Shown piece by piece: positions 1 to 64,000 of a DNA stretch of 64,000 bases. This DNA comes from Methylophilaceae bacterium (lineage in GTDB: Bacteria; Pseudomonadota; Gammaproteobacteria; Burkholderiales; Methylophilaceae), in assembly GCA_027488395.1 (NCBI GenBank), contig JAIYBT010000015.1:1-64000 (forward strand). Direction: 5' to 3'. Position numbers and translations under genes: made by a program. Position 1 is the stretch's first letter; the number at the start of each line of letters is the position of its first letter. The notes beneath the pieces are model-generated. The model saw only the letters and a list, made by a program, of their open reading frames with translations, was not told the origin of the DNA and ran no database searches.

Positions 1-104
1 AATGTGCATCACCCAACCACAAACACCCACACTTATCAGTCATCCAAATTGTTAAAGATCAGTCGGCCTTCTCAGCCTCTACATCAACGCATTGCGTTAA
101 CGAG
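1..104 (-). promoter_or_regulatory. rRNA operon leader with boxA antitermination site (16S gene lies beyond the left edge)
   Basis: Read on the minus strand, bases 62-49 give CTGATCTTTAACAA, a boxA-type antitermination element. It is followed by GACTGATAAGTGTGGG, a string I know from proteobacterial 16S leaders just before the mature rRNA. A GC-rich element (GAGGCTGAGAAGGCCGACT) precedes boxA. The strong promoter at 111-138 drives it. BoxA is bound by NusB/NusE and prevents early termination in rRNA operons. The 16S gene itself is not in the window, so this is an inference from the leader. ORF 4..285 on the plus strand runs across this region and is not a gene. Confidence 0.75.
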
Positions 105-110
105 GTGCGC

Positions 111-138
111 ATTATATAGGGCTGAGACCGGGGGTCAA
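111..138 (-). promoter_or_regulatory. Strong rRNA-type sigma-70 promoter
   Basis: On the minus strand TTGACC (138-133) and TATAAT (116-111) are separated by 16 bases. The stretch upstream of -35 is very A/T rich (AAAATTGTAAAAATATAAAA), like an UP element. The bases after -10 are GCGCACC, a GC-rich discriminator typical of stringently controlled rRNA promoters. The direction is away from the window, toward the presumed rrn operon. Confidence 0.8.
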
Positions 139-207
139 GCCCTATTTTATATTTTTACAATTTTGTTACAAATTCATCTTAATGGTGTCTTATTTGGTAA
201 AAATTGC

Positions 208-531
208 CTACAAACCGATGGCAGCTTTAATTCTTTTCAGGCTTTGTGTAAACAGGTTGCCATCCAACCTGTAATGCTTATGTAGGGGCTGTATCACTGA
301 CCAACTCACTTTTAAACCAGCAGGAAACACAACAAAGTCACCTTTTGCAAACTTAACGGGACTGCCTCCTAAGGGGGTTACTTCGCATTCTCCCTCTAAA
401 ATAAAAGCCTGCTCTTTCTCGTGAAAAGTCCAATCAAATGTGGAGATCTCTTTTTGCCAAGTGGGCCACTGACGGACGCCTAGCGTTTCTAATTTGTCAT
501 TGGATACATGATGCTCTACTAAAATTTGCAT
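208..531 (-). CDS. Cupin domain protein (DUF861 / EutQ-like)
   Basis: A 107-residue single-domain cupin. The pattern FILEGECEVTP, GDFVVFPAG and a final KHY matches the Cupin_3 (DUF861) family, which includes the cupin half of ureidoglycine aminohydrolase. The core is a small beta-barrel that often binds one metal. The substrate is unknown; family members of this size are usually annotated only by fold. The start ATG at 531 has an upstream AGGAG (TAGGAGTTAGC), which supports it. The gene stands alone, reads toward the rrn promoter, and is divergent from the Sua5 gene with about 80 bases between them. No terminator is obvious. Confidence 0.75.
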   Translation of the reverse strand: MQILVEHHVSNDKLETLGVRQWPTWQKEISTFDWTFHEKEQAFILEGECEVTPLGGSPVKFAKGDFVVFPAGLKVSWSVIQPLHKHYRLDGNLFTQSLKRIKAAIGL

Positions 532-611
532 GCTAACTCCTAAAAAATGCGCATTTTATCGCATGTGCCTGTTCAGTAGTAAAATACAAATTTGAGCAAC
601 CAAGTAAATGT

Positions 612-1565
612 ATGTTGATATCCTTGACGCAAGCAGCGCAGTTAATCAGGCAAGGTGAAGTCGTTGCTATTCCAACCGAAACGGTCTATGGCCTTGCGGC
701 GGATGCCAGCAATGATGCAGCGTTACTAAAAATTTACCACACTAAAGAACGCCCGCAAGACAATCCCTTAATTGTACATATCGCGGCTATTGACGATGTC
801 CAACACTGGGCAAAGACGTTCCCACCGTTGGCGCAACGCTTGGCGAAGCAGTTTTGGCCAGGTCCGTTAACCTTAGTGTTACCGGCGCTTGATTCGGTCT
901 CAACCATCCTCCGTGCAGGAGAACCGACCGTTGCCTTAAGAATGCCTGCACACCCAATGGCTCATACGATCATAAAACTGGTTGGTCGAGGACTTGCTGC
1001 TCCATCGGCGAATAAATATACGCAGTTGAGCCCAACCTCAGCTGAGCATGTTACACAAAGTCTAGGGGATTCCATTGCAGTGGTAGACGGTGGGCAGTGT
1101 GACGTTGGCATTGAATCGACGATTGTGAGTGTGGCCGATGACGATTGGCAGTTGCTGAGGCCTGGCGTCATCGGATTGGAAGCACTTCGCGCTTGTTGTG
1201 GTCAGCAGGAAAGCCTGCATGAAGCAAAGCCCAAAGTACCTGGTCAACATCTGCTTCATTACGCGCCACGCACTCCTTGTCGGCTGTTTAATGATCGATC
1301 TGCTTTGTTGAACTACGCTATCGATCACCCGCAAGCAGCAATGCTAATATTGGATCATCCGCCAGTAGTAGAACAACGTCATTACCGTTCACTACCAATC
1401 ATGCCTGATCTAGCCGCAGTGCATTTATATGCATACTTACATGCACTGGATGCGCTTGAAACCCCTGAAATTTTAATTGAGTTGCCGCCCAACTTACCTG
1501 AATGGGCGGCAATACGTGACCGTTTAATGCGTGCCGCTTATCTGCCAACAAAAATCGGGCATTGA
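612..1565 (+). CDS. sua5: L-threonylcarbamoyladenylate synthase, Sua5/YwlC type
   Basis: Makes threonylcarbamoyl-AMP from threonine, bicarbonate and ATP, the first step toward the universal t6A37 tRNA modification in the cytoplasm. The YrdC fold occupies about residues 5-195, with PTETVYGL near residue 21, KERPQDNPL near 45, PGPLTLVL near 84, APSAN near 130 and GIESTIV near 167. At 317 residues it carries the additional C-terminal Sua5 domain, so it is the long Sua5 form rather than the short TsaC/YrdC form. The ribosome site is weak. The stop overlaps the region where the next reading frame begins, so the lipoprotein behind it is probably co-transcribed. Confidence 0.93.
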   Translation: MLISLTQAAQLIRQGEVVAIPTETVYGLAADASNDAALLKIYHTKERPQDNPLIVHIAAIDDVQHWAKTFPPLAQRLAKQFWPGPLTLVLPALDSVSTILRAGEPTVALRMPAHPMAHTIIKLVGRGLAAPSANKYTQLSPTSAEHVTQSLGDSIAVVDGGQCDVGIESTIVSVADDDWQLLRPGVIGLEALRACCGQQESLHEAKPKVPGQHLLHYAPRTPCRLFNDRSALLNYAIDHPQAAMLILDHPPVVEQRHYRSLPIMPDLAAVHLYAYLHALDALETPEILIELPPNLPEWAAIRDRLMRAAYLPTKIGH

Positions 1566-1597
1566 GCTCTAGCACGATGACTGGCACAATATGCTGT

Positions 1598-1978
1598 ATG
1601 AAATATCGAACCCCAGCCCGCCAAATATTCCCTTTATTGTTATCTGTCACCTTGCTGAGTTTGCTCACTGGTTGCAACCGCTTTGAGTTACCTAGCGTTT
1701 TTGATAGAGGCGTTAAAGAATTACCACGTTACGGTAAAGACGCAACATTATACGAATGCGAAAACTATCAATCGTTTGGTTTACGCTTAGAAAATAATGG
1801 TGAAGATGCTTGGGTCTTAATGCCAGACCATGAAATTGGCTTGGTCCGTGATAGCACGGATCGTCAACGTTATCATTATGGAACTGTAGATTTATATTTA
1901 AACGGCGACCAAACCAGCTTGGACGACAGCGACCATCTTCATTTAAAAAATTGCAAAGCCAAAGTCGTCAAAAAATAA
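1598..1978 (+). CDS. Small lipoprotein, MliC/PliC-type lysozyme inhibitor-like
   Basis: The ORF track begins at a TTG at 1562, but the ATG at 1598 gives a clean lipoprotein signal: MKYRTPAR, a hydrophobic run, then LLTGC as lipobox. The mature part contains one domain with YEC near its start, AWVLMPD, Y-HYG, a D/N-G-D turn and a final KNC. This follows the MliC pattern (Y-x-C ... A-x-V-x-L ... Y-x-x-G ... G-x-x-A ... C), in which two cysteines form a disulfide and the domain plugs the active site of c-type lysozymes. MliC-like function is inference from this pattern. The gene follows sua5 directly. It could instead be an uncharacterised outer-membrane lipoprotein. Confidence 0.6.
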   Translation: MKYRTPARQIFPLLLSVTLLSLLTGCNRFELPSVFDRGVKELPRYGKDATLYECENYQSFGLRLENNGEDAWVLMPDHEIGLVRDSTDRQRYHYGTVDLYLNGDQTSLDDSDHLHLKNCKAKVVKK

Positions 1979-2088
1979 AAACATCTCTTTATCTAATTTA
2001 GATTGATCTTGTATTACCGCGCTTGTCGTCATCCACAGATTTCCAATCGCGATAAAAATTAAGCATTGGATCAATACTCCCAGCCATC

Positions 2089-2121
2089 AAAAAAAAACCC
2101 GACGCTAATGTCGGATTTTTT
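2089..2121 (-). terminator. Bidirectional rho-independent terminator after ssb
   Basis: Stem CCGAC/GTCGG (2099-2103 with 2110-2114) with loop GCTAAT. It is followed by nine T on the minus strand and by ATTTTTTG on the plus strand, so it can end both ssb and the lipoprotein gene. Confidence 0.75.
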
Positions 2122-2139
2122 GTAAGTACTAAACACATT

Positions 2140-2667
2140 TTAGAATGGAATATCGTCATCAAAATCGTCGAAGTTGCCGGCTGGTTTGGTAGCGGTAGCC
2201 GCTGGTTGCGCGAATGCATTACGACTAGCAGGGGCAGCATTATTTGAGACTGGCTGCCGACTTGGCATCTGATTAAAATCATCCATACCACCCGCTTGAC
2301 CCATGTCATCGCCCTCAAACGCGGCACTGCCACCGTCACGACCAGTACCCAGCATCTGCATTTGGTCGGCGATGATTTCAGTGCTGTACCGTGTGACACC
2401 ATCTTTCTCCCATTTACGGGTTTGCAAGCGACCTTCAATATAGACTGGGCGACCTTTTTTTAGGTACTCACCTGCAATTTCAGCTAGACGGCGGTACATC
2501 ACAATGTTGTGCCATTCGGTTTTTTCTTGTTTAACGCCTGACTTATCTTTCCAATTTTCTGTGGTGGCAATACTGAAGTTAGCCACGGCTTCACCGTTGG
2601 GCATATAGCGCACTTCAGGATCACGACCGAGGTTGCCCATTAAAATGACTTTGTTCACTGATGCCAT
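2140..2667 (-). CDS. ssb: Single-stranded DNA-binding protein
   Basis: SSB coats single-stranded DNA during replication, repair and recombination. The N-terminal OB fold begins [18 protein letters not shown] and runs to about residue 110 ([32 protein letters not shown]). A flexible Gly/Gln/Ala-rich linker follows, and the protein ends with the acidic tip DDFDDDIPF that docks partner proteins. Length 175 aa is normal for the family. It sits just downstream of the MFS gene (5-base gap, same strand), an arrangement usual in betaproteobacteria together with divergent uvrA. Confidence 0.97.
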
Positions 2668-2672
2668 GGTGA

Positions 2673-4064
2673 TTAGCTCCCTATCCGATTCATAATTGCT
2701 TGTGACAATGCTGCTTGAAATGCTTTGCTACGTTGATTTTCCAGCTTCACCATCAACATGGTTTCGCTTGGGATCGCAACCACTTCATAAACGCCTTCCA
2801 TCGCGCGTACATCCTGCGCCAATGCTTTGGCTTGGGCATCATTATACCCTTGAATATGAAACATTTTGGTTTTGACACTCGGCGGAGTACGCATGCCGAG
2901 GGCGAGCAAAAACCACAAGCCCATCATCGTCGCACAAAATAAAAACACCATGCTGTAGCCATAACGGTGCGATAACCAGCCGCCGAGTGCCGCCCCCAAG
3001 AACATGCCAAACGATTGGGCAGTGTTATGTATGCCCATGGCGGTTCCTTTGGAGGCAACTGGCGCCATTTTCGAAATGAGTGAAGGCAGCGATGCTTCTA
3101 AAATATTGAATGCAACAAAATATGAAAACAACGTTAATACAATACCGAACAAGCTGTTCAAACTAAACATAAAAGCAATTTGCGTGACTAGCATTAATCC
3201 GACAGCGGCAATAAATACCGGTTTGAGCTTGGCTTTCTTTTCGGCATAAATAATCGCGGGCACCATCAGCATGAATGAAGTCAATAACACGGGTAGATAA
3301 ATTAACCAGTGGTTGTTTTCATTGATGCCCGTATTTGCTTTGATCACAAAAGGCACCACCATAAACATGGCCATCTGTGCGCCATGCAAACAAAAGGTAC
3401 CAAAGTTTAAACGTAACAATTGACGGTCACGCAGCACATCTTTAATTTTAGCTGGCACCGCTTGTGCATCGGAGTGAAAATGGGCGTGCATCGGTGTCGG
3501 CACCCCATATTTAACAACAAAGATCGCTGCCACTGACAGCAGGGCTGTTAGCCAAAAAATACCAGCCACACCGATCCATTGATTTAGAATCGGGCCCGCT
3601 ACCAAGGAAACCGCAAAAGTCACGCCAATGGTGGCGCCAATCATAGCCATAGCTTGAGTGCGATGTTCTTCTCGGGTGGAATCAGCGACCAGTGCGGTGA
3701 CCACGGCGGAAATGGCGCCAGCGCCTTGTACTGCGCGGCCGAAGATTACCATGTAAATATCGCAAGCCGTGGCGGCAATCACGCTGCCCACTGCAAATAA
3801 AACCAACCCCAAATAAATCAGTTTTTTACGGCCAAAACGATCAGAAGCCATCCCAAACGGCAGTTGCAAAATCACTTGCATAAATCCATATGCACCAAGC
3901 GCCAATCCAATCAGGGCGTGATTTTTTCCACCCTCTAAGGTTTCAGCATAAATGGCAAAGATAGGCAAAATCAAAAACATGCCCAACATTCGCAACCCAT
4001 AGATGGAAGCTAACGCAACCGTGGCACGGCTTTCATTGCGGGTCATTTTTTCGGAGAACTGCAT
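2673..4064 (-). CDS. MFS transporter with C-terminal YAM-like domain (YajR type)
   Basis: A 12-helix major facilitator protein of the inner membrane. The motif-A loop [11 protein letters not shown] follows helix 2. Helices run to about residue 395. After them a soluble tail of roughly 65 residues ([18 protein letters not shown] ... [14 protein letters not shown]) resembles the ferredoxin-like YAM domain known from E. coli YajR. The substrate is not evident; drug/proton antiport is only a family guess. No ribosome site is clear before the first ATG, and Met7 (MTRNESRA) is an equally good start. It is divergent from uvrA. Confidence 0.85.
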
Positions 4065-4081
4065 GGGTGTGTCAAGAAAAC

Positions 4082-4111
4082 TTGGCTTAAATTTGAATAA
4101 TTGCGTATATT
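4082..4111 (+). promoter_or_regulatory. Candidate sigma-70 promoter of uvrA
   Basis: TTGGCT (4082-4087) and TATATT (4106-4111) are 18 bases apart, about 30 bases before the uvrA ATG at 4143. I looked for a LexA box (CTGT-N8-ACAG) in this gap and did not find a clear one. Confidence 0.4.
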
Positions 4112-4142
4112 ATCAGGTTGGCTGTCTGTTCGTGAAAGTATC

Positions 4143-6980
4143 ATGGAATTTATCAAAATTCGCGGGGCGCGCACCCACAATCTCAAAAACATCAATCTGG
4201 ATATTCCGCGCAATCAATTAGTCGTTGTAACGGGTCTTTCTGGTTCGGGTAAGTCTTCACTCGCGTTTGATACTTTATATGCGGAAGGACAACGTCGCTA
4301 TGTCGAAAGTTTGTCTGCCTACGCACGGCAGTTTTTGGCACGCATGGATAAACCCGATGTCGATCTGATTGAAGGCTTATCGCCGGCAATTTCCATCGAA
4401 CAAAAGTCCACCTCACACAACCCACGCTCCACCGTGGGCACAGTGACCGAAATCCACGATTATTTACGTTTATTGTTTGCGCGCGCTGGCGACCCTGAGT
4501 GTCCTGAACATGGCATTAAGCTAGAAGCACAAACCGTAAGCCAAATGGTGGATAGCATACTCAAACTGCCTGAAGATACTAAGCTGATGATTTTGTCGCC
4601 AGTGGTGGCCAATCGTAAAGGTGAACAGCTCGATTTATTTGACGCGATGAAAGCGCAAGGCTTTGTTCGCCTACGCATAGACGGCAAAGTCTACGAGATG
4701 GATGCGTTACCGCAACTGGCTAAAACTACTAAGCACAACGTTGATGTGGTGGTTGACCGCCTTAAGGTGCGTGAGGACATGAAACAACGGATTGCAGAAT
4801 CACTGGAAACTGCGCTTCGTTTGTCGGATGGTAAGGTGATCGCGCTCGAAATGGATAGCGAACAAGAGCATTTGTTTTCAGCCAAATTTTCATGTCCTGT
4901 GTGTGACTACTCACTGGCTGAATTAGAGCCCCGTTTATTTAGCTTTAACAACCCAATGGGCGCATGCCCGAAATGTGATGGCTTAGGCAATGTCACCTTT
5001 TTCGATCCCAAACGGGTGGTGGCGTTTCCACATTTATCCTTGGCCAGTGGCGCAATCAAAGGTTGGGACAAGCGTAACCAGTTTTATTTTCAAATGCTGG
5101 CGAGCTTAAGTCAGCATTATGATTTTGATTTAGAGGCACCGTTTGAAAGCTTGCCTGAAACCACGCAGCAGATGTTGTTATTTGGCTCTGGTAAAGAGCA
5201 AATTACGTTTAAATATTTAAACGAACGTGGCACCTTTTTTGGCAAAACACACACATTCGAAGGCATCATTAACAATCTGCAACGCCGTTATCGTGAGAGC
5301 GATTCCTCTGCGGTACGCGATGAGTTAGCCAAATATATCAATGCCACCACTTGCCCCGATTGTAGCGGGACACGTTTGCGCCGTGAGGCACGCCATGTCA
5401 AAGTGGGCGATAAAAATATCCATCAAATTTGTGAAGTGCCCTTAAAAATCGCACTGCATTTTTTTGAAACCTTGCAACTCAGTGGTCAGAAATTAGCCAT
5501 TGCCGATAAAATCGTCAAAGAAATTGAAAGTCGACTCAAGTTTCTCACCAACGTTGGCTTAGAGTATTTATCGCTATCTCGCTCGGCTGAGACATTATCC
5601 GGGGGCGAGGCACAGCGTATTCGCCTGGCCTCGCAAATTGGCAGTGGCCTGACGGGTGTGATGTATGTATTAGATGAGCCCTCGATTGGCTTACACCAGC
5701 GTGATAACGACCGCTTACTAGGCACGCTAAAACGCCTGCGCGATATTGGCAATAGCGTGATTGTAGTTGAACATGATCAGGATGCCATTCAGCTTGCCGA
5801 TTTTGTCGTGGATATTGGGCCCGGCGCTGGCGAGCATGGAGGACGCGTGGTGTCTTGTGGCACCCCGGCGCAAATTCAAGCAGACCCCAACTCACTGACC
5901 GGCCAATACATCAGCGGCAAAAAACAAATCGAATTTAAATTACCGCGCACACAGCCAGACCCCACGCGCATGATCAAGCTCAATGGCACCACGGGCAACA
6001 ATCTAAAAAATGTCAGTATCGAGATTCCTGTTGGCTTACTTACTTGCGTGACAGGGGTATCTGGTAGCGGCAAATCCACCCTCATTAACGACACTTTATA
6101 TCGCGTGGTGGCAAGCCATTTATATGGGAGCAGTACCGAAGCCGCCCCGCATGAGAGTATTGATGGGTTAGCGTTTTTTGACAAAGTAGTTGATGTCGAT
6201 CAAAGTCCAATTGGACGTACCCCACGCTCCAACCCTGCGACTTATACGGGTCTGTTTACACCCATTCGCGATTTATTTGCCAGCGTGCCAGAAAGCCGTG
6301 CGCGCGGCTATGGACCGGGCCGCTACTCGTTTAATGTTAAAGGTGGACGTTGCGAGGCCTGTCAGGGAGACGGTGTATTGCGGGTTGAAATGCACTTTTT
6401 GCCCGATGTGTATGTTCCGTGCGATGTGTGTAAAGGCCAACGCTATAACCGCGAAACACTGGAAATTCAATTTAAGGGTAAAAATATTCACGAAGTGTTA
6501 GCCATGACGGTGGAGCAAGCCCATCAATTTTTTAGTGCGCAACCCGTGATTGAACGCAAACTAAAAACCTTGCTCGATGTGGGCTTGGGCTACATCACAT
6601 TGGGGCAATCTGCCACCACACTGTCTGGCGGTGAAGCGCAACGGGTTAAATTAGCACTCGAACTCAGCAAACGTGACACTGGACGTACTTTATATATTTT
6701 GGATGAACCTACCACAGGCTTACATTTTGCAGATATCCAATTATTGCTCGATGTGATTCATCGGCTTCGCGATGCTGGCAACACGGTGGTGATTATTGAA
6801 CATAACCTCGATGTGATTAAAACCGCAGACTGGTTGATCGACATGGGCCCTGAAGGCGGTGATGGCGGTGGCACAGTGGTCGGCGTCGGCACCCCTGAAA
6901 CCCTTGCAACCATTACTGAAAGTTATACGGGACGCTATTTAGCGCCAATGCTCAAACAGTTGGCTACACAGGCAAGATAA
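4143..6980 (+). CDS. uvrA: Excinuclease ABC subunit A
   Basis: UvrA is the damage-recognition ATPase of nucleotide excision repair. Starting from the ATG at 4143 ([16 protein letters not shown], with GAAAG upstream) the protein has 945 residues, the family length; the track's earlier start at 4101 is a TTG without support. Two ABC cassettes are visible, each with Walker A ([19 protein letters not shown] and [17 protein letters not shown]), an LSGGEAQR signature and a Walker B ([20 protein letters not shown]). Zinc-finger cysteine pairs occur at CPVCDYS, CPKCDG, CPDCSG and [17 protein letters not shown]. The gene is divergent from the MFS-ssb pair. Confidence 0.98.
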
Positions 6981-7110
6981 TTTGTGATGGCCGACTGTAT
7001 GAAGCTGCGCTGAATTGCTCCGTTTGCGCTGGCTTGGCTTGAATTGAATTTGGCCTACTGGATTTAAACAGGTCTATTTGGTTTACACAGTTTACGCATG
7101 TTTAGATTGT

Positions 7111-7800
7111 TTACTTAGGAACACGTACCAAGCGCATGCGCGTTTGTATCACGGTTGTTTGGTGCTTGAGATGTCGGGTTGCGCGATGCTGGTCATAAAA
7201 GCGCGGATTAGGAATCATGGCCGCTAATTTCGCGGCCTGTGCCGCTGATAAGGCTTTAGCAGGTACCTTAAAGTAGTGTTTCGCTGCCGCTTGGGCGCCA
7301 AATATGCCATCGCCCCATTCAATCACATTTAAATAAATTTCTAATATGCGCCGTTTTGTGAGCAGCCGCTCTAACATCAGGGTAATCACGGCTTCTTGCG
7401 CTTTACGCCACGGGGTTCTACCGCCCGATAAAAATAGGTTTTTTGCTAACTGCTGACTGATGGTAGAGCCGCCAGCCACCACTTTGCCTTGTTTTAAGTT
7501 TTTCTCGAATGCGGTTTCTATGCCAACCCAATCAAAACCGTGGTGCTCAACAAATTTACTATCTTCTGCCGCAATCACGGCCTGCTTTAATCGATTGTTG
7601 ATGTTGGCGTAATTAACCCATTGCTGTTGAAGCTTGGCATCGGGACGATCATCCTGCATGCGGTCAAGGCGTGCAGCCATAAACGCGGTGGACTCTGGAT
7701 TATGGTCTATCCACCACGCAATATGCGCTACGATCCACAGCTGATACAGCAACACCCATAGCATTAACAGCCAAAAAAATAATTTAATGCTTTGCTTCAT
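7111..7800 (-). CDS. mtgA: Monofunctional biosynthetic peptidoglycan transglycosylase
   Basis: Polymerises lipid II into glycan strands at the outer face of the inner membrane. A single N-terminal membrane anchor (LFFWLLMLWVLLYQLWIV) is followed by one GT51 domain: AVIAAEDSKFVEHHGFDW holds the catalytic glutamate, and GGSTISQQLAKNLFL and RRILEIYLNVIEWGDGIFG are the other family blocks. There is no transpeptidase domain. At 229 aa it matches MtgA. The gene follows aroE with a 10-base gap on the same strand, so the two are probably co-transcribed. Confidence 0.95.
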   Translation of the reverse strand: MKQSIKLFFWLLMLWVLLYQLWIVAHIAWWIDHNPESTAFMAARLDRMQDDRPDAKLQQQWVNYANINNRLKQAVIAAEDSKFVEHHGFDWVGIETAFEKNLKQGKVVAGGSTISQQLAKNLFLSGGRTPWRKAQEAVITLMLERLLTKRRILEIYLNVIEWGDGIFGAQAAAKHYFKVPAKALSAAQAAKLAAMIPNPRFYDQHRATRHLKHQTTVIQTRMRLVRVPK

Positions 7801-7810
7801 TTGCCATCCA

Positions 7811-8641
7811 TTAGCGCAACGCTTGCATCACAGCCGCGGTGTCTGGTCGTACGCCATGCCAAATGTAAAAAGCTTCCGCCGCTTGCTCCACCAACATACC
7901 CAACCCATCTAACACTTGCGCCCCGGCCATACGCGCTTGAAACATAAAAGGGGTTTCACGGCCGTACATCATGTCGTAAGCGAGTGTATGCTGCGTAAAT
8001 AAGTGGGGCGAGAGTGGCAGTGGCGTATCGGTTAATCCTGCAGAGGTGGCATTAATCACAACGTCAAAGGCGGAAGTGCAGTCAGCATAGGTGTTTACCG
8101 CGATAGGCACCCCATATATGGCGCTTGCCGGGGCAAATTTTTCCAGCATGGCCTGCGCTTTATTCAAGCTACGGTTTGCAATGGTTAACTGTGCTGGGCG
8201 TTGCGCCAACAGTGGCAAAATCACGCCTTGGGCCGCACCACCTGCGCCAAGCAATAATATGTTTTTGCTTGCCAGCGCAGTTGGAAAATGCATCAATATA
8301 TCATTGACCAAGCCACAGCCATCTGTGTTATCCCCTTGTATTTGGCAAGACGCCTCGGCTGAGTGAAAGCTCAAAGTATTGACGGCACCAGCCGCTTTTG
8401 CACGCTCAGAAAGCGCTTGACTAAGGCCATAGGCCTCAAATTTAAATGGCACGGTGACATTCACCCCAACATAACCCTCACGCTGCAAGCGATGTAGCGT
8501 TGCCGCAAAGCCATCTAGCGGTGACAACACGGCTTCATAGCGAATGGCTTTATTAAATTGCTTTGCAAAGGCTTGGTGAATGAGCGGGGATTTACTGTGC
8601 GCAATTGGGTGGCCAATCACCGCATACTGTTCAATAGACAT
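7811..8641 (-). CDS. aroE: Shikimate dehydrogenase (NADP+)
   Basis: Reduces 3-dehydroshikimate to shikimate in the chorismate pathway. The N-terminal substrate domain carries VIGHPIAHSKSPLIH with the shikimate-binding serines. NVTVPFK contains the catalytic lysine and GDNTDGCG the partner aspartate. The Rossmann part has LLGAGGAAQGVI and the NRS motif (IANRS) that binds the NADP phosphate. Length 276 aa is typical. It is followed by mtgA at 10 bases, an arrangement common in this bacterial class. AroQ, another step of the same pathway, is encoded at 29211. Confidence 0.96.
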   Translation of the reverse strand: MSIEQYAVIGHPIAHSKSPLIHQAFAKQFNKAIRYEAVLSPLDGFAATLHRLQREGYVGVNVTVPFKFEAYGLSQALSERAKAAGAVNTLSFHSAEASCQIQGDNTDGCGLVNDILMHFPTALASKNILLLGAGGAAQGVILPLLAQRPAQLTIANRSLNKAQAMLEKFAPASAIYGVPIAVNTYADCTSAFDVVINATSAGLTDTPLPLSPHLFTQHTLAYDMMYGRETPFMFQARMAGAQVLDGLGMLVEQAAEAFYIWHGVRPDTAAVMQALR

Positions 8642-8717
8642 ATTATTTTTTTATGAATAAACACTCAAATACGAAGACACGCGCTGACAGAGGCAAGCAC
8701 GTTTTATGCATGTTGGG

Positions 8718-9176
8718 CTAAGCATGCGTCCATGGCAAGCCTGCAAATCGCCAACCGTTGATGGTTGTGCGTTGTTTGGTGGCGTTCATTTCCCCTTCAA
8801 AACCCTCGCTCATGTTATACGCTTGGGCATAGCCAAGTTGATGCGCAAGAATGGCTGCATTATGACTACGCCCGCCAGTGCGACACATAAAAATCACAAT
8901 ATGCGTTTTTGGCACATTTGCCTGCAATTGATGCGCAAACTCAGGATTTGCGACCATGCCTGGATAAAACGCCCATTCAAGTGTTTGCGCATTCGGCACA
9001 CGACCCACCAGCTCAATTTCAGCACAGCTCCGCACATCGACAATCGTGACCTGATCAGACTGTGTACTCAACTGATATGCCTCTTGTGGGGTGACGACGC
9101 CCGCATACGGTAAAGACAATGGTTGCGCGCGTTGTTGCGCTTGATTAAGTAACGATTGAATAGCATCAGTAGTCAT
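8718..9176 (-). CDS. Single-domain rhodanese-like protein
   Basis: A 152-residue cytoplasmic protein with one rhodanese domain at about residues 25-140. The active loop is MCRTGGRS, with the cysteine that would carry a persulfide. VDVRSCAEIELVGRVPNA is the conserved entry motif. No signal peptide is seen. Members of this group hand sulfur between proteins or detoxify it, but the partner is unknown. It lies upstream of aroE by 76 bases on the same strand and is divergent from glnA. Confidence 0.85.
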   Translation of the reverse strand: MTTDAIQSLLNQAQQRAQPLSLPYAGVVTPQEAYQLSTQSDQVTIVDVRSCAEIELVGRVPNAQTLEWAFYPGMVANPEFAHQLQANVPKTHIVIFMCRTGGRSHNAAILAHQLGYAQAYNMSEGFEGEMNATKQRTTINGWRFAGLPWTHA

Positions 9177-9237
9177 TTTGAACTCATGAGTAAAAATAAA
9201 AATAAAGTATACCCGCGAAACATGCCATCACACAGGC

Positions 9238-9284
9238 CGCATTAATTTGGTGCATTTTTTTTAACGATGCACCAAATGAGATCT
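9238..9284 (+). promoter_or_regulatory. Two NtrC-type enhancer sites upstream of glnA
   Basis: Site 1 is CGCATTAATTTGGTGCA (9238-9254), very close to the enterobacterial NtrC consensus TGCAC-N5-TGGTGCA. Site 2 is TGCACCAAATGAGATCT (9268-9284), with one strong half-site. Their centres are 30 bases apart, about three helical turns, which would put two dimers on the same face. They lie roughly 95-125 bases upstream of the expected start of the sigma-54 promoter, a normal enhancer position. The NtrB and NtrC genes are just downstream. Confidence 0.75.
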
Positions 9285-9345
9285 TTACGGTTAACATATT
9301 TTTATGTGTGTTATGCTAATTGCGCGTTGATTGGATATTCTTTAG

Positions 9346-9361
9346 TGGCATGCTTCCTGCT
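9346..9361 (+). promoter_or_regulatory. Sigma-54 promoter of glnA
   Basis: TGGCATGCTTCCTGCT carries GG and GC with the exact -24/-12 spacing of RpoN promoters (consensus TGGCAC-N5-TTGC), with one mismatch in each box. It lies about 127 bases before the glnA ATG, behind the NtrC sites, and should fire under nitrogen limitation. Confidence 0.75.
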
Positions 9362-9487
9362 AGTATACCGAATTAAGATTTTAATAAATCCGCCATAAAC
9401 GTTTTGCGCACGTCTCAGGACATTGCAACATGTCCTGACACTAACGTGCGCAATTTTAATTTAGACCTGATCATTGAGGAGAATGTA

Positions 9488-10897
9488 ATGTCTGTTGCAA
9501 ACGTTATGAAAATGGTAAAAGAAAACGATATTAAATTTGTCGATTTTCGTTTTACCGATACCAGAGGTAAAGAGCAGCACGTCACGGTGCCAGTTTCAGC
9601 CTTTGATGAAAGCAAATTTACTGAAGGGCATGCGTTTGACGGTTCATCCATCGCAGGCTGGAAAGGCATTCAAGCTTCTGACATGCAATTAATGCCAGAC
9701 GCAACCACTGCTTACATTGATCCATTCTTTGATGAGCCAACCTTAGTGTTGACCTGTGACGTGGTAGACCCAACCGATGGTAAAGGGTATGACCGTGACC
9801 CACGTAGCTTGGCAAAACGTGCTGAAGCCTACTTAAAATCAAGCGGCTTAGGCGATACCGCTTACTTTGGCCCAGAACCAGAGTTTTTCATTTTTGACAG
9901 TGTTGAGTGGAACGTCAGCATGGGCGGCAGCTCTGTAAAAATCAACTCAGAAGAAGCCGCATGGTCATCTGGTGACAAATTTGAAGGCGGCAACACAGGC
10001 CACCGTCCAGCAGTCAAAGGTGGCTACTTCCCAGTGCCTCCAGTCGATTCATTCCAAGACATCCGTTCACAAATGGTATTGACCTTAGAAGAATTAGGCG
10101 TGCCTGTTGAAGTGCATCACCACGAAGTGGCGACCGCTGGTCAATGTGAAATCGGTACTAAATTCAGCACCTTAGTACAACGTGCTGACTGGACCCAGAT
10201 TTTGAAATACGTGGTGTTAAACACTGCACATGCCTATGGCAAAACCGCCACCTTCATGCCGAAACCAATTGTTGGCGATAACGGTTCTGGTATGCACGTA
10301 CACCAATCTGTTTGGAAAGATGGCAAAAACCTCTTTGCAGGCAATGGTTATGCCGGTTTAAGTGATTTTGCCTTGTACTACATTGGCGGCATTATCAAAC
10401 ATGCGCGTGCGTTAAACGCCATTACCAATCCAGGCACCAACTCATACAAACGTTTGGTACCTGGTTACGAAGCACCAGTAAAATTAGCTTACTCTGCGAA
10501 AAACCGCTCAGCATCGATTCGTATTCCGTTTGTTCACTCAGACAAAGCACGTCGTGTTGAAGCCCGTTTCCCAGATCCAATTGCTAACCCATACTTAGCG
10601 TTCTCTGCTTTATTAATGGCGGGTCTTGATGGCGTACAAAACAAAATTCACCCAGGTGAACCAGCGACTAAAGATTTGTACCACTTGCCACCTGAAGAAG
10701 ATGCATTGGTACCCACTGTATGTGCCTCTTTAGAAGAAGCCTTAGAGCACTTGGACAAAGACCGTGAGTTCTTAACCCGTGGTGGTGTGTTCACTGATGA
10801 CTGGATCGACGCTTACATTGCATTAAAAATGGAAGAAGTCACCAAGTTACGCATGACACCACACCCAGCGGAATTTGGTCTGTATTACAGCTGCTAA
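9488..10897 (+). CDS. glnA: Glutamine synthetase, type I
   Basis: Makes glutamine from glutamate, ammonia and ATP; the central ammonium-assimilation enzyme. The true start is the ATG at 9488, preceded by TGAGGAGAATGTA; the 28 residues the track adds before it have no support. The resulting 469-residue dodecamer-type subunit shows [29 protein letters not shown] and [22 protein letters not shown] contains the tyrosine adenylylated by GlnE in GSI-beta enzymes. Upstream elements point to NtrC/sigma-54 control. A strong terminator follows, so glnA is transcribed separately from ntrBC. Confidence 0.98.
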
Positions 10898-10931
10898 TAC
10901 CACCGCATCTCATCCATATTGAGAATGCACT

Positions 10932-10964
10932 AAAATAGGGCGACTTCGGTTGCCCTATTTTTTT
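10932..10964 (+). terminator. Rho-independent terminator of glnA
   Basis: The stem AGGGCGAC/GTTGCCCT closes a UUCG tetraloop and is followed by TATTTTTTT, about 35 bases after the glnA stop. Confidence 0.9.
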
Positions 10965-11065
10965 GCACGCACTATTTACTCCCTAAGGCTTTGCATTGAT
11001 GTGACGTCAACGATGCATGCTTAGCAAGCGTTGATAAAATACAACATCTACTCTAAACTATTGCT

Positions 11066-11557
11066 ATGAAAAGACTTTTTATTGTTTTAGCTGTGTCATT
11101 CACCACGCAAATCAGCCATGCGGATATTTATAAATATGTGGATGCAAATGGTGTGGTGACGTATACCAATGTGGTGCCCGACCAAAAACGCAAAGCGCAA
11201 TTGATTATTGCAGGCCCTAAAAATACCCCCGTAGAATCCAGCGCAAAACCTGCCAAACCAGCCACCGCAAATGCATCCCCAAGTGGCTTTCCCAAGGTCG
11301 ATCAACAAACACAACAACAACGTGATAGCAAACGAAAAGACATTCTTAAAACCGAATTAGCCCAAGTAAAACAAGCACTTGAGCTCACGCTGCAACAGTA
11401 CGAAGACGCTAAAAATACGCCAGAAGTGTACCGTAACGCCAAAGGCAATACCTTTAGAAACGTCGCTAAATACGAAGACAAATTACGCCTATTTGAAGCC
11501 GAGATACAAGCGCACGAACGTAACATCGAGCTATTAAATAAAGAGCTCAACCACTAA
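11066..11557 (+). CDS. Secreted DUF4124 protein with coiled coil
   Basis: A Sec signal peptide (MKRLFIVLAVSFTTQISHA) precedes the DUF4124 module DIYKYVDANGVVTYTN, a short N-terminal domain widespread in betaproteobacterial periplasmic proteins. The middle is Pro/Ala/Lys-rich. The C-terminal 85 residues are Gln/Glu/Lys-rich and look like a helix or coiled coil (RKDILKTELAQVKQALEL ... HERNIELLNKELNH). The function is unknown. It sits between glnA and ntrB, a position often seen for this family in betaproteobacteria; a link to nitrogen control is not shown by the sequence. Confidence 0.85.
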   Translation: MKRLFIVLAVSFTTQISHADIYKYVDANGVVTYTNVVPDQKRKAQLIIAGPKNTPVESSAKPAKPATANASPSGFPKVDQQTQQQRDSKRKDILKTELAQVKQALELTLQQYEDAKNTPEVYRNAKGNTFRNVAKYEDKLRLFEAEIQAHERNIELLNKELNH

Positions 11558-11662
11558 ACGCACCATTTTGGGGTTTTTTTCCGCAACCAACGCATAAAAT
11601 GCAATAACTGGCTTAGGTTTTGCTTTAAAACAGGGCATTGATTGCACACTTTTATTAAAGAT

Positions 11663-12760
11663 ATGGTTCAGCGTTCACCCCACGGTTTTAGCGGCTTAGA
11701 GCACATTTCCACCGCGGTTATCTTGCTCAATACGCAGTTAGAAGTGACTTATGCCAACTCGAGTGCAGAGGTTTTATTTGCGCTAAGCTCAAATCAAATC
11801 ACCGGTCTACATATTCACGAAGTATTTACCAACTGTGAAATTTTAAAAATGGCCGTGACCAATGCGATACAAACCCAAAGCCCTTATCGAGAGCATGAAT
11901 TCCTGCTCAGCACTTCGCGCCAACATACCACTGCGGTGACATGTACCGTGACACCCATATCCACGTCATCCAATCAAGTACCAGAAGACATGTTGATTTT
12001 GGAGTTTGTGCAAATGGATCAACAATTACGGATTGCCCGTGAAGAACGGATGTTGATTCAACAACAAGCAAACTCGGAATTACTGCGAAACTTGGCACAT
12101 GAGATTCGTAATCCTCTAGGTGGTCTGCGTGGCGCGGCGCAATTATTAGAGTTTGAATTGCCACAACCCAGCCTTAAGGAATACACACAAGTCATCATCA
12201 AAGAAGCCGATCGCCTGCATAGCTTAATGGATCGCTTATTAGCGCCCCATCGCGTGCCTAAATACGAACCCACCAATATCCATGAGGTACTCGAGCGGGT
12301 GCGGAGTTTATTGTTGGCTGAATCGCCGCATCATATTCGTGTTATCCGCGATTACGACACCAGCTTACCGTTATTAATTGGCGACCGTGAAAAACTGATT
12401 CAAACCGTTTTAAACATTGCGCGTAATGCAGTACAAGCCATGTTGCAACACAAAACAAAAGACGCCAGCATCACGTTTCGCACCCGCGCGGAACGCCAAA
12501 TCACGCTTGCGCGTAAACGCTATCGGGTTGGGATTCATTTAGAAATTATTGATAATGGCCCTGGTATTCCAGCAGATATCAAAGAACGTATTTTTTACCC
12601 CTTGGTTTCGGGCCGTGAAGGCGGTACTGGCTTAGGGCTTGCGTTAGCACAAACTTTTATTACACAACACCACGGCATGATAGATTGTGACTCAGAGCCA
12701 GGCAAAACTGTTTTTCATATTCTGCTACCGATAGAGAGTACGCAGCTTAAATCATTATAA
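11663..12760 (+). CDS. ntrB: Nitrogen regulation sensor histidine kinase NtrB
   Basis: Cytoplasmic kinase/phosphatase that sets phosphorylation of NtrC in response to PII. A PAS domain covers the first 110 residues (ILLNTQLEVTYANSSAEVLF). The dimerisation/phosphoacceptor helix has NLAHEIRNPLGGLRGAAQLL with the target histidine. The ATPase part shows NIARNAVQAM (N box), IIDNGPGIP (G1) and GREGGTGLGLALAQTFI (G2). There are no membrane segments, as usual for NtrB. The track starts at a TTG (11642); the ATG at 11663 is preferred, but the TTG, which has ACAGGG upstream, cannot be excluded. It is followed by ntrC at 19 bases. Confidence 0.95.
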   Translation: MVQRSPHGFSGLEHISTAVILLNTQLEVTYANSSAEVLFALSSNQITGLHIHEVFTNCEILKMAVTNAIQTQSPYREHEFLLSTSRQHTTAVTCTVTPISTSSNQVPEDMLILEFVQMDQQLRIAREERMLIQQQANSELLRNLAHEIRNPLGGLRGAAQLLEFELPQPSLKEYTQVIIKEADRLHSLMDRLLAPHRVPKYEPTNIHEVLERVRSLLLAESPHHIRVIRDYDTSLPLLIGDREKLIQTVLNIARNAVQAMLQHKTKDASITFRTRAERQITLARKRYRVGIHLEIIDNGPGIPADIKERIFYPLVSGREGGTGLGLALAQTFITQHHGMIDCDSEPGKTVFHILLPIESTQLKSL

Positions 12761-12779
12761 AAATTGAAGAGAAGAGACC

Positions 12780-14171
12780 ATGAAACCAATTTGGATTTTA
12801 GACGACGATAAATCTATCCGCTGGGTATTTGAAAAAGCGCTCGCCCGCACCGATTTTGATTTTAAAACCTTTTCATCCCCCGCAGAGGCACTGTCAGCGT
12901 TGCAACGAGAGCAACCCCAAGTCGTGGTCAGTGATATACGCATGCCCAATGGCTCTGGTTTAGACTTTTTATCCGAAATCAAACGGCTTCATCCCGAAAT
13001 TCCCGTCATTATCATGACTGCTTATTCTGATTTAGAAAGCGCAGTCGCCGCCTTTCAAGGCGGTGCGTTTGAATATTTAGCCAAACCGTTTGATGTTGAG
13101 CAAGCTATCGACATTATTAAACGAGCCGTCGATGAAAGTATGCGCCAAGCGGTTGATACGGTTGAAGACAGTGGCCCAACCCCAGAAATTATTGGTCAAG
13201 CCCCTTCCATGCAAGAAGTGTTTCGCGCTATTGGCCGCTTAAGTCGCTCACATTCAACCGTGCTAATCAACGGTGAATCAGGTAGTGGTAAAGAGCTAGT
13301 GGCTAGCGCCTTGCACCGCCACAGCCCGCGCGCTGACAAGCCCTTTATTGCGATCAATACCGCTGCTATCCCTAAAGATTTGTTGGAATCTGAATTATTT
13401 GGCCATGAACGTGGCGCCTTTACTGGCGCGGCAGCTGCAAGACGTGGCCGCTTTGAACAAGCGGACAACGGCACCCTATTTTTAGATGAAATTGGTGATA
13501 TGCCAGCAGACCTGCAAACACGGCTATTGCGCGTGTTATCCGACGGCCAATTTTATCGCGTGGGTGGCCATCAACCGATTAAAGTCAATGTGCGCGTCAT
13601 CGCCGCTACCCACCAAGATTTAGAAGAACGGGTTAAAAATGGCTTGTTCCGAGAGGACTTATTTCACCGCTTAAACGTGATACGGCTGCGTTTGCCGGCC
13701 TTACGTGAGCGCCGTGAGGATATCCCCTTACTTACCAAACATTTTCTCGCCCATAGCGCGCAACAATTGGGGGTAGAACCCAAGCAATTATCACAAGCAG
13801 CCATTAAATATTTAATGTCGGTCAATTGGAGTGGCAACGTCCGTCAATTAGAAAACGTCTGCCATTGGCTTACCGTGATGGCGCCTGGCCAAAACGTTGA
13901 TGTCACCGATTTACCGCCAGAACTCAAGGAAGACAGTAGCAAAGTAAGCGCCAGTGGCTCATGGCAAGAAGCGTTAGGCCAAGAAGTGACCGATGCCTTA
14001 AATCGCGGTGAAACCAATATTTTAGAAGCTAAAACCAAGGATTTTGAACGCATCTTAATAACACGCGCCCTCACCCACACCGATGGCCGTCGCATAGAAG
14101 CGGCTAACCAACTAGGTATGGGTAGAAACACGCTCACACGCAAAATTCAAGAATTAGGGATAGATGATTAA
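12780..14171 (+). CDS. ntrC: Nitrogen regulation response regulator NtrC
   Basis: Sigma-54-dependent activator. The receiver domain (1-120) has WILDDDKS and the phosphoacceptor Asp52 in VVVSDIRMPNGSG. The AAA+ domain has GESGSGKELVA (Walker A), ELFGHERGAFTGAAA with the GAFTGA loop that contacts sigma-54, and GTLFLDEIGDMP (Walker B). The C-terminal Fis-type helix-turn-helix is RRIEAANQLGMGRNTLTRKI. Start ATG has GAAGAGAAGAGACC upstream. Its likely local target is the pair of sites in front of glnA. The 3' end overlaps the convergent DUF6445 gene by 4 bases. Confidence 0.97.
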   Translation: MKPIWILDDDKSIRWVFEKALARTDFDFKTFSSPAEALSALQREQPQVVVSDIRMPNGSGLDFLSEIKRLHPEIPVIIMTAYSDLESAVAAFQGGAFEYLAKPFDVEQAIDIIKRAVDESMRQAVDTVEDSGPTPEIIGQAPSMQEVFRAIGRLSRSHSTVLINGESGSGKELVASALHRHSPRADKPFIAINTAAIPKDLLESELFGHERGAFTGAAAARRGRFEQADNGTLFLDEIGDMPADLQTRLLRVLSDGQFYRVGGHQPIKVNVRVIAATHQDLEERVKNGLFREDLFHRLNVIRLRLPALRERREDIPLLTKHFLAHSAQQLGVEPKQLSQAAIKYLMSVNWSGNVRQLENVCHWLTVMAPGQNVDVTDLPPELKEDSSKVSASGSWQEALGQEVTDALNRGETNILEAKTKDFERILITRALTHTDGRRIEAANQLGMGRNTLTRKIQELGIDD

Positions 14172-14839
14172 AGCGCTTGGTTTTTTACTCTAAGTAGTGG
14201 AAAAGAGCTTTGTTTATTGGCATCAATTTTTTTCACAAAAAACACTTGAGCTAAACGCGCATTTTGCGGCGTATCCCCAAAAAAATCATTGGCGCAATGA
14301 TGGATATCGCCTTCAAATAAAATCAACGAGTTATACACATTGTTCACGCGCACAACCTCATCAAACATGTCGTGATACGAAAAATCGATGGGTGCTTTGT
14401 TTTTAAAGTGCTCGTCGTTTTCTTTAATGATTTTCCAATATAACGCTTCGTCATATTTTGCATTTTTTCTAAAGAGAGAAGTGCCTGCATTGAGCGGGGC
14501 ATCTGGGGTTAAATACAACACCCCTGCAAATACTGTGTTGGCATCTTGGTGTATCAAACCACGGCCATACTCACCTTCAACAATCTGAAAGCTTGTATCA
14601 ATTTGCCAGCGCATTACATCGTGTTCAGGCAAATGAAAAACAGTGATGAGTTTTTTGCATACTTTCTCGTACAAAGATTGACTCAACTCACGCAATTCTT
14701 TGGTGCGGCTGCCAGGAAATACATAATTAATACCTTTAATTTCATGGCAATAGGTATATTTCTGCGCCAGCGCATACTTTCTGATTTCATCAGGATTTTC
14801 ATAAAAATCTGATATCACGGTGACTGGATATAACTTCAT
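14168..14839 (-). CDS. DUF6445-like protein, possible iron/2-oxoglutarate oxygenase fold
   Basis: A 223-residue cytoplasmic protein. The opening VISDFYENPDEIRKYAL followed by PGSRTKEL is the pattern I associate with DUF6445. HQDANTVFAGVLYLTP gives an H-x-D pair on a strand, and a later histidine pair (GDIHHCANDFFG) plus NARLAQVFFV gives a distal His and Arg. This H-x-D...H...R layout resembles prolyl-4-hydroxylase-like Fe(II)/2-oxoglutarate enzymes, but the activity is inference. It is convergent with ntrC (4-base overlap) and transcribed on the same strand as the porin further upstream, from which a terminator separates it. Confidence 0.65.
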   Translation of the reverse strand: MKLYPVTVISDFYENPDEIRKYALAQKYTYCHEIKGINYVFPGSRTKELRELSQSLYEKVCKKLITVFHLPEHDVMRWQIDTSFQIVEGEYGRGLIHQDANTVFAGVLYLTPDAPLNAGTSLFRKNAKYDEALYWKIIKENDEHFKNKAPIDFSYHDMFDEVVRVNNVYNSLILFEGDIHHCANDFFGDTPQNARLAQVFFVKKIDANKQSSFPLLRVKNQAL

Positions 14840-14891
14840 AAGTATCTAATATTGGTTTTTATCGATATGCAGTATAGCAAAATAGGCAATA

Positions 14892-14921
14892 AAAAACGGC
14901 AACCGAAGTTGCCGTTTTTAT
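14892..14921 (-). terminator. Rho-independent terminator of the porin gene
   Basis: Stem AACGGCAAC/GTTGCCGTT with loop CGAA (in minus orientation TTCG), flanked by A runs and T runs so that it can work in both directions. It lies 37 bases after the porin stop. Confidence 0.9.
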
Positions 14922-14957
14922 ATGCTTATAGTTTTAACAGGTTGCCCTGTCTTTCAA

Positions 14958-16214
14958 CTAGAAGAATAAGATTGCACCTAAAGATACTGTTTTTGCTTTA
15001 GCACTTAAAGTTGATGCATTTACGCGATCTAATTCACGCTCTGATTCAGCGTACTCAGCAACCAAGTTCAAATGCTTAGTCAATGGGTGGTAAGCACCAA
15101 CTACCCACATTGAGTCTTTGATTTCGTCAAAAGTATCAACGGTGTTACCGTCAAGCTTTGATTCACCCCATGAAACACCTAGTTTTGTACCAACACCTGG
15201 GATTACATAAGTACCTTGAACATAGTAACCATCTGAGTCACGACGTTTACCAGTTGAGTCAAAACCTTGAGCAAATTGAACTGTTTGACCAATACCGCGA
15301 CCATCGTAGAAGTAACCAGTTAAACCAAAACCAGCAACATTAACAGTTGCACCGATGTCAAATGCTGTTGCACGATCATCTTTACCAACTGTTGTTGAAG
15401 CTGAGCTTTGTAAATCTTCAAATTTCTGAGTAATTGCAGAAACCCAAACTTTACCAGCTACATCACCAGTGAACTCATAAGATGCTTTAGCTTCGTATGC
15501 GCTTTGTGAACCACCGCGTTTGCCAGAGAATGCGTTTGAATCACCGTTTGCAGCTTGTAAGCTTGTTGATGCATCAAATGCTTGAGTTAAACCAGCAGTA
15601 AATTGGAAACCGTTCCAGTTTGGTGAGGTGTAAGCAATTTGTGATTTCCAGTCAGCATAGATAAAACCAGTACCGATACGACCTAAAGTAGTGGTGTTAC
15701 CTGCTAATGAACCAGCGCCTGAACCAACGCCTAATAATGTCATGTCGTTCAAAATCGCATCAGATGCAAAGATACCTAAATCTTTACCTAATTTGAAAGA
15801 ACCCCATGATGCATCACCGAAAGTCAAGAATGCTTGACGATTTTCTTGGTTACCAGTACGGCCATTTGTTGAACCGTTTTGAATACCAGATTGTACTGTT
15901 GAAGCACCTGGGTTGATGCTGATAGTGAAACCAACATCTAAATCGTTTTGACGTGTTTTACCAGATACTGATAAGTAGTTTGGCAACAAACCAGTTGTAA
16001 TGTTGTTTGTTGTATCAGCATTACCATCACCTAAACCTAAAGGCGCTGCACCAGCACCAGTGTCACCACTGAAACGTGTTGATGTGTAGTATGCATTAAC
16101 AATACCACCGATGTCCAAAGTCCAGTCACCGGCTGGAATTACGATACCAGCTTGTGCGCTAGAAGCGGCAGCCAATAATGCTGCAGCAACTGCTACGTTT
16201 AATTTTGTGTTCAT
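14958..16214 (-). CDS. Outer-membrane general porin (Gram-negative porin family)
   Basis: A trimeric beta-barrel channel for small solutes. Starting from the ATG at 16214, which has GGAG six bases upstream, it has a signal peptide (MNTKLNVAVAAALLAAASSAQA) and a mature part of alternating amphipathic strands typical of Neisseria/Burkholderia-type porins. It ends with the aromatic terminus GAILFF recognised by the BAM machine. The track's start at 16226 is a TTG. Codon use is strikingly uniform (TTA, GTT, GCT, ACA rich), consistent with very high expression. A terminator follows. The substrate preference cannot be read from the sequence. Confidence 0.93.
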   Translation of the reverse strand: MNTKLNVAVAAALLAAASSAQAGIVIPAGDWTLDIGGIVNAYYTSTRFSGDTGAGAAPLGLGDGNADTTNNITTGLLPNYLSVSGKTRQNDLDVGFTISINPGASTVQSGIQNGSTNGRTGNQENRQAFLTFGDASWGSFKLGKDLGIFASDAILNDMTLLGVGSGAGSLAGNTTTLGRIGTGFIYADWKSQIAYTSPNWNGFQFTAGLTQAFDASTSLQAANGDSNAFSGKRGGSQSAYEAKASYEFTGDVAGKVWVSAITQKFEDLQSSASTTVGKDDRATAFDIGATVNVAGFGLTGYFYDGRGIGQTVQFAQGFDSTGKRRDSDGYYVQGTYVIPGVGTKLGVSWGESKLDGNTVDTFDEIKDSMWVVGAYHPLTKHLNLVAEYAESERELDRVNASTLSAKAKTVSLGAILFF

Positions 16215-16579
16215 ACGAATCTCCAAAAATGTTGTTTAAACAACTTGTGTAAGGATATTACTTTACGTTAAGTATTAATGACTTAATCGAATTACTTTAA
16301 GAACAATCTCAAAACTATAAGTAGGTTTCAAGAAGGTCACGGCTATTCTTGCAAACTCAGGTGTGATGGTGCAAGTGAATACGTTAAATAGCTGAGTGCT
16401 AGTTTAATTTGTTGTAGATTTGCAACAGATTGAGTGTTTCGCTAGCTTAATAATCGTGGTTTAAGCCAACTTTTACCATTTTATTCTGTGATACCCACAT
16501 TGCGGAGACTGTTAACATATGTTGATTTTTATTTAATCACCTGCAATGATGCAGGCAGTTCATCGCTAGGAGTCGCGAT
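16215..16579. promoter_or_regulatory. Divergent control region between the porin and the GGDEF-like gene
   Basis: 365 bases without an ORF. It holds a perfect 14-base palindrome, GTTGTTTAAACAAC (16231-16244), just upstream of the porin ribosome site, so inside its leader or operator. A short hairpin CCTGCAATGATGCAGG lies near 16541-16556, and AGGAG stands before the GGDEF-like gene. A candidate minus-strand promoter (TTAAAG, 17 bases, TAATAC) is weak. I could not assign a regulator. Confidence 0.4.
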
Positions 16580-17056
16580 ATGGTCAGTGATATTGAACAA
16601 CGTTCACGTTTTTTAGATACTTTAGATTGGTTGCACCATGTGTTGATTCGGCACGCCAATAGCCTAAACATTGCATTGGTGCGGATTGCGTATGGCACGG
16701 ATAACCGGTTGGGGGAAACCTATGGTGCACCCGAAGCCCTGCGCCAATTAGCAGAGCTGACGTATGATTTAAAAAAATCGTTTCGCAGTTCTGATTTGGT
16801 TGGTCGAGATGGTACCGATTTTTGGATTATTTTTCCGTACACGCCTTTTTCGGACAATGTGCATGAAAAGCTCAAGGCTGTGTTGCAGAAATCCACGCAC
16901 GACAATTTAAATATTGTTGACCGTGAAATTGCCATTTTTGAACTGCCTGGCATTTATGAGGATAAGCATATCGCTGTCAACGATAGCGTGGAGTTGATTC
17001 ATTATTTAAAAACGCATCAAAGCACGTTAGCCAGCCACGTGTTTAAAATCACTTAA
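16580..17056 (+). CDS. Degenerate GGDEF-domain protein
   Basis: A 158-residue cytoplasmic protein. The central segment SFRSSDLVGRDGTDFWIIFPYT aligns with the GGDEF signature region (R-x-S-D-x-x-x-R-x-G-G-D-E-F). The catalytic GGDEF is replaced by RDGTDF, so diguanylate cyclase activity is unlikely. The preceding helix pair (LDWLHHVLIRHANSLNIALVRI) also fits the start of such a domain. It may be a c-di-GMP or GTP binder, or a scaffold. A clear ribosome site, CTAGGAGTCGCG, precedes the ATG. The neighbours are the porin (divergent) and mutY (convergent). Confidence 0.7.
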   Translation: MVSDIEQRSRFLDTLDWLHHVLIRHANSLNIALVRIAYGTDNRLGETYGAPEALRQLAELTYDLKKSFRSSDLVGRDGTDFWIIFPYTPFSDNVHEKLKAVLQKSTHDNLNIVDREIAIFELPGIYEDKHIAVNDSVELIHYLKTHQSTLASHVFKIT

Positions 17057-17099
17057 TATTTATACCTATATATATGCCGCACACATGCAATTACTATAC

Positions 17100-18137
17100 T
17101 TAGTGTTTCATCAGTGTTTTTAACAAGGTGCGGACTGGGGTCGGAATCGCAGCTTCTATCGCTTCTTCGATTGCAATCCATTGATACTGTGGTGGCAGAC
17201 CATTTGGCTTGCTAAGCACGGTGAGCGGTTGTGGCGTAATGGCGAGTTTAAAATGCGTAAAGCTGTGCCATAACACGGGTAAGGTCTCTTGCGGTTCGGT
17301 CGTTAAATCAAGCACTGATTGTGCAAACTCGGTTGCAATGGCATTGACAGGCGCCTCAGGAAAACTCCATAACCCACCCCAAATGCCTTGACTCGGGCGT
17401 TTTTCAAGCAACACCCTGTGACCTGCCATCACCATTAACATCATCACCGATTTTTCAGGCAATGCCTTGCGTGGTTTAGGCGTGGGCAATTGTGCAACTT
17501 GTTGCGTTTGCCACGCACGACATTCCGATTGCATGGGACACCGCACACACGCTGGACGACTGCGCGTACACAGGGTGGCGCCAAAATCCATCAGGCCTTG
17601 TACATAACTTGGCAAATGCGTGTTGGGTAATAATGATTCTGCCAGCGTCCACAGTTGCTTTTCAATCTGTGGCAAACCAGGCCAACCTTCAATGCCATAA
17701 AGTCGGGCCAACACACGTTTCACATTGCCATCTAAAATCGTTTCGTGTCGATCAAATGCAAACACGGCAATGGCTGCAGCCGTGGAACGGCCTATGCCTT
17801 TGAGCGTTTGCAAGGTGGTGATATCGTGTGGGAAATCACCATTGAAGGTTTCAACGATGGTGCGCGCGGCGTGGTGCAAATTGCGTGCACGCGAGTAATA
17901 GCCCAAGCCACTCCAATGTTGCAATACGTCATCCACGCTTGCTTGCGCCAAAGCTTGCACGGTGGGAAAGCGCGCCATAAAACGGCCGTAATAGCCAATC
18001 ACGGCGCTGACTTGGGTTTGTTGCAACATGATTTCGGATACCCAAATCGCGTATGGGTCACGTGTTTGTTGCCAAGGCAGATCATGTCGTCCGTATTGCT
18101 GTTGCCACGCAATCAGCTTTTGTGCAAATGTACTCAT
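17100..18137 (-). CDS. mutY: A/G-specific adenine DNA glycosylase
   Basis: Removes adenine mispaired with 8-oxoguanine. The catalytic Glu35 is in VSEIMLQQTQV, and the helix-hairpin-helix is LKGIGRSTAAAI with Asp136 in ILDGNVKRV. The 4Fe-4S loop has cysteines 190, 197, 200 and 206 in the MutY spacing C-x6-C-x2-C-x5-C. The C-terminal third is the NUDIX-like 8-oxoG recognition domain (LLEKRPSQGIWGGLWSFPE). Length 345 aa is normal. It follows asmA on the same strand with an 87-base gap. Confidence 0.97.
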   Translation of the reverse strand: MSTFAQKLIAWQQQYGRHDLPWQQTRDPYAIWVSEIMLQQTQVSAVIGYYGRFMARFPTVQALAQASVDDVLQHWSGLGYYSRARNLHHAARTIVETFNGDFPHDITTLQTLKGIGRSTAAAIAVFAFDRHETILDGNVKRVLARLYGIEGWPGLPQIEKQLWTLAESLLPNTHLPSYVQGLMDFGATLCTRSRPACVRCPMQSECRAWQTQQVAQLPTPKPRKALPEKSVMMLMVMAGHRVLLEKRPSQGIWGGLWSFPEAPVNAIATEFAQSVLDLTTEPQETLPVLWHSFTHFKLAITPQPLTVLSKPNGLPPQYQWIAIEEAIEAAIPTPVRTLLKTLMKH

Positions 18138-18224
18138 GTCACGATGTGCTGATGACAGCCCATCTCCCGCTTAAAACCATCCAACGCAATCTGGTTTTTA
18201 ATAAATTTGAAAGCAAGCACTCAA

Positions 18225-20918
18225 TTAAAAATTGAGTAATTTTTTAAGCGCTTTTTGCTTGAGATCTTCTTTCGGTGCGGCCTCACCATTGGGCGCAGGC
18301 GTATCTTTGCTCGCACCACCATTGAGTAGGCCTTTGAGTGCATCTGCTTTATTCTCACCGCCAAGCAACGACTTTACCGCGCCTGCTTTATCGCCGCCGA
18401 GTTTGTTGGATAACGCATCCAATGCCGCTGATTTGGCTAACGCTTGCCCCATGGCTGCCATATCAATACTAAATTTTGGCGCAGCAAACGTTCCCGTGAC
18501 TTTTATCGGGATCGACACACTGCCTAACTGATCGGCATCTTTGCCGCCTTGGCCTTTGAGTGAGTTCACCAGCGTCGGCTTAGCCAGATAATTGATTTGT
18601 TCTTTGCCAATATCAATCTCCCCGCGGCTCTCGCCTTTGGGTAATCTAAAAATAGGCGCTTTCATGGCTAAATCTTCGTTGTGTGCAACGCCATTTTTAA
18701 TCTGAAAACTGGCAGTGAGTTCACTAAAATCAGTTTTTTTGGTTTCATCGGCAGCGGTGTTAGCTTGCCCTTTTAACAGACTTAATTTGGATTTTGCATC
18801 ACGGATGGTGCCTGCAATATCAATGCCTTTGACCGCGCCATCCGCCATCAGCAACTCAACCGACCCGCCCAGCGACTTTTTTAATGCAGTCACCGTATTT
18901 CCTTGAGCGCTCACATCTAACTTTAAATTGCCATTCCCAGACAGCATGTCGTTATTGATGGTCTCGTTCAATAGCTGGCCAACCGCAATATGCTGAATGC
19001 TTTGGGCGATCTGCACCACAGGCGTCGCGCGCGCATCCAGCTTGACTTGACCTCGCACGCTGCCTTGAAACACATCGACGTCTAAGGGATTTAAACTGGC
19101 CACACCATCGTTGGCTTTCAACCCAATATTGATATTTTTGGCTTCGGTTTTGCCATATTTAAGCTGACCGACACGAATATTGCCTTGGGCGTTTAACGCT
19201 TTTAACGCAGATAAATCGATCGGCTGTTCGGGCGTATCCGCTTTGGCCGTTTGCGTAGGCGTCGGTTTGGCGGCTTGCGCTGGCAAATAGCGGTTTAAAT
19301 CGAGCTTATCGATATTTAAATTAAAGGTGTACAAAGGCTTGGCAAATTGACTGATGGCAAAGTTGCCTTGAATGCGGGTATCATCCAGTTTGACATCCAA
19401 CCCTTGCAACGCCAATTGTTGGCCATTGGCTTTTACAGCAACATTCAAACCGGTCAAGGTATAGGGCTGATACAGAATTTTACCAATATTGATGCTGCCA
19501 TCGAGGAACAAGGTCTTCAGCGCAGACAAATCTGCCGGTTGATTGCTTGCGGATGGTTTGGGTTTGCTGGCTTTATCCGCGGGCTGCTGCGCCTGATCAC
19601 CCAATAAAGCAGTCAAATTCAGCGTATCTGCATGCAACTTAAAGCCTATGTGCGGGGTTTGAAAACCAGCTGCTTTTACTTCGCCGTCTAACTTAGTCTC
19701 GGCTAACGTCAGTTTAAATTGAGACTCGGCGGTTTCTTTTTTTACATCCGCGTGTGCTGCCAGCGTAAATGCACCTTGCATTTCACCTTTGGGTACTGCG
19801 GGATCTTTGATGTTCAATTGCCCCGCCAACGCAGGTACATCAAAAATTAAATCGGTTAAATTTGCTTTTACTGGCGAGCTAAAATGCCCGGTTAAGCGAC
19901 GAGCGCCTGCTGTTTGTTGAATATCTGCCGTAATGCCTTTGCTTTCCACTGCCTGCTGATTGCCAGTTAACGCAGCGAGGGTGACTTGCAGGGTTAAGGT
20001 TTGCGCGTGACCTGATTGATTCAACGCTAATATGACTTTTTCGCTAGCGATGCGTTGGGCGTTGAGGGTCACGCGAGGTGCTTCTAACTTCACTTCACGC
20101 GCGACACCCTGAAAATCACCGGTCATTGCAATGTTTAAGCCATCCACTGCGAATGCTGGTTGGCTCATGTCCATATCTACATTGCCCAAAGCAGACAGTT
20201 TGACGGCTTTACCATCAAGCACCGCGCCCTCCAAGCCTGCCGTTAGGCCTTTCACCACATAATGTTTTGCCTCTGGATCGACCATGATATTGGCTGATAG
20301 CTTGGCATTAACATCCACCAATGGTTGATTTGCAGTGACATGAAAATCGAGCGCAAGATCAAATGGCGTTTTTAATGCGACTTGGCCAGTGGTGAGATTG
20401 AATTGATCGACTTGATAGCGTGCGCCCGTTGCTTCTTGCGCAAAACTGGCCTGGGTATTGGTAATCTTGATGCCTTGAATATCAAAATCAATCGGTTGCG
20501 ATGGATCTTCCTCTTCTTTGTTGAGTAAATCATCAAAGTTAAAACTACCATCTTTGCGCTGAATCACGCTGATTTGTGCACCATCCAAATACACGGTGTC
20601 GACCACAATTTGTTTTTTTAATAAAGGCAACAACGCCAAGGCGACTTTGGCACTTTTAATGCTGGCAAACGGCTGTGTGGATTGATATTCAGATAATTTA
20701 ATTTCACCTAAATCGGCGCCAATTTTTGGCCAAAAGCTAAGCTTAATATCGCCATTAATGGTGAGCGTACGTTGTTTTTTTTCTTTGACCAAATCAATCA
20801 CGGTGGATTTGTAATCATTTGGGTTAAATGTCACCGCCAAATAAATAAGCAACACCACGAGTACGGCAATGACGCCGCCAACACTTAACACTATTTTTTG
20901 AAGCAAACTGCGGTTCAT
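18225..20918 (-). CDS. AsmA family protein
   Basis: A large inner-membrane-anchored periplasmic protein. Members of this family are bridge-like proteins linked to outer-membrane assembly and lipid transport. Starting from the ATG at 20918 (AAGGAACACCCTC upstream) the protein has 897 residues. There is one N-terminal helix (VGGVIAVLVVLLIYLAVTFNPNDYK), then the AsmA block with FWPKIGADLGEIKLSE, followed by long repetitive beta-rich stretches. Repeated tracts such as QPIDLSALKALNAQGNIRVGQLKYG and PADLSALKTLFLDGSINIGKILY suggest internal duplication. The tail is Ala/Lys-rich. The 28 residues the track adds overlap uppP and are rejected. Confidence 0.9.
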   Translation of the reverse strand: MNRSLLQKIVLSVGGVIAVLVVLLIYLAVTFNPNDYKSTVIDLVKEKKQRTLTINGDIKLSFWPKIGADLGEIKLSEYQSTQPFASIKSAKVALALLPLLKKQIVVDTVYLDGAQISVIQRKDGSFNFDDLLNKEEEDPSQPIDFDIQGIKITNTQASFAQEATGARYQVDQFNLTTGQVALKTPFDLALDFHVTANQPLVDVNAKLSANIMVDPEAKHYVVKGLTAGLEGAVLDGKAVKLSALGNVDMDMSQPAFAVDGLNIAMTGDFQGVAREVKLEAPRVTLNAQRIASEKVILALNQSGHAQTLTLQVTLAALTGNQQAVESKGITADIQQTAGARRLTGHFSSPVKANLTDLIFDVPALAGQLNIKDPAVPKGEMQGAFTLAAHADVKKETAESQFKLTLAETKLDGEVKAAGFQTPHIGFKLHADTLNLTALLGDQAQQPADKASKPKPSASNQPADLSALKTLFLDGSINIGKILYQPYTLTGLNVAVKANGQQLALQGLDVKLDDTRIQGNFAISQFAKPLYTFNLNIDKLDLNRYLPAQAAKPTPTQTAKADTPEQPIDLSALKALNAQGNIRVGQLKYGKTEAKNINIGLKANDGVASLNPLDVDVFQGSVRGQVKLDARATPVVQIAQSIQHIAVGQLLNETINNDMLSGNGNLKLDVSAQGNTVTALKKSLGGSVELLMADGAVKGIDIAGTIRDAKSKLSLLKGQANTAADETKKTDFSELTASFQIKNGVAHNEDLAMKAPIFRLPKGESRGEIDIGKEQINYLAKPTLVNSLKGQGGKDADQLGSVSIPIKVTGTFAAPKFSIDMAAMGQALAKSAALDALSNKLGGDKAGAVKSLLGGENKADALKGLLNGGASKDTPAPNGEAAPKEDLKQKALKKLLNF

Positions 20919-20950
20919 GAGGGTGTTCCTTAGCAAAGACGAGGCGGTAT

Positions 20951-21754
20951 TTAGTGTGCAAAAAACAACAAAATAAACAGACCAAACACAATACGGTACC
21001 ATGCAAATACGGCAAATGAATGTTGGCCGACAAACTTAATCAGGGCGCGAATCACCACCAGCGCAGATAAAAATGCGGTGATAAAGCCTACCGCAAAAAT
21101 CGGCAGATCTGCCAACGATAGTAAGTCGCGTGCTTTTAATAAATCATAGCCAGTGGCAGCAAACATAATTGGCAAGGCTAAAAAGAAAGAAAATTCAGTG
21201 GCGGTTAGGCGATGCAAGCCAAAACACATCCCCCCTAAAATGGTGGCGCCTGAGCGGGATACGCCTGGGATTAACGCCAACGATTGCGCAAAGCCTATTT
21301 GCAAGGCTTGCTTGAGGCTGATCTGATCGATATCGCGCACGCGACCAGCTGGCACATATTTTTCGATGACTAAAATCAACACACCACCCACAATCAAGGC
21401 AATGCCGACGGTAAACGATGAGAACAAATAAGCTTTAATCTGATGATGAAAGGCGAGGCCAAGCAACGCGGCTGGCAGAAAAGCAACCATTAAATTCCGC
21501 ACTAAATGTTGGGCGTTGGGATCGGTTTGAATCCGTTGTACCGTTTGGAATAAGCGCTGCCTAAACTCCACACACACCGCTAAAATGGCACCGAGTTGGA
21601 TCATAATTTCAAACACATCGCGTTTGTCTTTATCCAAAAAGTTGAGCCACTCCCCCGCAATGATTAAATGACCCGTGCTACTCACCGGTAAAAATTCGGT
21701 CGCGCCTTCGACCAGGCCCATGATCACGGCCTTCAGCAGTAATAAAATATCCAT
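20951..21754 (-). CDS. uppP: Undecaprenyl-diphosphatase
   Basis: Dephosphorylates undecaprenyl pyrophosphate to recycle the lipid carrier of peptidoglycan and polysaccharide synthesis; an integral inner-membrane enzyme. The first consensus block is EGATEFLPVSSTGHLII and the second, PGVSRSGATILGG, contains the catalytic serine/arginine region. About eight hydrophobic segments are visible. Length 267 aa is standard. It is transcribed in the same direction as asmA, 32 bases upstream of it. Shortage of this product classically gives bacitracin sensitivity. Confidence 0.97.
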   Translation of the reverse strand: MDILLLLKAVIMGLVEGATEFLPVSSTGHLIIAGEWLNFLDKDKRDVFEIMIQLGAILAVCVEFRQRLFQTVQRIQTDPNAQHLVRNLMVAFLPAALLGLAFHHQIKAYLFSSFTVGIALIVGGVLILVIEKYVPAGRVRDIDQISLKQALQIGFAQSLALIPGVSRSGATILGGMCFGLHRLTATEFSFFLALPIMFAATGYDLLKARDLLSLADLPIFAVGFITAFLSALVVIRALIKFVGQHSFAVFAWYRIVFGLFILLFFAH

Positions 21755-21822
21755 GCCGTTATTCTAGCAGAGGGCATCGCCATGGTGCGGTTTGCGACAT
21801 CGTTAGATGCAAGACAGATAAA

Positions 21823-21853
21823 AAAAGCGCCTTGATTTCGCAAGGCGCTTTTA
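21823..21853 (-). terminator. Terminator of katG
   Basis: Stem AAGCGCCTTG/CAAGGCGCTT with a six-base loop; in minus orientation it ends in TTTTTTT. It lies about 35 bases behind the katG stop and separates katG from uppP. Confidence 0.88.
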
Positions 21854-21886
21854 CTTGTTGGCGTGCTTATGCCAATTTAATAGCGA

Positions 21887-24076
<2,190 letters not shown>

Positions 24077-24236
24077 TTACCCTTTCTTAATAATGGTGCA
24101 ATGGCTTGGTATTTAAATCCTGAGCACCGCTTGAAAACTTGCTTGCGTTACCAAACATTGAAGGCTGGCAACGATGTTTTGCAATTTACAATACCTGTTT
24201 TTTGTTGACTATCCTATTTTATCCTACACGCTCGCC

Positions 24237-24308
24237 TTAATAACAGGCGGCATACGTGGCCAATAAGTCTTCCGTCGTATGTCGCAAATGTTGCATCCAT
24301 AGATTCAT
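24237..24308 (-). CDS. Possible 23-aa small ORF between katG and oxyR
   Basis: Not in the ORF track. The ATG at 24308 is preceded by AAAGGAG with six bases spacing and opens MNLWMQHLRHTTEDLLATYAACY, then TAA. It has no signal peptide or membrane segment; Trp, His and a near-terminal Cys are notable. It reads toward katG, whose start is 166 bases further on, so it could be a leader peptide or independent small protein in the katG transcript. I do not recognise it. The very good ribosome site is the only positive evidence. Confidence 0.35.
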   Translation of the reverse strand: MNLWMQHLRHTTEDLLATYAACY

Positions 24309-24409
24309 TTCGCACTCCTTTCATCTCGTATTGATTGATTAGGCTTAACTGCATGGAATGCATAGTAGGCTAGGCAAGATCATTTGTATAATTGTATGAT
24401 TTGATTTTG

Positions 24410-24438
24410 TTGATTAATAAAATTAATCATTCTAGAAT
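24410..24438 (+). promoter_or_regulatory. Sigma-70 promoter of oxyR
   Basis: TTGATT (24410-24415) and TAGAAT (24433-24438) are 17 bases apart, about 30 bases before the oxyR ATG. The GATTAATAAAATTAATC palindrome covers the -35 box and spacer, a position suited to autorepression. Confidence 0.6.
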
Positions 24439-24467
24439 GGGTAATCCTTTGCGATAAGAGAACATGC

Positions 24468-25376
24468 ATGACATTAATCGAGCTCAAGTTTGTATTGGCG
24501 GTGGCCCAAGAACGTAATTTTAGAAGGGCTGCCGACAAATGCTTTGTCACCCAGCCTGCGTTAAGTTTGGGCATCAAAAAACTCGAAGAAGAGTTAGGGG
24601 TATCGATCTTTGAGCGTAACCGCAATGAGGTGACGCCCACCGCCATTGGTGAGCAAATCATTGCACAGGCCAATATTGTCCTCGAGCAAGCGGGCAAAAT
24701 AAAAGCATTGGCTAAACTAGGCAATGACCCACTCAATGGTCCGTTTAAATTAGGCATGATTCACTCCGTTGGACCTTACTTATTGCCTGAAATGATTCCG
24801 CCCTTGGTCAATGCAGCGCCATTGATGCCGTTAGAGGTTGAAGAAAATATCACCAGCACACTTGAGCTTCAGCTTAAAAATGGGGTGATTGATGCCGCGG
24901 TGATTGCGTTGCCATTTAACAGTGCAGGTATTGAAACCATGCCGTTATATGATGAGGTGTTTAATGTCGTGGTGCCCGCACACCACCCTTGGGCACAACG
25001 CAGCAGCATCGCGCCCGAAGAACTGAGCCAAGAAAAAGTGTTGCTACTGAATACGGGCCATTGTTTTAGTAATCAAGTGACACAAGCATGCCCTGAGCTG
25101 AGCCGTAAAGGGGAAGTGTTGCAGGGAAACTCACTGGAAACCATTCGCAATATGGTGGCTTCCAATTTAGGCATCACCGTACTGCCTGCCATGGCCACGG
25201 CCGAACGTTACCAAAACCCGCTGATCCGTGTGATCCCGTTCAGCCATCCCGCACCCAGTCGACGCATAGCATTGGCTTGGCGTAAAAGTTTTGTCCGCGT
25301 AGAGGCAATCACGGTGTTGGGTCAGGTGATGAAAAGCATTGCTAACCACACGGACATGCTGAGTGTTGATGCTTAA
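24468..25376 (+). CDS. oxyR: Hydrogen peroxide-sensing LysR-type regulator OxyR
   Basis: The N-terminal winged helix is MTLIELKFVLAVAQERNFRRAADKCFVTQPALS. The redox pair is Cys199 (NTGHCF) and Cys208 (QACPE), exactly the E. coli numbers and spacing, so a peroxide-driven disulfide switch is expected. Length 302 aa is typical. It is divergent from katG, its expected target, and palindromes in the shared upstream region fit self-control. Other peroxide genes in the window (54022) have their own MarR-type regulator. Confidence 0.95.
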   Translation: MTLIELKFVLAVAQERNFRRAADKCFVTQPALSLGIKKLEEELGVSIFERNRNEVTPTAIGEQIIAQANIVLEQAGKIKALAKLGNDPLNGPFKLGMIHSVGPYLLPEMIPPLVNAAPLMPLEVEENITSTLELQLKNGVIDAAVIALPFNSAGIETMPLYDEVFNVVVPAHHPWAQRSSIAPEELSQEKVLLLNTGHCFSNQVTQACPELSRKGEVLQGNSLETIRNMVASNLGITVLPAMATAERYQNPLIRVIPFSHPAPSRRIALAWRKSFVRVEAITVLGQVMKSIANHTDMLSVDA

Positions 25377-25498
25377 GAAATGTTGCGCAAGTTTTGAATC
25401 TAAGGATTGAATTTTAAGTATTAAATTCTAGGCGTTGATACTTAAGCATTGAAGCCTCAGCGCTATTACATAAAGGCTGACGCTTCACCAGCGCAAGA

Positions 25499-26470
25499 TT
25501 ACTCGTATGCAATGCTGGCTCTAAAACCAGCCACTGTCGCCGACTCCACCCCTAACAACAAGCGGACTGGAATGGCTTGTGTTGGACCAATGCCATCAGC
25601 TTCTTTCAATGGGCTAGGCAGATAAGCTTGCGGCTTAAACTGACGCCTCACTATGGGCACTTCATTGGCATCGGTTAAGGTTAACTCGATGAGCGGGAGG
25701 GCTAGTGTGGCTTTACCATGATTGATTAACACACTCGAAAAAACCAATACCCCAGCGCGATCAGCGGACTCTTGAATATCTGCATCATCAATCGCCAATT
25801 CAGTAATCTGTTTCGGCCAACTTAATGTGCAATGCAAAGGTTGGCAAAATTGTACCAACCAAGGCCGAGCGGCTGGCACGCGTTCTAATAATGGCAGCCG
25901 AAACAGATACAGTGCCTGTCCAAGCAAGCCCAATACGCACAGGCTGATGAGTAGCGCTATCAAAAGTTTCTTTTTAAAACTGCGCGCGGGCGGGGAAGTA
26001 GGCACTTGCGTTAAAAAGGCCGGCACAAAGTCTGGCACTTCATCTGCGGTAATGGCTGGCATCGCAACATAGGGCAGGGCTTGATTGTCGGTGGTGGTCG
26101 GCGCGGTTGATACTGCATCGCTCTCCATCGCAGGCAGCGATTCGTTAGTACCGATGTCGAGGTCTACCCCCGTGCCGTTCATACCATCGTTTCGGGTTTC
26201 GACTATGTTTTGCAAGTCTACCTGCGGCGTATCTGCAGCCGTTGGTATTGAATCCAACCCCATTAAGCTTGAGGGATCCAATCTCTGACTGTTGGCAATG
26301 GTTGGCGCTGTTGTAGGTATCTCGGCTACTTCTAGGGCAGTGAGTTGGTCTCGGCCGTCAAAAATATAGTGGCATTCACCACAACGTACTTGTCCTGCAT
26401 GGGCTTGCAGGATGGTTTCAGTGACTTCAAATTGCGTTTGGCAAGTGGGGCAGGTGGTGATTAACGACAT
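25499..26470 (-). CDS. Zinc-ribbon and DUF3426 domain membrane protein
   Basis: The N-terminus TCPTCQTQFEVTE ... QVRCGECHYIFDG is an MJ0042-type zinc ribbon with two Cys pairs. A variable acidic linker follows, then a single membrane helix (KKLLIALLISLCVLGLLGQALYLF, near residue 170) and a C-terminal DUF3426 domain (SSVLINHGKATLALPLIELTLTD, VRRQFKPQAYLP) that would be periplasmic. The biochemical role is unknown. Its position directly after prmA (10-base overlap) is conserved in betaproteobacteria. Confidence 0.88.
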   Translation of the reverse strand: MSLITTCPTCQTQFEVTETILQAHAGQVRCGECHYIFDGRDQLTALEVAEIPTTAPTIANSQRLDPSSLMGLDSIPTAADTPQVDLQNIVETRNDGMNGTGVDLDIGTNESLPAMESDAVSTAPTTTDNQALPYVAMPAITADEVPDFVPAFLTQVPTSPPARSFKKKLLIALLISLCVLGLLGQALYLFRLPLLERVPAARPWLVQFCQPLHCTLSWPKQITELAIDDADIQESADRAGVLVFSSVLINHGKATLALPLIELTLTDANEVPIVRRQFKPQAYLPSPLKEADGIGPTQAIPVRLLLGVESATVAGFRASIAYE

Positions 26471-27363
26471 CGCTTGGTTCCCGTGAGCAAGACCCAGCCA
26501 TCTTGCACAATGGGGGCATCCATCTCAAACCATTCCGAGTAACGTTCTAACAACAAGCTTTGTTGCTGCTCTAAAATACCAGACAAGGCGACCTTACCCG
26601 CTGGCAGACATGCATGCGCAATTGCGGGCGCCAATACCATCAATGCGCTGGATAAGATATTCGCGACCACAATCTCAAAGGCACCATGCAACGATTCAGC
26701 CGAATCGTAAAAGGCCGCAGCCACCGCATTATTGGTGGCATTATCGCGGCTCGCAATCACGGCTTGCGTATCGATATCAACGCCCACCACGTCTTTAGCA
26801 CCCAGTTTTTTTGCCGCAATTGCCAAAATGCCAGAACCACACCCATAGTCCAACACCCGTGATGCGGCGAGTTGCTCACTGGGCAAGTGCGCTAACCAAC
26901 TTAAACATAAATGGGTGGTGGGGTGGCTACCAGTGCCAAAGGCAAGCCCAGGGTCGAGCACAATATTAATTGCATCTGCATTGGGTGCTTGGTGCCATGA
27001 GGGCACAATCCATAATTGATCAGTCACGCGGATCGGATCGAATTGGGCTTGTGTCGCCCGCACCCAGTCCTGTTCCTCAATCTGTTCGGTATGGTAGTGT
27101 AAGGGAGCCAAGTTTAAGGCTGATTGCACTGTGGATACGAGTGCTTCGACATCGGCTTCAGCTTCTAGCATGGCAGTCACCACATTTTGTTGCCAAATAC
27201 CTGGGGGTGGATCGCCAGGTTCACCGAAAATGGCCTGTTCATCTCGGGTATCTGCGTGGGCGTCTTCAATACTGACGGAAAGCGCGCCTGCCTCCATCAA
27301 TGCATCACCCAAGGCCTCAGCTGCTTGCGCAGTCGATTGTATTTTAAGCAGGATCCAGTGCAC
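26461..27363 (-). CDS. prmA: Ribosomal protein L11 methyltransferase
   Basis: Trimethylates several amino groups of ribosomal protein L11 using SAM. The N-terminal L11-binding domain (about 1-100) is followed by the methyltransferase fold: PGLAFGTGSHPTTHLCL, VLDYGCGSGILAIAAKKLGA (motif I), VGVDIDTQAV, VVANILSSALM and LSGILEQQ. Length 300 aa fits. It overlaps the DUF3426 gene by 10 bases and follows accC by 14 bases, so all belong to one operon. Confidence 0.96.
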   Translation of the reverse strand: MHWILLKIQSTAQAAEALGDALMEAGALSVSIEDAHADTRDEQAIFGEPGDPPPGIWQQNVVTAMLEAEADVEALVSTVQSALNLAPLHYHTEQIEEQDWVRATQAQFDPIRVTDQLWIVPSWHQAPNADAINIVLDPGLAFGTGSHPTTHLCLSWLAHLPSEQLAASRVLDYGCGSGILAIAAKKLGAKDVVGVDIDTQAVIASRDNATNNAVAAAFYDSAESLHGAFEIVVANILSSALMVLAPAIAHACLPAGKVALSGILEQQQSLLLERYSEWFEMDAPIVQDGWVLLTGTKRCR

Positions 27364-27377
27364 TTGGGCTACATTGC

Positions 27378-28727
27378 TTATTTGCTGGCGATGCCAAGCT
27401 TGTTTTCGAGGTAATGGATACTGGTGCCCCCTTGTTGGAAGGCCAGATCTGCCATCAAATCTGCGTGTAGCGCCACGTTGGTCTTGATGCCTTCAACATA
27501 TAACTCAGAAAGCGCCACCCGCATTCTTGCAATCGCTTGTTCACGGGTCGCACCATGGGTGATCAATTTACCTATCATAGAATCGTAGTGCGGCGGTACG
27601 GTATAGCCGCCATACACATGGGTATCCATGCGCACGCCTGGGCCACCCGGCATATGAAAGCGATTGATAAACCCTGGAGATGGTACAAAATTGTAGGGAT
27701 CTTCCGCGTTAATGCGACACTCAATTGCATGGCCACGCAACTCGATATCGCGCTGGCGGAACGGTAACTTTTCACCGGCCGCAACAAAAATTTGCTGTTG
27801 TACCAAGTCGATGCCAGTGATCATTTCGGTCACGGTGTGCTCAACCTGTAGACGGGTGTTCATTTCAATAAAATAAAACTCACCGTTTTCATACAAAAAT
27901 TCAAACGTGCCTGCACCCCGGTATTTAATTTTGCGACACGCTTCCGCGCAACGTTCACCGATCCGGTCACGTAAGCGCTCAGGCAGCAAAGGTGAAGGCG
28001 CTTCTTCAATGATTTTTTGGTGGCGGCGTTGCATAGAACAATCGCGGTCACCCAAAAACACCGCGTTACCATGTTGATCGGCCAAAATTTGAATTTCAAT
28101 GTGGCGCGGATTTTCTAAGAATTTTTCCATGTAGACCATGGGATTGCCGAATGCACTCTGGGCTTCAGCTTTGGTCATGCTTACCGCATTTAATAACGCC
28201 GCCTCAGTATGCACCACACGCATGCCACGACCGCCACCCCCGCCTGCGGCTTTGATAATCACTGGGTAACCCACCCGTTTGGCGGTTTTAATGATTTCTG
28301 CGGGGTCGTCTGGCAATGCACCTTCTGAGCCTGGCACACAGGGCACACCGGCTTTTTTCATAGCATCTTTGGCGGATACTTTATCGCCCATTAAACGGAT
28401 GGTTTCAGCACGTGGGCCAATAAATACAAAGCCACTTTGCTCAACCCGCTCAGCAAAATCCGCATTTTCAGACAAAAAGCCATAGCCAGGATGAATCGCT
28501 TGCGCGTCAGTGACTTCAGCCGCACTGATCACAGAAGGAATACTCAGATAACTTTTGGCAGAGGGTGCGGGCCCAATACAGACGGACTCATCGGCAAGTT
28601 TGACATACTTAGCGTCGCGGTCGGCCTCAGAATAGACCGCCACTGTTTTAATACCGAGTTCGCGGCAAGCGCGTTGTACACGCAGCGCAATTTCACCGCG
28701 GTTTGCAATTAAAATTTTATCAAACAT
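27378..28727 (-). CDS. accC: Biotin carboxylase subunit of acetyl-CoA carboxylase
   Basis: ATP-dependent carboxylation of biotin on AccB, first half-reaction of fatty-acid synthesis. [22 protein letters not shown], the ATP-grasp glycine loop [32 protein letters not shown] and [14 protein letters not shown] are the family blocks. The ATG at 28727 ([11 protein letters not shown]) has a usable GGA spacing, while the ATG at 28733 overlaps the accB stop as TAATG. Length near 449 aa is normal. The other carboxyltransferase subunits are not in the window. Confidence 0.98.
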
Positions 28728-28732
28728 CGCCA

Positions 28733-29188
28733 TTATCCAATCAAGAACAATGGCTCACCGTACTCGACAGGCTGACCGTTTTCGACAAATATTTTCTTAA
28801 TCACGCCGGTATATTCGCTTTCGATTTCGTTGAGCAGTTTCATGGCTTCAATAATACAGAGGGTTTCACCCGCGCTCACGTTGCTGCCAATATCCACAAA
28901 GGATTTCGCATCCGGTGATGAAGCACGGTAAAAAGTACCCACCATCGGCGATTTCACAACGGTGCCTTCTTCTGCCGCGGGGACCGCCACTTCAGCAGGT
29001 TGTGCTGGTGCTGCGGCTGCAATAGGCGCCTGCGCAGCAGGGGCTGTGATGTATTGTGCATAGGGTTGCGCGGCTGGCGCAATGGCACGGCTGATACGTA
29101 CTTTTTCTTCACCTTCAGTGAGTTCTAGTTCTGAAATGCCAGACTCTTCGACCAGGTCAATTAATTTTTTGAGTTTACGTAAATCCAT
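28733..29188 (-). CDS. accB: Biotin carboxyl carrier protein of acetyl-CoA carboxylase
   Basis: Carries biotin on the lysine in the motif [10 protein letters not shown] near the C-terminus. The biotinyl domain covers about residues 75-151 ([24 protein letters not shown] ... [14 protein letters not shown]). An Ala/Pro-rich hinge precedes it and the N-terminal part begins [18 protein letters not shown]. Length 151 aa is typical. It overlaps accC at its stop and follows aroQ by 22 bases. Confidence 0.98.
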
Positions 29189-29210
29189 AAAAACCTCGAT
29201 TTAGAATGAT

Positions 29211-29654
29211 TTAAGGTGTGTGTAATTGTGTGAAGCGGTACGCAGCGTAATAGCCCTCTGCCCCTAACCCGCAGATCACCGCAGTTGCGAGATCACTGAA
29301 ATAGGAATGGTGACGAAACGGCTCGCGCGCATGCACGTTTGATAAATGTACTTCGATAAAAGGCACATTGACTGCGGCAATCGCATCGCGAATAGCTACA
29401 GAGGTATGGGTAAATGCAGCAGGATTAATGATTAAAAAATCCACTTGATTCACCGACAAGGTATGAATTTTGTCGATGATGGCAGCTTCGGCATTGCTTT
29501 GAAAGGTCTCTAAACGGACTTGATCGGCCTGCGCCATGTCAGACAAACGCTGATCAATGTCTGCGAGCGTTTGCTTGCCATAGTGCTTAGGCTCACGCGA
29601 ACCAAGCATATTCAAATTGGGCCCGTGGATCACTAGGATAGATTTGGCGCCCAT
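29211..29654 (-). CDS. aroQ: 3-dehydroquinate dehydratase, type II
   Basis: Dehydrates 3-dehydroquinate in the shikimate pathway. [21 protein letters not shown] contains the reactive Tyr. [31 protein letters not shown] and [19 protein letters not shown] are the remaining type II blocks. The ATG at 29654 gives about 147 aa, the family length; the track's earlier start at 29684 is a TTG. It is first in the aroQ-accB-accC-prmA series, an order conserved in betaproteobacteria. Confidence 0.96.
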
Positions 29655-29751
29655 TTCAAATGCCTTTTTGGGTGAAATTAACAACTTTCATGGCGTTGAA
29701 GTTTGCCGAAGTTATTGCATTTTGTCCAGAAAAATTCGCTGCTTAATGACA

Positions 29752-29779
29752 ATTACAATATCGTCAATCAGGTTGACAA
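29752..29779 (-). promoter_or_regulatory. Candidate promoter of the aroQ-accBC-prmA operon
   Basis: On the minus strand TTGTCA (29779-29774) and TGTAAT (29757-29752) are 16 bases apart, about 95 bases before the aroQ start, in the 189-base gap behind tlpA. Confidence 0.45.
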
Positions 29780-29843
29780 GTGAAGAAAAGATGCAGTGAA
29801 CAAGCAGAAACGTGCGCAATCAGCGCAGCCAAAATCGCGCCAA

Positions 29844-30383
29844 TTAGGGGGTTAAGTGGAGTGCTTTTTCCAACATTTGACGGGTCACACGCCCAAAAAA
29901 AGTGTGTAGTAATTTGCCATCTGCAGACAATATCACCGTATATGGCAACACCCCTTTTTGATCGCCTAAAGCTTCTAACAATGCCATGCCTTCATTTTCT
30001 GCAATCAATAATGGATAGCTCACGGGTGTGGTGGTTGTAAATTCATGCACTGCTTGTGCTTCATCAATCGCCAAGCCAAGCACCACAATCTCTGGGTGGG
30101 CTTTGGCTAAAGCGGAAATCTCAGGCATTTCATCACGACAAGGCTCGCACCAAGTGGCCCAGAAATTAATAATGGCTGGTTTGCCTTGAAATTGCGCTAA
30201 TGGGTAAGCTTTTCCGCTGACATCGTTGAGGGTGGCTTGCCATAATGCGGCGACATTGCCGACTGGCGCGTCAGCTTGGCTAGATTGCGAGATCCAATAG
30301 CGATAACAGCCATAGGCACCACCGCCAACCAACACAATCAGCAACATAGCCATGATCACTTGTGCAGTTTTATGCATCGTCAT
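29844..30383 (-). CDS. Membrane-anchored TlpA-type thioredoxin
   Basis: A periplasmic thiol-disulfide protein held by an N-terminal helix (VIMAMLLIVLVGGGAYGCYRYW). The thioredoxin fold has the active site FWATWCEPCRDEMP. A later TTPVSYPLLI holds the cis-proline region. Length 179 aa. It lies 8 bases after dsbD, which would supply its electrons, so a reductase role in the periplasm (for example for cytochrome c maturation) is a reasonable inference. Confidence 0.9.
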   Translation of the reverse strand: MTMHKTAQVIMAMLLIVLVGGGAYGCYRYWISQSSQADAPVGNVAALWQATLNDVSGKAYPLAQFQGKPAIINFWATWCEPCRDEMPEISALAKAHPEIVVLGLAIDEAQAVHEFTTTTPVSYPLLIAENEGMALLEALGDQKGVLPYTVILSADGKLLHTFFGRVTRQMLEKALHLTP

Positions 30384-30391
30384 GCACTCCT

Positions 30392-32194
30392 TTAAAGGTG
30401 AAGCCGTTGGAGAGTAGCCACAAATTGCTGTGCATCTTGATACCCTTTAATGATAGGCGATAATGTCTGTCCCTGACCGTTAAAAAAGACGATCCCTGGT
30501 GGGCCAAATAAACCAAACTGCTTTAATAAGGCAGCATCCTCTTGGCTGTTAGCCGTTACATCGGCTTGCAATAACACCATGCCACTCAGTGCTTGTTGCA
30601 CTGCTGGTTGGCTAAACACAAATTGCTCATACTCTTTGCATGCCACACACCAATCCGCATAAAAATCCAACATCACAGGTTTACCAGCGGCATTGGCAAT
30701 CAATGTGTTAAGTTCTTGCACGCTGTGCACCCGTTGAAAGCGCGTAGGGGCTGCAACACTGGTTGCAGTGGTGGCCACCGATTGCAACGGGTACAACACC
30801 GATTGCGCACCAGACCACGCCCCCACCAACAAGGCAATACCGTATATCAACAACATGACAGCCAGCCCCTTCATCACTCGCTGTATCGGTTGCGCATTTT
30901 CTGGCAATGCATCCATCGCGCGCCAATGCACGGCGGGCACAATACATAAACTCGCCCACAATACCCATTGCACGCTGGTGGAAAGTAGTGGGCTGATCAC
31001 CCACACTGCCACCGCTAACATCAACACCCCAAACACCTGGCGCACTGCATTCATCCATGGCCCAGCTTTGGGCAACAAGGTGCCCGCAGACGCGCCAATC
31101 AACAACAGTGGCACACCCATGCCCAGTGACAATGAAAATAGCGCCACGCCACCTAACACCCAGTCATGGGTTTGGCTAATGTAAAGCAAGGCACCCGCCA
31201 GCGGTGCAGCCACACAAGGGCTGATAATTAAGGCTGAAATCGCCCCCATAAAAAAATCACTAAAAAGATGCCCGCCTTTAAACCGCGTACTCCATTGGAA
31301 AAACGCGTTTTCAATTTGGCTGGGCAGTTTAAGTTCGTAATAACCAAACATCGAGAACGATAAACCGACAAAAATCAATGCGCCTATGCTCAACGCCAAT
31401 GGCGTTTGCAACGCGGTACTCAGCAATTGTCCAGAAAAGCCAGCGGCTATGCCAGCCAAGGTGTAGGTGAGGCTCATGCCTAAGGTATACGCCAGCGATA
31501 AGCTAAAGGCTTTGGCGCGTGAAGTGTGCGCTTGCTTGCCAATGATGATGCCAGACAAAATTGGAATCATTGGAAAAACACATGGTGTGAAGGATAATAA
31601 TAGGCCAGCACCTAAAAAGCCTAAGATAATTTTCCACCACTGCCCGCCACGTAATAACGCGCTTGAAACATCGTCATCCGGAACGGTTGCTGGCGATGCT
31701 GAAACAGGCAGTGTTGCACTTGCAGCAGCACTGGATACGGCGGCATTCAAAGTCAATTGTTTGGTTTGCGGTGGATAACATAGCCCTTTTTCGCTACACC
31801 CTTGGTAGCGCACCGTGAGCGTTGTGGGGGGGACTTCTGCAAATCGGATCTGCGCCACTGTGTCGTGGTGAAACACGCGTTGCGGACCAAAATTGGGATC
31901 TTGTTTTTCTTCGCCTGCCGGGAGTATCACCTCGACCAGCTGACCCGTTTCGCCCTCAGGCACCGTCACGGCGATACGCGATCGATATAGATAATGACCG
32001 GGCGCAATGGTAAACAACACTTCGGCCTGGTGTGCATCTACTACACTGGCACGCACTTGAAAGGCCTCATCCACTGGCAAAAAGTCTTGGCTATCTTCTT
32101 GGGTGAGCAATCGACTAAACGCACCATCTGCATATAGCGGCGCGTTGACGCTCAATAGCATCCATACCATCAATAAAAAAATGCGTTTAATCAA
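30392..32194 (-). CDS. dsbD: Thiol:disulfide interchange protein DsbD
   Basis: Moves electrons from cytoplasmic thioredoxin across the inner membrane to periplasmic reductases. All three modules are present: a signal peptide and N-terminal domain with the cysteine pair CSEKGLCYPPQ; an eight-helix core with PCVFPMIPIL and SPCVAAPLAGALL holding one essential cysteine each; and a C-terminal thioredoxin-like domain with YADWCVACKEYE. Length 600 aa is normal. It is flanked by cutA (4 bases) and tlpA (8 bases) on the same strand. Confidence 0.96.
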   Translation of the reverse strand: MIKRIFLLMVWMLLSVNAPLYADGAFSRLLTQEDSQDFLPVDEAFQVRASVVDAHQAEVLFTIAPGHYLYRSRIAVTVPEGETGQLVEVILPAGEEKQDPNFGPQRVFHHDTVAQIRFAEVPPTTLTVRYQGCSEKGLCYPPQTKQLTLNAAVSSAAASATLPVSASPATVPDDDVSSALLRGGQWWKIILGFLGAGLLLSFTPCVFPMIPILSGIIIGKQAHTSRAKAFSLSLAYTLGMSLTYTLAGIAAGFSGQLLSTALQTPLALSIGALIFVGLSFSMFGYYELKLPSQIENAFFQWSTRFKGGHLFSDFFMGAISALIISPCVAAPLAGALLYISQTHDWVLGGVALFSLSLGMGVPLLLIGASAGTLLPKAGPWMNAVRQVFGVLMLAVAVWVISPLLSTSVQWVLWASLCIVPAVHWRAMDALPENAQPIQRVMKGLAVMLLIYGIALLVGAWSGAQSVLYPLQSVATTATSVAAPTRFQRVHSVQELNTLIANAAGKPVMLDFYADWCVACKEYEQFVFSQPAVQQALSGMVLLQADVTANSQEDAALLKQFGLFGPPGIVFFNGQGQTLSPIIKGYQDAQQFVATLQRLHL

Positions 32195-32197
32195 GAT

Positions 32198-32545
32198 TTA
32201 CTCCAAACTTTCGGTGGATGCTGCAACCCAATCCAGATATGCTGGCAATCCATCGCAAGGATGGATAGCCACAATCTCGGGAAGTTCATCAGGATGCAGA
32301 TGCTGCAACTGACTTGCGAGCGCAGGATAACATTGTTGCGTTGTTTTAATGGTTAATGCAATTTCATTGGCGGTTGTGATTTCGCCTTGCCAGCGATACA
32401 CAGAGGTGACACCCCTTGAAATATTGACACATGCCGCCAACTTGGCCTCAACCAGCGCGTGTGCAATGGCTTGCGCGCAGACCATGTCAGGCACATGGGT
32501 AAACACGATTATAATTTGAGGCTGAATAGCGGCGGGTTCAAGCAC
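32198..32545 (-). CDS. cutA: Divalent-cation tolerance protein CutA
   Basis: A small trimeric protein of the PII-like fold linked to copper tolerance; its precise role is unsettled. IIIVFTHVPD, AQAIAHALVEAKLAACVN, SVYRWQGEI and HPDELPEIVAI are the family motifs. The track starts at a GTG (32572); a second GTG at 32545 has GGAAGG six bases upstream and gives 115 aa, closer to the family length, so I prefer it. It is the first gene of the cutA-dsbD-tlpA series and is divergent from fxsA. Confidence 0.92.
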   Translation of the reverse strand: MLEPAAIQPQIIIVFTHVPDMVCAQAIAHALVEAKLAACVNISRGVTSVYRWQGEITTANEIALTIKTTQQCYPALASQLQHLHPDELPEIVAIHPCDGLPAYLDWVAASTESLE

Positions 32546-32589
32546 CGTCGGCCTTCCAACGCGCTTGACCACATATAAGGATAGTTTGT

Positions 32590-33051
32590 ATGCGATTTCT
32601 CATGTTACTCATTTTACTTGCTTTTCCTATCATGGAGATCACCATCCTGATAGAACTGTGTCAACGCTATGGCTGGTGGGTCTTGGTCTATTTAATCACT
32701 ATTGGTTACTTAGGCATTCAGCTCATTCGTAACGAAAAAAATCTAATGGCTGCCCGCATGTTTCAACAAATGGGGGCAAATGGCAATCCAGTGGCCACCT
32801 TATTCAGTGCTGCGCGCACCATGTTTGCCGGGATTTTATTGCTGATTCCTGGCGTCATTACCGATGCGATTGCTGTGATATTGTTAATCCTCCCTGCACG
32901 TACTGGTCAAGCGTCAGCGCATGGCCATAGCACCCAATCACCATTTGGCGCGAGCGCCAATGATGATGTGATTGAAGGCGAGTTTACCGAGGTCAGTCCG
33001 CCGAAACCAAGTGCACAAGTTGTGCGTTTACCCAATCAACCAAAGCCATAA
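32590..33051 (+). CDS. fxsA: FxsA family membrane protein
   Basis: A small inner-membrane protein; E. coli FxsA relieves F-plasmid exclusion of phage T7 and its normal role is unclear. Hydrophobic segments are LMLLILLAFPIMEITILIEL, WWVLVYLITIGYLGIQLI and TMFAGILLLIPGVITDAIAVILLILP; the second is followed by RNEKNLMAAR. The tail is polar and ends in a proline-rich stretch. The ATG has AAGGATAG upstream. The next gene starts 32 bases downstream. Confidence 0.9.
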   Translation: MRFLMLLILLAFPIMEITILIELCQRYGWWVLVYLITIGYLGIQLIRNEKNLMAARMFQQMGANGNPVATLFSAARTMFAGILLLIPGVITDAIAVILLILPARTGQASAHGHSTQSPFGASANDDVIEGEFTEVSPPKPSAQVVRLPNQPKP

Positions 33052-33082
33052 CACGCGACCCTATTCACCACATACATACACC

Positions 33083-34087
33083 ATGAACCGGATCTTAATT
33101 GAAAATAGCGGCCACACCTTTGAAGTGCGGCCGAGTCAAACCGTGCTAGAGGCTGCCATTGCGGCAGGCATCAATCTTCCCTACGGCTGCCGTAACGGTG
33201 CTTGTGGCGCGTGCAAAGGCCGCATTTTGACGGGAAAAGTCATGCATGATGACTATCAAGGCAATGCGTTGACTGACGCGGAGCGCGACGCTGGCATGGC
33301 ACTGTTTTGTTGTGCCCGACCGCTAGAGGATGTAGTCATTGAATGTCGCCAAGTATCTACGCTACAGGGCATCAAACCGAAAATCCTACCCGTACGCGTG
33401 CAAGCCAAATCGCAACCCAGTGAAGATGTCATGATCATGCACTTACAGTTGCCTAACCATGAGCCTTTGCCGTTTTTGGCGGGACAGTATATTGAGTTTT
33501 TACTGAAAGATGGGCGTCGTCGCGCGTTTTCGATTGCCAATGCGCCGCACGATACAGGCTTTTTAGAGTTACATATCCGCAAAGTGGCAGGCGGACACTT
33601 TACCGAACAAGTATTTAACGAGATGCCGCTTAAAACCATTTTGCGCATCGAGGCGCCGCTTGGCAGCTTTTATTTGCGTGAAGCATCGGACAAACCGATC
33701 ATTATGGTGGCTGGCGGCACTGGCTTTGCGCCAATTAAAGGCATCATCGAGCACATGATTAACACCAAGATTGAGCGCCCAGTGACGTTATATCGCGGTG
33801 CGCGGCAACCCAATGATCTATACCTCGATGACTTATGTCAGCGCTGGGCGAACCTATTGCCGCAGTTTCAATATGTGCCTGTGATTTCTGGCACGGCTCC
33901 CAATTGGCAAGGGCGTACTGGCTTGGTACATCAAGCGGTGTTGGACGACTATGCAGATTTAGCGCAGTATGAAGCTTATGTGTGTGGTGCACCCGGCATG
34001 GTCGATATTGCGAAACAAACCTTTAGCCAGCAAGGGTTAGCCGAGGATGGGTTTTACAGTGATGCGTTTACGTTTGCCCCAAGCTAA
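33083..34087 (+). CDS. 2Fe-2S ferredoxin fused to FAD/NAD(P)H reductase (CDP-6-deoxyglucoseen reductase-like)
   Basis: Electron-transfer flavoprotein. The N-terminal plant-type ferredoxin domain has the cluster cysteines in YGCRNGACGACKGRIL and FCCARP. The FAD domain follows (RRAFSIANAPHD, with R-x-F-S for the flavin). The NAD domain has MVAGGTGFAPIKGII and ends with CGAPGMVD. Starting at the ATG at 33083 gives 334 aa; the track extends upstream into fxsA. Similar proteins are annotated AscD/RfbI but act with various oxygenases; no deoxysugar genes are nearby, so the substrate is open. Confidence 0.88.
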   Translation: MNRILIENSGHTFEVRPSQTVLEAAIAAGINLPYGCRNGACGACKGRILTGKVMHDDYQGNALTDAERDAGMALFCCARPLEDVVIECRQVSTLQGIKPKILPVRVQAKSQPSEDVMIMHLQLPNHEPLPFLAGQYIEFLLKDGRRRAFSIANAPHDTGFLELHIRKVAGGHFTEQVFNEMPLKTILRIEAPLGSFYLREASDKPIIMVAGGTGFAPIKGIIEHMINTKIERPVTLYRGARQPNDLYLDDLCQRWANLLPQFQYVPVISGTAPNWQGRTGLVHQAVLDDYADLAQYEAYVCGAPGMVDIAKQTFSQQGLAEDGFYSDAFTFAPS

Positions 34088-34170
34088 TGTGAGCAATATC
34101 CGCGAGTGAACGCGCTTGTGCGTCGCCTCTCGCGCACCAGCCCCGTCAGGATGATTAGCGGTATATCAAT

Positions 34171-34203
34171 AAAAAAAGCCAGCGTAACCGCTGGCTTTTT
34201 GGT
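34171..34203. terminator. Bidirectional terminator between the reductase gene and thiC
   Basis: Stem AAGCCAGCG/CGCTGGCTT with loop TAAC, preceded by seven A and followed by TTTTT. It serves the reductase gene on the plus strand and thiC on the minus strand. Confidence 0.88.
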
Positions 34204-34243
34204 TGAATGGTGTGAAATGCATGACATGTCACATCATGAATTT

Positions 34244-36151
<1,908 letters not shown>

Positions 36152-36207
36152 TCATAGGGGCATGCAGTGTGAAGCTAAAGTGAATGGTCACGGGCTTAAC
36201 ATTGCTT

Positions 36208-36298
36208 GCTTTCCTACGGCGGCATCACCCGCATCAGGTTCAAAGGGTGTTTCTCACTGCATTGCCATCCATAGATGGATGATGCAGACCCCTAGCAA
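36208..36298 (-). ncRNA. TPP riboswitch (thi box) of thiC
   Basis: On the minus strand the leader reads GGGGTCTGCAT ... CAGTGAGAAACACCC, then TTTGAACCTGAT, then GGGTGATGCC and GCCGTAGGAAAGC. The CTGAGA-like and ACCTGAT ... CGTAGGAA blocks are the conserved aptamer core. An extra hairpin (CATCCATCTATGGATG) forms the optional P3a arm. No strong terminator stem was seen between the aptamer and the thiC ATG about 70 bases away, so control of translation start is more likely. Confidence 0.93.
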
Positions 36299-36305
36299 TC
36301 AACGC

Positions 36306-36336
36306 AATGTACGCGAAAAACCTTGATAAATCAAGG
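36306..36336 (-). promoter_or_regulatory. Promoter of thiC with a palindrome over the -35 box
   Basis: On the minus strand TTGATT (36334-36329) and TACATT (36311-36306) are 17 bases apart, placing the start right at the 5' end of the riboswitch. CCTTGATTTATCAAGG (36321-36336) is a perfect inverted repeat overlapping the -35 box. Confidence 0.65.
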
Positions 36337-36643
36337 TGAACCCTCATTCAAAAAGCAGGTAAGTAGCCATCGCTGGAAACGGACTCACACATCAATCAAT
36401 AGTGATGATGACAATAGCTAGTCGGGGGTTAACTAAGGTAGCGACACAGTTGATACTTCAAACTAAAGTCGATTAGAAACAAAACGTTATCCAGTTTTTT
36501 TCTTTATCCGCATTGCATGGCTAAAGTATTGCGATAATCGGTCGATATATTAAATTAAGTGTATTTGCATTAGCGCTTAAAAATACATGAACAACACACA
36601 AGTCAAGCACGTGTTCACCTCTTTGAATATTTTGGAGATTGGT
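36337..36643. other. Intergenic stretch between thiC and the small peptide gene
   Basis: About 300 bases with no supported ORF. A possible plus-strand promoter for the small gene is TTGCGA (36529-36534), 16 bases, TAAATT (36551-36556). Nothing else is recognisable. Confidence 0.4.
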
Positions 36644-36754
36644 ATGAAACAAATCACTGCAATGTTGTTTATCGTCATGGCTGTATTTTCACAAGTGTCT
36701 GTGGCTAACGACCACTGCGACAAAGATCATCAAGACAAAGCGCACTGTAAGTAA
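36644..36754 (+). CDS. Small secreted Cys/His-rich peptide (36 aa)
   Basis: Absent from the ORF track. The ATG at 36644 follows TTGGAGATTGGT, a good ribosome site. The product begins MKQITAMLFIVMAVFSQVSVA, a clear Sec signal peptide, and the mature part is only NDHCDKDHQDKAHCK, with two Cys and three His in 15 residues. This composition suggests metal binding or a disulfide-bridged periplasmic peptide, but no family is recognised. An in-frame ATG at 36587 would add 19 residues that spoil the signal peptide, so it is not chosen. It is monocistronic and ends before the gatB terminator. Confidence 0.65.
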   Translation: MKQITAMLFIVMAVFSQVSVANDHCDKDHQDKAHCK

Positions 36755-36785
36755 CACGCGCGTTTAGAGCACCCGGATTTTAGAT

Positions 36786-36814
36786 AAAAAAACACCCCGC
36801 TTCAGCGGGGTGTT
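36786..36814. terminator. Terminator between the small peptide gene and gatB
   Basis: Stem ACACCCCGC/GCGGGGTGT with loop TTCA. On the minus strand TTTTTTT follows, so it is mainly the gatB terminator; on the plus strand only a weak T run follows. Confidence 0.88.
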
Positions 36815-36831
36815 GTCGTTTTACACTTGGG

Positions 36832-38280
36832 TTATGCACTCAGTTTTTGCTTGAGCAACTCGTTGACTTGAGCAGGGTTGGCTTTGCCTTGCGAGGCTTT
36901 CATACATTGCCCCACCAGCGCATTAAAGGCTTTTTCTTTACCGGCTTTAAACTCTGCCACCATAGCAGGGTTGGCTGCCAATACACCATCAATGATTGCC
37001 GCAATCGCGCCCGTATCTGAGACTTGTTTTAACCCTTTGGCGTCGATAATGGCATCGACTTCGCCTTCACCCGCCCACATCGCCTCAAACACTTGCTTGG
37101 CGGCATTATTAGAGATGGTGCCATCACTGATCCGTTTTAGCAGTGCCGCCAATTGCGTGGCAGACAGTGGGCTATCTAGAATGGATTTTTCTTCGGCATT
37201 TAACTTGGCAGACACCGCACCCATGACCCAGTTGGCCGCTTGTTTCGGCTCGGCGCCTGCTTGCACCGTCGCGATAAAATAATCGGCTATGGCTTTAGAG
37301 GATGTCAGTGCATTGGCATCATAACTTGACAATGCATAGTCACGCACAAACTGCGCTTGCAACGCTTGTGGCAACATTGGCATATCCGCCATCACGCGTG
37401 CTTTATCGGCGGCGGTCACCGCTAACGGTAGCAGGTCGGGGTCTGGAAAATAGCGGTAATCGTTCGCTTCTTCTTTGCTACGCATGGCGCGTGTTTCCCC
37501 CGTGTCTGGATTAAACAACACCGTGGCCTGCTGAATGGTGCCGCCATCTTCTAGGGTTTCAATTTGCCATTGCGTTTCATACTCAATGGCTTGTAACATA
37601 AATTTAAATGAGTTTAAGTTTTTAATCTCACGCCGCGTACCAAATTTTTCAGTGCCTTTCGGGCGAACAGACACGTTGACGTCGCAACGGAACGAGCCTT
37701 CTTGCATATTGCCGTCGCAAATACCAATCCATTGCACCAGCTCATGCAATTTTTTGGCATAAGCCACCGCCTCTGCCGCTGAGCGCATATCAGGCTCAGT
37801 CACAATTTCGAGGAGTGGTGTCCCCGCGCGGTTTAAGTCGATGCCAGACATGCCTTCTACCGCACCATGTACGGATTTCCCTGCATCTTCTTCGAGATGG
37901 GCACGCGTGATGTTGATGACTTTTTCGTAAGCCTCAGTGTTTTTGCTTGCAGGCACCAAAATGGTGACTGTACCTTTGCCCACCACCGGCAGCTCAAATT
38001 GGCTGATTTGGTAGCCTTTGGGTAAATCTGGATAGAAATAATTTTTGCGTGAAAACACGCTGATAGGCGGGATGTCGGCATCAATCGCCAAGCCAAATTT
38101 AATCGCACAGTCCACCGCTTGTTTGTTTAACACGGGCAATACGCCAGGCAAGGCAATACTCACCTCACAAGCTTGTGTATTGGGCGCCGCGCCATAGGTG
38201 GTGGATGCGCCGCTGAATTGCTTGGATTTGGTTTGTAACTGAACGTGGGTTTCTAACCCAATCACCACTTCCCACTGCAT
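36832..38280 (-). CDS. gatB: Aspartyl/glutamyl-tRNA amidotransferase subunit B
   Basis: With GatA and GatC converts misacylated Glu-tRNA(Gln) or Asp-tRNA(Asn) to the amide form. GatB holds the tRNA-recognition and kinase activity. [52 protein letters not shown] and [14 protein letters not shown] are the core blocks. The C-terminal YqeY-like helical domain covers about 330-482. Length 482 aa is normal. It follows gatA by one base and ends before a terminator. Confidence 0.98.
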
Positions 38281-38281
38281 G

Positions 38282-39763
38282 TTAAATTCCCTCCGGCATA
38301 CGGGTATGCCAGTCTGTCACTTGTTGATAGGCATGGCCCACATTGAGCATGCGCGCTTCATCAAAATAATTACCAATAATTTGCAAACCAACAGGCAAAG
38401 CTTTGCCCTCCGTGGTGTGCACAAACCCCGCTGGAATACTCATGCCAGGCAAGCCCGCCAAATTGACCGCAATGGTGTATAAATCCTCTAAATACATCGC
38501 CACAGGATCATTGGTTTTTTCACCGACTTTAAACGCGGTAGAGGGCGCCGCTGGCCCCATGATGACATCGCAATGTTTAAACGCTTCGGTAAAGTCTTGC
38601 GCAATTAGGCGACGAATTTGCTGGGCTTTTAAATAATAAGCATCGTAGTAACCAGCACTGAGCACATAGGTGCCAATTAAAATACGGCGTTTTACTTCGG
38701 CGCCAAAGCCTTCCGCACGTGACTTCATATACATATCTAATAAATCGGTATAGTCGGCCGCGCGGTGGCCATAGCGCACGCCATCATAGCGCGACAAGTT
38801 AGAACTTGCTTCAGCTGGGGCGAGCACGTAATACACCGGAATAGAAAGATTGTTATTCGGCAAACTGATTTCTACAATTTGCGCACCGAGTGCTTGATAT
38901 TGCGCAATCGCGGTTTCGATCACTTTGGCCACTTCAGCATTGAGGCCGTCGGCAAAGTATTCTTTAGGCAAGCCAATGCGCAACCCTTGCAACGGTTTAT
39001 CCGCCTGCATGGCAGCTAAGCCACGGGTATAGTCTTCTTTCTCGCGCTGCACGCTGGTGGAGTCACGGCTATCAAAGCCGGCCATCACGTTGAGCATCAT
39101 GGCGCAATCTTCGGCAGATTTTGCCATGGGTCCCGCCTGATCAAGGCTGGAGGCAAAGGCAATCATGCCAAACCGCGAGACCAAGCCATAAGTCGGTTTT
39201 AAGCCAGTAAAGCCACACAGCGAGGCCGGTTGACGAATCGAGCCGCCAGTATCGGTGCCAGTCGCTGCTGCACATAAGCGTGCCGCAACCGCGGCGGCAG
39301 ATCCGCCCGAGCTTCCGCCCGGCACGCGCGTGGTATCCCACGGGTTTTTTACGCCGCCAAAATAGCTGGTCTCGTTGGATGAGCCCATGGCAAACTCGTC
39401 CATATTGGTTTTGCCTAAATTCACCGCACCCACCGCATCAAACTGACTGATCACATGGGCATCATAGGGGGCAATAAAGGTTTCTAACATTTTGGAGCCG
39501 CACGTCGTGCGCCAGCCATTGGCGCAAAAAATATCTTTCTGTGCCAGAGGAATGCCCGTGAGCGGTTGCGCCTCACCAGCGGCAATTTTTGCATCCGCGG
39601 CTTGCGCTTGCGCCAAGGATTTAGCTGGGTCCAAGGTGATGTACGCATTGATATGGGGGTTTAACGCATCAATCCGATCGAGATACGCTTGCGTGAGTTC
39701 AACGCTGGAAACCTGCTTGGCGGCCAAGGCGGTGCTAAGTTGTTTTAAACTGCTATTAATCAT
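38282..39763 (-). CDS. gatA: Aspartyl/glutamyl-tRNA amidotransferase subunit A
   Basis: The glutaminase/amidase subunit that releases ammonia from glutamine. The amidase-signature catalytic triad Lys-Ser-cisSer is visible: PLAQKDIFC (Lys), [15 protein letters not shown], and [25 protein letters not shown] with the nucleophilic serine. Length 493 aa is typical. It lies between gatC (50 bases upstream) and gatB. Confidence 0.98.
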
Positions 39764-39813
39764 CTGATAAACCGTGTATGTTGTACTATTCGATGGTGCA
39801 AGATCATGTCAGT

Positions 39814-40101
39814 TTATTCAATGACTTTGGGGACTAAATACAGTCCATCTTGCGTCGCAGGGGCAATCGATTGAAAACGTTCTCGTTGGTTGTCACTGGT
39901 CACCACATCATCGCGCAATCGTTGTGTCACGTCTTGCGAATGCGACATCGGCACAATACCTGTGGTATCCACCGCTTGCATTTGCTCAATCAAGCCAATA
40001 ATGCCTGACAGTTTGCTTAAGGTCGCTTGGGCTTCTTGCTCGCTAACTTGAATGCGGGCGAGGTGGGCAATACGTTTGATGTCGTCTAGATTAAGTGCCA
40101 T
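39814..40101 (-). CDS. gatC: Aspartyl/glutamyl-tRNA amidotransferase subunit C
   Basis: The small subunit that wraps and stabilises GatA-Gat[27 protein letters not shown] and [18 protein letters not shown] are characteristic; 95 aa is the family size. It is first of the gatCAB operon and divergent from mreB. The presence of gatCAB shows that the organism uses the indirect route for at least one amide aminoacyl-tRNA. Confidence 0.97.
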
Positions 40102-40136
40102 GGCGTCAGTTATGTCAAGATTTTGAAATCACATCT

Positions 40137-40165
40137 TAATTTCATGTGCGTTTTGCGCTATTATA
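40137..40165. promoter_or_regulatory. Overlapping divergent promoters of gatC and mreB
   Basis: TTAATT (40137-40142), 16 bases, TATTAT (40159-40164) points to mreB. On the other strand TATAAT (40165-40160) is a perfect -10 for gatC with only a weak -35. The two -10 boxes share the same bases, so the two operons could compete for polymerase. Confidence 0.4.
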
Positions 40166-40177
40166 CCTTGATTTTAA

Positions 40178-41269
<1,092 letters not shown>

Positions 41270-41298
41270 CGCAACCGTTGATGCGGTAGGGCACGCGC

Positions 41299-42591
41299 AT
41301 GCTAAAAGGCATACATCAACAGCTAGATCCTCAAGATACCCCTGCTTTTTTTGTGCAGGGGCCAAAGCCGTTTTCACGGCTCATGCTATTTTGTGCCGCT
41401 TCTTTGGTGATGATGGCCATCGATGCGCGCTTTGATTATCTTAACCGCGTCAGACAGGGCTTTAGTGCTGCCTTGCATCCTCTGGAAGTGGTCGCTCGCG
41501 CGCCCAACGAATGGGGCCGCAATATTGACCGTTACTTTACCGCGCACAACAGTTTGATCAAAGAAAATGCCAACCTCAAACAACAAGCGTTGATCGACCA
41601 TGCCGCATTGCAACGACTGGCAACCGTAGACCACGAAAATCAACATTTACGTAGCTTACTCAAAGGCGATCAACCGCGCATTCCTGATGCCATCTTAGGC
41701 GAAGTCTTGCATATGGGCCGCGACCCGTTTAGCAATATTTTAACCCTCAATCGGGGCAGTCGGGACCAAATCGCGGCTGGACAAGCCGTGGTGGATGGTC
41801 AAGGCGTGGTGGGTCAAATCACCCGTGTCTACCCTTACACCAGTGAAGTCACCCTGATTACCGATAAAAAACTATCCATCCCAATCCAAATTGAGCGTAA
41901 TCAGTTACGGGCGATCGCCTTTGGTGAAGGCAAACGCAATACCCTCGACATTCCTTACTTACCCACCAGCGTGGATATTAAAGTGGGGGATACCCTGGTG
42001 ACGTCCGGCATTGACGGCGTCTACCCTGCAGGCTTGGCAGTCGCACAAGTCACTCAAATCAAACAAAGCCAAGATTCGCCGTTTGCCAAAATCATTAGCC
42101 GCCCAATTGCAGGGGTGAATAATCATAAACACGTGCTGATTTTAAAATTACCTGAAACCGCGCCCAGCAATCCAATCTTGGAAAATCGGCCTGCTATGCC
42201 GCGCAACAGCACACAACACTTAGACCAATCGGTGGTGGATGTCTTGCAAAAAGAAAATGCGAAAATGGATCCTGCACCGCCTGTAAAAGCTACCCTTGAA
42301 ACGCCTACTGCGACAGACGCCGCCAATCCCGATGCTGTACCCACTGCCACCGCACCCGTGGGCGAAGCGCCAATAAATGCAAACGAATCGCCGCCAAGTA
42401 CACCGACGACGCCTGCCGCCGTGACACCTCCTGTGAACCATCCAACCGGGTTGACCCACCCAATGCCGCATGAATCCGTGGCGCCTGCAACGTCGCCATC
42501 AATGCCTGAGGCGCCTACCAGCAGACCTGCCAAACCAAGCCCACAGCTCAACCCTGCAGCAGGGATCCCTGCGGGAAGAAATCGTCCATGA
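41299..42591 (+). CDS. mreC: Rod shape-determining protein MreC
   Basis: Inner-membrane protein whose periplasmic part activates PBP2-RodA. One membrane segment (SRLMLFCAASLVMMAIDARF), a coiled coil (HNSLIKENANLKQQALIDHAALQ), then the beta domain (EVLHMGRDPFSNILTLNRGSRDQIAAGQAVVDGQGVVGQI). At 430 aa it is longer than usual: the last 140 residues are a Pro/Ala/Thr-rich low-complexity tail. It overlaps mreD by 4 bases. Confidence 0.95.
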   Translation: MLKGIHQQLDPQDTPAFFVQGPKPFSRLMLFCAASLVMMAIDARFDYLNRVRQGFSAALHPLEVVARAPNEWGRNIDRYFTAHNSLIKENANLKQQALIDHAALQRLATVDHENQHLRSLLKGDQPRIPDAILGEVLHMGRDPFSNILTLNRGSRDQIAAGQAVVDGQGVVGQITRVYPYTSEVTLITDKKLSIPIQIERNQLRAIAFGEGKRNTLDIPYLPTSVDIKVGDTLVTSGIDGVYPAGLAVAQVTQIKQSQDSPFAKIISRPIAGVNNHKHVLILKLPETAPSNPILENRPAMPRNSTQHLDQSVVDVLQKENAKMDPAPPVKATLETPTATDAANPDAVPTATAPVGEAPINANESPPSTPTTPAAVTPPVNHPTGLTHPMPHESVAPATSPSMPEAPTSRPAKPSPQLNPAAGIPAGRNRP

Positions 42592-43067
42592 AGCCGGTCA
42601 AATTTAGCACCTTTTTCTTTACGATCTTGGTGGCCTTGGTGTTTCAACTGTATCCGTGGTCTAACTCAGGCACCATTATTCGGCCCGACTTTTTATTAGT
42701 GATTGCAGTGTATTGGCTGTTGCAAGCGCCTTACCATTGCAACATTGGTTGGACTTGGTTTATAGGGTTATTGGTCGATTTATCCACTGGCAGTGTGTTG
42801 GGACAACATGCGTTTACTTTTGCCGTGACCGCCTTTATTGGGTTGAGTTATCAACGGCGTTTGGTGTTATTTACCCGTTGGCAATTGTTTTGGTATGTCC
42901 TGATGTTGTTTAGCGTGCAACGTGGGCTGATTTTGTTACTCAAATTGTTCGTCGGTAGTGAGCTGCCGGACTGGACTTACCTGCTACCCATTATCAGTGA
43001 TCTGCTGTTATGGCAAATGATGGTCGCCATGTTCGGCGAACTCACCCGGCCCAAAAAACTGTCTTAA
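42588..43067 (+). CDS. mreD: Rod shape-determining protein MreD
   Basis: A small integral membrane protein of the elongasome. Five or six hydrophobic segments are visible, with RPDFLLVIAVYWLLQAPYHCNIGWTWFIGLLVDLSTGSVLGQHA as the family core. Length 159 aa fits. Its start overlaps the mreC stop (ATGA) and its stop lies 1 base before mrdA. Confidence 0.93.
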   Translation: MKPVKFSTFFFTILVALVFQLYPWSNSGTIIRPDFLLVIAVYWLLQAPYHCNIGWTWFIGLLVDLSTGSVLGQHAFTFAVTAFIGLSYQRRLVLFTRWQLFWYVLMLFSVQRGLILLLKLFVGSELPDWTYLLPIISDLLLWQMMVAMFGELTRPKKLS

Positions 43068-43068
43068 C

Positions 43069-45015
43069 ATGGGTTACAGCACCGAACTCAAAAACCATCA
43101 AAACGAACAACACAAGTTTAGAATCCGCCTGTTGATCCTAATCTTATTGGTGTTGGCTGCCTTTTCTGCGCTGGCCAGTCGCTTTTATTTTTTGCAGGTA
43201 CATCGTTATGATTACTATCAAACCTTGGCCGAAAATAACCGTATATCCATCGTGCCTATTACGCCCAATCGCGGCTTAATTTCGGACCGTCACGGCGTGA
43301 TTTTAGCGCATAACTTTTTTGTATATACCCTAGAAATCACACCCTCTAAAACTGATGATTTACAGGACACCATTGCCGATTTAAGCAAGATTGTAGAAGT
43401 ATCTCCCACCGATTTAAAACGCTTTAAAAAGCTACGCGCGCAAAGCCATACCTTTGAAAGTATCCCCATACGCACCCATTTGAACGAATTTGAAGCTGCC
43501 CGCTTTGCGGTGAATCGATTTCGGTTTCCAGGGGTAGAGCTGAAATCACGCCTGTTTCGGCATTATCCCTACGGCACCTTAGCCACCCATGCCATCGGCT
43601 ATATTAGCCGTATCAACGAAAACGATTTAAAAAAACTCAAAGAACACAGCGAGCTATCCAATTACAAAGGCACCGAACACATTGGCAAAGCCGGGGTTGA
43701 GCAAGCCTATGAACAAGAACTGCATGGTGTGACAGGCTTCCAGCAAGTGGAAATCGATGCCGATGGCCGCGCGGTGCGTGTACTTTCTAGTGCCTCACCC
43801 ACCTCTGGCAATAATATTGCGCTTTCCATCGACGCCAAACTACAAGAAATAGCGGAACAGGAATTTGCAGGGCGACGCGGTGCGCTGGTGGCGATACAGC
43901 CCGCCACAGGCGAAGTGCTTGCCATGGCTAGCATGCCCTCATTTGATGCCAACTTATTTGTGGATGGCATTGATTACGACAACTGGAATTTACTCAATAA
44001 CTCGTTGGACAAACCGCTGATTAACCGTGCACTCAAAGGCATTTATCCCCCGGGTTCCACCTTTAAACCGTTTGTCGCGTTGGCGGGCTTAGAATCAGGC
44101 AAACGACTGCCGCCCTATACCATTAGCGATCCCGGCTATTTTATGTTGCCCAATAGCCGTCACCGTTATCGGGATTGGAAACCTTCTGGCCACGGCTCGG
44201 TAGATATTCGCAAAGCGATTACGGTGTCTTGTGATACGTTTTTTTATGGCCTCGCCATGGAGCTTGGCATTGATCGGTTGACCGATTTTGTTCGCCATTT
44301 TGGTTTTGGTGAAAAAACCAACCTTGATATTCAAGGCGAACTTTCTGGCTTGTTACCAACGCCTGATTGGAAAAAACGTCGGTTTAAACAACCTTGGTAT
44401 ATGGGTGAAACTGTGATTGTCGGCATCGGCCAAGGCTATACCTTGGTCACACCGATGCAGCTGGCACATGCCACTGCCGTCTTAGCCAACAGTGGCAAGG
44501 CCATACAACCGCATTTAGTCAATGCCATTATCAATGCGAAAACCAATGCAGTGAAATGGCTACCGCATGTGGTGGCTGATCAATTACCGATTCACCCTGA
44601 TAACCTCGCGTTGGTACGCCAAGGCATGATCGATGTGACTAAACCGGGTGGCACAGCGGCCTCAGTGGGCGCCAATGCGAGCTACAACATTGCCGCAAAA
44701 ACGGGTACTGCGCAGGTGGTGGGGATTAAACAAAACGAAAAATACAATGAACATGCCATCAACGAGCGTCACCGCGACCATGCTTGGTTTATCGCATATG
44801 CGCCGGCAGAAGACCCCAAAATCGCAGTCGCAGTGATTGTGGAAAACGGAGGTCATGGTGGCTCCGCGGCTGGCCCGATTGCGCGCAAAGTGATGGATTA
44901 CTATTTACTAGGCAAACTGCCGCCTGTTGTCATCCCTGAAGGGGCTGAGCTGGTGGTCAACGCAGCAGAAGAAACACACGATGCCACAGGCCTAGTAGAG
45001 GAAGCACATGATTAA
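43069..45015 (+). CDS. mrdA: Peptidoglycan D,D-transpeptidase PBP2
   Basis: Cross-links new peptidoglycan in the elongasome with RodA. One N-terminal membrane helix (LLILILLVLAAFSALASRFYF) is followed by the dimerisation domain and the transpeptidase. Active-site motifs are YPPGSTFKPFVAL (S-x-x-K), SCDTFFYGL and AAKTGTAQV (KTG). Length 648 aa is typical. The end overlaps rodA by 8 bases. Confidence 0.97.
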   Translation: MGYSTELKNHQNEQHKFRIRLLILILLVLAAFSALASRFYFLQVHRYDYYQTLAENNRISIVPITPNRGLISDRHGVILAHNFFVYTLEITPSKTDDLQDTIADLSKIVEVSPTDLKRFKKLRAQSHTFESIPIRTHLNEFEAARFAVNRFRFPGVELKSRLFRHYPYGTLATHAIGYISRINENDLKKLKEHSELSNYKGTEHIGKAGVEQAYEQELHGVTGFQQVEIDADGRAVRVLSSASPTSGNNIALSIDAKLQEIAEQEFAGRRGALVAIQPATGEVLAMASMPSFDANLFVDGIDYDNWNLLNNSLDKPLINRALKGIYPPGSTFKPFVALAGLESGKRLPPYTISDPGYFMLPNSRHRYRDWKPSGHGSVDIRKAITVSCDTFFYGLAMELGIDRLTDFVRHFGFGEKTNLDIQGELSGLLPTPDWKKRRFKQPWYMGETVIVGIGQGYTLVTPMQLAHATAVLANSGKAIQPHLVNAIINAKTNAVKWLPHVVADQLPIHPDNLALVRQGMIDVTKPGGTAASVGANASYNIAAKTGTAQVVGIKQNEKYNEHAINERHRDHAWFIAYAPAEDPKIAVAVIVENGGHGGSAAGPIARKVMDYYLLGKLPPVVIPEGAELVVNAAEETHDATGLVEEAHD

Positions 45016-46105
45016 AAAATGGTTCACGCAATTTATTCGCCACATTGATTCTGTGTTGCTCGCCACGGTGCTGATGATTTTGGTGGTGGCATTGATGACG
45101 CTATACAGTGCTTCCGGGCAATCGATGGCGAAAGTCAACGGTCAGTTAATGAATATCATGGTGATGGTCGGTGTCATGTTGCTTGCCGCCAATACGCAAC
45201 CACAACATATTGAGCGGATAGCCTTACCCGCCTATTTATTTGGATTATTGTTATTGGTGGCGGTGGCCTTGATCGGTGATGTCAGCCACGGTGCACGTCG
45301 CTGGTTGAACTTAGGGGTGACAAAAATCCAACCCTCGGAATTAATGAAACTCGCGGTGCCGATTATGCTGTCTTGGTATTTTTCAAAACGCGAGGCGCAG
45401 TTAAGCAGTAAAGATTACGCCATTGCGGGCCTGATTTTACTAGCACCCGTGTTACTGATTGCGAAGCAACCCGATTTAGGGACCGCCACCTTGGTATTTG
45501 CGTCTGGTTTTTATGTGATTTTTTTGGCTGGGTTAAGTTGGAAATTTATCTTTGGCAGTGCCGTCGCCTTTGGCGCAGCGTTGCCCGTGTTATGGTCCAT
45601 GTTGCATGACTATCAACGACGGCGGGTTGAAATTTTAATCGATCCTTCGCAAGATCCGTTAGGGGCTGGCTACCACATTATTCAAGCCACCATTGCGATT
45701 GGCTCCGGCGGCACTACGGGCAAAGGCTGGCTCAATGGCACCCAATCGCAACTCGATTTTGTGCCCGAACGTACGACTGATTTTATTTTTGCCGTGTTTG
45801 CTGAAGAGTTTGGCTTGGTCGGCTGCTGCTTATTACTGGTGCTATTTACCATCATCATTGGCCGCGCCTTTATGATCGCATCCCAAGCCAAGAATGTGTT
45901 TTCACGCCTGCTTGCAGGCAGTATTGCTGCCACCTTTTTTACTTATTGTTTTGTCAACATGGGCATGGTGAGTGGTATTTTACCTGTGGTGGGCATCCCA
46001 CTACCGTTGGTAAGCTATGGCGGCACTTCTTTACTGACATTGGGTTTAAGCTTAGGTTTATTGATGAGTGTGCACTCACATAAACGGCTTGTTGCAACCG
46101 ATTAG
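45008..46105 (+). CDS. rodA: Peptidoglycan glycosyltransferase RodA
   Basis: SEDS-family lipid II polymerase that pairs with PBP2. About ten membrane segments. ARRWLNLGVTKIQPSELMKLAVPI, AKQPDLGTATLVFASGFYV and the catalytic loop region LIDPSQDPLGAGYHIIQATIAIGSGGTTGKGWLNGTQSQLDFVPERTTDFIFAVFAEEFG are family hallmarks. Length 365 aa fits. Overlap with mrdA suggests coupled translation. Confidence 0.97.
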   Translation: MIKKWFTQFIRHIDSVLLATVLMILVVALMTLYSASGQSMAKVNGQLMNIMVMVGVMLLAANTQPQHIERIALPAYLFGLLLLVAVALIGDVSHGARRWLNLGVTKIQPSELMKLAVPIMLSWYFSKREAQLSSKDYAIAGLILLAPVLLIAKQPDLGTATLVFASGFYVIFLAGLSWKFIFGSAVAFGAALPVLWSMLHDYQRRRVEILIDPSQDPLGAGYHIIQATIAIGSGGTTGKGWLNGTQSQLDFVPERTTDFIFAVFAEEFGLVGCCLLLVLFTIIIGRAFMIASQAKNVFSRLLAGSIAATFFTYCFVNMGMVSGILPVVGIPLPLVSYGGTSLLTLGLSLGLLMSVHSHKRLVATD

Positions 46106-46117
46106 GATCACCTGAGC

Positions 46118-47101
46118 ATGATGAACAAACACCTTAGCGCAATGATTGCGATGGCGTGGGTATTAAGCGCCTGCCAAAGCCCCATGCCTCCTCGAATCGC
46201 GCAACCGCCAACTCAACCCCACGGTGATTCCTCCTCAGCATCACCTGTGCCGACTGTCAGTGCGCCTGCCCCTGCGCTGCCAGGTCAACAAAGCGACCCT
46301 GGCGGCCCTAAAGTCATCCAAGTTGAGCCCAAAGCAGAGGGCCTCGGTGACCCGACCGAAGGCATCGATCCCACGATTCCGCTCGAAACCAGTGTCACCC
46401 CTAAATTAGAACCCTTGGTCAAAGGCACAATTAAGCCGTATGTGGTCAATGGCGAAACGGTGACGCCAATGACCACCCTTGCACCTTTTAGCCAAACAGG
46501 GATTGCTTCTTGGTATGGTAAAAAATTTCATGGCTTAAAAACCGCAAGCGGCGAACCCTACAATATGTTTAAACTGAGTGGTGCGCACCAAAAACTGCCA
46601 ATCCCAAGTTATGTACGTGTCACAAATTTAGATAATCAAAAAACAGTGGTGGTCCGCATCAATGATAGAGGCCCTTTTGCGCACAATCGCATCATCGATT
46701 TATCCTACGCCGCGGCCAAACAATTAGATTTGCTCAAACATGGCTCTGGGCGCGTCGCATTGCGTTTAATTGATCCGACGCAACCAGAAGCACAAGCCTC
46801 CGATGCCACGCGCGCGAGCACCCCTGAACCGACCAACGCACGGCCAGCTTTACCCACCTTGGCGGCCACTGGTACCTATGTACAACTGGGTGCATTTGGC
46901 GATGAGCAGAATGCAGACCGGTTATACCAGCGCATTGCACGCCATCAGCCAGAACGGCAACCTCTGTTGAACAAAGTGTATAATGGCAAAGTGTTTCAGG
47001 TTGTGCTGGGCCCGTATCCAGATCACGCGCTAGCGACCCAAGCAGCCAGCGATTTACGTGCGCAATTGCAATTACCTGCGTTTACATTTAATCGACCTTA
47101 A
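46118..47101 (+). CDS. rlpA: RlpA family septal/lateral-wall lipoprotein with SPOR domain
   Basis: In Pseudomonas RlpA is a lytic transglycosylase acting on denuded glycan; in E. coli it lacks this activity. A lipobox VLSAC ends the signal peptide. A Pro-rich linker of about 110 residues precedes the double-psi beta-barrel (TGIASWYGKKFHGLKTASGEPYNM ... RINDRGPFAHNRIIDLSYAAAKQL), whose E and D residues are the presumed catalytic pair. The C-terminal SPOR domain (TYVQLGAFGDEQNADRLYQRI) binds denuded peptidoglycan. It follows rodA by 12 bases. Confidence 0.94.
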   Translation: MMNKHLSAMIAMAWVLSACQSPMPPRIAQPPTQPHGDSSSASPVPTVSAPAPALPGQQSDPGGPKVIQVEPKAEGLGDPTEGIDPTIPLETSVTPKLEPLVKGTIKPYVVNGETVTPMTTLAPFSQTGIASWYGKKFHGLKTASGEPYNMFKLSGAHQKLPIPSYVRVTNLDNQKTVVVRINDRGPFAHNRIIDLSYAAAKQLDLLKHGSGRVALRLIDPTQPEAQASDATRASTPEPTNARPALPTLAATGTYVQLGAFGDEQNADRLYQRIARHQPERQPLLNKVYNGKVFQVVLGPYPDHALATQAASDLRAQLQLPAFTFNRP

Positions 47102-47163
47102 TTGGTCCAGTCGCATCTAGACACCCTGTCATTGTTATCTATTTTTTCATGAAGTGAATCACC

Positions 47164-48303
47164 ATGTGGCGTACCTTGTTTGTGTTAGTTTTTTCTTTTC
47201 CATTGATCGCCTCGGCAACGGCAGTGGTGCGCAGTGATATACCAGCGCCAACCCTGGCTGCTAAAGCGTTTGTACTGCGGGATGCCAACACTGGGCAATT
47301 GCTCGCCGCGCATCAACCAGACATGCCGGTGGAGCCCGCTTCATTGACGAAAGTGATGACCGCTTATCTCACCTTTGAAGCCGTTAAACAACAGCGCTTG
47401 CGCTTAGGCCAAGCCTTGCCAGTGAGTGAAAAGGCATGGAAAGTTGAAGGCTCTAAAATGTTTATCGACACCACCATGACGGTGACGGTAGATGAATTAC
47501 TCCATGGATTGATTATCCAATCGGGCAATGACGCCGCCGTCACCTTGGCCGAGGGCATTGCTGGTAGTGAAGAATTATTTGCTGCGTTAATGAATAAAAA
47601 AGCGGCTGCTTTGGGCATGCAACACAGTCATTTTATGAACGCAACGGGCCTGCCTGACCCCAACCACACCACCACTGCGCGCGATTTGGCCATCTTAGCC
47701 AATGCCTTGATTCGTGATTTTCCTCAGGATTATGCACGCTTATACTCGCAAAAAAGCTATACCTACAACAAAATCACGCAACCCAACCGTAACCGTTTAT
47801 TGTTTTTAGACCCAACGGTGGATGGTATGAAAACAGGTCACACCGAATCAGCAGGCTATTGTTTAATTTCATCCGCCAAGCGTGAGGATTTTCGCTTAAT
47901 CTCGGTGGTGCTCGGCACCGCCTCTGACAATGTGCGTGCGGCGGAAAGTCAAAAGCTATTAAATTTTGGCTTTCAATTTTATGAATCAAAACGTCTGTAT
48001 GCCGCAGGCAGTGTTATCCGCCAAGAAAAAGTCTGGAAAGGCACCGAAAACCAAGTGGCCATCACAGTTGCGCAACCTGTTTACTTTACGTTGCCTCGGG
48101 GTGAGTTTGCCAACATGAAAGCCAATATCCAATTACCGCAAGCGTTGTCCGCACCGATAAAAGCACAACAAGTGGTGGGGCAGCTTGCGTTTTCGCTTGA
48201 TGGCAAGGTGGTGCATCAAGTGCCATTGGTCGCCGCTAGTGCCGTCACCGCAAGCAATTTTGTTGCCCGAATGGTTGATCAAGTGCGGCTGTTTTTGCAA
48301 TAA
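47164..48303 (+). CDS. dacA: D-alanyl-D-alanine carboxypeptidase (PBP5/6 type)
   Basis: Trims the terminal D-Ala of pentapeptides in the periplasm. A signal peptide (MWRTLFVLVFSFPLIASATA) is followed by the peptidase domain with VEPASLTKVMTAYL (S-x-x-K), QSGNDAAVTLAEG (S-x-N) and DGMKTGHTESAGYCL (KTG). The C-terminal beta domain and the final amphipathic helix SNFVARMVDQVRLFLQ anchor it to the membrane. Length 379 aa fits. Confidence 0.96.
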   Translation: MWRTLFVLVFSFPLIASATAVVRSDIPAPTLAAKAFVLRDANTGQLLAAHQPDMPVEPASLTKVMTAYLTFEAVKQQRLRLGQALPVSEKAWKVEGSKMFIDTTMTVTVDELLHGLIIQSGNDAAVTLAEGIAGSEELFAALMNKKAAALGMQHSHFMNATGLPDPNHTTTARDLAILANALIRDFPQDYARLYSQKSYTYNKITQPNRNRLLFLDPTVDGMKTGHTESAGYCLISSAKREDFRLISVVLGTASDNVRAAESQKLLNFGFQFYESKRLYAAGSVIRQEKVWKGTENQVAITVAQPVYFTLPRGEFANMKANIQLPQALSAPIKAQQVVGQLAFSLDGKVVHQVPLVAASAVTASNFVARMVDQVRLFLQ

Positions 48304-48368
48304 GCCATTGTGCGCTGCAGCCATTTTTATGTCAGTTGATGTCCATGTATTCAGGAGGTGCCGCCACG

Positions 48369-48674
48369 ATGACACAACCGCCTAGCCATCCCCAAGCGTC
48401 CAACCTGCCTCCAGCGGATGACACGCTGATTGAATTTCCATGCCAGTTTCCGATAAAAGTGATGGGTGAGAGCCATCCGCAGTTTAGCCATGAAATAATC
48501 CAAGTGATTCAAACGCATTTACCCGCGTTTGGTGCGCACCTGGTTGAAACGCGTGGCAGTGCAAATGGCAAATATACCAGCTTGACTTGTACGGTCTATG
48601 TCACTTCAAAACCGCAACTCGATGCGATCTATCACAGCTTAACCGTACATCCACGGGTGAAAGTCGTCCTCTAA
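48369..48674 (+). CDS. DUF493 (YbeD) family protein
   Basis: Small cytoplasmic protein of the YbeD family, which commonly sits between dacA and lipB. The ATG at 48369 is preferred since CAGGAGGTGCCGCCACG precedes it; the track begins 33 bases earlier. LIEFPCQFPIKVMGE and the ending TSLTCTVYVTSKPQLDAIYHSLTVHPRVKVVL match the family. A role as regulator of lipoate metabolism has been suggested but is not demonstrated. It is followed by lipB at 6 bases. Confidence 0.9.
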   Translation: MTQPPSHPQASNLPPADDTLIEFPCQFPIKVMGESHPQFSHEIIQVIQTHLPAFGAHLVETRGSANGKYTSLTCTVYVTSKPQLDAIYHSLTVHPRVKVVL

Positions 48675-48680
48675 ATCGCA

Positions 48681-49307
48681 ATGCCTACCTTGGAAGTCCG
48701 ATTGCTAGGTTGCACCGACTATGCCAGCACCTTGGCTGCGATGCAGGCTTACACCCAGCAGCGTGATGCCTATTCGGCAGATCAACTGTGGGTGACCGAG
48801 CACCCACCCGTGTATACCTTAGGCCTCAATCGTCGCGACATTCGTTTACCGCAGAATCAAATACCCGTAGTGCCGGTCGACCGTGGCGGCAAAATCACCT
48901 ATCACGGCCCTGGCCAACTCGTGATATACACCTTAATCGATTTAGGGCGCTTGCACTTGAATGTACGGCAGTTTGTCTCTATCTTAGAAACTTGTTTAAT
49001 CTCGTTTTTAGCCAGTCATCAGATTGAAGCATGTGCCCGAAGCGATGCACCAGGGGTGTATGTCGCAGGTCAAAAAATTGCCTCGCTCGGGTTACGGCTA
49101 AAAAATCAAACCTGTTATCATGGCCTGAGTTTGAATATCGCCATGGATTTACAGCCATTTACTGAGATTGATCCTTGCGGCTATGCAGGCATGCAAATGA
49201 CGCAAACCTCGGAGTTAGGGATACGATTAGGCATGGCCGAGATTGCCAACGATTTAACGCAACGATTAAGAGAGGCCCTGACGCATGTCAGACCAGACCA
49301 GCAATAG
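48681..49307 (+). CDS. lipB: Octanoyl-[acyl-carrier-protein]-protein N-octanoyltransferase
   Basis: Transfers octanoyl groups from ACP to lipoyl domains. The core has [39 protein letters not shown] with the catalytic lysine, and [12 protein letters not shown] with the thioester cysteine. Length 208 aa is normal. It overlaps lipA by 23 bases, so the two steps of lipoate formation are translationally linked. Confidence 0.97.
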
Positions 49308-50259
49308 CCGCCCGCCGAAAAAAGTGGCGGGGGTAAAAGAAGTGGATGCCGCCAAAACAGCGCGCATTCCGATTAAAATTGTGCCGCAGCCCATGCTGCG
49401 CAAACCGGAATGGATACGGATGAAAGTCCCTGATTCGGCCCGATTTCAAAACATCAAACAAGTGTTGCGCAACAATCATTTACACACCGTCTGTGAAGAG
49501 GCCAGTTGTCCCAATATTGGCGAGTGCTTTAGCAATGGCACTGCCACTTTTATGATACTCGGCGATATTTGTACCCGTCGCTGCCCATTTTGCGATGTGG
49601 CGCACGGCAAACCGTTACCGCCAGATCCACATGAACCCGAAAACTTAGCCCGCACCATCGCACAAATGCAGTTACGCTATGTGGTCGTCACCTCGGTGGA
49701 CCGTGATGATTTAATGGATGGCGGTGCTCAACACTTTGTTGATTGTATCCGCGCTATTCGCCAACAATCGCCGACCATTCAAATTGAAGTATTGGTGCCT
49801 GATTTCCGTGGCCGTTTGGACATTGCCATCAATATCTTAGAATCCGCACCCCCCGATGTGATGAACCATAATTTAGAGACCGTCCCTAGGCTATATCTAC
49901 AAGCAAGGCCAGGCTCAGATTATCAAAATTCATTGAATTTACTCAAAGCGTTTCGCGACCGCTATCCCCACGTACCCACCAAATCTGGCTTGATGTTGGG
50001 CTTGGGTGAAACTGATGAAGAGATTATCAGCGTGATGCGCGATTTGCGCGCGCATGGCGTCACCATGCTGACGTTGGGGCAATATTTACAACCGAGTGTG
50101 CACCATTTACCCGTGATGCGCTATGTGCCGCCTGCAACCTTTGATTGGTTAAAACAACAAGCCGATGCCATGGGTTTTGAACACACAGCCAGCGGCCCCA
50201 TGGTGCGCAGTAGCTATCATGCCGATCAGCAAGCCCACGCGGTCATTGCGGCTGGTTAA
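49285..50259 (+). CDS. lipA: Lipoyl synthase
   Basis: Radical-SAM enzyme that inserts two sulfurs into octanoyl-lipoyl domains. The auxiliary cluster cysteines are in [12 protein letters not shown] and the radical-SAM cluster in [37 protein letters not shown] and [14 protein letters not shown] are the other blocks, and the final serine ligand is in [10 protein letters not shown]. Length 324 aa. Confidence 0.98.
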
Positions 50260-50329
50260 TAATTTATCCGCACACGGTTCAAGCTGGCAATTCGTCTTAC
50301 ATCATTACAATATTAAGCAGGAGCGTATC

Positions 50330-51640
50330 ATGGTGCCGCATTTAACCACCGCCCTCAGTGGTCCATTAGTCAGTCTCGAAAAACGGATGTTGGCAGCCAT
50401 GCCGGATATCGAACACTGGTTTCGCGCGCAATGGCAAGAAGTTGGCGCGCCATTTTACGCCAGTGTCGATTTACGCAATGCAGGCTTTAAACTGGCGCCA
50501 GTCGATACCAATTTATTTCCTGGCGGCTTTAATAATCTAAATCCTGAGTTTTTAAGTCTTGCTGTGCAAGCCGCGCAAATTGCCGTTGAAAAAATCTGTC
50601 CTGAAGCGCGTCGCTTGTTATTGATTCCTGAAAACCATACGCGCAATACTTATTATTTGCGTAATGTGGTGGAGCTTTGCCATATTTTACGCACAGCAGG
50701 CTTAGAGGTACGCGTGGGGAGTTTATCGCCTGAGATCACGCAAATCACCAAACTCGAAACCCACGATGGCTATCCGCTGATATTAGAACCGCTGGTCCGT
50801 CAACAGAATCGCTTGGTTTTAAATGCCGTTTCTTTCGAAGGGGTCGATTATCCTGCCTTTGATAGCTGCGCCATCCTACTCAATAATGATTTGTCTGCGG
50901 GTATTCCTGATCAATTACAGGGCTTGGAACAGACCTTAATTCCGCCACTGCATGCGGGCTGGTCCACCCGTCGTAAGTCACAGCATTTTGCCGCTTACGA
51001 CGAGGTAGTGTCCTCGTTTGCGCAATTATTGGAGATTGATCCTTGGTTGCTCAACCCCTATTTTGAAACCGCCAGTGGCATTGATTTTCATGCGCGGTTA
51101 GGCGAGGATGCTTTGGCAGAAAAAGTCGAGCGCGTGCTTAAAAAAACCCAAGCAAAATATGATGAATATGGCATCACGCAACAGCCCTTTGCCATTATTA
51201 AAGCCGATGCAGGCACGTATGGCATGGGCATCATGAGCGTGAAATCGGCAGATGATGTGCGTGATCTTAATCGCAAAACACGCAACAAAATGTCAGTGAT
51301 TAAAGAAGGCATGACAGTGTCAGAAGTCATGATTCAAGAAGGCGTGTATACCTTTGAAAATATCCACGATGCGGTGGCCGAACCGGTGGTGTATATGATG
51401 GATCACTTTGTGATTGGCGGTTTTTATCGGGTGCATACCGGCCGTGGCATCGATGAAAATCTCAACGCACCGGGGATGCATTTTGTGCCCTTGGCGTTTG
51501 AAAAGCCCTGTACCATGCCCGACTGCGCGGGGGCACCTGATGCACCGCCTAACCGTTTTTATGCCTATGGCGTGGTAGCGCGGCTGGCCTTACTTGCGGC
51601 GGGCCTCGAGTTACAAAAAAACGATCCACTCCTTGCATAA
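50330..51640 (+). CDS. gshA: Glutamate-cysteine ligase, betaproteobacterial type
   Basis: First step of glutathione synthesis. Starting from the ATG at 50330 (GCAGGAGCGTATC upstream) the protein has 436 residues; the track's extension overlaps lipA and is rejected. It belongs to the GshA type seen in betaproteobacteria and Acidithiobacillus rather than the E. coli type: VDLRNAGFKLAPVDTNLFPGGFNNL near the start, FAIIKADAGTYGMGIMSV as an ATP-grasp-like segment and IQEGVYTFENIHDAVAEPVVYMMDHFVIGGFYRVH. It is followed by gshB at 9 bases. Confidence 0.94.
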   Translation: MVPHLTTALSGPLVSLEKRMLAAMPDIEHWFRAQWQEVGAPFYASVDLRNAGFKLAPVDTNLFPGGFNNLNPEFLSLAVQAAQIAVEKICPEARRLLLIPENHTRNTYYLRNVVELCHILRTAGLEVRVGSLSPEITQITKLETHDGYPLILEPLVRQQNRLVLNAVSFEGVDYPAFDSCAILLNNDLSAGIPDQLQGLEQTLIPPLHAGWSTRRKSQHFAAYDEVVSSFAQLLEIDPWLLNPYFETASGIDFHARLGEDALAEKVERVLKKTQAKYDEYGITQQPFAIIKADAGTYGMGIMSVKSADDVRDLNRKTRNKMSVIKEGMTVSEVMIQEGVYTFENIHDAVAEPVVYMMDHFVIGGFYRVHTGRGIDENLNAPGMHFVPLAFEKPCTMPDCAGAPDAPPNRFYAYGVVARLALLAAGLELQKNDPLLA

Positions 51641-51649
51641 CAAAGGCCG

Positions 51650-52606
51650 ATGATGCACCTGCTGTTGATTCTAGACCCACTCGCCAGCCTAAAGGCCTAT
51701 AAAGATACCAGTTTAGCCATCATGCGCGCGGCACAAGCGGCTGGGCACCAGTTATCGGTGTGTGAGCAACACGATTGGCATCTACAAGGGGCGATGGTCA
51801 AGGTGGATGCGCAAGCGTTCACGTTTGATGCACACGGTACATGGACTGTCGCAACCAAAATCACGCAATTGCCCACGGCATTTGACGCGGTGATCATGCG
51901 CAAAGACCCGCCTTTTGATAACGAATATTTATATAGCACCTACTTACTAGAGCTGGCACAACAACAAGGTGCGCGTATTTTTAATGATCCAGTGAGTATC
52001 CGTGGCTGGAACGAAAAGCTTTCTGTTGCGCGTTTTCCGCAATTTGCACCGCCGTTTATAGTCACTAGCCAACAGCAGGCCATCTTAGACTTTTTAGCAG
52101 AACACCACGATATCATCGTTAAACCGTTAGACGGCATGGGTGGCAGCGGTATTTTTCGGTTGCGGCAACAAGACCCCAACCTATTTGCGATCATTGAAAC
52201 GCTCACTCAGTTTGCGACTAAAACCATCATGGTTCAGCGCTATATTCCTGAGATTGTCAAAGGTGACAAACGCATTTTGATGATCGATGGTGAGCCTCTG
52301 CCCTATGCCCTCGCGCGCATCCCAAAACCCGGTGAAACGCGTGGCAATTTAGCGGCGGGTGGCACCGGTGTGGTACACCCTTTGAGTGCGAGAGACCAAG
52401 CCATTGCGCAAGCGGTTGGGCCAGTGTTAAAGCAACATGGTTTGTTTTTAGTCGGGTTAGATGTGATTGGTGATTATTTAACCGAGGTCAACGTCACCAG
52501 TCCCACCGGCATGGTAGAAATCGCGACCCAAACACGCGATTGGGCACTGCCGTGTGACCCGGCAGCTTGGTTTGTACAAGCCTTAACGGCTGTCATCCAG
52601 CCTTAA
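51650..52606 (+). CDS. gshB: Glutathione synthetase
   Basis: Adds glycine to gamma-glutamylcysteine. The ATP-grasp enzyme shows DPLASLKAYKDTSLAIMRAA, VIMRKDPPFDNEYLYSTYLLE, IVKPLDGMGGSGIFRL and a metal-binding end GLDVIGDYLTEVNVTSPTG. Length 318 aa. Together with gshA it forms a two-gene operon that supplies glutathione, which methylotrophs also use in formaldehyde detoxification (family knowledge). Confidence 0.97.
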   Translation: MMHLLLILDPLASLKAYKDTSLAIMRAAQAAGHQLSVCEQHDWHLQGAMVKVDAQAFTFDAHGTWTVATKITQLPTAFDAVIMRKDPPFDNEYLYSTYLLELAQQQGARIFNDPVSIRGWNEKLSVARFPQFAPPFIVTSQQQAILDFLAEHHDIIVKPLDGMGGSGIFRLRQQDPNLFAIIETLTQFATKTIMVQRYIPEIVKGDKRILMIDGEPLPYALARIPKPGETRGNLAAGGTGVVHPLSARDQAIAQAVGPVLKQHGLFLVGLDVIGDYLTEVNVTSPTGMVEIATQTRDWALPCDPAAWFVQALTAVIQP

Positions 52607-52789
52607 TATTGCAGGGTTAAGCTGTGGCGTTTAGACGGTATCTTGGGGGATATGCAAAAGACGGTGAAGGCTTAACGTTACCCTAAGCATCTCAATTGAC
52701 CCATATAGATCATTTAAAGCTAGATGGCGTAAAGATCAATGACTTAACAATCAGTCATTCATTAGCATCAAGACTCATAGGCATACCCC

Positions 52790-53431
52790 ATGGCATTCAT
52801 TCAATTACTGATGCATATCGACCACAGCTTACAGGCTATGGTGTTACAGCATGGTGCAGCGGTCTACTGGCTATTGTTTGCCTTGGTGCTGGGTGAAACC
52901 GGCATGTTAGTATTGTTTTTTTTACCAGGGAACCCATTGATATTTATCAGTGGCGCCTTGGCTGGCAGTGGGCAAATCCACTTTGGCTGTTTGCTGCTGG
53001 TATTGTTGAGTGCAACTGTGTTGGGTAGCCATATCAATTTTTTCTTAGGTCGGCAAGCCGCTCATCACCTGCAGCGCAAGCCAAGCACTTGGTTACAAAG
53101 CAATCGCTTTCGCGACAGCACACAGTTTTATACAGCCTATGGCGCGCACGCTTTTTTAGTCACCTTGTATATCCCCATACTACGCACCTTTGCTCCATTT
53201 ATTGCGGGCATGACACAGATGCCGCTTAGGCGATTTCAGGTCTTTAGCAGTTTGGGAGCCTTATTATGGGTGGGCTTACTCAGCACGGGCGGCTATTATG
53301 TTGGCAATTTGCCTTTTGTGCATGCCCATTTAAACAGTCTGGTGGTGCTCGGCGTTGGCGTGGGTGTCTCCATGCCTTTACTGTTCACACTCGGCAGGCT
53401 TTGCAAACGCCGTTGGCAAGCCCGACCATGA
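52790..53431 (+). CDS. DedA family membrane protein
   Basis: An inner-membrane protein of the DedA/VTT superfamily, recently tied to flipping of undecaprenyl phosphate and phospholipids. The signature LFFLPGNPLIFISGALAGSG stands in the re-entrant hairpin region, and the second repeat-like region PILRTFAPFIAGMTQMPLRRF has the conserved arginine. LLSTGGYYVGNLPFV follows. Length 213 aa. A supporting ribosome site is not strong. Possible functional link to uppP at 20951 is by family only. Confidence 0.88.
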   Translation: MAFIQLLMHIDHSLQAMVLQHGAAVYWLLFALVLGETGMLVLFFLPGNPLIFISGALAGSGQIHFGCLLLVLLSATVLGSHINFFLGRQAAHHLQRKPSTWLQSNRFRDSTQFYTAYGAHAFLVTLYIPILRTFAPFIAGMTQMPLRRFQVFSSLGALLWVGLLSTGGYYVGNLPFVHAHLNSLVVLGVGVGVSMPLLFTLGRLCKRRWQARP

Positions 53432-53502
53432 GATGCAGGATGGTTAACGCAGGTACTTACCAAAACTTAGCATCCCATTTGACCTCATACACCGAGCAAC
53501 CC

Positions 53503-53529
53503 ACGCAACCCAACCATGGTTGATTGCGT
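53503..53529. repeat. Inverted repeat downstream of the DedA gene
   Basis: ACGCAA-CC-CAACCATGGTTG-A-TTGCGT: a 12-base perfect palindrome inside an outer 6-base stem. There is no T run after it, so it is a hairpin of unknown use rather than a classical terminator. Confidence 0.5.
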
Positions 53530-53621
53530 GACCGCCATCGCTGGACTCCGGCTGTGCATATGGCCCGTCCTTCGATGTCAATCAATGACGCACGATATTA
53601 TCTATCATTAAAGGAGCACGT

Positions 53622-53957
53622 ATGGCAATACAACCACAGATTCAAATCGCAAACTTTATTACGCTCAAAGCCAAAGCAGGTAAGGCACAAGCATTGGCTG
53701 ATTTTTTAAGCAGTGGCGCCGCCGCAGTCGATGCGACCGAACCACAAACGCACGCTTGGTATGCTGTGCAAATCAGTGCCGATACTTTTGCCATCATTGA
53801 TTTTTTTAAAGATCAAGCTGGGCAAGATGCGCATGTGGCAGGCGCCGTGGCAGCGCAACTGAAAGCCCAAGCCGATACCTTGATTGAAGGCGGTTGGGAC
53901 GAGGGCGTACTCAAGCAATTTCAGGTGTTTAAAGTATTGTCAGCGACCCATGCATAA
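53622..53957 (+). CDS. Antibiotic biosynthesis monooxygenase (ABM) domain protein
   Basis: A 111-residue ferredoxin-like dimeric fold. FITLKAKAGKAQALADFLSSGAAAVDATEPQTHAWYAVQIS and FAIIDFFKDQAGQDAHVAGAVAAQL match the ABM family, many members of which are small stress or quinone monooxygenases without cofactors. The substrate is unknown. The ATG follows AAAGGAGCACGT. It is single, ending before a terminator, and convergent with the SrpA-like peroxidase gene. Confidence 0.85.
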   Translation: MAIQPQIQIANFITLKAKAGKAQALADFLSSGAAAVDATEPQTHAWYAVQISADTFAIIDFFKDQAGQDAHVAGAVAAQLKAQADTLIEGGWDEGVLKQFQVFKVLSATHA

Positions 53958-53971
53958 CAAAACTTTGGCGT

Positions 53972-54000
53972 AAAAAAAGGTGGCAATGCCACCTTTTTGA
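53972..54000. terminator. Bidirectional terminator between the ABM gene and the peroxidase gene
   Basis: Stem AAAGGTGGC/GCCACCTTT with loop AAT, flanked by A and T runs on both sides. Confidence 0.85.
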
Positions 54001-54021
54001 TATGCAACTCTAATAAAACAT

Positions 54022-55011
54022 TTAATTGGCTAAGCGTCGCCCATAGCTCACTGCATACGCGCCCGGTCTTGCCAACAAAATCGGGTCTTGCGTCGGCGCA
54101 ATGCCAGTAGGCAACTGTAACGGATTAAACATGATGGTTTTCTCTTTGCTTGCGCTATCGGCCACCGCCGCATTTAAACTCAGCACACCTAATGTCACCG
54201 TTTTACGGGTATCTGGCCACACGGCAGTCGGGTCATTCACATTGTCACCCGCTTCGGCCAATTGCAGCACCAGGGTGTACTGAACTGGCTTGGTGGCTAC
54301 GCGTTTCACAATGCCTTGCATTAAATAATCAGGGGCAGCTTTGTCTGCCTCGGCTTGGGTTAAATAGTGTGCGCCATCCACGGGCAATATCTGGTAACGA
54401 CCAAATACGCTGTTGCCTTGGGTGTTGGTGAATTTAAAAGCATTCACACCATAAAACGGTTGTGTGGCAAAACTGACCGGAGCAGGTTTGGGCGTGCTGA
54501 CAAATTTGGCAGCCGCTGGATGCGTAGCCAAAAACTGTTCGACGGGGCTGGGTTGCACTTTAGAAGCCCCTGAATCGCGTACTGCATTGAGCAAGCCTAA
54601 AAAGTCTTCAGGCGTGGCTGCTGGAAAGCCATTGACCGAAATACTGACGATATCGGTGACTGCATCATTGGGCAAACTAAAGCGGATAGCGATGCCTTTC
54701 GGAAACGCGTTGCCATTCGCATCAGGAATCGTTGGCACCCCAGTCGCGTCTGAATACCGAACTAAAATTGGTGTAGTTGCCAACTTGAAGTGCGGCGCAC
54801 TGGAAATACTGCTTGCCTGTGGCGTTGGCGTAAATACGCCTGATACCAACACACCTTTAGCGTGATTGGCACGATAGCCTTTATGCGGACCACCCGATAA
54901 CGTGGTTAAGGTATCGACCAATTGCTCGGTAACAGGGGTATCTGCCGCGTTGGCAATGGAGGTGGTCAAGGCAAGTGACACCGCGAGTGGTAACAGTTTA
55001 AAACATTTCAT
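54022..55011 (-). CDS. Periplasmic catalase-family peroxidase (SrpA-like)
   Basis: A small monofunctional-catalase fold of about 330 residues, the size of SrpA/catalase-related peroxidases. The ATG at 55011 (AAAGGATCTTGCC upstream) opens a Sec signal peptide MKCFKLLPLAVSLALTTSIANA. RANHAKGVLVSGVFTP holds the distal histidine and ILVRYSDATGVP is the next family block. The heme-ligand tyrosine is in RPGAYAVSYGRRLA close to the C-terminus. It should remove peroxides in the periplasm with heme. An OhrR-type regulator lies 139 bases upstream on the same strand. Confidence 0.9.
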   Translation of the reverse strand: MKCFKLLPLAVSLALTTSIANAADTPVTEQLVDTLTTLSGGPHKGYRANHAKGVLVSGVFTPTPQASSISSAPHFKLATTPILVRYSDATGVPTIPDANGNAFPKGIAIRFSLPNDAVTDIVSISVNGFPAATPEDFLGLLNAVRDSGASKVQPSPVEQFLATHPAAAKFVSTPKPAPVSFATQPFYGVNAFKFTNTQGNSVFGRYQILPVDGAHYLTQAEADKAAPDYLMQGIVKRVATKPVQYTLVLQLAEAGDNVNDPTAVWPDTRKTVTLGVLSLNAAVADSASKEKTIMFNPLQLPTGIAPTQDPILLARPGAYAVSYGRRLAN

Positions 55012-55149
55012 GGCAAGATCCTTTCGATCCATAGCATTAAAGACAGGTGAAAACGTGACAACAAAAACAACTTACAACCTGCATACCCTGCTAAATCTTC
55101 ACGATGAGCTCTCGTACAGATTCATCATGAAAACGGAGGTATTAACCCT

Positions 55150-55596
55150 TTATTCTGCTTGCAACAGCAAACGTTGGCGAAGTTGGGTTAAACGTTCACG
55201 TAAACTATTGGCTTCGTCCAACGAGCAACCAATTTGACCCAACATCGTGGCCATCACTTCCCCAGCCCTTGTTTTTAATGACACACCCGCGTCGGTTAAG
55301 CGAATAATCACATGACGCTCGTCATGACTTGCACGTTCGCGACGCACCAAGCCAGTGGACGCTAGGCGTTTGAGCAGGGGGGTTAACGTCGCCGAATCCA
55401 AAAATAATTGCTCACCGATGGCGGAAACATATTGTGCATCTTGCTCCCACAACACCATCATCACTAAGTATTGTGGATAAGTCAGCGCTAAAGCTTTGAG
55501 CAAGGGCCGATACGCTTTATTCATGGCCAGCGACAATGAATACACGGCAAAACATAATTGCTCATCGAGGATTGGCGGGTGTGAAGTTTCGTGCAT
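55150..55596 (-). CDS. MarR-family organic hydroperoxide regulator, OhrR-like
   Basis: A 148-residue winged-helix dimer. [24 protein letters not shown] followed by [14 protein letters not shown] is the OhrR signature, with the sensing cysteine in QLCFAVYS and the two tyrosines that hydrogen bond to it. The recognition helix region is [23 protein letters not shown]. Oxidation by organic peroxides would release DNA. No ohr gene is in the window; the SrpA-like peroxidase gene directly downstream is the likely target. Confidence 0.9.
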
Positions 55597-55926
55597 GTCG
55601 TTATACTAAATAGTGTACGATTTAATAGCAAGCAATTTTAGACATATTTATACGCCATGCGTCAGCCGTTGATGGATCAAATCAAGCATGTAATGAACAA
55701 TAAATGTACCTTTGGCGTGCAATCTGCGTTGATGCATGATGATCTCCTTGATCAATAAGCTTTGAATCAGAGCTCGCATTGTGTCAGCAAGCGTCAAAAA
55801 AATATAATTGATTGTTTAAAATTTTTTGATTAGAAATATTTATCATTGATACGGATGATTGCCGATGCTAACCACGCACTATCGTAAGCAACCGCGGCTG
55901 ATTCAACCCTTCTGTGCGATAATTTC
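55597..55926. other. Region between the OhrR-like gene and apbE
   Basis: 330 bases holding the 29-aa candidate. The A/T-rich segment at 55600-55635 (ACTAAATAGTGTACGATTTAATAG) has partial symmetry and could be the OhrR operator, but the match to TACAATT-AATTGTA is poor. The rest, up to apbE, is A/T-rich with no ORF. Confidence 0.35.
55648..55737 (-). CDS. Possible 29-aa small ORF upstream of the OhrR-like gene
   Basis: Not in the ORF track. The ATG at 55737 follows AAGGAG with six bases spacing. The product MHQRRLHAKGTFIVHYMLDL ... LTHGV is basic and amphipathic, without a signal peptide. The stop lies 51 bases before the OhrR-like gene on the same strand. I do not recognise it. The good ribosome site is the main evidence; it may be a leader peptide, or chance. 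Confidence 0.35.
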   Translation of the reverse strand: MHQRRLHAKGTFIVHYMLDLIHQRLTHGV

Positions 55927-56958
55927 ATGATGAATCGTTGGGGATGGATATTTAGCTTAGGATTGTTATGTAGCGCATGCCAAGCACCCAGCACGCATAC
56001 CGAAGCTTATGTGTTTGGCACCTTGGTAGAGATTCAAATTGATGATGCCCCCACCGCACAAGGGCAACGGGCCAGCAACGCAGTATTAGCACGTTATCAA
56101 GCGCTACATCGGCAGTTACATGCATGGCAACCCAGTGAATTAACCGCACTCAATCAGGCAATTTCTGCTGGTCAGCAACCGTTTAAAGCCAGCCCCTTGT
56201 TGCGACAAGTATTAGTGCATGCGCAACAATTATCCCTGCAATCCAATGGCTTATTTAATCCTGCACTGGGCCGTTTGATTGCATTGTGGGGTTTTCATCA
56301 AACGCCATATCAAGCCACCATCGTTGCACCAGAAGCCGTGCAAGCGGTGATGTCCCAACAACCCAGCATGCGCGCATTGCAGTTTTCACCAGCGGGCATC
56401 ACCAGCAATAACACTGCTGTGCAACTCGATTTAGGCGGATATGCCAAAGGATTTGCCTTGGATGAAGGTCGCGCCATATTGCAGTCTATGGGCATTCAAC
56501 ATGCTTTAATTAATATCGGTGGGAATGTCATTGCGTTGGGTCGCCATCATGGTCGGCCGTGGCGGGTGGGCATCCAACATCCGCGACAAGCGGGAGCATT
56601 GGCAGCCCTGGATTTACCAGATGGTTGGGCCATCGGCACTTCTGGCGATTATCAACGCTTTTATCTGCAAGATGGCAAACGCTATTGCCATATTTTAGAC
56701 CCCAACACCGGCTATCCCGCCCAACGCAGTCAATCCGCCACGGTGTTAATTGCACCGCAACCGCATGCAGGCGTGCTCTCTGATGTGGCATCCAAACCAT
56801 TGTTTATTGCACCAAAACACGCGGCATTATTTGCACAACAGCTCGGGGTGGCGGCTTGGATGATAGTAGATGCCCAAGGTCATCTATCGCTGAATCAGGC
56901 CATGCAAGCAAGGATCACATGGCTGACCGCGGTGCGTGGTCAGCGTGTTTTACCATGA
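55927..56958 (+). CDS. apbE: FAD:protein FMN transferase (ApbE), lipoprotein
   Basis: Attaches FMN covalently to a threonine or serine of target flavoproteins in the periplasm. The signal peptide ends in LLCSACQAPS, a lipobox. Family blocks are AYVFGTLVEIQI, DLGGYAKGFALDEGRAIL and ALINIGGNVIALGRHHGRPWRVGIQHP, then GDYQRFYLQDGKRYCHILDPNTGYPA. Its end overlaps the NusG-II gene by four bases (ATGA). No Rnf or Nqr genes are in the window, so the acceptor protein is unknown here. Confidence 0.95.
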   Translation: MMNRWGWIFSLGLLCSACQAPSTHTEAYVFGTLVEIQIDDAPTAQGQRASNAVLARYQALHRQLHAWQPSELTALNQAISAGQQPFKASPLLRQVLVHAQQLSLQSNGLFNPALGRLIALWGFHQTPYQATIVAPEAVQAVMSQQPSMRALQFSPAGITSNNTAVQLDLGGYAKGFALDEGRAILQSMGIQHALINIGGNVIALGRHHGRPWRVGIQHPRQAGALAALDLPDGWAIGTSGDYQRFYLQDGKRYCHILDPNTGYPAQRSQSATVLIAPQPHAGVLSDVASKPLFIAPKHAALFAQQLGVAAWMIVDAQGHLSLNQAMQARITWLTAVRGQRVLP

Positions 56959-57356
56959 TGCAATGGCTAGCTCGCTTAAAAAGGGGATTCCAACACATCG
57001 ATGGTTTGTTGGTGGGCGATTGGCTGACGATCGCGCTGTGTTTAGGGCTGATCCTGTTGTACTGGCCAGAGGCATCGCTTGGACAAGCCAAAAAATGCCA
57101 AATCAGACAGGGGGGGCAGGTGATTGGCGTATATGACCTCGACCAACGTCGGCGTATCTCTGTGAAAGGCCCGCTTGGCGTCAGCGTGGTGCAGATTCAG
57201 CAAGGAAAAGTACGTTTTTCACAGGCTCCCTGTCACAATCAATACTGCCTGCAACAAGGGTGGCTAAGTCATGCAGGCGAAGTCGCGTTATGTTTACCCA
57301 ATCAAGTCAGTATTATTTTGTTAGGCGAACGTGGCTTTGATAGTCTCGCCTATTGA
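56955..57356 (+). CDS. NusG domain II-containing membrane protein
   Basis: A 133-residue protein with one N-terminal membrane helix (LLVGDWLTIALCLGLILLYWP) and a periplasmic NusG-II fold: QVIGVYDLDQRRRISVKGPLG, then PCHNQYCLQQGWLSHAGEVALCLPNQVSI, a cysteine pair near the end typical of the family. The start at 56955 overlaps the apbE stop; the track's longer form runs inside apbE. The family co-occurs with ApbE and redox membrane proteins, but its job is unknown. Confidence 0.85.
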   Translation: MMQWLARLKRGFQHIDGLLVGDWLTIALCLGLILLYWPEASLGQAKKCQIRQGGQVIGVYDLDQRRRISVKGPLGVSVVQIQQGKVRFSQAPCHNQYCLQQGWLSHAGEVALCLPNQVSIILLGERGFDSLAY

Positions 57357-57437
57357 TGCCTGACAACGCCCGACTCACCACCTATGCAGCACATTGCGCA
57401 TTTTAAATATGAATGTGCATCACACAGGAATAACCGC

Positions 57438-57971
57438 ATGCAATCAATTCAGTTCAAAATTACGCTCGCTGATCGACAAATTGCGGGTTTAACCGTGTTA
57501 GCGATTGGCTTGCATATGATCGAGGCCAGCTTTCCAAGTCCATTGCCTGGGGTGAAACCTGGGATCGCCAACATTGTGGTGTTATTTGTGCTGTATCGCT
57601 TTGGCTTTGCCACCGCAGCCAGTGTCAGTTTACTGCGCGTTTTCGCCAGCGGCTTGTTGTTTGGTCAATTGTTCACGCCTACATTTTTTTTAAGTCTAGC
57701 AGGGGCGATTGCAAGTTTAGGCGTGCTTTGGTTGGCACAAGCGCTACCACGCAAGGCATTTAGCGCGGTGAGTGTCAGCGTGTTAGCGGCAATGGCGCAT
57801 ATTTTTGGTCAGGTGTGCTTGGTGCGATTATGGTTAATTCCCGTCCCACAGGCTTGGTTGTTATTGTCACCCTTGTGGCTAACTGCACTGTTGTTTGGCA
57901 TCAGTAATGGTCTGATGATTCAAGCGTTGCTCAATCAACTTGCACCGCCGCATCAGCCATCAACAGATTGA
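57438..57971 (+). CDS. Gx transporter family membrane protein (heptaprenyl diphosphate synthase component I family)
   Basis: An integral membrane protein of 177 residues with about five helices. IAGLTVLAIGLHMIEASFPSPLPGVKPGIANIVVLFVLYRFGF is diagnostic for the PF07456-type family, whose name is misleading: members look like ECF-type transporter components. The ATG at 57438 has AGGAATAACCGC upstream. It is the third gene of the apbE-NusG-II cluster and its 3' end overlaps the convergent GGDEF/EAL gene by 19 bases. Confidence 0.85.
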   Translation: MQSIQFKITLADRQIAGLTVLAIGLHMIEASFPSPLPGVKPGIANIVVLFVLYRFGFATAASVSLLRVFASGLLFGQLFTPTFFLSLAGAIASLGVLWLAQALPRKAFSAVSVSVLAAMAHIFGQVCLVRLWLIPVPQAWLLLSPLWLTALLFGISNGLMIQALLNQLAPPHQPSTD

Positions 57972-60418
57972 GGTGGTGGTTCCGGCATGGGCTCCAATGG
58001 TTCTTCAATCAAACTGACTTCATCGCCCACCTCAAATGCAATGCGATGTTCACTGGTCCAACGCTCAAGCCATATCCCAATATCACGTGCAGGCATCGGT
58101 TTGGCAATAAAAAAGCCTTGGCCCGCCTGACAGCCCAATTGCGATAACTGCATAAACACTTCTTCGCTTTCGATGCCCTCGGCCACCACATGCATGCCTA
58201 AATTATGACCAAGCTCGATGATGGATTTCGCCATCGCATAATCAGCTGGGTTTTTATGCATATAGGTGATAAACGCTTTGTCGATTTTTAGCTCGTGCAT
58301 GGTAAAGCGTCTGAGCGACGTCAATGATGAATAGGCACACCCAAACTGATCAATCGACAACGGTATTCCCGCCATTGCCAGCTGACGTATCATGGTTTCA
58401 GCGCGTTCAGCATCGTACATTAACGCTTGTTCCGTAATTTCGATGGTTAACGCATTGTTAGGACAGGCATAGCGCTCGCACAAGGCTAACAATTGTTGTG
58501 GCAAGACATGATTTGTAAAATCACGCGCAGTGAGATTGACCGAGAGCTTGAGTCGAATCCCCTGTTGGCGCAACGATGCAATCAAAGCATACGATTGGTC
58601 CAGAATCCAATCGGTCAGCAAATGCATCACCTCAGTACGCTCGATCATGGGTAAAAATTGTTCTGGAAACAACATGCCTTTTTCGGGGTGGGCCCAGCGT
58701 AATAACACCTCTGCCGCCAACACTTGTCGCGTCGATAACTCCACGATGGGTTGCAAATAAAGCAAGATATGGGATTGCGCAATGGCTTCTTTCATTTCAG
58801 CCACCAACGCCAATTGATCTGTCATTTCAATGGCCATGGTTTCGTGATAGATGGCGCGATGCGTATGTTGCTTTTTAGCGGATTGCACCGCGAGTAACGC
58901 ATGCCTTAACAGACTCTCAGCGGTGTGCCCATGCGCTGGATATAACGCAATGCCCGTTCGGATTTGCACCATCAACGGTTGTGCATAGGTCTGCATTGCG
59001 GCAGTTTCTATGTGCGCGTGGATATTTAACGCTTGTTGAAAAATACCGTGGATGTGTTCAACATAGTGCGCCACCTCGGGCTGACTGATATCCACCAGCA
59101 ATACGGCAAACATATCGGCATCTAGGCGCCCGACCACATCCTGCTTGCTCAATAATGCTTGTTTCAATTGCATGCCTGTTTGGCGTAATACTTCATCCGC
59201 TACTGGCCGTCCCATCAAGCCGTTTAAAGCTTTAAATTGTTGCAGGTTGACCAATATTAAGGTCAATACACCGGGTTTGTCTGTGGTGGGTGTACGCGCA
59301 TCAATCGCTAACTGTAAGGCTTGGGTAAAGCCAAGCTGATTGGCTAAACCGGTCAATGGATCTTGTAGGCACAACGTCTCCAACTGCTCAACTTGTTGTT
59401 TTATAGCACCACGCATACGATTAAACGCATGCGCCAACCGCCCCAATTCATCCTGTTGTTGCGAGAACACGGGCTGCGCGTGACCATGCTGAGCCAACCC
59501 CTCTAAGCCCTTGGTCACCTCCGTGAGCGTGGGCACGGTGTGCCTTGTCCACCACCATACCGCCAAACAACACAGCGCAATCCCAAAACAGGCCACACTA
59601 AACAGATTCACAAACAACGCGATCAAACCATTGTGGGGTGAGGCAAGTGGTACTTGCATCACCACCAATAACTGCGCCGTACCCAAGCTAGACATTTTTT
59701 TTAAGCGAGTGTGTTCTGCATGTTGTGAGACCATGGTGGCGCGAGGTGCGGCAGTAGCGGCCTCATATTGTTGTACCAAGCTGTTGACAGCTGCCTGCGT
59801 ATTGAGCGGACGCGAGCTAGCCAACAGTTGCCAAGGCTGTGCGCCCGATTTTTTATAAAAAGAAAAATCAACCTGCGTTAACTGTTTGGCTTGTTGGGCA
59901 AACGCTTGGTTGAACGTAAACCCAAGCGCAAGCTCACCAATGCGGGTAGGTGCCGCATTTACAGGCGCGCTCACCCATTGATAAGGGGTATGACCACGCG
60001 TAACCAAGCCATTAGGTTGGGCTTGGCTGGGCATTAAAGTGGGCGAAAATACAAAGGTGGGATCGGTACTCACGTGAGTACTGCCATCGGCCGCATGAAA
60101 CTCGACCACACTGGCTTGTAACTGTTGTTTAATTTGCAACAAGGCTTGACGTATGGTGGCCGTCTGCTGGCTAATCAGCGTTTCTCTTAACGCCAAATCT
60201 GCAACCAAAAACTGCAGTGCTTGCCGTTGGCTTTGTGCCTGTTGCTGTAACAGACTGGAAAAGATACGGTCAGCGCTGCTTAATTGGTCGACTGCCGCTT
60301 GTTGACGTTGTTGAACAACAGCTTGCCTCACCATGACCAGCTCCACGATTTGCAATAAAGCAAAAAGCGAAATAAATAACAGTGCGAGTTTTAACCCTAA
60401 TTGGTGTTGACGGTTCAT
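57953..60418 (-). CDS. Membrane sensor with HAMP, degenerate GGDEF and EAL domains
   Basis: About 821 residues from the ATG at 60418 (the GTG at 60448 is the alternative). One membrane helix near the start, a periplasmic sensor of about 240 residues, a second helix (IALFVNLFSVACFGIALCCLAVWWW), a HAMP-like linker (QQDELGRLAHAFNRMRGAI), a GGDEF domain with the degenerate motif GRLDADMF, and an EAL domain. The EAL part keeps AEVLLRWAHPEKG (EVL for EAL), SVNLTARDF, ITEQ, KIDKAF and EGIES, but the metal motif DDFG reads DQFG. Cyclase activity is unlikely and phosphodiesterase activity is in doubt; it may be a c-di-GMP receptor. Confidence 0.88.
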   Translation of the reverse strand: MNRQHQLGLKLALLFISLFALLQIVELVMVRQAVVQQRQQAAVDQLSSADRIFSSLLQQQAQSQRQALQFLVADLALRETLISQQTATIRQALLQIKQQLQASVVEFHAADGSTHVSTDPTFVFSPTLMPSQAQPNGLVTRGHTPYQWVSAPVNAAPTRIGELALGFTFNQAFAQQAKQLTQVDFSFYKKSGAQPWQLLASSRPLNTQAAVNSLVQQYEAATAAPRATMVSQHAEHTRLKKMSSLGTAQLLVVMQVPLASPHNGLIALFVNLFSVACFGIALCCLAVWWWTRHTVPTLTEVTKGLEGLAQHGHAQPVFSQQQDELGRLAHAFNRMRGAIKQQVEQLETLCLQDPLTGLANQLGFTQALQLAIDARTPTTDKPGVLTLILVNLQQFKALNGLMGRPVADEVLRQTGMQLKQALLSKQDVVGRLDADMFAVLLVDISQPEVAHYVEHIHGIFQQALNIHAHIETAAMQTYAQPLMVQIRTGIALYPAHGHTAESLLRHALLAVQSAKKQHTHRAIYHETMAIEMTDQLALVAEMKEAIAQSHILLYLQPIVELSTRQVLAAEVLLRWAHPEKGMLFPEQFLPMIERTEVMHLLTDWILDQSYALIASLRQQGIRLKLSVNLTARDFTNHVLPQQLLALCERYACPNNALTIEITEQALMYDAERAETMIRQLAMAGIPLSIDQFGCAYSSLTSLRRFTMHELKIDKAFITYMHKNPADYAMAKSIIELGHNLGMHVVAEGIESEEVFMQLSQLGCQAGQGFFIAKPMPARDIGIWLERWTSEHRIAFEVGDEVSLIEEPLEPMPEPPPQSVDG

Positions 60419-60535
60419 GGACAAAACTGACAATTGCAGTGTTGCCACTATACCATTATTCTAGCGTTCGATTATGCGCCAGCAAGGCGCGATATACAGG
60501 CGCAATCAAGGCGTCACACCATCAAACGCCATTGT

Positions 60536-61297
60536 CTAAGGGCTGACAGGTTTTAGACCGCAAATCGACAGTAGCTGTTTTTCGAGCTGTTTAAATTGCC
60601 CTCCGTTGCCAGTAGCAAAGGCATAGGGATTGCTGCTCAAATACTGGTTGTATGTCACTTGGCGCAAGGTGTATTGCTTGGATATGCCTTGCGTGCGACA
60701 TTCGCACGCTTGGGTTACGTTATCAGCACTAAATTGTTGTGCGCAAGCCGTGTTTAAACGGGTGACCTCAGCGGCACTCCAAGCGGCAACCGCTTGTGTT
60801 TGTTGGTCAGCGCGCGCTTGCGTGAGCATGGCATACATCAGTTCGACACTGGCACGCAATTTACCCAGTTCTGCCGTTTGCAACTCTTCTTTGGCTTTTG
60901 GTTGGATGTGTTGCGCATCCACATTCAATACCGCTTCTAATTGCGTCTGGGCAGGAATCGCATAGCCTTGTGCCGCCAACATAATTTGTTTGGCAGGTTG
61001 CGCGTCTAAAAGGGCTTGCGCTTCGGCAATGTCACTCGCAGGTAAGTTAAGAACCCACTTTGCCTGACAAGGCTCTGCTTGAACTAGCTGCATATGCCCG
61101 ATGATCAATTGATCACTGACAGCATCGGCAAACGCTGGCGGAATCCGTTGCGTCATATAACTGATTTCACGCTCGGCTAGCGTTTTGAGGGCACCAGCAT
61201 CTAAACATGCATGTGCCGTTGGTAGCGCACTCATCAAGCACAAAGCCAATAGCCAACGTAGGTTTAGGTGGTTCAAGCGGTTTAAAGCGTTTTGCAT
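60536..61297 (-). CDS. Uncharacterised secreted protein
   Basis: The ATG at 61297 (AACAGGAGCTTATCC upstream) opens a signal peptide ending in SALPTAHA before Cys. The mature 225 residues are mainly helical and Gln/Ala-rich, with a cysteine group near the end: NTACAQQF, ACECRTQG and SICGLKP. No known domain is recognised. It is on the same strand as pqqA, which lies 256 bases upstream, and as the GGDEF/EAL gene downstream. The track's extension to 61360 is rejected. Confidence 0.75.
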   Translation of the reverse strand: MQNALNRLNHLNLRWLLALCLMSALPTAHACLDAGALKTLAEREISYMTQRIPPAFADAVSDQLIIGHMQLVQAEPCQAKWVLNLPASDIAEAQALLDAQPAKQIMLAAQGYAIPAQTQLEAVLNVDAQHIQPKAKEELQTAELGKLRASVELMYAMLTQARADQQTQAVAAWSAAEVTRLNTACAQQFSADNVTQACECRTQGISKQYTLRQVTYNQYLSSNPYAFATGNGGQFKQLEKQLLSICGLKPVSP

Positions 61298-61410
61298 GGA
61301 TAAGCTCCTGTTAACCCAGCTTTGAACCCATGACAGTGAAAAAGGTTTAGCCATGACCATGATTTATTTAGGGAAATTTAATAAGTGTGTATTAACCAAT
61401 GGTCATGCAC

Positions 61411-61445
61411 GGTGATTGAGACATCACCATAGATGCGCGTCTATG
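61411..61445. repeat. Tandem hairpins between pqqA and the secreted-protein gene
   Basis: GGTGAT-TGAGAC-ATCACC (61411-61428) is followed immediately by CATAGA-TGCGCG-TCTATG (61428-61445). The pair is flanked upstream by another ATGACCATG/TGGTCAT inverted repeat (61353-61406). Purpose unknown. Confidence 0.5.
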
Positions 61446-61513
61446 CTAAGTCATCGCTGTGAACGCACCCTGTTTGAAAACATCTGCGTGACAGTGGCAG
61501 GCGTTAAAATGAC

Positions 61514-61536
61514 AACGGGCGCATATAGCGCCCGTT
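61514..61536 (-). terminator. Strong hairpin behind pqqA
   Basis: A nine-base perfect stem AACGGGCGC/GCGCCCGTT with loop ATATA, 18 bases after the pqqA stop. The T run after it on the minus strand is weak (GTCATTTTAACG), so it may act as an RNA-stabilising structure as much as a terminator. Confidence 0.65.
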
Positions 61537-61553
61537 AAATACATAAGAACAAA

Positions 61554-61625
61554 TTATTTGTTCATTACGTACATCGTTACTTCGAAACCGAAACGCATTT
61601 CAGTAGCAGCTGGTTTTGTCCACAT
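61554..61625 (-). CDS. pqqA: Coenzyme PQQ precursor peptide PqqA
   Basis: Not in the ORF track. ATG at 61625, preceded by AAGGAGAAATCACT. The product MWTKPAATEMRFGFEVTMYV plus MNK is 23 residues, the length and sequence pattern of PqqA, with the Glu and Tyr of E-V-T-M-Y that are cross-linked by PqqE to form pyrroloquinoline quinone. No pqqB, C, D or E gene lies in the window; downstream come a hairpin and an unrelated gene. Methylotrophs often have extra pqqA copies outside the biosynthetic operon. A strong own promoter would have to lie in the 128-base gap after the fusion gene. Confidence 0.93.
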   Translation of the reverse strand: MWTKPAATEMRFGFEVTMYVMNK

Positions 61626-61754
61626 AGTGATTTCTCCTTAATCTTTAAATTCGCTTTAGCTGATTGCTATCACGTGATGTCATATTAAACAGTGACCGCA
61701 AACGTGTCGTGATGAAAACCCGCGACAGTCCTTCATGATTTTCATGAGTATCGA

Positions 61755-64000
61755 CTAATTGCCCGCTAAGCCGCACCATTGCTTGATTTGACGGATTGCA
61801 CGACGCCAGCCTTTACGGCCAATGGTGCGCTTCAGCGTGACTTTAAAATCGTATAGATAAAACGGCCATAACATCGATGCCTGCAAGCGCGTGCCCGACC
61901 CCGCAAGGTAATGTTGCAACACGCGCTTGCGCCCAGACCAGTGCAGTTTATTTAAGGCACGGGTTAAATCTGCCAAGCCCAGCTTGCGTGGCACCCCCTT
62001 AGGATAGGCATGCAACCGTGCCGTATCAATTAAAACAAAGCGTATATCCGTTTCGTGACGTTGCACCAAAATATTGCCGCCCGAAAAATCACGGAAATAA
62101 ATACCTGCGCCATGCATATGCGCGCTAAATCTGGCAAAGGCGCGGTAAAGGGTTTCGTGAGTCACACCCTTAAACTGTTGCGCACCCTGACTAAACGCCA
62201 CAAAGGCCTCTGAAATGGCAAAGTCATGTTGCACAAATTCACAAATATAAAAATTTTTGCGCAACGTTGGGTCATTGCGGTGCTCAAAAAAAGCCACTGG
62301 CATGGCTGTCCCCACACCGCGCCGCATCAATTCCATCGCGCCATTCCAGCTACGTTTGGCTTTGCTGGGTTTTAAGCGATCTAACCATTGTTTATGCCAA
62401 TGCATGGTGATGGGCTGTTTAACGGTCACGCGCCGCTCGGGTTGACGCGGGTCGGGCATCGGCCAAATGGCATTACGCGCATGCCGTAATGCAGCTTGTT
62501 TGCTAGGCGCCTTTAAACGCTCGGGATGCCAAGCTTGCCATAACATGGCTGCCTCAGTGGCATCTTTAGCCAGTAGCATGCCGCGCCACTCACCTTCTTC
62601 TATCGGAAAATAAGTGCGGCCTGCCACATGTTGGTCAATCACCGTTCCAGTCAATGGGGAGTTCACTGGCAAGCACTCGATCACGGTGCCTAACGGCCAT
62701 GTCAGATACATAGGCGACTCTGTCACCAACGCAGCATGCACGATGGGTACGCCATCACGATCAAACAGTTGCGCTTGCGCAAGCGTCTCTGCGCTATACA
62801 GGTGTTTGAGGTGTGCGCATTGACCGTTAATGGTCCATGCGATATGCACCTCACGGTCATGCTGACGTAAATGATGCAACTCTAAGCCCGCTTGGCTGGC
62901 AATCGCCGCCACATACTGCGCACCATTGAGCCAATGCACTACGGTTTTAAACGCAGCAAAGCTCGGGTGTTGTCGATATTGATTGGGCTCGCCATCCGCA
63001 GAGGCATAATAGGCCACGCGCTCTAACGCTGGATAAGTGGCATCGCTTAAACCATCATCAATCAAGCCCTCTCGGTGGCAAATCATCGCCCCCCAATTGG
63101 CCTGTGTCACCGCGCCTGAAGCTGCCAGCAAAGTAAAATAGCGGGTTAAATAGTCTGCTTGTTTTTGCGCACCCGCAGGCAGTTGCCGTTGAATACGGTA
63201 AATCGCCCAAAAAGCCACCGATGACACCAATTTAGGCACACCGCGTTCAGCACCGATTTTTTGCATTAAACGTGCTTTTTTAATCAGGTTATAACGCAGT
63301 GCGCGCGCCCAACGATATTTTAAAATCCTAAAGTCGTATAACTCAGGTTGGATCACACGCTCGACAAACAGATTATTACTGTGCAAATCAGGCAATTGCT
63401 GTTGTTGGCCGAGCAGGTTGAGCACCGTGACATTATATAAAGGCTCAAAATCTTGTAAATTAGGCCCAATCACTGTTAACTGGTGGGCTTTAGCCATGCG
63501 GTAGGCGGTGTCCCAAGCCTGTAAAAATCCCGGTAGGCTGTAGCCTGACCATTTTTTGCGATTGATGGTGTTGCCAATTTCAACCGCCACAATTTGAGCA
63601 GCACATTGGTCGAGCACCGATGACACGAATTGTTGCCAGCCTTGATTTGCCTCAGCGTTTGGCATGCGTTTTGCGTCGGTGAGCGGCTGTACTAAGTGCA
63701 ATACCACTTGGAAATGTTCATGATGCAAGCGCGTTATCAAGCGCGTTTGATGCACACGCGCAGTATCATCGCTGACATCCACCCGCACCCGTTTGACCCC
63801 TAACTGGCGCAATGCCTGCAACACCACCTCATCGATAGCAGGGTCAACGTTGCTCGCCACACAAATACCGATAAAATCGTCGGCGAGACGATGGTTAGGC
63901 GTTGCTAAATGGCTATTGGCTAAACGCAAGCCGCCACCGGCGATATAACGCAGACCTTGCCAAATCACCTGACGGGTTAATAATGAGGGAGATGCGCGCA
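61755..64000 (-). CDS. Glycosidase-like domain fused to Kdo/WaaP-type kinase-like domain (5' end beyond window)
   Basis: The track's start at 63968 is a GTG; the frame stays open upstream to the window edge, so the gene is probably cut at its 5' end. Residues up to about 380 look like a glycoside-hydrolase TIM barrel (IAVEIGNTINRKKWSGYSLPGFLQAW, VIGPNLQDFEP, ATQANWGAMICH). The C-terminal 220 residues are a lipopolysaccharide-kinase-like fold: GVGTAMPVAFFEHR, FYICEFV, YFRDFSGGNILVQ (catalytic Asp and Asn) and FVLIDTARLH (metal Asp). No signal peptide is visible. Likely an envelope polysaccharide enzyme; the substrate is unknown. Confidence 0.75.
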   Translation of the reverse strand, partial: RASPSLLTRQVIWQGLRYIAGGGLRLANSHLATPNHRLADDFIGICVASNVDPAIDEVVLQALRQLGVKRVRVDVSDDTARVHQTRLITRLHHEHFQVVLHLVQPLTDAKRMPNAEANQGWQQFVSSVLDQCAAQIVAVEIGNTINRKKWSGYSLPGFLQAWDTAYRMAKAHQLTVIGPNLQDFEPLYNVTVLNLLGQQQQLPDLHSNNLFVERVIQPELYDFRILKYRWARALRYNLIKKARLMQKIGAERGVPKLVSSVAFWAIYRIQRQLPAGAQKQADYLTRYFTLLAASGAVTQANWGAMICHREGLIDDGLSDATYPALERVAYYASADGEPNQYRQHPSFAAFKTVVHWLNGAQYVAAIASQAGLELHHLRQHDREVHIAWTINGQCAHLKHLYSAETLAQAQLFDRDGVPIVHAALVTESPMYLTWPLGTVIECLPVNSPLTGTVIDQHVAGRTYFPIEEGEWRGMLLAKDATEAAMLWQAWHPERLKAPSKQAALRHARNAIWPMPDPRQPERRVTVKQPITMHWHKQWLDRLKPSKAKRSWNGAMELMRRGVGTAMPVAFFEHRNDPTLRKNFYICEFVQHDFAISEAFVAFSQGAQQFKGVTHETLYRAFARFSAHMHGAGIYFRDFSGGNILVQRHETDIRFVLIDTARLHAYPKGVPRKLGLADLTRALNKLHWSGRKRVLQHYLAGSGTRLQASMLWPFYLYDFKVTLKRTIGRKGWRRAIRQIKQWCGLAGN

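Follow-up and report, generated by a model that had tools for sequence, protein, structure and literature searches.

A predicted glycosidase-like barrel joined to a Kdo/WaaP-family kinase is a conserved gene architecture in Methylophilus and its relatives

The closest described relatives of the kinase studied here are WaaP (RfaP), the heptose(I) kinase with a solved structure (6dfl), and KdkA, the Kdo kinase of the same Pfam family. In WaaP, the substitution H161A is lethal and E78A results in a 128-fold sensitivity to EDTA (PMC6147952). In Bordetella, KdkA is followed by EptB, which is a precedent for a two-step phospho-decoration (PMC10743493). Two other groups resemble the module to which this kinase is joined. 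The first includes the glycosidases of GH39 and clan GH-A, e.g., PslG; enzymes of the PslG type act outside the cytoplasm. The second is the ectodomain of 4F2hc/CD98hc, an amino-acid transporter subunit, in which the TIM-barrel glycosidase fold is a non-catalytic module. We found no description of a glycosidase-kinase fusion of this kind with the few phrasings searched in the open-access literature.

The fusion shares with WaaP the beta3 Lys, the catalytic Asp, and the DFG-Asp, and its basic C-terminal helix resembles (a resemblance only) the acyl-ACP-binding subdomain of that enzyme. It differs in having about 490 extra N-terminal residues, Ser551 in place of the helix-C Glu78, Phe636 in place of the HRD His161, and the canonical Asn of ordinary protein kinases where WaaP has His168. 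Its score of 32 bits is far below the RfaP equivalog cut-off of 170 (NCBIfam), and its own genome encodes a separate WaaP-like gene. Like KdkA, it has an Asn in the catalytic loop, but it scores 21 bits against the equivalog cut-off of 142 (NF002475), combines an FRDFSGGN loop with a barrel, and has a neighbour resembling phosphoglycerol transferases rather than EptB. As in GH39 and clan GH-A, a predicted (beta/alpha) barrel is followed by a beta-rich domain and carries a conserved motif where beta4 ends, and the unfused homologues retain TEVNW at the beta7 position. However, the fusions have no match to a family HMM, have both catalytic Glu positions replaced, and are apparently cytoplasmic. 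The likeness to 4F2hc is one of functional analogy only: it is among the top Foldseek matches, but there is no sequence relationship and the superposition is weak (TM 0.18-0.33).

The window, i.e., the whole stretch of 64,000 nucleotides that was analysed, comes from a Methylophilaceae bacterium and is open on the minus strand as a single frame from 61755 to its edge. The named relatives of this bacterium are species of Methylophilus, which consume methanol, and its genome is accordingly placed in that genus. The fused gene (61755..64000, minus strand) encodes 748 aa; its stop is at 61755-61757 and its GTG start begins at contig position 64001, immediately beyond the window, and the complete 183-kb contig shows no internal stop. 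A gap of 10 bp separates it from the upstream gene. This confirms that a predicted glycosidase-like barrel and a PF06293 (Kdo/WaaP) kinase are joined in one intact frame, as a sequence-only reading of this DNA had proposed on the basis of a hydrolase-like and a kinase half; the motifs it singled out, YFRDFSGGNILV and LIDTAR, are present in the frame. Just downstream, on the same strand, lies a lone frame of 23 aa (61554-61625), shorter than the usual gene-length cut-offs, which resembles PqqA, the precursor peptide of pyrroloquinoline quinone.

The search for the same fusion in related genomes, suggested by that reading, found it at full length in 21 of the 22 genomes of the genus Methylophilus, the exception being an 82% complete genome. 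Across the family, the N-terminal module occurs in 77 of the 130 sampled genomes (11 of 24 genera). The frame that holds it measures 676-803 aa in 64 of these genomes and about 370-440 aa in the other 13, which all belong to genus g4. The family count of fusions (64/130) thus rests on frame length. Outside the family the module is rare: G085 and G404, from a second family within the order, each have an unfused copy, and G682, from a different order, has a fused one (811 aa). This fused copy, at L075:8427-10862, is the sole one among 54 genomes of its order and was probably acquired by horizontal transfer. The seven fused kinase domains that we sampled, G682 included, form one group in the tree (99/99 support), and the fusion has a fixed two-part architecture across species. 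Placing the unfused kinases as sisters of the fused ones is neither shown nor rejected by the tree test (p-AU 0.42).

The ratio dN/dS is mostly 0.02-0.08 for each of the barrel, the middle part, and the kinase in 14 species pairs. Strong purifying selection acts on every part, and the low values of the barrel indicate that it is not decaying. The recurrence of the fusion in 21 of the 22 genomes of the genus excludes chance or a frameshift; a frameshift confined to this assembly was one of the outcomes that would have undone the sequence-only reading. A merger of two adjacent genes by misassembly or frameshift, for which one could invoke the separate genes for the two halves in G085 and G404, is therefore rejected as next to impossible, given that over 20 separately assembled genomes, several of them single chromosome contigs, share the fusion at 46-64% identity, with a conserved linker and a low dN/dS over the junction.

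The N-terminal half matches no Pfam or NCBIfam family. Its predicted glycosidase-like (beta/alpha) barrel (residues ~40-345; 62967..63884, minus strand) was delimited with AlphaFold, Foldseek, and the unfused homologues of G085 and G404. It is followed by a beta-rich domain (residues ~355-436; 62694..62939, minus strand), identified by secondary structure and alignment and shared by the barrel-only proteins of genus g4. The AlphaFold models, run with five aligned sequences, show an alternation of strands and helices with pLDDT of about 80-90 for beta1-beta5; the second half of the barrel is poor (mostly pLDDT <50), and barrel models reach 58-63 overall. Foldseek matches are mostly TIM-barrel glycosidases (GH30, GH13, GH39-like, GH1, and a plant endo-1,3-glucanase, but also the pseudo-amylase 4F2hc), at low TM values (0.2-0.4). 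We regard a (beta/alpha)8 barrel, as announced from the letters, as probable, not proven.

Searches with the PF01229 and PF00150 profiles did not match the protein of the window's genome, and the barrel could not be linked by sequence to solved structures. The alignment of the barrel family with GH39 by hhalign places GNTIN exactly onto WNEPN, with a weak score, but against GH39/GH5 members the barrel scores no better than 218 unselected proteins used as decoys, a set into which four fusions had slipped that gave the top four scores; we therefore do not count this alignment as proof. The profile of the unfused barrels does pick up the window's protein (1.4e-12). An apparent unfused-barrel match in G122 (E 4e-4) was dismissed because the gene sits in what we take, from its sequence, to be a CRISPR Csy-type gene pair. 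A match of the N-terminus to the ACP family (E 0.2) was treated as noise.

None of the 24 fusions that we compared retains either of the two catalytic glutamates of clan GH-A. Thr145, which lies within EIGNTINRKKW where the predicted beta4 ends (63567..63569, minus strand), occupies the position of the acid/base Glu (NEP). The motif reads EIG[N/S]T[I/V]NR in the fusions and GNAINR, i.e., with an Ala, in the unfused proteins of G085 and G404. At beta7, Ser260-Ser261 in VSSVAFW (63219..63224, minus strand) correspond to the nucleophile position: the fusions have Ser there, in S-x-x-AFW, whereas the Glu is present in the unfused homologues, which read [IV]TEVNW. Hence, the first Glu is absent from fused and unfused forms, and the second is absent from the fused form only. 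Because both positions are replaced, hydrolysis by the standard mechanism is very unlikely, and the barrel half most likely grips a sugar rather than cutting it. The loss of both residues does not prove inactivity, since CmGH1, a member of GH39, has Gln and Tyr in their place and yet a weak glucosidase activity (PMC6933502).

This bears on the suggestion that one protein both cuts and phosphorylates an envelope glycan, with a barrel that hydrolyses or transfers sugar by means of non-canonical residues and a kinase that phosphorylates the same glycan. The example of CmGH1 (PMC6933502), the strong conservation of the barrel (dN/dS about 0.05), and the invariant or nearly invariant motifs DFE, NNLFxER, KKAxL, and xREGLI, the first of which, at the end of beta5, makes conserved acids available, are in its favour. 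Nevertheless, we disfavour it as rather improbable because both Glu are lost, to Thr and Ser, in 24 of 24 fusions. In addition, without an apparent signal peptide any cutting would be cytoplasmic, during the synthesis of the glycan, and the barrel-only proteins of g4 likewise lack the GNTINR motif. The alternative offered together with the cutting enzyme, a scaffold, is favoured for the barrel half alone.

The kinase half (residues ~490-744; 61770..62534, minus strand) was delimited by PF06293, WaaP 6dfl, and the domain bounds. PF06293 covers residues 535-690 with 36.7 bits (cut-off 21.3), a cut-off also passed in G212, G303, G682, G085, and G404, and among solved structures WaaP 6dfl is the closest in sequence (E 3e-8), in agreement with the WaaP/KdkA-like half first recognised from the letters. 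Lys528 in VTVKQP (62418..62420, minus strand), conserved in the alignments, is the equivalent of WaaP K51, the beta3 ATP-binding Lys. The catalytic loop, F636-R-D638-F-S-G-G-N643 (62073..62096, minus strand), keeps Asp and Asn in 24 of 24 fusions and starts with FRD in 22 of them and FND in G303 and G385. The replacement of its His by Phe was correctly read beforehand. Asp659 of LIDTAR (62025..62027, minus strand) is, by alignment to 6dfl and comparison of the fusions, the metal-binding Asp equivalent to that of DFG (WaaP D188). The beta3 Lys, the catalytic Asp, the Mg-binding Asn, and the DFG-Asp are present in all inspected fusions. A further change went unmentioned before: in the hmmsearch alignment to 6dfl, Ser551 in KAKRSW (62349..62351, minus strand) takes the place of the helix-C Glu78. 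The half ends in a conserved basic helix (LKRTIGRKG..R). Since protein kinase A has YRD at the position of HRD, the change of His to Phe does not by itself imply a dead kinase, and judging by its residues the enzyme is probably active but atypical. Fused and unfused kinases form a distinct subfamily by profile score (116-441 bits against at most 39 for other Kdo-family kinases); the profile had been trained on some of the kinases that score highly, but not on G404 (116 bits), G303, or G682. A search of plasmids returned only distant InaA-type kinases.

A gene of the PF00884 family lies directly upstream of the fusion in all 15 inspected Methylophilaceae loci other than that of G212 (two of them, L050 and L054, from the same genome). 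Because the two genes are separated by -4 to 16 bp, they are likely to form one operon. This neighbour most closely matches phosphoglycerol transferase I and lipoteichoic acid synthase, i.e., periplasmic proteins of the LtaS/OpgB-like type. In Methylophilus, the pair often follows genes for an Aas-type acyltransferase-ligase and an LplT-type transporter. In the window's genome, the fused gene lies beside such an operon and the PF00884 gene, outside the LPS core cluster, which counts against the core-sugar reading that we favour below. That upstream operon (L008:5583-10254) encodes the Aas-type protein (over the NF005959 cut-off), an amidohydrolase found in only some relatives, and the LplT-type transporter; this suggests that lipid turnover is tied to the PF00884 transferase. 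The LPS-core-type cluster of the same genome (L009:9029-18392, on contig C13) has three further Kdo-family kinase genes, one of them of 484 aa with two kinase domains, together with a GT9 gene and a carbamoyltransferase-like gene.

A glycosyltransferase directly upstream, as expected by the sequence-only reading, was found in one genome, nearly all others having the PF00884 gene. In this genome, G212, the upstream gene is waaC (heptosyltransferase I; TIGR02193, 341 bits for a cut-off of 185), with an overlap of 4 bases. A core cluster that lies alongside, in divergent orientation, encodes a glycosyltransferase, a WaaP-like kinase, a two-domain kinase, and a carbamoyltransferase-like protein. 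In both G085 and G404, a GT2 gene and a GT9 gene lie between the two separately encoded halves, all in one LPS-core-type cluster. No envelope partner was evident at the G682 locus.

The locus of genus g4, a streamlined genus, provides additional information. The order in G303 and G385 is glnK-amtB-[transferase-fusion]-mltA-apaG, and in G176 and G243, of g4, it is glnK-amtB-[barrel only]-mltA-apaG. At this site, g4 therefore has the barrel but neither the kinase half nor the transferase, which may lie elsewhere in the g4 genomes. We infer that the direction of change was a loss in g4. The arrangement fits a phospho-decoration task common to kinase and transferase and, for the barrel, a non-catalytic role of its own. 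The barrel-only genes (L046:9199-10398 and L047:9150-10388) have lost the GNTINR motif. The same locus has two sides for the idea that neither half is catalytic, the protein being an adaptor or regulator, made of a pseudo-glycosidase and a pseudokinase, that controls LPS or envelope assembly. Genus g4 does retain the barrel alone, and the fusions have Ser for the helix-C Glu and Phe for the HRD His, positions needed in WaaP (PMC6147952). On the other hand, the joint absence of kinase half and transferase fits a catalytic link, the ATP-binding Lys, the catalytic Asp, the Mg-binding Asn, and the DFG Asp are invariant in the inspected fusions, and the Asn is the canonical residue at a position where WaaP has His. 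We consider this idea unlikely.

The gene neighbours also leave a small chance that the kinase, with its LtaS/OpgB-like partner, serves an envelope glycan other than the LPS core, such as an exopolysaccharide, a teichoic-acid-like polymer, or a glucan. The best matches of the neighbour, given above, and the aas- and lplT-type lipid genes in its operon point in that direction. Yet the partner in G212 is waaC, beside an LPS core cluster, the separate halves in G085 and G404 are among LPS-core-type genes, and polymers of this sort are decorated outside, away from the cytoplasmic ATP on which a kinase depends. The link to osmoregulated glucans was rejected because MdoG, which acts in their synthesis, was not found in the window's genome, which is 92% complete.

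On balance, we favour as somewhat probable a cytoplasmic core-sugar kinase with a pseudo-glycosidase module that binds glycan, feeding a periplasmic phospho-decoration, the substrate being deduced from the context. The protein would be a sugar kinase of the Kdo/WaaP family, placed in the cytoplasm because it needs ATP and because hydropathy reveals no apparent signal peptide or transmembrane helix. It would probably be membrane-associated; an amphipathic N-terminal helix, with a high score in some members only, may perhaps serve as anchor. The barrel would have inherited a sugar-binding cleft from an ancestral glycosidase and would hold or measure the growing lipid-linked core oligosaccharide, so that the C-terminal kinase could phosphorylate Kdo or heptose close by in the inner core. 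Once the core has been exported, the LtaS/OpgB-like PF00884 transferase would attach a group of the phosphoglycerol type to that phosphate or near it. In g4, the barrel would persist as a binding protein, without the kinase half and the transferase at the locus.

We propose more tentatively, as a plausible refinement of this core-sugar kinase, that the domesticated and catalytically dead glycosidase reads the substrate, such that the barrel sets which core glycoform receives the phosphate. The living genomes could then be ordered from separate neighbours with one Glu lost, to the fusion with the second Glu lost, and on to the state in which kinase half and transferase have both gone. If true, a pseudo-glycosidase would be the substrate-recognition module of an LPS-type kinase, a dead glycosidase module being the unusual feature within the LPS kinase family. 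The core phosphate of Methylophilus and its relatives, and possibly also the phosphoglycerol group added after export, would then be gated by the length or type of the core.
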